Below, piece by piece: positions 1-28,335 of a stretch of DNA of 28,335 nucleotides (position 1 is the first letter of the stretch; every line of letters starts with the position of its first letter). The notes under the pieces are model-generated. The model made no database searches and was not told where the DNA came from. It saw only the letters and a program-made list of their open reading frames with translations. This stretch comes from a virus, in IMG/VR virus record IMGVR_UViG_3300022746_000049, positions 1 through 28,335 of that record. One strand, written 5' to 3'. Position numbers and translations under genes: made by a program.

Positions 1-10
1 ATTAGCCCCG

Positions 11-769
11 CTAGAAACCTATTGGCGTCTTCCTTTGCCAGTATGTTGCTATTAGAAAGGCCCATAACCAAATCGTTAGAAGCAGAGCCACCACCGTTAC
101 CCGAACCCGATAGACGCGACTGTGATGAATTTGCTCTCGTTGCCATTTGGCATCCCGTTCTTTCTTAATCTTCACTTGTCGTGCAAACTCTTGTTCTTCA
201 AGAATCAACTCGTACATCTTGAGGAAACGTGAGTAAATGTCTTTCAACTCTTTGGGTGCATAAACCATTGCTTCCCTGATCTGCGTTGTCATGTTCTCCA
301 ACTGCATTTCAATCTCAACACGATCAATCGCACTGTCTTCAATTGTTGTAGTCGTCTTAGCGATTTCTTCCAACTCAAGGCAATGCGCTCTGAGCGTCCT
401 GCGAATTTCAAAGAATGTCTTTAATTGTTCGCAAACTTGGTGAATTGCTTGTGTTTGGTATTCCTCATAAGACAGTTCAATTCTTGGTTGAGCTTTTGCA
501 CTTCTTTTTGGTTCGGTTTGTGTAGGTTGGGGTTCAACTGGTGCTGCAACAACTTGGCTTTTAGATTCTTTCTTGCTTGAAAATAAGCCAGTAAGCCATC
601 CCCAAATGCCAGTAACTTCTTTGTAGATAGCCTTGGCATCGCCTACGCCTTTTTCGATGTTCTTTTTAAACTTATCAATTTCAGCGCGGCCCTCAGACAG
701 CATCTCGCAGCCCTTACGAACTGCTGCCACAGCCGCTTGAGCCGCCATGAGAAGGCTAATCGGGTCCAC
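11..769 (-). CDS. Phage protein with C-terminal membrane anchor, function unknown
   Basis: The product has 252 residues. The N-terminal 50 residues form amphipathic, Ala-rich helical sequence, followed by a linker rich in Lys, Ser, Pro and Gln (about 65-95). A long charged helical region (about 100-215) probably forms a coiled coil. A hydrophobic segment near 224-246 (TVVALLLTIWLWAFLI) should span the membrane, with a short basic tail. The start is GTG at 769, two bases after the TAA of the upstream gene. An ATG at 748 is an alternative, and neither has a convincing Shine-Dalgarno site. It is the last gene of the leftward late block here and follows a holin-like gene, so a lysis or envelope role is possible but unproven. 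I do not recognise the family. Confidence 0.75.
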   Translation of the reverse strand: MDPISLLMAAQAAVAAVRKGCEMLSEGRAEIDKFKKNIEKGVGDAKAIYKEVTGIWGWLTGLFSSKKESKSQVVAAPVEPQPTQTEPKRSAKAQPRIELSYEEYQTQAIHQVCEQLKTFFEIRRTLRAHCLELEEIAKTTTTIEDSAIDRVEIEMQLENMTTQIREAMVYAPKELKDIYSRFLKMYELILEEQEFARQVKIKKERDAKWQREQIHHSRVYRVRVTVVALLLTIWLWAFLIATYWQRKTPIGF

Positions 770-770
770 A

Positions 771-956
771 TTACTTTAAATGAGGAACTACAGAAGCCCA
801 AATCACGCCAGCCATGGCCACAATCATGACCCCAGATGCCTTGATAAGAATACTCTCAAGACGTTTTAAACGGGCGTTAATTTGTTCATAACGAAATGCA
901 CAAACTTCTTCATGTGTTGTTAGTCGTGCTTCGGTGGAATTTACTGTAGCCATCAT
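771..956 (-). CDS. Small holin-like membrane protein (XhlA-type architecture)
   Basis: The product has 61 residues. The N-terminal half is a charged helix (about 8-36) with heptad-like spacing, and residues 38-57 form one hydrophobic segment (ASGVMIVAMAGVIWASVVP) ending in a short basic tail. This helix-plus-single-TM plan matches the haemolysin XhlA family, which acts at the cytoplasmic membrane in prophage lysis cassettes. The assignment rests on architecture, not on a diagnostic motif. Two ATG codons stand in tandem (956 and 953). The first forms an ATGA overlap with the stop of the upstream fibre gene, indicating translational coupling. Alternatives are a fibre-associated membrane protein or an antiholin. 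No endolysin is visible beside it. Confidence 0.7.
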   Translation of the reverse strand: MMATVNSTEARLTTHEEVCAFRYEQINARLKRLESILIKASGVMIVAMAGVIWASVVPHLK

Positions 957-1495
957 GTTTTCTGGATAAATGCCAATGAATAGTACAAAGGTAAATTTGT
1001 ACCGATGTTGCTTGTAACAGAACTTGTGAAACCTCCAGTGTTACCTACAGCATAAGTAGCGCCAGAACCAACAACAAAACTGTCTTTCAAGTTAGGAGTG
1101 CCGTTAGTTCCGTCACACAGAACATATCCCGAAGGAATGGATGCAATAGAACCCGACCACATAATAATACCGCCAGCAGGAACAGCAGACACGCTAGGGG
1201 TTGTTCCAATAATCCCATAAAGGTTGTCGTATGTCTGAATCACCACGTTAGATGAATCAGTTAGAACAAACTTGTAGGTAGAACCAGCGGTTAGCCAAAT
1301 CTCTTGTGGCGGACGACCATCAGTACCCAATTGAATTGGGTTTGTGTTCTGAATCGTGCCAGCAGAATCTGTATAGGTCGCGGCAGGGGTTGTTGAACCA
1401 GCTTGGTAGGTGTAAAGAAAACCGCCAGCAAGCGGTACGCCTGTGGTGGTAAAGAACTGAAAGCCGTTACCAATGGGTGAAAGATTGACTGCCAT
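953..1495 (-). CDS. Short tail fibre / tail-collar domain protein
   Basis: The product has 180 residues. Residues 1-95 are a beta-rich head-binding-like region with the phage-typical run ending GTDGRPPQEIWL, seen in many fibre and spike N-termini. Residues 105-155 resemble a Phage Tail Collar domain: PAGGIIMWSGS, then IPSGYVLCDGTNGTPNL and a VGSG element. The protein lacks a long shaft, so it is probably a short fibre or tip subunit that meets the host surface. The stop/start junction with the upstream gene is TAATG at 1495, which suggests coupled translation. It lies after the ejection-protein candidates and apart from the two long fibre genes at 10412-14386. Confidence 0.8.
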   Translation of the reverse strand: MAVNLSPIGNGFQFFTTTGVPLAGGFLYTYQAGSTTPAATYTDSAGTIQNTNPIQLGTDGRPPQEIWLTAGSTYKFVLTDSSNVVIQTYDNLYGIIGTTPSVSAVPAGGIIMWSGSIASIPSGYVLCDGTNGTPNLKDSFVVGSGATYAVGNTGGFTSSVTSNIGTNLPLYYSLAFIQKT

Positions 1496-3063
1496 TATTT
1501 TTCCTTAGCCAAGTCGTTTAAATAATAGAATTTTGATGCAGGCTGAGTTGCAATCAATGCTTGTTCAGGCTGAAACCTTGAAGTAAATTCAGGTTTTTTA
1601 CCCATCCGCATTTGAGCGCCTAAGTTTTCAACAGCATTGCGTCTCATAGCTTCAGCTCCCTTTCGAGCGCCAGCAGCACCAGCGGCAAATGGAACACCAA
1701 TCAAAGGCTCTAATGCAGTTGCTCCGCCAGCAAACAGGCTGCTAACAGGACCAGTAGGTGCAAATCGACCATAAAACTTCAACAAGTTTTGAACGTTTCC
1801 ACCTTTGGCTGCTTCACGAATTGCATCTTGTTCTTCTTGCGTAAAAGTACGCATCTTTTTATCGTTCTTGGCCAATTGACGAAGTTGTTGCGCCATTGAA
1901 TTTTCTGCGCCAGATTGAGTAAATTTGCTTTTATCCAATTCAGCGTTTTGCAACATATCGTCAAAAATTTCAGATTTTTTAAGACGACTGTAAGAATTAC
2001 GAGCCTCTGCCCAATGCTTCATCCCTTCTGATGTTCCAGTTGTAATGTGTTGAATTGGTGCAGACAAAAGATAATTATCAAAATCATCTTTTAAAATTGA
2101 AGCTAAACGGCGAGTCTCAGGGTCAGAGCTTTTTTGTTGACCTTGAATCATTTTACGAATGGATTGAAGTTCCGTGAAATCTTTTGGATTTTGCACGTTA
2201 GTCATTTCCTCAACAACAGAAGCAATCCCAGGATAAGCCTTTGGCGTATATCCTTCTGCTCTCAATTGTTTGCTAATCCCAAACATCTCGTCAGCAAACT
2301 TATTTGTGTCAAATTGCACACCTGATTGTTTTGCTTTGTCATAAAGATTTTTTGATTCAAAAACCAAATCTTCATGTGTAGGAGCGCCCTTGGCTTTCTT
2401 CAAAGGATTTAATCCTGCCGTTGCGCCAACACCCAAAGAAGCCAACAAACCAGCAAAAGGACTATTTGTTTCTTCTCCGACATATTGCCCCGTTGCAGTA
2501 GCTGCTGGTGCTGTTGCTAATTGACGACCAGCTTTTTGAGTAAATGCTTCACCAATTTGTTTCATCATTGGATTTGCAGATTTAGCAAGTCCATACATAG
2601 AACTTAATTCAGAAGCAGCGCCACCAAGACCTGCGCCAGCAGCTTCTGCCACTCGGCCTGCTTGAGTAGTTGGAGCCCGTAAACCTGCTTTTTCAAGATT
2701 GGTAGAAACAATTTCGCTTGGCATACGAAGATTAGTTCCAGCAACTCGATTGATGATGCTGTTTAGTGTGTCACCAAATGGAATTGCAACGCTACCGATC
2801 ATGCCACCAACAGGACCACCTGCTGTGTATCCTGCTATAGCACCTGGAACAGTTTGCGCCATACCACGGGCTAGAAGTTGACTGGCTCGGCTTGCGTTTG
2901 CCAAACCTTTTTTAGCTTCTTGACCATACTCAGAAAGCAAACTCGTTTCTGTTGCTGGCGCTGGCGCATTTCCTAGATTTGAAATGATAGAAGAAATGTC
3001 TTGCTCTTGTCCACTTGATGAACCAAGACTTTTTACAAGATCATCAATGTTGACTTCGGCCAT
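1495..3063 (-). CDS. Candidate ejection/internal virion protein at the P22 gp16 position
   Basis: The product has 522 residues. It has an acidic N-terminus and Gly/Ala-rich, weakly hydrophobic stretches around 68-95 (GAIAGYTAGGPVGGMIGS), 138-150 and 445-470. Between them lies a long charged helical middle (about 225-420). Such alternating amphipathic segments are common in proteins ejected into the host envelope. No transglycosylase motif is evident. Its place, last of three long proteins after the gp4/gp10-like genes, matches P22 gp16 (609 residues), but sequence similarity is not recognisable by eye. It joins its upstream neighbour through a TAATG-type stop/start at 3063. The functional call is inferred from synteny and composition. 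Confidence 0.65.
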   Translation of the reverse strand: MAEVNIDDLVKSLGSSSGQEQDISSIISNLGNAPAPATETSLLSEYGQEAKKGLANASRASQLLARGMAQTVPGAIAGYTAGGPVGGMIGSVAIPFGDTLNSIINRVAGTNLRMPSEIVSTNLEKAGLRAPTTQAGRVAEAAGAGLGGAASELSSMYGLAKSANPMMKQIGEAFTQKAGRQLATAPAATATGQYVGEETNSPFAGLLASLGVGATAGLNPLKKAKGAPTHEDLVFESKNLYDKAKQSGVQFDTNKFADEMFGISKQLRAEGYTPKAYPGIASVVEEMTNVQNPKDFTELQSIRKMIQGQQKSSDPETRRLASILKDDFDNYLLSAPIQHITTGTSEGMKHWAEARNSYSRLKKSEIFDDMLQNAELDKSKFTQSGAENSMAQQLRQLAKNDKKMRTFTQEEQDAIREAAKGGNVQNLLKFYGRFAPTGPVSSLFAGGATALEPLIGVPFAAGAAGARKGAEAMRRNAVENLGAQMRMGKKPEFTSRFQPEQALIATQPASKFYYLNDLAKEK

Positions 3064-4490
3064 TATTTAACTCCCGACATTTCTACCAATTGTTTGCGCT
3101 TTTGCTCAATTTCTGCAAGATTGGACAAACCATTTTCACGCATCAATTTGCGCAAAGCCTCTTTGTCATGGTCATCAATTGCAGCTTTTTGACCAGTTCC
3201 AACGATTCCCATGTATTGCATCAAAACAGGGTCTTTAGAAAACTTACTGTATTCTGCTTGGAAATTGTTGACAGCAGGCAAGTTTGGATTGCGTGGGTCG
3301 CCTGCTGCGTTCATTGTGCCATTTGCAAGCAATTTTTGGTTTTGAATATTACCCAAATCTTGACGCACCAAATCGCTTAAAGCATCTTTCTTCAGACGGA
3401 AACTGCCATAAGCATCTTTTTTGCTTTGTGCATCTGCATCTGTACGAGGGTTCAGGTTTTGAATACGCTGCTGAATCAACTTCAGAACTTCTTGTTCTTT
3501 TGAAGTTAATGTAGCTTGGTTTGACTTCCCAGCCAATACATCTGCAATCGGACCTGTATTAACAGAAGGGTCTTTCAAATAAGTAAGTAACTTCTTGGCA
3601 ATAAATTCCTGTGTAGGAATATGGCCAGGCTTACTTGCATCTGTCAAAGCATTTACAGAGCCAACGTAATTGTTGATTGCTTGTGTTGCGCGTCCTCTTT
3701 CTGTTTCTGCTGTAGAACCTGTTGGGACAGCTTGAGGTGCATTTGCTTGACCTTGTGGAGCCATTCCAGGAGCAGATGAACCACCCATCAAGTTTGATGG
3801 AGCGCCTAAAGTTCCTTGTGGAGTTACTGGAGCTTGAACAATATTTCCAGTTACAGGGTCTGTAAATGTTTGAGTACGAACACCCATAGGGTTTGTTTGT
3901 GGCGTACCCATTACATCGTATTGACCAGTAACAGGATTTGCGGCAACGGCTTGACCCGCAGCATTGCTTGTCAATGTAGGTTTAACTAAACCAACTTGTT
4001 CTGAGGGACTAATTGATTGTTTAGATAACAATTGCAAAGCAGGCAAAATTTTGCTTGGGTCTTTGTGAGCCTGCACGATTAAAGGTGCAATTGCAGCACT
4101 TGCCTCGGATTTGCTAAAACCGCTTTTATGAAGTTCAGGCTTTAAATCATCAAAATATTCTGTGATTCCGTTTGCATCGTTACGTTTTATCAAATCCATT
4201 AAAACAGGGTCTGTTGCACTTGCTGCTGCCAAACGTGATGCTTCAACACGTTTTTTAACACTAAGTTCAAGTTCAGAACCTTTTGTCTCGGCTTCAGCTT
4301 TACGAACAGCTAAAGGATTCATCTTTTGCATTTGCTCAACTTCCATCTGAGCCTTTTGCAATTGCAAAGGATTCAGTTGGCCTTGTTGCTGAAACGCTTG
4401 CGCGCCACGCGCCATGTTAATTAGGTCGCCAAGACTTGTGCCTTGTTGTGCCGCAGGACCTAAGTTGGTATTGAATTGATAATCTGCCAT
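3063..4490 (-). CDS. Candidate ejection/internal virion protein at the P22 gp20 position
   Basis: The product has 475 residues, close to P22 gp20 (471). The first 130 residues are Gln/Ala/Lys-rich helix with likely coiled coil (about 45-90). Residues 190-265 are low-complexity Pro/Gly/Gln/Thr sequence built from short repeats (PQGTLGAPSN, APQGQANAPQ). The C-terminal 200 residues are again charged helix. No enzyme motif is visible. The gene lies between the other two ejection candidates, matching the 7-20-16 order of P22. The role of passing into the host with the DNA is inferred from position, length and composition. A scaffold-like internal core protein is the main alternative. Confidence 0.65.
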   Translation of the reverse strand: MADYQFNTNLGPAAQQGTSLGDLINMARGAQAFQQQGQLNPLQLQKAQMEVEQMQKMNPLAVRKAEAETKGSELELSVKKRVEASRLAAASATDPVLMDLIKRNDANGITEYFDDLKPELHKSGFSKSEASAAIAPLIVQAHKDPSKILPALQLLSKQSISPSEQVGLVKPTLTSNAAGQAVAANPVTGQYDVMGTPQTNPMGVRTQTFTDPVTGNIVQAPVTPQGTLGAPSNLMGGSSAPGMAPQGQANAPQAVPTGSTAETERGRATQAINNYVGSVNALTDASKPGHIPTQEFIAKKLLTYLKDPSVNTGPIADVLAGKSNQATLTSKEQEVLKLIQQRIQNLNPRTDADAQSKKDAYGSFRLKKDALSDLVRQDLGNIQNQKLLANGTMNAAGDPRNPNLPAVNNFQAEYSKFSKDPVLMQYMGIVGTGQKAAIDDHDKEALRKLMRENGLSNLAEIEQKRKQLVEMSGVK

Positions 4491-4499
4491 TTCAGTTCC

Positions 4500-5855
4500 T
4501 TATCCGACACGACCACCTTGGTTCAACAATGAAGCCAAAGTGTAGTTGTTAATCAAGTTGCCAGCAGTATTACCAAGCGCGTTTGCAACGCCAGTTGTGC
4601 CTGCCGCTTGAGCCGCTGCGCTACCAACACCCAACTGAGATGCTGCATTTGTTGCGTTTGTTGCGGCTGTGTTGGTGGCGTTTTGACCTGTCTGGCCAAT
4701 ACCTGCAATGCCCGCCAAAGTGTTGTAAATGTTTTGACGTTGAGTTTGATAGTTTCCAAAAGCGTTTTGATACGCATTTCCTGCGTAATCTTGCGTGTAC
4801 TTGTTCAAACCTTGCAAAGCATTACCGCCCAAAGCGCCACCACCCATGTTGGCTGCACGTTGATTGGCCATTTGGCCTTGTTGAAGCATGAAGTCATAAT
4901 TTGGTGCAAGACCTTTTTGCAGGTCAGTAGCATCAAATTGATGTTGCAAGTAACCAGAACCTGTGCCAGTGCCTGTAGGATTACCAGCGGCATCGTACAT
5001 TTGATATGTACCTGTACCCAACGCACCTAACTGATTCAATGCGCCAGTTCCAGCGGCTCGATATGGAGTTTGCTGCTTGTTAATCAGGTTGAAGTTTTGC
5101 TGTTGCAACTCAGCCGCCCTGTTAGCCGCATCTGCTTGTGCGCTTGCACCTTGATTAGCTGCGTAAGCACCAAGCAAGCCTGTTCCAATTTGACCAGCAG
5201 CCATGTAAGGCAACATTGAAGACAATGTAGAGCCAGCAGCGGCTCCAGCGGCAGCATTTGCAGCAGGAAACATATTGGCAGCTCCGATTGCGTCAACACC
5301 TGACAACGTTGCATTAGCGCCACCGCCTCCGGTCATTGCTAAAGCATCTTGTGCGTCTTGTGCTGCTGTGTATGCGTTTTCACCCATAGATGCAAGACCA
5401 GTACCGCCAAGGCCAGCGCCAGCTTCTGTGCTTGCGACTTGTGAAAGTGGCGTAACAGATGGGGCTGTGTAAGCGGCTCCAGCAGGCAATTCTCCGGTGA
5501 AAGCAGTGCCAGTTTGCAAAGCGCCAGCGTCAGCTACTTGAGAAGCAGGGACGGTAGCGCCTTCAGCGTTCATAAACGCTTGGATTTCAGGCTGATAATA
5601 GTAACCAGCAGCCAACAAAGCCGCTGTAGTCCAACCGCCTGGCACTACATCACGAACAGTTTGGTCAATCGCCTTGCCTGCGTTACCAACTTCATTGATA
5701 ACAGTTTGACCAATATCGCCAACGCCTGAGACAACGTTAGAAACGGCATCTGTCACGGCTGAGATAGGATTACCACCGCCCTCAAACGTCATTCTTCCGC
5801 CAATACGCTTAAAAGCATTGATTGGCAGTTCACCGAAAAAAGCGTTGTATCTCAT
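4500..5855 (-). CDS. Ala/Gly-rich candidate DNA ejection protein at the P22 gp7 position
   Basis: The product has 451 residues from the ATG at 5855. That start forms an ATGA overlap with the preceding gene and has GGAG eight bases upstream. An in-frame extension to 5906 would bury the neighbour's end and is rejected. The N-terminus carries small-residue helices and a hydrophobic patch near residue 75. The middle is extremely Ala/Gly-rich. A helical block (about 245-285) ends in NKQQTPYRAAG, a sequence I recognise from podophage injection proteins. The C-terminus has repeated Asn/Gln/Ala-rich segments. Position after gp4- and gp10-like genes suggests a first ejection protein, although P22 gp7 is only 229 residues. 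The repetitive codons create long open frames on the other strand that are not genes. Confidence 0.7.
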   Translation of the reverse strand: MRYNAFFGELPINAFKRIGGRMTFEGGGNPISAVTDAVSNVVSGVGDIGQTVINEVGNAGKAIDQTVRDVVPGGWTTAALLAAGYYYQPEIQAFMNAEGATVPASQVADAGALQTGTAFTGELPAGAAYTAPSVTPLSQVASTEAGAGLGGTGLASMGENAYTAAQDAQDALAMTGGGGANATLSGVDAIGAANMFPAANAAAGAAAGSTLSSMLPYMAAGQIGTGLLGAYAANQGASAQADAANRAAELQQQNFNLINKQQTPYRAAGTGALNQLGALGTGTYQMYDAAGNPTGTGTGSGYLQHQFDATDLQKGLAPNYDFMLQQGQMANQRAANMGGGALGGNALQGLNKYTQDYAGNAYQNAFGNYQTQRQNIYNTLAGIAGIGQTGQNATNTAATNATNAASQLGVGSAAAQAAGTTGVANALGNTAGNLINNYTLASLLNQGGRVG

Positions 5856-6256
5856 AGTTTTTGCTCCACCAGAATGTAACGCTGACTGAATCCCAATCTG
5901 CGCCACAGCCTTGCTACTGATTCTCTCACACCACCTTGTATTTTAGTCGCACCATGCGCCTTTAAGATAGCCTGAAATTGTTGAAAAGTGTCCGAATTTG
6001 TAATGTTTTTACCGCCAATCGCAGTAATAAACGCCACACGATCATTTGGCATATTTGTGAACTGAGTACAGACAACGCCTAACATCTTTTGATCGTCAAA
6101 AACACCTAGCGTTAGCCATTGTCCTGACGATAAATAGAGCCTTACTTGGTCAATGGTGAAATCTCCACCTGAATAAACCAATGAATCGTCAATAAAAGGC
6201 GCAATACCAGCCCATCTTTGAGCAATTTGGTCCGGTGGGATGCGTAGAACTTTCAT
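5852..6256 (-). CDS. GNAT-fold-like virion-associated protein
   Basis: The product has 134 residues. The layout resembles a small GNAT acetyltransferase. A beta strand (QWLTLGVFDDQKMLGVVCTQ, about 46-65) is followed by helical and strand elements, and the C-terminal part reads RESVARLWRRLGFSQRYILV. That end matches the common GNAT ending, where an Arg/Leu-Gly-Phe element sits before the last strand. The canonical acetyl-CoA loop (Q/RxxGxG/A) is not clear, so enzymatic activity is doubtful. GNAT-like proteins occur beside internal virion genes in T7-like and related podophages, as here. It overlaps both neighbours by ATGA. A structural role with a degenerate fold is as likely as catalysis. Confidence 0.6.
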   Translation of the reverse strand: MKVLRIPPDQIAQRWAGIAPFIDDSLVYSGGDFTIDQVRLYLSSGQWLTLGVFDDQKMLGVVCTQFTNMPNDRVAFITAIGGKNITNSDTFQQFQAILKAHGATKIQGGVRESVARLWRRLGFSQRYILVEQKL

Positions 6257-6489
6257 GGATTGTAGTAAGGAACTTTATAGGGCTTTCCGTTGACAGTCAC
6301 ATTTATAAATCCAACAGGATTAGCAGGCAACGTAGCCGCGCCAGTGGTCGCTGTTGTGGCAGAGGAAAAGTTCAACAGATTCAAGAAAAACTGCTGCCAT
6401 GCCCTCGTTGGTCGTTTTGTTCCCACATCCAAGAATTCACTCTGTGGATATGGGTTAACTTGCGAAGAAGAATAAAGTCCGTTTGACAT
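6253..6489 (-). CDS. Small virion-associated candidate, function unknown
   Basis: The product has 78 residues. A polar N-terminus ([17 protein letters not shown]) is followed by an aromatic helix (RAWQQFFLNLLNF) and a beta-rich C-terminus (GFINVTVNGKPYKVPYYNP). It lies directly after the gp10-like gene, where P22 carries the needle gene 26, but it is far too short for a coiled-coil needle and shows no heptads. ATGA overlap links it to the GNAT-like gene, and its start lies at the stop of the gp10-like gene. A small tail-adaptor or ejection accessory is plausible. I know of no firm function. Confidence 0.65.
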   Translation of the reverse strand: MSNGLYSSSQVNPYPQSEFLDVGTKRPTRAWQQFFLNLLNFSSATTATTGAATLPANPVGFINVTVNGKPYKVPYYNP

Positions 6490-8474
6490 TAGTTCTCCCC
6501 TTGACTTGCTTTTAGGTTGGCAGAGACAATCACTGCATTTACAGGGTCAGTAATTGAAACTTCAAAGATTCTGTCTCGGGCCATGCCCAATCTACGCCAG
6601 ATTGCGCGATTGCGATACTTACCCATCTTTCCGATTGAAACCCAGTATTCTTTTGACCAAGTAGAACCACCGTCATTAGACCAGCGAAGCATTGCCTGTG
6701 GGTTGTTGGTTGTGGTTGTGTTGTTGATCGCAGCTTGCAAACCAATCACATAAGTCTGCATTTGCCCGATCACAAACAAAGCATCAGGGTAAATGATGTA
6801 AGGAGAATTTACAAAAATCTCACCAGTAGGTTGAGACAATCCTGTTGTGCCTACGCCTGGCTGGAATTGAATTTGAAGTTCATCAAAGTATTGACGTTGA
6901 AAATCAGTCACTAAGTGAGGCGCTCTACGCAATCGACGGACGTTTTGGCCGTTATCTGTGTAGTTTTTCTTGTCCAACTCATAAATGCGGCCATTTTCAT
7001 AGTCGCCAACAAGGACCATGCCCTGAAACACAGCGCAACAGTTCCCACGATGACGCTGATATGTGTTGTCGTTGGCGGTGTAAAGCCACTTGTGCCACAT
7101 TTGTGATGCGTTATCGTAAGCCCACGTTAAGTCCAAACTTGGGAACGTGACCACATAAACTTCGTGACCTTCAAGCTGATAGGTCCAAGCAATTGCGTCA
7201 TCAATATATTCATTGGTAAGCGAGTTCTCTACAGCGTGAGTAGAAATGCGATCAGGCTTGTAGCCATTCATTTGCATAATTTGGGCTTGACCACGGTTGT
7301 TACGCGAAACGTAAGCAAACGAGTTCCCAAATCTAGCCAAAGAAAAAGGCGCTGCAATACCGTGTTGGGTAGACGTTCCAGGAATGCGCTGGAAAGGGAA
7401 AGGCACAGAACCAACGTCTGTCCAAACTTCCGACGAAATCTCACCCAACAGATAAACTTCTCGATGGTCAACAATCAAAGCTACCAAATCGTCTGGAGCG
7501 CCATCTTTTAAAGAGTAGCTAGTCTGAGGAGAAATAGGCGAAAGAAGGTCTGTAGCACCCCATTGTTGGGTTGTGGGATTGTTGTAAACAATGTAATTGT
7601 CCATCACATCAACGGTATTTGCACCGCTGAAGGCTCCGTCTGTTGAAGGCAAAACAGAGAAGTTAATTGCGTACATTGTCGTGGCTAAACCAACTGTACT
7701 AGCCACACTCAGCGTGTAAGTACCAGTTCCACCCGTACCCGTACCCAAAGCAGTCACTACAGTGCCTGCGGTAACACCAGCGCCTTGGATAGTTTGGCCA
7801 AGATATATAGTTCCCGAAGCAACAGCCGAAACTGTCATTGTCGTGCCAGCAATCGTGGCAGTAAATGTTGCTCCGGTGGCTGTTGAATTCAGGCTTCTTG
7901 TCGTGACTGTTTGCGAAAGATTGATTGTGTAAGTGCCTGCACCACCTGTGCCAGTGCCCAAAGCGGTAATCACGGTTTCAGCAGAAACACCAACCCCGTA
8001 AAGTGACTGTCCAACAGCTAACGAGCCGCTAGATACATTTGTTACCGTCAGAGTGGTAGTGCTTACAGAACCCGTAAAAACAGCGTTAGCAGGGCTAGAA
8101 ATACGCCATGTGTAGCGATAAGCACCATCTACCAAATAGACGTTCACGCCGTTATCTGTAATCTTTACCTGACCAGCAGATGAATTAAGAACACCGATAA
8201 CAGACGGAACTAAATCAGAAGTCAGGGCGTAAACATACGGGCCAGACACGACCACCATTTGTGCGCCACCGGAAACAGTGTGCATACCGCGCACTTCTTG
8301 AGTGTTTGGCAAAACGGCTTTTAACGTAAGTCCAGGCGTAGGATACAAAGCAACAACACCGCGAGTGCCTGGCTGTTTTAGCGGGTCAATTTCAGGAAAG
8401 AAGTTGATGCACTCTTGAGCATCTTGGTAAATGCTTGGTGCTTCGTAACTTGGCCCTACAAATCCGAAGTCCAT
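6489..8474 (-). CDS. P22 gp10-like tail hub / packaged DNA stabilization protein
   Basis: The product has 661 residues. The N-terminus ([23 protein letters not shown], spanning residues 9-31) and the following LYPTPGL element are typical of the P22 gp10 family, which extends the tail below the portal/gp4 ring and keeps DNA inside. The rest is beta-propeller-like, with motifs such as [30 protein letters not shown] and WHKWLYT. Residues about 131-268 are an insertion of two related beta-sandwich-like repeats. Without it the protein would be about 523 residues, close to P22 gp10 (472). TAATG joins it to the upstream homing endonuclease gene. Confidence in the family is high, and the exact fold of the insert is inferred. 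Confidence 0.85.
7671..8084 (-). repeat. Tandem Ig-like-type repeat pair inserted in the gp10-like protein
   Basis: Two protein-level repeats of about 68 residues lie in residues 131-199 and 201-268. Both run F-T-(G/A)-(S/T)-(V/I), then T-x-T-V-(T/S)-x-V-x-S-G, G-Q-(S/T)-(L/I), a turn with G-(V/A)-G-V, and end with ALGTGTGG(A/T)GTYT. A third, diverged copy lies in the gp4-like protein at 9636-9851. The repeated bases also show at DNA level around the GTGTGG-coding stretch. Alternating hydrophobic residues suggest beta-sandwich domains on the tail surface. Confidence 0.75.
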
Positions 8475-9106
8475 TAAATCACCTCTCCATATCGTTCGCC
8501 ATCGCGCAATCGGCGAATGGTTGTTTCACCAACACCATATTTTTTTGCAAGTGCGGCAATCGAATGTTGAGGCAACAACACGCGAATCTCTCTAACTTGA
8601 TCATCAGTTAAGACACGGCGCTTTTGCACCACAATGCCTTTTCTGGATGCACTTATTTTACTTCTTGTTTCATCAGAAAGCGTGACGCCTTTACGGGGAG
8701 ATATGACTCCTTTTCGTGTTTCGCTCCATTTGGCTTTTTGTTCATCAGAATGAGTTTTACCTTTAAAAGTCTTTCCCCATGTAGACGCTCCAAATTTATT
8801 GCCTTTTAGCTTTGCTTTATGTTCAACAGAATGAATTAAACCAGAAGCGCCTTCGCCACCATTTGTAAGATTGGATAAAACAACCCCAGATTTTTTATAA
8901 GCATCAATCGCTTCTAGTTCAACTAAAAATGCCAATTCTTCATCAATTTCTGTTGCTATAAATTCAACATTAAATCCATGCTTGTTAGCAATATTTTTCC
9001 AATATGGATTACGTTTTGTTGCATTAAATGCACGACCGCATTTGCCCTTACCAACATAAAAAATCTCGTTGGTATCTGCTTTTTTATGCTGGTAAACGTA
9101 ATACAT
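8474..9106 (-). CDS. Free-standing GIY-YIG homing endonuclease with NUMOD3 and HTH
   Basis: The product has 210 residues from ATG 9106. A longer frame to 9145 would run into the end of the gp4-like gene and adds no family sequence, so 9106 is preferred, although its Shine-Dalgarno is weak. Residues 1-90 form the GIY-YIG nuclease: YYVYQH at 2-7, YVGKG at 17-21, an Arg in GRAF, the metal-binding Glu at about 63 (LVELEAI) and [11 protein letters not shown] at 79-89. Residues 92-160 carry NUMOD3-type DNA-binding repeats ([28 protein letters not shown]). Residues 164-205 end in a helix-turn-helix ([18 protein letters not shown]). It cuts DNA lacking the element to spread itself. It sits between two essential tail genes, which remain intact. 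Confidence 0.9.
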
Positions 9107-9110
9107 AGGT

Positions 9111-10094
9111 TTAAATAAAGCCCCCAGAAAGGATCCAACCTGCATCTTTTGCTTTACCTGTCAACAAAGCATCAGGATAACGAGCCACTTGAATCGGCGA
9201 CATATTTGTTCGTTTCACGGTCGCTTTTGATTGAGCAGCAAATTGAGTAATCATTGCGATTTGAGTTTGTGAGGCTTTTCCGTACATAGGCATCAAACGT
9301 TCAGCCAGACACCAGCGCAGAGCCATGTTGTAGCCTTGCGGCAACACGACTTCCTCATAAATGCTGCCATATCGCGTAAACAAAGTGTTTGCGAACAAGT
9401 GCATTTCACCCTGAGAAGGATTAGGCCAAACAAACAAATTACCAGAATCTTCGTTTGGGTTGTAATAAATCGCTTTTGGCCAAGGACCATTAAGCGTTTT
9501 TAAACCAATCATCTGATAGTCAGACAGTGCCAAAACAGAGATTGGATAGTCCAATCCACCGCCTTGAATTGGCTGGCCGTTTGATGTTGTATTTACGCGA
9601 ACAAACGCTGAATCAATGTTTAGAGGCTTTTGGTAATTTGCCGTGATTGTGGTTGCGGCCACGTTTTGAGGGATGCTTACTCGATAAGTACCAGCTTCAA
9701 TGACGTTACCGCCAGCGCCTGTGATGCTCAAGGTAATCTTTGTACCAGGCAGAATACCGCCACCACTGAGCGTTTGACCTTGTGCAACTGCGCCTGAGTT
9801 GACGCTAGTGACAGTCAAAATGTCGCCAGAAATTGAGCCTTCAAAAGAAGCGCCAATGTAGTTGGTGGTTTGCGGGAATGGGCCAAGACTGTACTGAACT
9901 TGGCCAGGAATCACAGGAAAAATGATCTCTGTGACGTTGAAAACCATCATGTTTTCGTTTGACCATTGATCTACAAGGTCGTTCAGCATCTCAAACGCAT
10001 CTTGTGCTGCGTCTGGCGTAGGTGTTTCGCCTGCTTCAAGTGCGCCAATATCCTTTAACGCTCGGCTGATAATGTCAATTGGCTTTGTGGTCAT
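9111..10094 (-). CDS. P22 gp4-like tail accessory factor with Ig-like insertion
   Basis: The product has 327 residues. The N-terminus ([20 protein letters not shown], then [16 protein letters not shown]) is the helical signature of the P22 gp4 / head-to-tail adaptor family, which binds the portal after packaging and starts tail assembly. The C-terminal part has [25 protein letters not shown] and a final helix-rich region, also typical. P22 gp4 is only 166 residues. Part of the excess is an insertion at about 82-153 related to the repeats in the gp10-like protein. The order gp4-like then gp10-like agrees with P22, apart from the homing endonuclease between them. Confidence 0.85.
9636..9851 (-). 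repeat. Single Ig-like-type repeat in the gp4-like protein
   Basis: Residues about 82-153 align by eye with the two repeats of the gp10-like protein. Shared elements are (A)[27 protein letters not shown], a PGTKI strand, GAGG and AGTYRVSI. It separates the helical N-terminal gp4 signature from its C-terminal half, so it looks like a surface loop insertion. Confidence 0.65.
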
Positions 10095-10103
10095 GTTTTT
10101 ACC

Positions 10104-10415
10104 TTACAGGGCTGGTGTGAAGGTCTGAGGCAACCAAGGTGCTGGAACAGGCTTCTTTGACAGCGTTTCTAGCTGTTCTGCTAGGCGTGATTTTATGATG
10201 TTTTTACCATCAACAACAGCAGAATCTTCAATCCACTTGGCAATCATTTCTTCTGTCACTTCTGCAAAAGGAACGCCGCCTGGTTCTGGAAAACTCCAGT
10301 AGCCTTCTGTTTCTACGGTGTTTTGACCGTCATTAACAGAACAAAAATATTTTGCGGCAGTGATAGCACTTTGGCTGTCTGCGTAGACTTCTAGGATTTT
10401 CCAGACGTAGTTCAT
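10104..10415 (-). CDS. Hypothetical protein between fibre and gp4-like genes
   Basis: The product has 103 residues. It begins with a strand-rich segment (YVWKILEVYADSQSAITAAKYFC), continues with EGYWSFPEPGG and a helix EEMIAKWIEDSA, and ends with a Pro-rich tail. No catalytic motif or membrane segment is visible. Small proteins of this style accompany fibre genes in several phages, and a fibre chaperone or connector is one possibility, but this is inference. The start overlaps the end of the S74 fibre gene by ATGA, so it is translated with it. A nine-base gap separates it from the gp4-like gene. Confidence 0.7.
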   Translation of the reverse strand: MNYVWKILEVYADSQSAITAAKYFCSVNDGQNTVETEGYWSFPEPGGVPFAEVTEEMIAKWIEDSAVVDGKNIIKSRLAEQLETLSKKPVPAPWLPQTFTPAL

Positions 10416-11878
10416 TTTGGCGCTTTCAGGACTTCAACGTCAGCTTGCAGTTGGGTGATGATGGCTTGTTGTTCTTGAATAGCTGCTGTCAAAGTAGCAA
10501 CCAAGAAGCTGGTGTCAATACCTTGGTAAACAGGTACTTCACGCTCACCCATCACAGCCTCAACTGCTGGTGTCAGCTCATTACCTTCTTCATCATAGGT
10601 AGCTGGAACAGCGGGAGTGATCTCATATTGTTCAATACGAGTGGCGTCTTTCTCACCAGTTACACACCCAGCTACAACTTCTTGCAGTTCGTGAGCGATA
10701 AAACCTTCTCCAACCGAACCATCGGATTTCCATGTGTATGTGCAAGGCTTTAGTGCGGCAACCTTACTCAATGCTCCTGTCATGGGTGCAACATTTTCCT
10801 TAAGACGGTAGTCAGAAGAAGTGTTGTAAGCTGTTGCAGTTGTAGTAACAGAGATCGTACCAACGGCAGTACCGCTTCGACGCAATTCAATTGCAGTACC
10901 GTTAGACGTCTGCCTTCCTACAACTAATCCGGTATTTCCATCTCGAATGATTGCAGTGAAACCGCTGGGTTGAGACATAAAGCCAGTATTAGAACTACTT
11001 CCAATGTCCAGTGCACTTGTAGTCCCCACCAGCAAGTTACCGCTGGAGTCGATACGGGCACGTTCATTGTTGTTAGTACCAAATGTCAAAGGACGGCTTG
11101 CACCCAAAGCATATAAATTGAATCCCGAAGAATTTACGTTTATATAGCCTAAAGAAGTTGTATATGTTCCTGTCCCAGTAGAGTCTTGTAAAAAAATTTC
11201 AGAACCGCTTGTCCCTTTGAGAGTAAAAGTAGCAAATGAACCATCAGACACTGGGGTTGTAGTACCAACACCCAAATTCCCACTAGCATCAAGCGTCATT
11301 GCTTGGGTGAAGCTGATTGCGTTACCTGCTGTGCCTGATGCTGCTACGTTCCATTTGTGAACACCGTCACCAGAATTACCACTTTGTTGGTAAAGAGTGG
11401 CATAGTTAGAAGTAATATATTTCCAGTTTGTGCCATCGTAATAAGCGTTTGCGGCTGAGTAGTTACCACCACCAAGACCGCCAAAGCTAGCATTTACAAC
11501 TTGCAAAGCTTTAATACTTGTCCAAGCACTAGGCGTAACACCTACACCTACGTTCTGAGCAGTGTCAATAGTGACTGCAGTTGTTGTACCGTTAGTTTTA
11601 AAAAGCAGACTAGATGAACTTTGAACTATTGGCGTTGTGAGTGACGTTGAAGCAGAAAGAGTCGTAAACGCACCAGTATTTGGAGTTCCAGAACCAATCG
11701 TTCCAGGCGCTGTATAGGCGCTAGAAGCCAACATTGTGTTGGTCACAGTACCTGTGTCGCCTGTTGTCACCATTGTTCCAGCGGTTGCAGGGACGTTGAT
11801 GTTAAAGGTTGATGCTGTGTTAGGACCAACCAGATTAACCTGACCGCCCAAAGTTGCCTGAAATACTAAATTGCCCAT
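10412..11878 (-). CDS. Tail fibre with C-terminal S74 intramolecular chaperone
   Basis: The product has 488 residues. Residues 1-340 are Thr/Ser/Gly-rich beta shaft with recurring NLGVGTTTP and NLLVGTTSA turns. The Peptidase S74 domain starts at about 350: YNTSSDYRLKENV carries the presumed nucleophile Ser355 and Lys360, spaced as in the Ser-Lys dyad of this family, then GFIAHELQEVV at 392-402. The C-terminal helix (about 458-485) is a coiled coil that helps trimerisation. S74 domains guide fibre trimer folding and then cut themselves off. A strong Shine-Dalgarno (AAGGAAGAATC before ATG) precedes the start. It lies beside a second fibre gene, and both are inserted between the capsid and gp4-like genes, unlike P22. 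Confidence 0.88.
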   Translation of the reverse strand: MGNLVFQATLGGQVNLVGPNTASTFNINVPATAGTMVTTGDTGTVTNTMLASSAYTAPGTIGSGTPNTGAFTTLSASTSLTTPIVQSSSSLLFKTNGTTTAVTIDTAQNVGVGVTPSAWTSIKALQVVNASFGGLGGGNYSAANAYYDGTNWKYITSNYATLYQQSGNSGDGVHKWNVAASGTAGNAISFTQAMTLDASGNLGVGTTTPVSDGSFATFTLKGTSGSEIFLQDSTGTGTYTTSLGYINVNSSGFNLYALGASRPLTFGTNNNERARIDSSGNLLVGTTSALDIGSSSNTGFMSQPSGFTAIIRDGNTGLVVGRQTSNGTAIELRRSGTAVGTISVTTTATAYNTSSDYRLKENVAPMTGALSKVAALKPCTYTWKSDGSVGEGFIAHELQEVVAGCVTGEKDATRIEQYEITPAVPATYDEEGNELTPAVEAVMGEREVPVYQGIDTSFLVATLTAAIQEQQAIITQLQADVEVLKAPK

Positions 11879-11887
11879 GATTCTTCC

Positions 11888-14386
11888 TTATGGTGCGATG
11901 ATTAACTGACTAACCGTCAAAGCGCCCGTAGACGGGTTGAATTTTAGCTTTGTTGATGATGTTTGCTCTGGCAAGTTGCCAGTGGTGTTTGTTTTCCAAA
12001 CTGGATAAACAGTCGCATTTGTTGTTGTGTCGTCTGTTGTTCCGGTATTCGTTGCGTTTGTCGCTGTGGTGGCCGTAGTCGCAGAAGTAGCGTTACCACT
12101 CAAAGCACCCACAAAAGTCGTAGACGTAACAGAAGTCAGACCAGCCAACGTGGTTGACGATGAACCCAACGCAATCGCTGTTGTTCCGACCGTAATGCTG
12201 GAATTTGTCAGAGCAGAGTTAGGAATACTGGTCAAGCCAGCACCCGAACCGCTGAACTGAGTAGCCGTTAAAACGCCAGTAGAGGGGTTAAATTGGTACT
12301 TAGTAGAGCTGGTGTACTCGGTTGTTAAATTGCCGCTTGTGGCGGCTGCAAATAGCGGATAGCGGGTGGCATTGGTGGTCGTGTCATCCGTGACAGTAGC
12401 GTAAGCCGTTGGAGTTGTCCAAGTAGGAGCGCCAGAGCCACTAGAAGTTAAGACCTGTCCGCTAGTACCAGCAGCACTAAAAGCATAAGCAGTGCCACTA
12501 CCGTAGGCGATTCCACCAGCAGTAGGCGTAGCAGTTCCATTTGTACCACCTTGGGCAATTGGCAAAGTGCCAATAATGTGCTGAACTTCAACAGATTTGG
12601 TTTGAATTGCCACCAACAATTTGCCATGCACGTTGTTGCTGTAAGTAATCACGCCAACTTGGATTGAATAATTTGGCGTTGTTGGCTCAGTTGCTGTAAA
12701 TGTGCCAGCTACAGAAGCAGACAAATAAACAGCAGCACCATCGCTAAAGGCTGAAGTGTCAAGATCGTTTACTGTGCCGCTAATCGTCACATAGCCAAAA
12801 CCATTGTTTGTTATGTCCGTAGTCGTAACGCCAATCACATCAGCAGTTGTGTAAGAAGTCGCAATTGCTTTAGTGATTAGGGGCGTTTGACCTGTTGCAC
12901 CACTAATGTAAACAACGCTTCCGTTAACAATCGTTGAACCTGTCTGGTTTCTTACGCGAACAATCTGTTCCTGACCAATGTTCAGGCTCATTTGTGAGTT
13001 GTCGTTGTAGTAATTCAGCGTGTGGGCTGAAGAATCATAGAAAACACGGCCTTCTGCGTATGAAGGTGCAGTTGTTGGGGTGTAAGCCGTGTAATCAGAA
13101 ATTGTCGGATTATTTAGCGTTGCAGCAGTAGCCAAAGCCACCACAGTTCCTGTGCCAGTTGTGCTGTAAGACGTTCCCCAAGCAGAGCCTGTTGACAATG
13201 GGATGCCTGCGCCTGGGTAAACCATCGGAGCAGCATTAGAAATCGTTACAGCGGTAGAACCGTTATATGTTGCGGCAGATGTTGTAATTCCTGAACCAAT
13301 TGTCAGGTTGTAAAGGCTTCCACCCAATGCCACACCAGAAATAGTGCTGTTTGCCAGTTGAGCGTTAGAAATTGTGCCACTTAGATCAGTTGTTGGGACT
13401 GTTGATGAAGCCGTAAACGCTGACGTTCCGTTGCCTTTTACATAACCCGTCAAAGTCGTTGCGCCTGTGCCACCGTTAGCCACATCAATTGTTGTAGCGT
13501 TCCATGTTCCTGCGGTCAACGTACCAACGCCCGTAATTCCTGTGTAGGAGCCGCTAATTCGCGCTGTGTCAATTGTTCCGCTACTGATTTGGCTGGCAGC
13601 AATCGCAATGTCTTGGTCTGTCAGGCTAGTCAGTTGACCTTGAGCGTTGACAGTAGCCGTGACGGACTTTGACGCAGAACCCTTTGTTGCAGCAGTAACG
13701 CCAGTATTTGCGATGCTGAACGTGTTAGCAAAAAGGCTTAGACCTGTGCCAGCGTAATAAGTGCTGTTACCCGCAAACTGAACAAACGTGATTGGAGTGA
13801 CGTTAATTGTGCCAGTTTCAGCAGATGTGGAAACCCAAGCTGTTTGGGCTTGACCGCCGTTTAAAACTACGCAATAGGAGCCAGGCACTTCTGCCCACAC
13901 ATCCATGTCAGCCGAACGCGACCAAGCGCCTGAAGCAGCAATATAAATGCCGTTCTCAGATGATGTTGTTTGGTTCTTAACCAACACCCTGTCACCAGCC
14001 AATGTGGTGTATGTGTCAATCGTCTGCAACCCTGAAAGCGTGATGTTTGCGGTTGTAGCGCACTTTACAGATTGTTTTGGATTCAGACCTTGTGCAATTG
14101 CATCAACATACGCCTTGTTGGTAATGTCTGTGTTACCAGTTGGCGCAGTTGCAATCGTTCCCGTTGTCGTTGAGACATTGGTAAACACGCCAGTTGAAGG
14201 CGTTACAGCGCCAATAGTCGTGCTATTGATTGTGCTGTTTGTGATGTTTAACCCAGATTGGTCTGGATTTACAGTCGCATAAAACGGCTGTCCCTGACCA
14301 ATGAAGGTTTCAAATTCTCCGTCAACCGAAAAATACGCCTGAACAGGCAGTAAATTCTGGTCTTCAGTTTTGGCGGGGTCAGCCAT
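11888..14386 (-). CDS. Large tail fibre / tail appendage protein
   Basis: The product has 832 residues and is almost entirely beta-type low-complexity sequence rich in Thr, Ser, Gly and Ala. Near 130-200 it has a fibre module with RVLVKNQTTSSENGIYIAAS and GAWSRSADMDVWAEVPGS, known from many phage fibres. Short AQGGTNGT / ANGGTGATT turns recur along the shaft. A repeated unit (DDTTTNAT...FNPSTG) appears twice near the C-terminus. No depolymerase or S74 motif is seen, so the protein may be a proximal shaft on which the neighbouring S74 fibre assembles, or an independent appendage. The upstream ribosome site is AAGGGTAG. Confidence 0.82.
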   Translation of the reverse strand: MADPAKTEDQNLLPVQAYFSVDGEFETFIGQGQPFYATVNPDQSGLNITNSTINSTTIGAVTPSTGVFTNVSTTTGTIATAPTGNTDITNKAYVDAIAQGLNPKQSVKCATTANITLSGLQTIDTYTTLAGDRVLVKNQTTSSENGIYIAASGAWSRSADMDVWAEVPGSYCVVLNGGQAQTAWVSTSAETGTINVTPITFVQFAGNSTYYAGTGLSLFANTFSIANTGVTAATKGSASKSVTATVNAQGQLTSLTDQDIAIAASQISSGTIDTARISGSYTGITGVGTLTAGTWNATTIDVANGGTGATTLTGYVKGNGTSAFTASSTVPTTDLSGTISNAQLANSTISGVALGGSLYNLTIGSGITTSAATYNGSTAVTISNAAPMVYPGAGIPLSTGSAWGTSYSTTGTGTVVALATAATLNNPTISDYTAYTPTTAPSYAEGRVFYDSSAHTLNYYNDNSQMSLNIGQEQIVRVRNQTGSTIVNGSVVYISGATGQTPLITKAIATSYTTADVIGVTTTDITNNGFGYVTISGTVNDLDTSAFSDGAAVYLSASVAGTFTATEPTTPNYSIQVGVITYSNNVHGKLLVAIQTKSVEVQHIIGTLPIAQGGTNGTATPTAGGIAYGSGTAYAFSAAGTSGQVLTSSGSGAPTWTTPTAYATVTDDTTTNATRYPLFAAATSGNLTTEYTSSTKYQFNPSTGVLTATQFSGSGAGLTSIPNSALTNSSITVGTTAIALGSSSTTLAGLTSVTSTTFVGALSGNATSATTATTATNATNTGTTDDTTTNATVYPVWKTNTTGNLPEQTSSTKLKFNPSTGALTVSQLIIAP
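11909..12388 (-). repeat. Duplicated C-terminal unit in the large fibre
   Basis: Two copies of a unit of about 45 residues lie at roughly 12254-12388 and 11909-12034. Each starts DDTTTNAT(R/V)YP, continues with SGNL or TGNL and SSTK, and ends FNPSTG(V/A)LT. The intervening stretch is a Thr/Ala-rich run (SATTATTATNAT). The sequence supports duplication within the gene, giving a modular fibre end that could vary by recombination. Confidence 0.7.
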
Positions 14387-14395
14387 AAACTACCC

Positions 14396-14731
14396 TTAAA
14401 AAGCGATAGGGGTAACGTAAACGATAGAAGGGCCAGCAGCAGAGCCAATCATTCGCACATAAGTGGGAGTGGTTGGAACGCCGAACAGGATTGCATCATT
14501 CATTGAAGGTGGCAACACAAAGTCACCAGTTGTTGAACCGCTAACAGGCAGCACAGGAGCGCCGACACCAGTAGGGCCAAACTTCACCGCAACGCTGGTT
14601 GCACCTGTATTAATCAGGGAAACGTAGTTACATTGAATGTTGGGGTTGTTGTTGACCAAAGCCTCTGAAGTGGCTGTCGCGCCCGCCGAAACCGCAGTTG
14701 TTGGGCCGACTACACGAAAAGGAGTAGACAT
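14396..14731 (-). CDS. Small beta-rich structural candidate
   Basis: The product has 111 residues. Nearly all of it is predicted beta: VSLINTGATSVAVKFG, GSTTGDFVLPPSMNDAILF and YVRMIGSAAGPSIVYVTPI. It has no charged catalytic cluster, signal or membrane segment. The pattern looks like a small jelly-roll or Ig-like capsid/tail decoration protein. It lies between the glycosyltransferase and the large fibre and has a strong ribosome site (AAAGGAAAATAT before ATG), as expected for an abundant virion protein. The role is inferred from composition and position only. Confidence 0.7.
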   Translation of the reverse strand: MSTPFRVVGPTTAVSAGATATSEALVNNNPNIQCNYVSLINTGATSVAVKFGPTGVGAPVLPVSGSTTGDFVLPPSMNDAILFGVPTTPTYVRMIGSAAGPSIVYVTPIAF

Positions 14732-14760
14732 ATATTTTCCTTTGCAAAGATGGCCGGATT

Positions 14761-15423
14761 TTACCTATTTCTCAGGTAATTTCCTAGATGGCCTTCGAAG
14801 ATTTTATAACCAATATGCCCCATTGCGATTTCTGGGTCAATCCACACTTTCCCGCCAATCTTTTGCCACCGGATACAGAAGCTGTAATCCTCGCCCCATT
14901 TGTAACCATCCTCAAAAATATGGTCAAACAAAGGATAAAACTTCTTATCTCTTTCTGCGGTGTAAAAGTGACGATCTGGGTATTCAGCAATCATTTTTTC
15001 AATGCAATTACGGCTAATCTTCATAAATCCTGTGGCCACTGATTTAACTTCTAAAAGCCCCGTTTCTGGGTCTGCCCACAGTTCAGGCTTATCAAGATAA
15101 TGAAGGGGGTAATTGATAGGGTCACGCCTGCCAGGATAAACGCCAGCAACCAAATCTGCTTTAGCGTCCACTAACTTGAGCAAAGCGCCAGGCTGCCAAG
15201 TCACATCAGAATCAACAAAAATCAAATCATCGCAGTCTGATTCCAAAAAGCGTGTGGCAATAATTCCTCTACTGTCAGCGATTAAAGCATTTCCAATGTC
15301 ATCCACCAATGTGTAGCGGTCCCCCCTTTTGACCAACTCCAATGTGTCGTTCAGTAAGGAACGCATTGTTCCCATGTGTACCACGCCCGTATAAGCAGGG
15401 ATGGCAATCATTATGTGTTTCAT
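14761..15423 (-). CDS. GT-A family (GT2-like) glycosyltransferase
   Basis: The product has 220 residues. The N-terminal strand IMIAIPAYTG and the helix around NALIADSRG lead to DLIFVDSDVTW, whose DSD at 71-73 is the metal and nucleotide-sugar binding DxD motif. VATGFM at 129-134 and GEDYSFC at 177-183 match the acceptor-side and catalytic ED motifs of GT2-like enzymes. GHIGYK follows near 202. No membrane segment is present, so it is a soluble enzyme. Placement in the middle of the virion operon suggests a virion protein, the DNA or a host surface polymer as target, but the sequence does not say which. An intrinsic terminator lies just upstream, so expression depends on read-through or a separate start. 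Confidence 0.85.
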   Translation of the reverse strand: MKHIMIAIPAYTGVVHMGTMRSLLNDTLELVKRGDRYTLVDDIGNALIADSRGIIATRFLESDCDDLIFVDSDVTWQPGALLKLVDAKADLVAGVYPGRRDPINYPLHYLDKPELWADPETGLLEVKSVATGFMKISRNCIEKMIAEYPDRHFYTAERDKKFYPLFDHIFEDGYKWGEDYSFCIRWQKIGGKVWIDPEIAMGHIGYKIFEGHLGNYLRNR

Positions 15424-15435
15424 TCTTTTTCCTTC

Positions 15436-15473
15436 TCAAAAAGAAACGCCCCCTGATTTTACTCAGGAGGCGT
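15436..15473 (-). terminator. Intrinsic terminator/attenuator downstream of the coat block
   Basis: On the minus strand, ACGCCTCCTGA (15473-15463) can pair with TCAGGGGGCGT (15456-15446) through 11 pairs, including one G-U, with a six-base loop. TTTCTTTTT follows at about 15446-15437. This has the form of a Rho-independent terminator for leftward transcription. The T-tract sits just before the Shine-Dalgarno of the glycosyltransferase gene, so partial read-through would set expression of all genes further left. Confidence 0.8.
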
Positions 15474-15493
15474 AAAGGCAACTGCTTAATAAA

Positions 15494-15727
15494 TTAAGCG
15501 GTCAAACCAACGTTTTTCAATGCAGTGATGATTGCGTTAGTAGCAGCCACAAACTCAGCAGTTGAGGGGGCAGCGGTTAATGCGGTGATTGCGCCTGCTT
15601 GAACAACTGGAGTAGTGCCGTAGAAACCCACTTTACCACCGGATGCTGCGATCAAATCACCATCGCTGGCGTTACCGTTCATCAAATAGTTAGGGGTTTG
15701 GGTTGATGCTGGTCCTGGATTAGACAT
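15494..15727 (-). CDS. Small capsid-associated candidate, function unknown
   Basis: The product has 77 residues. It contains a Gly/Ser/Asn-rich first half (NYLMNGNASDGDLIAASG), the sequence GKVGFYGTTPVVQAGAIT and an Ala-rich C-terminal helix (TAEFVAATNAIITALKN). The Tyr-Gly-Thr-Thr-Pro-Val element is one I associate with small phage proteins placed after major capsid genes. A decoration or head-fibre role is possible but not shown. The ribosome site is strong (AAGGAAAT before ATC-ATG). It is flanked by a UUCG hairpin on the coat side and an intrinsic terminator on the other, so it shares the coat transcript. Confidence 0.75.
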   Translation of the reverse strand: MSNPGPASTQTPNYLMNGNASDGDLIAASGGKVGFYGTTPVVQAGAITALTAAPSTAEFVAATNAIITALKNVGLTA

Positions 15728-15758
15728 GATATTTCCTTAAAAAGATTGGTTTAGAAAT

Positions 15759-15774
15759 GGGGGGCGAACCCCCC
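15759..15774 (-). terminator. Very stable UUCG hairpin just after the coat gene
   Basis: The minus-strand RNA reads GGGGGG-UUCG-CCCCCC, starting nine bases after the coat stop codon. A perfect six-pair G/C stem capped by a UUCG tetraloop is unusually stable. The following bases (ATTTCT) are only partly T-rich, so complete termination is unlikely. Partial termination, 3' end protection or separation of coat and downstream translation are more plausible. Confidence 0.65.
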
Positions 15775-15782
15775 AAGACTGA

Positions 15783-17033
15783 TTAGGATGCAACGCGGCA
15801 AGCCAATTCAGGGTACAGAGGCGCCCAACCGTACAACACATCCAAACGAGTTGGGATGCTGTCGTTGTTGATCGTGTACTGACGAACCACACGCATCGAC
15901 AAGCCGATTTCTTTGTCAGAGGCACGACCAGCGAAATGCACACCTTCTGGCAACTCAAGGTCAGCCACAGCCAAAGTAAACGCATTTTTGTGCATCACGA
16001 TGTTTTGGGCAGACACAGCACCAGTAGCGTTGAACTGAGTAACAGCAGCAGTGCTAGAAGTTGATGGGATGCTCACGTTTTGGAACTGACCAGCAGTAAT
16101 CACGGCTGGAGACACAGTAACGGCCACGGTAGAACCAGAGCTGATAGAAGCAGCTGTCTTAACCACGAAGTTACGGAGCTTGTTAGAGCCGTAAGGTTGG
16201 CGGTTTTGTGGGTTAACTGCGTACACACCAGCAATAGTGAACACGTCACCAGCGTTAAGGTTCACAGTTGCAGTAGCAGCAGTGATGCTCACAGTACCAG
16301 AAGAAGCCCAACCAGTGGTCAAGAAGCCAGTACCAGTTGTGGTGTTCACAGAGGCAGTAGCGTTAGCGCCGTTAGTGCCGAAAGTTTGAGACACAACGTT
16401 TTGGTCAAGTTTCCAGTTCATACCGCCAGAATCACGGCCCATCAAACCTTTACGGTATTGCGAACCAATGGCTTCTTGAGGAACAAACAAACCTTTCAAG
16501 CTGTTCACGATGGAAGCAGATGTAAAGGGTTCAACGATACATGAACGGCGGCCATCGCGAGGTGCGCCTTCGCTGTCCAGATATGCGCCTGCGGTCAAGT
16601 AGGTCAGCAGATCGGTAGGAACAACGCCAGCAGTACCAACGATGTTGGCAGTTTGGGCCACGGCCATAGCCATACCGTCACGGTCAATCTTGTTAGCGAT
16701 AGCTGCAATTGCGGGCTTCAACACACGGTCGCTGAACATATCCAAGCTCAGAGCCAAGTCTTGAGTTGTGAATTGTGTGTCAACGTGGAACTGTGTGGAC
16801 AAGGTAACGGGCACACTGGTTTCGTTGAAGTCTTCAACGTTCAGAGCAGGGCCAGTAGTACCAATGAAACGACCAGGCTTGCGAACGTTCACGGTGTTAC
16901 CGATCTTAGCGCCCACAACAGCAAACTGGTCGTCATAGTTGCGGTCAACTTCAGAAGTGAAGGTCAACTCGTTTTCCAAGACCATCAACGCTTCGTTGGT
17001 GATCTTGCTAATGGTCAATAAATTGTTTGACAT
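15783..17033 (-). CDS. Major capsid protein, P22 coat (gp5) family
   Basis: The product has 416 residues, against 430 for P22 gp5. The N-terminus (LLTISKITNEALMVLENELTF, spanning residues 5-25) followed by NTVNVRKPGRF and the segment TQFHVDTQFTTQDLALSLD are diagnostic of the P22 coat family (HK97-like fold with an inserted domain). Further support comes from KIDRDGMAMA and the C-terminal YTINNDSIPTRLDVLYGWAPLYPELACRV. It forms the icosahedral shell around scaffold. The ribosome site is GAAAGAAAATC before ATG. The spacing to the scaffold gene is 24 bases. Folding of P22 coat depends on GroEL/GroES, which is relevant to the GroES-like gene at 22990-23274. Confidence 0.93.
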   Translation of the reverse strand: MSNNLLTISKITNEALMVLENELTFTSEVDRNYDDQFAVVGAKIGNTVNVRKPGRFIGTTGPALNVEDFNETSVPVTLSTQFHVDTQFTTQDLALSLDMFSDRVLKPAIAAIANKIDRDGMAMAVAQTANIVGTAGVVPTDLLTYLTAGAYLDSEGAPRDGRRSCIVEPFTSASIVNSLKGLFVPQEAIGSQYRKGLMGRDSGGMNWKLDQNVVSQTFGTNGANATASVNTTTGTGFLTTGWASSGTVSITAATATVNLNAGDVFTIAGVYAVNPQNRQPYGSNKLRNFVVKTAASISSGSTVAVTVSPAVITAGQFQNVSIPSTSSTAAVTQFNATGAVSAQNIVMHKNAFTLAVADLELPEGVHFAGRASDKEIGLSMRVVRQYTINNDSIPTRLDVLYGWAPLYPELACRVAS

Positions 17034-17057
17034 GATTTTCTTTCAAAAAGATTAGGT

Positions 17058-17954
17058 TTACCGAATCTTGCCTGCTTTACGGAGTTCTTTCCACTGTGCT
17101 GCTGTACCAAAAAAGACCCCATTGGAATCTAGTGGTACATCAGGAGTGTTTTTACCCCCGCGAATTGGCGTGATCGGTGCTGGTGCTTTACTTCTAACAA
17201 TAGGGGCTGGTTTCTCGGCTTCAGGTTTTGCCTCAAATCGAGCTTCCAACTTCCCAATCTCTCGCAACGCTGCTTTTGGCGACAATCCAGCGATTTTTTG
17301 TGCGATTTCATCGTTTTCAGCTAGGTGATACAGGATTTGTGGGCCTACGTCACTCTCCAGAATCGCATCACGAATGTCGTCATTTACGACCACATCGCTT
17401 GACGCAACAATGTCATCAAAATCTGGCAAGGTAGCTTTCACCGCTTCGACCTTTTTAGCCCAAGTCTGAATGACTTTTTGCTGTTCTTCGGCCTGTTTAG
17501 CTGCTGCTTCTTGCTGCTTCATTTCAGCGATTCGCTTGTCTGCTGTGTACTCTGCGAGTGCCTCGGCATATTCAAACGCATCACTAAATTGGCTGGGTTG
17601 CGGCTTTTCGTCCACAGGGTTAGCCTTTTGAGGCTGTGCCTTGTTTTCTAAAGCTGCCAAACGCGCTTCTAGAGCTTGCCTTGCTTCACGTTCTTGTTGC
17701 GCTTCTTTACGCGCTTCTTCACGTTGCTTAGTAATCTCAGAAAAACGGCGCTCAAGTTTAGGATTGTGCTTACGCTCACCCTCTTGTTTTGCTTCGGCTT
17801 CTGCTTCTTCAGGTTCACTCTGTTCAACTACCTCTGTCGGCTCCGATTCATCGGCCACGACTTCGGCGGGTGATTCAGCTAAACCTAATCTGTTTGCATA
17901 AAATTCCGCTGCGTTGTCGCTCGTCAAAACTTGACTTGCTTCTTTTTCAGACAT
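17058..17954 (-). CDS. Scaffolding protein, P22 gp8-like
   Basis: The product has 298 residues, very close to P22 gp8 (303). It is highly charged and mostly helical. An acidic N-terminus (EVVADESEPTEVVEQSEPEE) leads into a long Glu/Lys/Arg/Ala coiled coil (about 55-125) and further helices with Gln-rich stretches (about 130-165). The C-terminus ends with a basic helical segment (TAAQWKELRKAGKIR), in keeping with the positively charged coat-binding helix-turn-helix of P22 scaffold. It lies between portal and coat as in P22. It would direct coat assembly and leave the procapsid before packaging. Confidence 0.88.
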   Translation of the reverse strand: MSEKEASQVLTSDNAAEFYANRLGLAESPAEVVADESEPTEVVEQSEPEEAEAEAKQEGERKHNPKLERRFSEITKQREEARKEAQQEREARQALEARLAALENKAQPQKANPVDEKPQPSQFSDAFEYAEALAEYTADKRIAEMKQQEAAAKQAEEQQKVIQTWAKKVEAVKATLPDFDDIVASSDVVVNDDIRDAILESDVGPQILYHLAENDEIAQKIAGLSPKAALREIGKLEARFEAKPEAEKPAPIVRSKAPAPITPIRGGKNTPDVPLDSNGVFFGTAAQWKELRKAGKIR

Positions 17955-17972
17955 TACGTTGTCACTCCGGAT

Positions 17973-18017
17973 TTACCCCGTTTACCTAACGGGTAAGGTT
18001 TGTGGTTAATTTACCAC
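17973..18017. other. Two inverted repeats between portal and scaffold genes
   Basis: The 67-base gap holds an inverted repeat TTACCCCGTT / AACGGGTAA (17973-17996, one bulged base) and a second, GTGGT / ACCAC (18002-18017). Neither is followed by a T-tract on the leftward transcript, so simple termination is unlikely. They may be RNA processing, stability or translational control hairpins. Confidence 0.45.
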
Positions 18018-18021
18018 GAAT

Positions 18022-20133
18022 TTATTGTTGCATCAATGGATTTTGGCCTTGGTCAATGTCCTGTGCTGCTGCTTGTGCGTATTTAGCCTGTTCAGCATTA
18101 CGCAAGGTAATCTCGCGCTCCAAGCGGCCTGTGTCCATGTGGTGAATCAAAAGCTGAACAATTGCATCCAATTCGGTCTTGTTCTGGCTTGTGATTGCGC
18201 GGGTGTTCTGGTCATTGACCTTAACTTCAGCCATGGTTTCAGTGTTATGGGCACGAGCAGTAACGTCCATCAGCTTGCGCTTGTTCTCGTTATCCTGCTT
18301 AACTTGCTCAATGTCCTGACGCTGTTTAATCGTCATTTGCATTGCCTGAAGCTGTTGCGTCAATTGTTTGATTTGCTCGTCAGACTGCTTGATCTTCATC
18401 TGAGCCAATGGCGGGATTTCGCTGTGATCGTCAATCTGAGCCAATGGGTTAGCAGCGGCCAAACGGTCTGCAATCACATCAGCGCCGGGCCAATCCATGT
18501 TGCGGAACACCAAATCTCCGCAAGTCTGCATCAAAGCAGGGTCTGCTGACAGCAATGGGAGCATGGATTCCACGGCTTCTTGGCGCTTGGAGTTGTAACC
18601 AGGGCCAGTGTCCATAACCACATCGTATTGGCCAACAGTAATGTCGTTCAAAACTCGGCCAACGGAATCACGCTGGTTAATGGTCAACAACTCTGGTTTT
18701 CCATCGTCACCAATGATTCGCATCACACGCTCGGTGTCGTAAATCTTAGGCAACAAGTCCAAAATGATTGTGCCAGCGTGAGAAATTGAGCGAGTCAAGT
18801 TGTCGTAATAGTCGTAGTTTGTCAGGTCAACTTGTTGTTGTTGGCCATTTAAAGCCTTGCCTGAGATATTGCCCTGCTTGAGTTGTGCAGGGTCAAACAC
18901 GCCCATGATGGACTTAATGTCGTCATCCACACCAGCAGCAGCGGCCATGATGCCAGCTTGAGGTGGTTCTGGTTGTAGACGCACAGGCACAGGCGCAGGA
19001 CGACCATCAATGTCTGTTTGCTTATAACGCAGCAATGGGAACGATTTGATGTTGGCGTTAGCCCAATCGTTTTCGTGGCCTTCGTCTTGGCCTTCTGCAA
19101 TCAACCACTTAGCTTTTGGAGCCAGCGCAACGCCTTCTGTGATTGAAGTTTGCCAGAAGTTATACATGCGCTGTGGGTCTTTGGCATATCGAATCATGCC
19201 AAATTTCTTGCGCTTGTCGCCCACCACGATATGACGACCATAAACAGGAATGATTGGAATGTACTTGCCAGGCCAAATGCCTTCTTCAATTACATCAATA
19301 GCTGTGAGTTTGCAATATTTGATTGTCTTTTTGTAAGAAGGGCGTTGGTCAACCACCACAATGCCAGCCATTTGCAGACGAGCAAACATATCTTTGTCAT
19401 CAGCAAACGTAGAAGAACCATCGCTCAACTGATACAAAGTGGCTTTTTCACGGACCGTATAGAAATATTCAGCAAGGCGAATATCCTCTTTTGTAATCCA
19501 CTCCGATTGGCTGTCACCCGTACCACGTTGCGTAAAAGACGTACCACCATCAACCGATGCGTCTGGATAGAGCTTGGAAAACTCTTTCTTTGGCATCATT
19601 GTTGTAATTAAACAACGGTCAGCGTCAGAGCCATCAGGCGCTACTGAATTGGGGTCAAAGTAGACGGTGAAAGGGTTATCAATAGGGTCAATGTAGATTT
19701 CTTGCTCAAAAGAATCTTCCGAAACGTAGTCTGTACGGATACGGAAAAAGCCCCAACCCATGCGCACAGCGTACTCAAAAGCATTGTCGTAAGCGTGATC
19801 GGCGTTTGAGTTGTTCTCAATATGGCGCACGATGCCTTGAATGGTCTGCGCGTCCACCATGTCCTCATGCGTGTTCATTGCATGGACTTTTATGCGCGGG
19901 CGCTGTTGACGTTGTTGGTTACAGACTTGGCGGCAGTAGTTATCTACCTTGTTTACGGTAATAACAGGGCGAGATTCCAGATTGCGTGAGTTCTGCAATT
20001 CCACTGGCCATTGATCGCCACCACCAAATTTAAGGTCCTCAAGAGCCTCTTGGCGATTCATTGTGTCGGCATCATTTGCCAGTTTCAGGAATTCAATTGC
20101 TTCTTGAATCCGTGGGTCGTAATCGTCTGCCAT
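18022..20133 (-). CDS. Portal protein, P22 gp1-like
   Basis: The product has 703 residues, against 725 for P22 gp1. The N-terminus (IQEAIEFLKLANDADTMNRQ, then EDLKFGGGDQWP) matches the P22-type portal family. The body has VITVNKVDNYCRQVCNQQRQ and HIENNSNADHAYDNAFEYAV, which are typical, and the C-terminal 150 residues form long Gln/Lys-rich helix (barrel-like region), ending in GQNPLMQQ. Twelve copies form the DNA gate at one capsid vertex, where terminase docks and gp4-like protein later binds. The start ATG at 20133 follows GGACATAT. Gene order terminase-portal-scaffold-coat supports the call. Confidence 0.93.
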   Translation of the reverse strand: MADDYDPRIQEAIEFLKLANDADTMNRQEALEDLKFGGGDQWPVELQNSRNLESRPVITVNKVDNYCRQVCNQQRQQRPRIKVHAMNTHEDMVDAQTIQGIVRHIENNSNADHAYDNAFEYAVRMGWGFFRIRTDYVSEDSFEQEIYIDPIDNPFTVYFDPNSVAPDGSDADRCLITTMMPKKEFSKLYPDASVDGGTSFTQRGTGDSQSEWITKEDIRLAEYFYTVREKATLYQLSDGSSTFADDKDMFARLQMAGIVVVDQRPSYKKTIKYCKLTAIDVIEEGIWPGKYIPIIPVYGRHIVVGDKRKKFGMIRYAKDPQRMYNFWQTSITEGVALAPKAKWLIAEGQDEGHENDWANANIKSFPLLRYKQTDIDGRPAPVPVRLQPEPPQAGIMAAAAGVDDDIKSIMGVFDPAQLKQGNISGKALNGQQQQVDLTNYDYYDNLTRSISHAGTIILDLLPKIYDTERVMRIIGDDGKPELLTINQRDSVGRVLNDITVGQYDVVMDTGPGYNSKRQEAVESMLPLLSADPALMQTCGDLVFRNMDWPGADVIADRLAAANPLAQIDDHSEIPPLAQMKIKQSDEQIKQLTQQLQAMQMTIKQRQDIEQVKQDNENKRKLMDVTARAHNTETMAEVKVNDQNTRAITSQNKTELDAIVQLLIHHMDTGRLEREITLRNAEQAKYAQAAAQDIDQGQNPLMQQ

Positions 20134-20163
20134 ATATGTCCTAGGTTGACAAGTCGTTTGATT

Positions 20164-21447
20164 TTAGCCCATCCAGCTATTAGCGCCACCATAATTTACT
20201 TGCGGTCTAGGCGTTCTACGCTGTTTAGGCTCGTTCACCATCAATCCAATGTAACGGAAAGCATCTGCCCCGTGGCTGTAATTGTCGTGAACTGGAGTCT
20301 TTGAGAACTGTTTGGTATCTGGGTCAACGTCATACCGATAATGACGCAAGCACTGCAATCCATCGTGGCAATTGTCGCGGTCAAACCAGCAGTTTCTGAA
20401 AATTGTCCTGGCTGCGTTGATACTGTCCAAGATCGGCGTCTTAGGAATAATCTTTGTTTTATAGCCAGCAGCCCTAACAATCTCCTCAATGCTTCGGCCA
20501 TTGCCTGCCAAAGTTTTGTTTTCAGCGTCATGCGGAAGCCAAAGCGTGTCATAGATATATCCAAATGTCTGCATCTTGGCCAGATACTCGCTCATGGTCT
20601 GCTGATTGCCCTCAATGTAGCGAATCAGGCGCGTTTCCATGCCCACAAACTGAAGAAACCAAATGGCCGTAGCGTCAGACCAACCCAAGTCAAAAATGGC
20701 GTGTACGGGCTTTGTAGGGTCGTAGTTGACCTTTGTGATGCGTCCATCAAGCTCTGCGACTTGCATTTCTTTGGCAAACACCGCACCGTCTACGGTCTGG
20801 CGGCACAAACCTTCCCAAACCACGTTGTAAGCTTGCGGGTCACGGGCTTTGAGTTGGTCTTTTTCAAGTCTAAGCGTGTCAGGAAACCAAGGGTTGTCCG
20901 ACCAATTGATCTTGACCACCAAGCAATCATCTGGTGGGTATAGCACAAACCGCTGATAAGTTTCGTCTGATTCTAACTCAGGGTTGAACGTAATCCAAAT
21001 CTCCGAGTTTGGCTTTCGGATTGTAGGAATAAGCACATTCCAGCTCAATCGGCTGGTTGTCTGGGCTTCTTCTACCCAACAAATATCTACACCTTCGTAG
21101 GATTTGACATTAGCAACGTTGTTTTTTAGGCCAACAAAGTTAAATTCAGAGCCGTTTTTGCCACGAATGTTGGTTTGGGTGATCTCATAGAATCCCATCA
21201 GACCAAGCGCCTCAATTTGGTCACACAACAGTTTGTGAACCGAGTCTTTGATTGAAGTCTGAAACTCACGGGCGCAAAGAATACGCAATGGCTCTTTTGC
21301 AGCTTTAATTAACAATGCCCTAGCCACACCCCAAGACTTCGCTCCACCTCGTCCACCGTACAAAACTTTGTAGCGCGACTTTTCAAACAAACATTGAAGT
21401 TTGATCGGGAACTGAGCGTTAGCAATAGCGCCTTGTAGTTCACTCAT
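20164..21447 (-). CDS. Terminase large subunit (ATPase-nuclease)
   Basis: The product has 427 residues from ATG 21447, which overlaps the small-subunit stop as ATGAGTGA. A TTG start at 21462 is possible but weaker. The ATPase domain shows Walker A GGRGGAKS (31-38), Walker B VDICWVEE (120-127) and the coupling segment WITFNPE (151-157). The nuclease domain has the acidic residues in IFDLGWSD (Asp253), LPHDAEN (Asp307) and HGADAFRY (Asp394), as expected of the RNase H-like terminase nuclease. It resembles the PBSX/Terminase_3-type group. It pumps DNA through the portal and cuts the concatemer. The cut mode (headful or cohesive) cannot be told from the sequence. Confidence 0.94.
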   Translation of the reverse strand: MSELQGAIANAQFPIKLQCLFEKSRYKVLYGGRGGAKSWGVARALLIKAAKEPLRILCAREFQTSIKDSVHKLLCDQIEALGLMGFYEITQTNIRGKNGSEFNFVGLKNNVANVKSYEGVDICWVEEAQTTSRLSWNVLIPTIRKPNSEIWITFNPELESDETYQRFVLYPPDDCLVVKINWSDNPWFPDTLRLEKDQLKARDPQAYNVVWEGLCRQTVDGAVFAKEMQVAELDGRITKVNYDPTKPVHAIFDLGWSDATAIWFLQFVGMETRLIRYIEGNQQTMSEYLAKMQTFGYIYDTLWLPHDAENKTLAGNGRSIEEIVRAAGYKTKIIPKTPILDSINAARTIFRNCWFDRDNCHDGLQCLRHYRYDVDPDTKQFSKTPVHDNYSHGADAFRYIGLMVNEPKQRRTPRPQVNYGGANSWMG

Positions 21448-21901
21448 CCGTAGGCTTGACAAAAGTTACGTTGATACCAGACAGCAAAGGCGCACCATCA
21501 GCACCTGTGATTTCTTGTTCCATCTTGTCACGCCAACCAAGAACATTCTTTGCCGTAAAAATGCTGAAATTGGCATGAAAAGCATTAGCCATTGCGCCTT
21601 CAACAAGAATTGCCTCTTGAAAATCTTTTGCTCTCTTATAGGCGTAGGAAAAATCAGGATGCTTTAGTTCTCCATTTTCATGTTTTGCTGTTGCCCATTC
21701 ATAAAGAGTGTCTCTTGTCACACCAATACTAATGGCAAATCGAGCCAAAGTAGGAAACTTAGCAGGCACGACTTCAGAACCTTTTTCGTTACCTTGAGCA
21801 TCTAGCAATGGTCTACGTTCAAAAGGTTCAATGTCAAAGTACGCAATCAATTGATCTGCGTATTCTTCTTTAAATAAAGTCGGTCTGCCTCGGTTTGTCA
21901 T
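21440..21901 (-). CDS. Terminase small subunit
   Basis: The product has 153 residues, against 162 for P22 gp3. It opens RGRPTLFKEEYADQLIAYFD and contains a helix-turn-helix (TLARFAISIGVTRDTLYEWA, about 50-69). A second helical block follows (YKRAKDFQEAILVEGAMANA) with GWRDKMEQEITG. These elements are typical of small terminase subunits that recognise the packaging site and recruit the large subunit. The start forms ATGA with the preceding 47-residue gene, and the stop overlaps the large-subunit start. The packaging site may lie in or near this gene, as in P22, but I see no obvious site. Confidence 0.88.
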   Translation of the reverse strand: MTNRGRPTLFKEEYADQLIAYFDIEPFERRPLLDAQGNEKGSEVVPAKFPTLARFAISIGVTRDTLYEWATAKHENGELKHPDFSYAYKRAKDFQEAILVEGAMANAFHANFSIFTAKNVLGWRDKMEQEITGADGAPLLSGINVTFVKPTDE

Positions 21902-22041
21902 TTTTTCTTGGCTGGTTTTTTGGCAGCCTCACGTTTTTCAGCGTACGCAATCGCAACGGCTTGTTTTATTGGTTTACTTTTCGCTTCAATTCTGATATTC
22001 TCTTTGAACGCTTTATCAGATTTACTTTTAACTAACGGCAT
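21898..22041 (-). CDS. Small basic phage protein before the terminase small subunit
   Basis: The product has 47 residues and starts MPLVKSKSDKAFKENIRIEA. It is strongly Lys-rich, with a central KQAVAIAYAEKREA helix and a KKPAKKK tail. The MPLVKSKS...KQAxAIAY pattern is one I recognise from many small phage genes, but no function is established. ATG 22041 has GGAG-AACTCC immediately upstream. The stop overlaps the terminase small subunit start (ATGA), so the two are translationally linked. A DNA- or RNA-binding role would fit the charge but is inference. Its ribosome site is shared in mirror image with the divergent HNH gene. Confidence 0.75.
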   Translation of the reverse strand: MPLVKSKSDKAFKENIRIEAKSKPIKQAVAIAYAEKREAAKKPAKKK

Positions 22042-22052
22042 GGAGTTCTCCT
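22042..22052. promoter_or_regulatory. Shared near-palindromic ribosome-binding site for two divergent genes
   Basis: The whole gap between two divergent start codons is 11 bases, GGAGTTCTCCT. Read rightward it gives GGAG seven bases before the HNH ATG. Read leftward, the reverse complement gives GGAG six bases before the 47-residue gene's ATG. One 10-bp near-palindrome therefore serves both strands, leaving no space for a promoter. Confidence 0.75.
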
Positions 22053-22634
22053 ATGGGTGGCAAACGAAATCAAGGTCAAATTAAACATTGCTTAAATTGC
22101 GGCAAAGAAGAATATGTTCCACCATATCGTCTTCACACTCACAAATTTTGTAGTCGTTCATGCGGTTCACAATGGAAAAGCAAAAATGAAACGGTTGAAA
22201 AATCATGTCAAATTTGCAATTCATTATTTCATGTTATTTATCATAGAGCAAATACTGCAAAATACTGTAGCAATGAATGTCGTTATAAGGGAATGAAAGG
22301 CAAAGGCCTTACGTCTTATACTTGTCAACATTGTCATAAAGAATTTTTAAGTTCAGCTTCTACGAAAAGAAAATTTTGCAGTCGTGAATGTGTAAACAAA
22401 TCTTCTAAAGAATCTTTTAAACCAGTTTTTTCTACAGTCAGAAAGATGATGATCGCAAGAAACATGATAGAAAAATGTTTTAGATGCGGTTTTGATGAAT
22501 TTAAACAAATTCTTGGTGTACACCACAAAGACCGCAATCGTCACAATAACGAACTTTCAAATTTAGAAGTTCTTTGTCCCAATTGTCATTCCATAGAACA
22601 CATGAAGCATACACCTCATGGTTTTAAAGAATAA
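22053..22634 (+). CDS. HNH homing-type endonuclease with three zinc fingers
   Basis: The product has 193 residues. Three similar zinc-binding modules of CxxC...C(x3)C form come first: Cys13/16/33/37, 52/55/72/76 and 91/94/109/113. The HNH core follows: Cys142/145, VHHKDRNRHN (His157/158), then NLEVLCPNCHSIEH with Cys175/178. HNH nucleases of this kind nick or cut target DNA and often promote their own spread. The gene runs against all its neighbours and fits between them with 11 and 3 spare bases. It is visibly richer in A/T codons than the flanking genes, which suggests recent arrival. No adjacent intron is evident, so it looks free-standing. Confidence 0.9.
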   Translation: MGGKRNQGQIKHCLNCGKEEYVPPYRLHTHKFCSRSCGSQWKSKNETVEKSCQICNSLFHVIYHRANTAKYCSNECRYKGMKGKGLTSYTCQHCHKEFLSSASTKRKFCSRECVNKSSKESFKPVFSTVRKMMIARNMIEKCFRCGFDEFKQILGVHHKDRNRHNNELSNLEVLCPNCHSIEHMKHTPHGFKE

Positions 22635-22637
22635 AAA

Positions 22638-22802
22638 TTAGTTAGAAACTTCAGCTTCTGTATTTGAAGTTTCTTTCTTCTCCAGTTGGGTTAATTGCCA
22701 TTTGCACTGCTCTAGCGCACCGTTAATCATGTGAATCTGCACTTCTAACTGCTTGCCTTGGGACATCAGTTCATCCATGCGCTTTTGAATCTGCTCTTTC
22801 AT
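22638..22802 (-). CDS. Small helical protein, function unknown
   Basis: The product has 54 residues. It begins MKEQIQKRMDELMSQGKQLE and is one long charged helix to about residue 43 (QLTQLEKKE), with hydrophobic heptad spacing, then a polar Ser/Thr/Glu tail. A coiled-coil oligomer is likely. Start 22802 overlaps the preceding gene by ATGA, which supports it as real despite its size. Its stop lies three bases from the end of the convergent HNH gene. Function is not recognisable. Confidence 0.7.
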   Translation of the reverse strand: MKEQIQKRMDELMSQGKQLEVQIHMINGALEQCKWQLTQLEKKETSNTEAEVSN

Positions 22803-22993
22803 GCTTTCTCTCCAAAATAAGCCAATACGTCAATGTCTTTGTTTAAATCTCTGAAACGTTCTTCAAAAGAGTAAACGATTCCTTTATACATATTGGCATA
22901 GTAACGATTTCCGTTACTTTTATACAACGTCAACTGCCGCTTGGCTATGCTGTAAGCCAATGCCAAGTTGTATATGTTTTCTTTGACAATCAT
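22799..22993 (-). CDS. Small hypothetical protein
   Basis: The product has 64 residues. It is predicted mainly helical, with an aromatic-rich middle (YKSNGNRYYANMYKGIVYSF) and a charged end (EERFRDLNKDIDVLAYFG). No metal-binding, nuclease or membrane signature is seen. It is joined by ATGA overlaps to the GroES-like gene before it and to the coiled-coil gene after it, so it belongs to the same translational unit. Family not recognised. Confidence 0.7.
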   Translation of the reverse strand: MIVKENIYNLALAYSIAKRQLTLYKSNGNRYYANMYKGIVYSFEERFRDLNKDIDVLAYFGEKA

Positions 22994-23274
22994 TCTTCAA
23001 CAGCGCAAATGTCTTGCCAGCTCATCCGCAAACAGGTGTCTTCGCCCAATTTGATCGGTTCAAACTTCAAATACTCATCTTTGGCTGTACCTGCAACCGT
23101 ACCAAAATGGACTTTATCGCCCATCTTTAGTCCTTGGCGCATAGCATCGTCACCCAAAGCGACCACATGGCCTGTCGTGGGGTAGCCTTCCACCTTGCTC
23201 AAGTCCAACAATTCAGACTTAAAGCGCACTTCAGGCTTCACAATGATTTTGTCGCGCAATGGCTTGATGTTCAT
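22990..23274 (-). CDS. GroES-like co-chaperonin (Cpn10 family)
   Basis: The product has 94 residues, the usual Cpn10 size. It starts MNIKPLRDKIIVKPE, the family's first strand (PLxDRVxVK). A loop of about 16 residues follows, with KSELLDLS where GroES has its mobile loop and GroEL-binding IVL triplet. Then come TTGHVVALGDD (GxVxAVG), GLKMGDKVHFG (VKVGDxVxF) and CLRMSWQDICAVEE (the ED-I-AxxE end). It would cap host GroEL and change its chamber or selectivity, as T4 gp31 does for T4 capsid protein. No GroEL is encoded in the window. Neighbours are late small genes and packaging genes. The coat protein is the likeliest client, by inference from P22. Confidence 0.88.
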   Translation of the reverse strand: MNIKPLRDKIIVKPEVRFKSELLDLSKVEGYPTTGHVVALGDDAMRQGLKMGDKVHFGTVAGTAKDEYLKFEPIKLGEDTCLRMSWQDICAVEE

Positions 23275-23498
23275 GCCGCCACCTTTTTGGTGTATTTGCG
23301 TTTTGGCTTGTCTTCCGTCATCTCACGGACAGGCAAAGCAAGCATATCTGGCACAGGCTCTGAATAAGGCACAGGCAAAAACTCTCCACACCAATCATGT
23401 GGCGAGCGTGTTTGAAACAGCGGGTATCGCCGACAAACACCAATGCTGTGTCCACTATCTACAAAATGGTCACAAGCTTTACAATAACGTTCAACCAT
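23271..23498 (-). CDS. Cys-rich small protein, probable zinc binder
   Basis: The product has 75 residues from ATG 23498, which has GGAG eight bases upstream. A TTG at 23504 is closer than a ribosome site allows. Four cysteines (CKACDHF at 6/9, then VCRRYP and WCGEF) plus two His residues could bind one metal ion. The C-terminal third is Pro-rich and basic (DKPKRKYTKKVAA), suggesting nucleic acid or protein contact. The stop overlaps the GroES-like start by ATGA, so the two are produced together. A role with the chaperonin is conceivable only from linkage. Confidence 0.72.
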   Translation of the reverse strand: MVERYCKACDHFVDSGHSIGVCRRYPLFQTRSPHDWCGEFLPVPYSEPVPDMLALPVREMTEDKPKRKYTKKVAA

Positions 23499-23526
23499 TT
23501 TCAAATCTCCTTATTTGATTTGGCTA

Positions 23527-23570
23527 GAAGCCCTTGCAGTTCCTTCTCAACTGCTTGGGCTTCGCTTTTT
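23527..23570 (+). terminator. Rightward intrinsic terminator-like hairpin
   Basis: GAAGCCCTTGCAGTT (23527-23541) and AACTGCTTGGGCTTC (23549-23563) pair through seven and six base pairs with a two-base internal mismatch and a seven-base loop. GCTTTTT follows on the plus strand. This fits a Rho-independent terminator for rightward transcripts, such as one through the HNH gene. Leftward RNA has the hairpin but no T-tract. It also fills most of the 70-base gap between the Cys-rich and 71-residue genes, where no start-bearing ORF is found. Confidence 0.6.
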
Positions 23571-23784
23571 AGCGGTAAGCTGCTTTTTCTTTAACGTAGC
23601 AGATGCCAGAAGTCTTGCCAGTGTTGAACTGTTTGTCAGCACCGACCTTATCTTCCATACCCATGGCCACGCCACCGCGCAGACCTTCTTTGCGCTCACC
23701 AGTACGGTCAGAAGAAGTTGCGCCCATTGGAGCTTTTGCGCCAGTAACGCTAGGGATGCCCTTGCTTGAATCCATTTTACCCAT
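23569..23784 (-). CDS. Small Gly/Lys-rich phage protein, first gene after the leftward promoter
   Basis: The product has 71 residues from ATG 23784, supported by AGGAAACATC just upstream. A longer frame to 23898 lacks such a site and runs through the promoter. The sequence is Gly, Lys and Met rich, with GKMDSSKGIPSVTGAKAPMG and a basic RTGERKEGLRGG element, ending GICYVKEKAAYR. It looks largely unstructured. Small proteins of this style occur near phage packaging genes, but I know no function. It is the first gene of the presumed late transcript. Confidence 0.72.
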   Translation of the reverse strand: MGKMDSSKGIPSVTGAKAPMGATSSDRTGERKEGLRGGVAMGMEDKVGADKQFNTGKTSGICYVKEKAAYR

Positions 23785-23812
23785 GATGTTTCCTTTAGGA
23801 AGTTGTTTGGTG

Positions 23813-23841
23813 ACTTTATGCTGTTGGTGGCACAATGTCAA
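23813..23841 (-). promoter_or_regulatory. Putative leftward sigma70-type promoter
   Basis: On the minus strand a perfect -35 box TTGACA (23841-23836) is followed after 17 bases by TAAAGT (23818-23813), four of six matches to the -10 consensus. Transcription would start near 23806, about 20 bases before the ATG at 23784, leaving room for the ribosome site. It lies in the only long divergent gap in the window, so it probably drives the late leftward operon. No equally good rightward promoter is visible for the 55-residue gene. Confidence 0.6.
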
Positions 23842-23863
23842 TGTAATTTTAACAGGAAATTTT

Positions 23864-24031
23864 ATGGCTACCAATTTCAAAATGTCTGGTGATCTCAAGT
23901 CTAAAAAGACGCCAACAGGTTATTACGAACCCGTTAAAGAGCACCGTGAAGAAATGCGCCGTATTGCTGCGGTTGAAAAAGAACTGCAACGCCACGAGAA
24001 AATGCCTGCTTCCAAAGCTCACGGTAAGTGA
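23864..24031 (+). CDS. Small charged phage protein on the plus strand
   Basis: The product has 55 residues, beginning MATNFKMSGDLKSKKTPTGY. ATG 23864 follows AGGAAATTTT, a fair ribosome site, whereas a longer frame from 23603 runs antisense to the gene on the left and is not supported. The middle (KEHREEMRRIAAVEKELQRH) is a charged helix, and the C-terminus is basic. I recognise the general sequence from other phages without a known role. It diverges from the late operon and its end overlaps the YbcO-like gene tail to tail by 13 bases. Confidence 0.7.
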   Translation: MATNFKMSGDLKSKKTPTGYYEPVKEHREEMRRIAAVEKELQRHEKMPASKAHGK

Positions 24032-24333
24032 TCTGGCCATTTTCCTTGGCCTTTTAGCTTTGCAACGGTCTTTTGCCAAGCCATCTGCCAAAGTGTCCGG
24101 CGCTGCTCTTTTGTAAGTCTTGCGCCTTGATCTAGTTCCATGTGGCATTTTTGACACAAAGCGGCTGTGTATTCGTCACTGGCCTTCAGACCACGAGCCT
24201 TGCCATGCTCTGCCCAGTTGCTATGCGCCGCTTGAGTTTGCCCTTCAATATAGCAATTTTGACAAGGCAACTCAGCAACATTCATCAAATGTTTGCGACT
24301 TCTGAAATAGTTAAATTTTGGTCTTGCGATCAT
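24019..24333 (-). CDS. YbcO/DUF1364-like putative nuclease
   Basis: The product has 104 residues. The core matches the DUF1364 family, which includes E. coli prophage YbcO, an HNH-like putative nuclease: LPCQNC, then QAAHSNWAEHGKARGLKASD, and ALCQKCHMELDQG. Cys pairs at about 24/27 and 60/63 should bind zinc, with His residues in AAHSNW and CHMELD near the active site. Such genes replace or adjoin recombination nucleases in lambdoid phages. The start at 24333 forms ATGA with the preceding gene. The 3' end overlaps the convergent 55-residue gene. Partner genes of nin type (NinB) lie about 1.5 kb upstream. Confidence 0.82.
   Translation of the reverse strand: MIARPKFNYFRSRKHLMNVAELPCQNCYIEGQTQAAHSNWAEHGKARGLKASDEYTAALCQKCHMELDQGARLTKEQRRTLWQMAWQKTVAKLKGQGKWPDHLP
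24035..24055 (+). terminator. Weak rightward terminator-like hairpin after the 55-residue gene
   Basis: GGCCA (24035-24039) and TGGCC (24047-24051) can form a five-pair stem with a seven-base loop, followed by TTTT. It begins three bases after the plus-strand stop codon and lies inside the YbcO-like coding sequence. The short stem makes it weak or possibly accidental. Confidence 0.3.
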
Positions 24334-24950
24334 TTTTGCACTGCTCTTTCTTGTGACCAGCCTTTGCTTAGTCTTCTTTGAACTTTGTCTTTACTCAAGT
24401 CATTTGCTTCACAGTATTCAGATAATGTCATTGGTTTTTCGCCAATTGTGATGATGACGTTGTTACGTCTATTGTTTTGTTGTTGTTTTTGTGTTGCCCA
24501 TCTGCAGTTTTCTTTGCAATAGCCTTTTGTTACATCAATCCTATCCAATGACATTCCAACAGGACATTCGCCCATGTCTTCAAGGAACTTTTCAAAAGAA
24601 TTTAGCCAATCATCAGAAACAGTAATTCCAATTGCGCCATAAAGCGGATATTTGTGATTGTTTGGGTTGTAGCAACGTTGTTTCATGCCGCCCCAACTTC
24701 TATAAGTGCTTGTTTCTGTCATTCCATGCTTGTGCTTGGCTTTGCCTTTTGCGGCAGCTACATCAAGAAACAAGCATCCACAACTTTTTGTTTGTTCAGT
24801 TCGTAGGCATGAACTAGAAACATCTTTTGTGTTGCCACATTCACAAAGACATTTCCAGAACACAGCACCGCTTGAACCTCGCTTGTTTGTTTTTTCAATC
24901 ACAGTCAAACGGCCAAACTTACCACCAAGCAAATTAACAAGTTGTCCCAT
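24330..24950 (-). CDS. Zinc-ribbon homing-endonuclease-type protein
   Basis: The product has 206 residues. The N-terminus has GKFGRLTVIEK and a Cys cluster (KCLCECGN at 33-40, SCGCL at 56-60) forming a zinc ribbon. The middle has TYRSWGGMKQRCYNPNNHKY (82-101), then SLDRIDVTKGYCKENCRWAT and QQQNNRRNN (134-164). This arrangement is common in phage genomes and is generally annotated as HNH- or AP2-containing homing nuclease. The last 40 residues form a helix-turn-helix (TLSEYCEANDLSKDKVQRRL). Catalysis is plausible, and mobility is inferred from the family. ATGA joins it to the YbcO-like gene. A palindrome overlaps its ribosome site (GAGG, seven bases before ATG). Confidence 0.75.
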   Translation of the reverse strand: MGQLVNLLGGKFGRLTVIEKTNKRGSSGAVFWKCLCECGNTKDVSSSCLRTEQTKSCGCLFLDVAAAKGKAKHKHGMTETSTYRSWGGMKQRCYNPNNHKYPLYGAIGITVSDDWLNSFEKFLEDMGECPVGMSLDRIDVTKGYCKENCRWATQKQQQNNRRNNVIITIGEKPMTLSEYCEANDLSKDKVQRRLSKGWSQERAVQK

Positions 24951-24958
24951 ATAAAACC

Positions 24959-24973
24959 TCTAAAGTCTTTAGA
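24959..24973. promoter_or_regulatory. Palindromic operator-like site before the homing-type gene
   Basis: TCTAAAGTCTTTAGA is a perfect 7+1+7 dyad. It starts eight bases upstream of the ATG at 24950 and overlaps the GAGG ribosome site. A second inverted pair, AGTCT / AGACT, spans 24964-24984. The central spacing is too tight for a stable RNA hairpin, so a DNA-binding dimer site is the better guess. No regulator is known. Confidence 0.4.
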
Positions 24974-24978
24974 TGATT

Positions 24979-25440
24979 CTAGACTATCTCAACAACATCC
25001 TTACCCTTGCTTTTAATGTAATTAGCCGTTTTTTTAATCATGCGCTCGTATTCTGACCTGGCCACGCTGGTTCTTTGAAGATCATGATATTCCCAGACTT
25101 CTTTAATGGCTCGGATTCCTGAACCTGACAGACCCATCTTCTTTGTGGTTTCGTAGCGTTTAGCGGCCTCATAGAGGGCTGTTTGAGCCTCTTGGCAGTG
25201 TGGCAAGACTTCTGGACCAATACCATTAACGCCCATTGTCTCGGCAATGTTGAGAACGTCCGCCAGCCATCGCCAATCTTCTACCGTTCCGCGACCGTGA
25301 ACCATGTTGTCAATGGCAGACAGTTCACATAGCCTCAATTTATCTAAAGAAGCACTATCTGCCACGGCAGCGCCTGATATTGCGTGAGCAATAGGATTTA
25401 TGCTGGTTGACCAAACCTTGCGTTTGCAACGCTTTTTCAT
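24979..25440 (-). CDS. Conserved-type phage hypothetical protein
   Basis: The product has 153 residues from ATG 25440, where the previous small gene ends in an ATGA overlap. A longer frame to 25476 is rejected on that ground. The N-terminus is basic (MKKRCKRKVWSTSINPIAHA), followed by helices LDKLRLCELSAIDNM, VEDWRWLADVLNIAETM and a charged C-terminal part with RSEYERMIKKTANYI. It is soluble and mostly helical. I have seen this pattern in several phages but know no function. It might bind nucleic acid given its basic start. Confidence 0.72.
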   Translation of the reverse strand: MKKRCKRKVWSTSINPIAHAISGAAVADSASLDKLRLCELSAIDNMVHGRGTVEDWRWLADVLNIAETMGVNGIGPEVLPHCQEAQTALYEAAKRYETTKKMGLSGSGIRAIKEVWEYHDLQRTSVARSEYERMIKKTANYIKSKGKDVVEIV

Positions 25441-25586
25441 TCTTCCCACCCTGCCCATGCAAAAAGTGATTCCCACATAAATTTTTCCCAGAAAAACTTG
25501 TTATGCCTGTCTTTTGATGCTTCCATGCATGTAAACATCAACTCAGCAGAGAGTAGATGAGATTTTTTAGACATTTTGTAAATCAT
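25437..25586 (-). CDS. Small aromatic-rich protein
   Basis: The product has 49 residues, starting MIYKMSKKSHLLSAELMF and continuing with TCMEASKDRHNKFFWEKFMW and a Trp-rich end (LFAWAGWEE). Both ends are ATGA overlaps, with the 98-residue gene before it and the 153-residue gene after it, which is strong evidence for translation. It is too short and too charged for a clear transmembrane helix. It may be an amphipathic, membrane-touching or host-binding peptide, but this is a guess. Confidence 0.68.
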   Translation of the reverse strand: MIYKMSKKSHLLSAELMFTCMEASKDRHNKFFWEKFMWESLFAWAGWEE

Positions 25587-25879
25587 GCTTCCCCTCTTGC
25601 TCGAATTGCGGTAGCAAACACATCTCTGGTGTCATATGGGTGCTCGGCTGATTTAGGCCACACACATTGCTCGACAATCTTTGCACACGCCTCACGCTCT
25701 TCTTTAATTGCTCGTCTTGCAATGTCAACAGCGTGAACAGAAAATTCCTCACGCTCTTTAGCTGCTACCAGTTTGGCAAAGGCTTCAAGACCAGACAAAT
25801 TACACGGAACTCCCGTTTCCCAGAAGTATGGCAAGTGCGTTTGTTTAGCCATCTCAATGATTTCGTCTTTATCAAACAT
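25583..25879 (-). CDS. Small helical phage protein, function unknown
   Basis: The product has 98 residues. It begins MFDKDEIIEMAKQTHLPYFW, has a long charged helix (LVAAKEREEFSVHAVDIARR, then KEEREACAKIVEQ) and ends RDVFATAIRARGEA. The segment KEEREACAKIVE is one I recognise from many small phage proteins without a defined role. No motif points to catalysis. A three-base gap separates it from the NinB-like gene, and ATGA joins it to the 49-residue gene that follows. Confidence 0.7.
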   Translation of the reverse strand: MFDKDEIIEMAKQTHLPYFWETGVPCNLSGLEAFAKLVAAKEREEFSVHAVDIARRAIKEEREACAKIVEQCVWPKSAEHPYDTRDVFATAIRARGEA

Positions 25880-25882
25880 TTA

Positions 25883-26293
25883 TCATTCACCTTTTAATTC
25901 AATACCATTTTCAGAAGACCATGCCGTAAGAAATTCAACGAATTCGCTGGCTTGTTCTTTGGTGAAATGCCTTGTTTGAACACCAAGCTGCACAATTCCT
26001 GTTCCATCTAGGTTTGGCAGAATTGGTGCGCCATACATCATGCGGTCACGAGCGTATTGGTCAACCAGCAAACGCTTCCAATCTTCCGCATCCCATTTGG
26101 AACCCATGTGCTTTGCTTGTCTAGCAATGTCACCAATGATGGCGTGATACTTTTCCTCTTGTTCACGGCTTTTGCTTGCGTCTTTGACTTCTAACGTCAG
26201 CCTGCGCCCTGCGGCCAATGCAGCCTTAACCTTAGGCCACAGGCTTTGCATCAAAGTCGTGGCTTGTTCTGGGCTGTCAAGGTCGTACTTCAT
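25883..26293 (-). CDS. ninB: NinB-like recombination protein
   Basis: The product has 136 residues from ATG 26293, preceded by GAGG six bases upstream. A TTG at 26311 is less likely. Segments LTLEVKDASKSREQEEKYHA, IGDIARQAKHMGSKWDAEDW and RLLVDQYARDRMMYG fit the NinB (lambda Orf) family, a single-stranded-DNA-associated recombination mediator that supports Red-type recombination by loading recombinase in place of RecFOR. The C-terminus has TRHFTKEQASEFVEFLTAW, also typical. The start overlaps the DUF3310 gene by 17 bases. Together with the YbcO-like and PD-(D/E)XK genes it makes a small recombination set. Confidence 0.82.
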   Translation of the reverse strand: MKYDLDSPEQATTLMQSLWPKVKAALAAGRRLTLEVKDASKSREQEEKYHAIIGDIARQAKHMGSKWDAEDWKRLLVDQYARDRMMYGAPILPNLDGTGIVQLGVQTRHFTKEQASEFVEFLTAWSSENGIELKGE

Positions 26294-26498
26294 TCTTTGC
26301 CTCAAGTTCAATCAACAAGTCCACGAAATGCTTGATTTTTTCCAAGTCTTTGATGCCGCCCTTATCCCTCCACCTGGTCGCATATTTGATGATGCAACCC
26401 TCAATAAAAGGAATCTCGTTCAGGTGGATGTAATACACGGGCTGAATCTTCAGTTTTTTGTAGTGATTTCCATCAACTTGTTTTTCTAGTGCGCTCAT
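26277..26498 (-). CDS. DUF3310-type small protein
   Basis: The product has 73 residues. It shows the family's clear pattern: QVDGNHYKKLKIQPVYYI, then IPFIEGCIIKYATRWRDKGG and IKDLEKIKHFVDLLIELE. DUF3310 proteins are widespread in phages and often labelled nucleotide kinase-like, but the activity is not established and no P-loop is present. The length is typical. ATGA joins it to the PD-(D/E)XK gene before it, and its end overlaps the NinB-like start. Confidence 0.85.
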   Translation of the reverse strand: MSALEKQVDGNHYKKLKIQPVYYIHLNEIPFIEGCIIKYATRWRDKGGIKDLEKIKHFVDLLIELEAKNEVRP

Positions 26499-26758
26499 AT
26501 CACCCCAATCATTCTTAAAGCCTGTTCTGGGCCTTCAATGCGTTCAAGCCTGCCACCTATCCACTTAGCAAAAAACTCTTGTTGCAGCTTCGTTAAAGCC
26601 TTCTTAGGGCCACTTTTGCACTCAACCAAGTAAGTTATGCCGTTGTAACCAACTAAAAGATCAACAGGTAGAGAAATTATCCAAACGTAAGCACCAGCAG
26701 CGCGTAAAGCACTAACGATTTGTTCTTGCGTAGCATCAACACGGGCTGCATATCTCAT
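26495..26758 (-). CDS. PD-(D/E)XK nuclease (VRR-NUC-like)
   Basis: The product has 87 residues from ATG 26758, which overlaps the preceding zinc-ribbon gene by ATGA. A frame starting at 26812 would lie on top of that gene and is rejected. The core is a compact PD-(D/E)XK fold: helix ATQEQIVSALRAAGA, strand AYVWIISLP, the acidic Asp33 in PVDLLVG, and Glu46-x-Lys48 in TYLVECKSG. The helix KLQQEFFAKWIGG carries the family's Gln. VRR-NUC proteins act on branched DNA such as Holliday junctions. Stand-alone short forms are common in phages. Confidence 0.85.
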   Translation of the reverse strand: MRYAARVDATQEQIVSALRAAGAYVWIISLPVDLLVGYNGITYLVECKSGPKKALTKLQQEFFAKWIGGRLERIEGPEQALRMIGVI

Positions 26759-26895
26759 TCTGGTTTTTTCTTTAAGTTTTCTTTGATCTTGGCGCACATT
26801 CCGCACATCCAAACGCGATAGGGTCCAACATAGGTCATTTTGCTGCCCAATTGGGAACGTGGTTTATGGCACAAAGCGCACATTCTGCTCATCAT
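26755..26895 (-). CDS. Small zinc-ribbon protein
   Basis: The product has 46 residues with two CxxC knuckles (MCALCHKP near the start and MCGMCAKI after the turn), framing about 25 residues and followed by a Lys-rich tail. This is a minimal zinc ribbon. Tandem ATG codons at 26895 and 26892 occur. The first overlaps the stop of the 102-residue gene by ATGA, and its own stop overlaps the nuclease gene by ATGA. Both junctions support it as a real gene. DNA, RNA or protein binding is likely. A link to the nuclease is inferred from coupling. Confidence 0.75.
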   Translation of the reverse strand: MMSRMCALCHKPRSQLGSKMTYVGPYRVWMCGMCAKIKENLKKKPE

Positions 26896-27200
26896 TTGTT
26901 CTTTTCCTTTAGCCATTGCTCAACCAGCTCCGCCAACAGGACATCAGCTTTGTTTCCTTGAATTTCTAGGGATAGCTTCTGGTCATCCGTCAGCCCAACC
27001 CATGTGCGCTGTGTTGGTTTGGTATAAACCTTGTCGCCTTTCTTAAGGCTGTAATCACCAGTGAATGAATAGATGTTGCCAAGTTTGCCAGTGATGGTTA
27101 TCGCCACAGGCTCACCCTGCTCTTGCTTTGGCTCTTTTTTCCAACACAAATCAATGCAACTATTTGAACCCATGCACTCAACACGCTTGCAGTCTTTCAT
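26892..27200 (-). CDS. Cys-containing hypothetical protein
   Basis: The product has 102 residues. Four Cys lie near the N-terminus (DCKRVECMGSNSCIDLCWKK, residues 3-22), spaced so they could bind a metal ion or form pairs. A beta-rich middle follows (VAITITGKLGNIYSFTGD, then KGDKVYTKPTQRTW), and a final helix (ADVLLAELVEQWLKEK). No family recognised. The end is coupled by ATGA to the zinc-ribbon gene, and three bases separate the start from the previous stop. Confidence 0.7.
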   Translation of the reverse strand: MKDCKRVECMGSNSCIDLCWKKEPKQEQGEPVAITITGKLGNIYSFTGDYSLKKGDKVYTKPTQRTWVGLTDDQKLSLEIQGNKADVLLAELVEQWLKEKNK

Positions 27201-27203
27201 GTC

Positions 27204-27524
27204 TTACTCCTTAATGCCGTGGGCGGCTTCGATTGCTCTGGCAAAGCAGATCAATGGGTCGTTGTATCTGTATTCACTTGGATTTTCTGCGTAATGATCG
27301 AGCAGTTTCATCATCTGTGCATCCGTCAGCGGCTTGCGTTGTTGTGGTGTGAGCAAATGCTGCATGGCTTCCAATACTTTTTGCGCGGCTTCTGTCACAT
27401 CTACGCCTTCATTCACTTCTATGCGTCTATCTGCTGTGATACGCATTACCCATTGCGCATCTTGTTCTAACCATTGAATTGATTCCAATGCCTCAATTGC
27501 CGAACTGATTGCTTCTGTACTCAT
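27204..27524 (-). CDS. Hypothetical helical protein
   Basis: The product has 106 residues. Helical and acidic, with EAISSAIEALESIQWLEQDA, QWVMRITADRRIEV and a C-terminal LTDAQMMKLLDHYA plus FARAIEAAHGI. The LTDAQ element followed by an acidic helix is frequent in small phage proteins without known roles. The start ATG 27524 has AAGGATAAAC upstream and an ATGA overlap with the previous gene. No metal or nuclease motif. Confidence 0.7.
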   Translation of the reverse strand: MSTEAISSAIEALESIQWLEQDAQWVMRITADRRIEVNEGVDVTEAAQKVLEAMQHLLTPQQRKPLTDAQMMKLLDHYAENPSEYRYNDPLICFARAIEAAHGIKE

Positions 27525-27694
27525 TGTTTATCCTTTATTTTTGGATGACAAAGTGCATATCCACTGCCAACCGCATCTTTCATCTGAATTCTTGATTCAT
27601 TGCAAAGTTCTTTTGTTGGATACTCATATTCAATGTATTTTTGACAAGTTGCCCAAGAGCCAGCGCCCAAACAAAGTGAAAGAATCCAAGTCAT
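27521..27694 (-). CDS. Small exported or membrane-anchored Cys protein
   Basis: The product has 57 residues from ATG 27694, fixed by ATGA overlap with the preceding 34-residue gene. The N-terminal 15 residues (MTWILSLCLGAGSWA) are hydrophobic and could be a signal peptide or short anchor. Cysteines at 8, 17, 31 and 49 give an even number for disulphides outside the cytoplasm, although position 8 lies in the hydrophobic part. No clear lipobox is seen. The rest is polar with a basic tail (KIKDKQ). A periplasmic peptide acting on the host, such as superinfection exclusion, is one possibility only. Confidence 0.65.
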   Translation of the reverse strand: MTWILSLCLGAGSWATCQKYIEYEYPTKELCNESRIQMKDAVGSGYALCHPKIKDKQ

Positions 27695-27795
27695 AACGGG
27701 GCCTCTGGCAGTTGTGCGCGTTGCGCTTGTTGATACGCTTGCTTTTGTGCTTTTGTCCACGGTGTTGGTGGATGTGTTGGAAAAGGCCAGTTCAT
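27691..27795 (-). CDS. Very small Pro/Gln-rich protein
   Basis: The product has 34 residues, opening MNWPFPTHPPTPWTKAQKQA and continuing with a Gln/Ala helix (YQQAQRAQLPEAPL). Both ends are ATGA overlaps, which supports translation. The Pro/Trp-rich first half followed by a short helix is a composition I recall from tiny phage genes. No function can be assigned. Confidence 0.6.
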   Translation of the reverse strand: MNWPFPTHPPTPWTKAQKQAYQQAQRAQLPEAPL

Positions 27796-27944
27796 AGCGA
27801 CTTCAATGCAAAGTCAATCGCCAATAGAGCACGTTCTTCAGCTTCAAAGTTATCGTGCATCAAATCAGTGGCTGTGTGCGACAAGGCTTCACGGGCAAGC
27901 TCTAAGGCTTGTTTAAGCTGTGCAATAAGGGCTTGATCGCTCAT
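27792..27944 (-). CDS. Small helical protein
   Basis: The product has 50 residues, starting MSDQALIAQLKQALELAREA and ending LLAIDFALKSL. It is a single or paired amphipathic helix with regular Leu/Ala spacing, so a helical hairpin or coiled-coil dimer is likely. ATGA overlaps at both ends place it in the same translational chain as its neighbours. Function unknown. Confidence 0.65.
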   Translation of the reverse strand: MSDQALIAQLKQALELAREALSHTATDLMHDNFEAEERALLAIDFALKSL

Positions 27945-28129
27945 TGTGTCACCTCTGCATCAACAATACGAATCAGGGCCGCAATCATGTCCTTGGCCTG
28001 TTCCTTGGTCAGCGTAACGTGACACCTGGCAGCTTCTACCACCATGCTGACCCAGACTTCATCACCGTGTGCGTCGACATTGATATGCCTGCGCTTGCGT
28101 GTTGTTTCAATTCTTGTGTCGAGTTCCAT
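27941..28129 (-). CDS. Small hypothetical protein
   Basis: The product has 62 residues. A charged N-terminus (MELDTRIETTRKRRHINVDA) is followed by a beta hairpin-like part (EVWVSMVVEAARCHVTLT) and a helix (KEQAKDMIAALIRIVDA). This strand-then-helix design is typical of small DNA-mimic or adaptor proteins, but no specific family is recognised. The ribosome site AAAGGTTAAGA precedes ATG 28129. The stop overlaps the next gene by ATGA. Confidence 0.68.
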   Translation of the reverse strand: MELDTRIETTRKRRHINVDAHGDEVWVSMVVEAARCHVTLTKEQAKDMIAALIRIVDAEVTQ

Positions 28130-28139
28130 TCTTAACCTT

Positions 28140-28313
28140 TCATTTACGTTCGTTTACTCGTTCTCTTACCGCTTCAATCAATCCTGCAAACAGTTCTGGT
28201 TGGGTTTCCTCAAGTTCTTGCGCCCTGTGCTTGGCGTAAGCTATCCAGCCTCTTTGCAAAGCCATCTTCGTGAGATGCTCCACTTGTTGCTCGAATACTT
28301 GGTTGAAATCCAT
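28140..28313 (-). CDS. Small helical protein at the window edge
   Basis: The product has 57 residues, opening MDFNQVFEQQVEHLTKMALQ, then RGWIAYAKHRAQELEETQPE and a charged end (LIAAVRERVNERK-like, with Glu after LI). It is predicted all helical. The gap to the next gene is ten bases. About 20 bases lie beyond the ATG at 28313, and I see no complete feature in them, so the previous gene is outside the window. Function unknown. Confidence 0.6.
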   Translation of the reverse strand: MDFNQVFEQQVEHLTKMALQRGWIAYAKHRAQELEETQPELFAGLIEAVRERVNERK

Positions 28314-28335
28314 CTAGGTCGCCTGTGAGTTCTAA

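Follow-up and report, generated by a model that had tools for sequence, protein, structure and literature searches.

Why a phage of the P22 type should carry a lid for GroEL among its head genes, and which protein such a lid would help to fold, are the questions raised by a groES-like gene in an IMG/VR viral record of 28,335 bases (hereafter the window, meaning this whole stretch of DNA). The P22 coat protein is a model for capsid-protein folding with GroEL/GroES.

The groES-like gene and the head genes

The late genes of the window are arranged as in P22 and are encoded by the minus strand. The window is probably a fragment, since its relatives reach 34–37 kb. The relevant genes, from upstream to downstream, are as follows.

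23271..23504, minus strand: 77-aa four-cysteine protein, upstream of the groES-like gene with an ATGA overlap; a conserved neighbor
22990..23274, minus strand: groES-like co-chaperonin gene, 94 aa, ATG start (Cpn10 profile and fold; ω 0.06–0.15)
22799..22993, minus strand: 64-aa protein, downstream of the groES-like gene with an ATGA overlap (ORF call, conserved neighborhood)
22053..22634, plus strand: HNH endonuclease-like gene, separating the groES cassette from the terminase (PHROG 1271, E 8.7e-25; PF01844)
21440..21901, minus strand: small terminase subunit (PHROG 3064, PF16677)
20164..21462, minus strand: large terminase subunit, TerL (PF04466, 136.3 bits)
18022..20133, minus strand: P22-type portal (PF16510, 570.6 bits)
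17058..17954, minus strand: scaffold, from its position between portal and coat and 38% identity to the region of phage PBR31 annotated as scaffold
15783..17033, minus strand: P22-type coat, 416 aa, the candidate client (PF11651, 125 bits; model Z 31.1 to the P22 procapsid)

The groES-like gene is a genuine coding sequence. Across 22990–23274 the plus strand is interrupted by a stop, and the minus strand is open. Codon comparison with 15 relatives gives dN/dS (ω) of 0.06–0.15 in the 14 computable pairs, and at least 256 relatives of the protein are present in IMG/VR, which together rule out a chance ORF. Because of the ATGA overlaps, the genes for the 77-aa protein, the GroES-like protein, and the 64-aa protein are probably co-translated. 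The 77-aa protein, with the motifs CKACDHF...GVCRRYP...WCGEF, adjoins GroES in most relatives, and the annotation of MW202674.1 names its counterpart a high-potential iron-sulphur protein.

The original prediction, made from the sequence of the window, was that of a GroES-like co-chaperonin beside the packaging genes of a P22-type phage. The portal and coat profiles, the coat fold, and the P22 gene order all agree with this type of phage. In particular, the coat model (pLDDT 81.4) matches the P22 procapsid across 364 residues, and the best match outside the P22/Sf6/CUS-3 group reaches a Z of 17.7 across 244 residues. The location beside the packaging genes is also correct, although the opposite-strand HNH gene intervenes. 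Among the relatives, the gap between groES and TerL can be as short as 0.66 kb or as long as 2.75 kb, a spread that would suit the gain and loss of mobile genes.

The gene product belongs to the Cpn10 family

The 94-aa protein matches the Cpn10 profile PF00166 with 28 bits, above the cut-off of 21.1 (E 2.3e-6), and the match runs over nearly the full length (residues 2–91 on positions 1–91 of 93). It also matches PHROG 3188, "co-chaperonin GroES" (E 1.1e-5). The Cpn10 profile matches 33 of the 33 aligned relatives, and the sole other family found is ADH_N ("GroES-like domain"), in three of them. The best of the NCBIfam GroES models gives 26.4 bits, below its curated cut-off of 96. By these profile matches, we classify the protein as a Cpn10, not an ordinary bacterial GroES.

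The predicted fold, the β-barrel of Cpn10, is consistent with this classification. An AlphaFold2 single-chain model built from 33 sequences has a pLDDT of 75.8 and a pTM of 0.67, and its top Foldseek match is E. coli GroES (E 5.4e-5, probability 1.00). In a second structural alignment, the model superimposes on 4v4o_P, the Cpn10 of Thermus thermophilus, with a Z of 9.5 and an rmsd of 2.2 Å over 81 residues. The first 13 rows of this search are all Cpn10, with GroES (1aon) at Z 8.6. Dehydrogenases reach at most Z 5.6, well below the Cpn10 structures, which rules out a "GroES-like" domain of the dehydrogenase type. Matches to VPS4 in a phmmer search were set aside, since only residues 17–91 align and the fold is different. 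The Cpn10 framework named by the original prediction is thus borne out, and the identification as a GroES-like co-chaperonin of a P22-type phage is supported by sequence, fold, synteny, and selection.

As the prediction also stated, no GroEL is encoded in the window: a search found none in its 28.3 kb. The records of 39 relatives have none either. Therefore, any chaperone action of the protein needs host GroEL.

The mobile loop is short and the roof is missing

Alignment to E. coli GroES places three features in the protein.

23173..23229, minus strand: mobile loop, residues 16–34, VRFKSELLDLSKVEGYPTT
23200..23211, minus strand: LLDL, residues 22–25, at the place of the IVL GroEL-contact segment of GroES; a putative GroEL-binding segment
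23131..23154, minus strand: shortened roof segment GDDAMRQG, residues 41–48

The mobile loop has 19 residues versus 22 in E. coli GroES, which confirms the predicted short loop with LLDL in place of IVL. LLDL sits in a low-confidence loop of the model, and the presence of the hydrophobic segment is a feature of the sequence. By a loose criterion, a hydrophobic pair is found in all 97 aligned loops, E. coli GroES included. The roof hairpin is missing, because the roof segment has 8 residues versus 15 in E. coli GroES.

Most relatives likewise have a mobile loop of 17–19 residues and no roof. A roof of 14–15 residues is kept in eight relatives with a window-type coat (L112, L124, L130, L141, L146, L148, L149, and L163). 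It seems that the geometry of the lid was altered on several occasions and that the gene was retained throughout. One of these eight loci, L124, has two different Cpn10 genes (4008–4314 and 4619–4895), which are about 300 bases apart and both upstream of the terminase.

The gene follows one head lineage

Eighty relatives fetched by the GroES-like protein share the neighborhood. Since fetching by this protein selects for the gene, the loci were refetched by the coat protein. Viral contigs were collected with the coats of the window, PBR31, and DSL-LC05, and bacterial genomes with a coat alignment. Cpn10 genes were sought by iterated HMM, and, under one rule throughout, a locus counted only if its sequence extended 7 kb or more upstream from the coat. 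The Cpn10 gene is present in 28/28 loci with window-type coats and 15/15 with PBR31-type coats, in 12/35 with DSL-LC05-type coats, and in 0/33 with other P22-type coats. The pattern is unchanged at upstream thresholds of 8 and 9.4 kb. The PBR31-type loci include Paraburkholderia and Burkholderia contigs of 97–271 kb, presumably prophages, in which the gene is again upstream of the coat. Nine distant P22-coat phages from a public phage collection lack a Cpn10 gene both by Pfam and by HMM.

In the coat tree, the window lies inside a clade with 100% support, whose 38 rows are all GroES-positive. The whole tree needs six changes of presence, versus a mean of 29.8 in shuffles. The tree asked more coverage of negatives than of positives, and the equal-coverage tally is therefore the fairer measure. 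The gene thus goes with a single head lineage. The 43 window-type and PBR31-type loci, all positive, are mutually related and do not represent 43 independent events. No checkable member of the lineage has lost the gene, though the identity of GroES has fallen to 26–40%.

Two loci with window-type coats and no Cpn10 gene, L253 and L310, were left out. They have only 2.2 and 1.5 kb, respectively, before TerL, and are uninformative because the gap between groES and TerL reaches 2.75 kb in some positives. A first whole-record Pfam count of 14/28 missed divergent copies and was replaced by the HMM count; tblastn detects copies that the Pfam count missed, in L095, L136, and L088, at 50–57% identity. 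A comparison with the retention of neighboring genes was set aside as unfair, since the neighbors were sought by tblastn and GroES by HMM. Two matches labeled "Acinetobacter phage" were rejected. The one examined, L083 (CAKLQH020000021.1, "Acinetobacter phage MD-2021a"), is a bacterial chromosome here, with the host groS-groL operon, glpK, and pckG, and its label looks wrong.

In a sister group of P22-type coats (L337, L339, L348, and L404), shorter Cpn10 genes of 80–82 aa occur patchily and at varying distances upstream of the coat. They apparently reflect separate acquisition or frequent loss.

A proposed role in folding a head protein

The reading that we favor, with moderate confidence, is that a Cpn10-fold lid replaces host GroES on host GroEL late in infection and is kept because it helps to fold at least one head protein, most likely the coat. 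The protein would assemble as a seven-membered lid and would bind host GroEL via the hydrophobic LLDL of its short mobile loop. It would thereby displace host GroES from GroEL during late infection, and for at least one P22-type head protein the phage lid would be a better aid to folding than that of the host. The presence of the gene in every checkable phage of this head type suggests a need for folding a head protein, but universal retention could also reflect shared ancestry of the gene block rather than need. The coat is the first candidate for the client because it is the most abundantly made and fits the cage, and because of the P22 precedent and the link of the gene to the head lineage.

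The P22 precedent, which the original prediction invoked as known, holds in part. Temperature-sensitive mutants of the P22 coat do use GroEL/GroES, but the wild-type coat is a weak GroE client, with far less GroEL/S interaction than is seen for these mutants (PMC2267774). The proposal that the protein retargets host GroEL to the coat at 15783–17033 is supported indirectly: all 43 loci of the lineage and the 38-row clade are positive for the gene. The weak correlation of GroES with the coat (see below) and the 12/35 count in the DSL-LC05-type group speak against it, and so do the P22-type coats of the 33 other loci, which are never accompanied by the gene. We regard the coat as a plausible candidate client.

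The distances between proteins do not indicate close matching of lid and coat. In the 43 loci that have the full set of genes, GroES diverges most, with a mean distance of 0.48 versus 0.15 for the coat. Within the window group, PBR31 excluded, the distances of GroES correlate with those of the coat at r 0.22, of TerL at 0.47, of the portal at 0.51, and of the scaffold at 0.61. GroES proteins of 30–40% identity are found beside coats of 82–89% identity, which speaks against lids that are finely adapted to their coats. In the DSL-LC05-type group, coats that are close on the tree occur with and without the gene; therefore, the coat fold alone does not require it. A client co-segregating with GroES was sought in this group, and the families of the coat and of the scaffold position occur either way. 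A single small family, located near −4 kb, occurs in 6 of 12 GroES-positive and 0 of 18 GroES-negative loci, and may be another Cpn10 copy.

These distances are also what would be expected of the main rival, in which the phage supplies a lid of general use that caps host GroEL for any phage or host protein in need of it, so that the capacity for folding is maintained late in infection or where host GroES is scarce, with no dedicated head client. Dissimilar lids beside near-identical coats and a weak GroES–coat correlation both fit such a supply, as does the ability of T4 gp31 to substitute for GroES on E. coli clients (PMC6318259). However, the distribution of the gene agrees nearly perfectly with the head lineage, although the terminases differ and the hosts probably do too, and we consider a general supply less probable. 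The rapid divergence of the protein, its changing loop lengths, and its constant presence would also fit an arms race, in which the role of the lid is to lock host GroEL or divert it, so that host folding is shut down or a host defence countered, rather than to fold a client. We think this very improbable: selection among close relatives is strongly purifying, and the gene is placed with the late head genes and linked to the coat lineage.

Reuse of the Cpn10 fold for a job other than that of a chaperone, such as that of an adaptor for structure or packaging near the terminase, is in our view also very improbable. The gene does adjoin the terminase in most relatives, and strict GroES models score low. 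But the protein keeps the full Cpn10 length, the hydrophobic loop segment, and both end strands, no terminase or portal homologue is fused to or known with a Cpn10 fold, and the position of the gene varies in the DSL-type group. Returning to the folding of a head protein, a stronger version can be put forward tentatively, as a possibility that we do not count as probable: one lineage of P22-fold coats has become dependent on a dedicated GroEL lid, whose roof and mobile loop were repeatedly remodeled while the gene was never lost, giving cages unlike those of GroES or gp31.

Comparison with known co-chaperonins

Compared with E. coli GroES and bacterial Cpn10 in general, the window protein retains the fold, the N-terminal KPLRDKIIVK strand, the GDKV strand, and the C-terminal strand. 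It differs from E. coli GroES in the loop shortened by three residues, in LLDL for IVL, in the loss of the roof, and in an extra KDEYLKF segment.

The parallel with T4 gp31 drawn by the original prediction is a partial one. Both are encoded by a phage, have the Cpn10 fold, and would act with the GroEL of the host, the roof loop is absent from both, and the model of the window protein matches the gp31 structures 1g31 and 2cgt with Z of 6.9 and 7.0, respectively. In T4, the phage lid serves a capsid protein: gp31 provides a larger cage for the 56-kDa client gp23 through a longer mobile loop and missing roof loops (PMC6318259). In contrast, the mobile loop of the window protein is shorter than that of GroES, not lengthened, and we therefore do not file the protein as a gp31 orthologue. 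The two proteins are 12–15% identical, and gp31 is not from a P22-type phage. The size argument made for gp31 is inapplicable here, since a 416-aa coat should fit the ordinary GroEL/GroES cage.

Closer relatives are orf017 of Xanthomonas phage PBR31, a cultured phage, and the protein of ctn9Y15 (MW202674.1), a circular record; both are already annotated as co-chaperonin GroES. Both genes are placed before the terminase in phages with a P22-type portal and coat, and the proteins are 26% (PBR31) and 40% (ctn9Y15) identical to the window protein. The PBR31 protein differs in that its mobile loop is long and a roof loop is present, and the paper on PBR31 does not mention its GroES gene (PMC10975493). 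Pseudoalteromonas siphovirus B8b also has a stand-alone phage GroES near structural genes, which was proposed to help virion proteins (PMC4294664). The likeness to B8b is one of published description; B8b is a siphovirus with the gene near tail genes, and its authors placed earlier phage co-chaperonins in myo- and podoviruses (PMC4294664).

Phage co-chaperonins as such are thus already known. A literature search, with most subscription journals outside its reach, found no paper linking GroES with P22-type coats and no experimental work on the window protein or a near relative of it, and the lineage-wide link between GroES and coat appears undiscussed in the literature searched. A large natural P22-type lineage, widespread in metagenomes, always has a phage lid with its head genes, and sister lineages are without it. 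The contrast between these lineages makes it possible to distinguish a single capsid client from general folding by experiment, and the strict link to the coat lineage is worth testing.

Other genes of the window

An ORF at 14761–15423 (minus strand), downstream of the coat among the structural genes, resembles a glycosyltransferase by eye. A Pfam search gave no match for it at E 0.01, and it occurs in some relatives and not in others. A putative tail protein at 10412–11878 (minus strand) ends in a C-terminal Peptidase_S74 domain (chaperone of endosialidase), a second, built-in folding helper in this genome.
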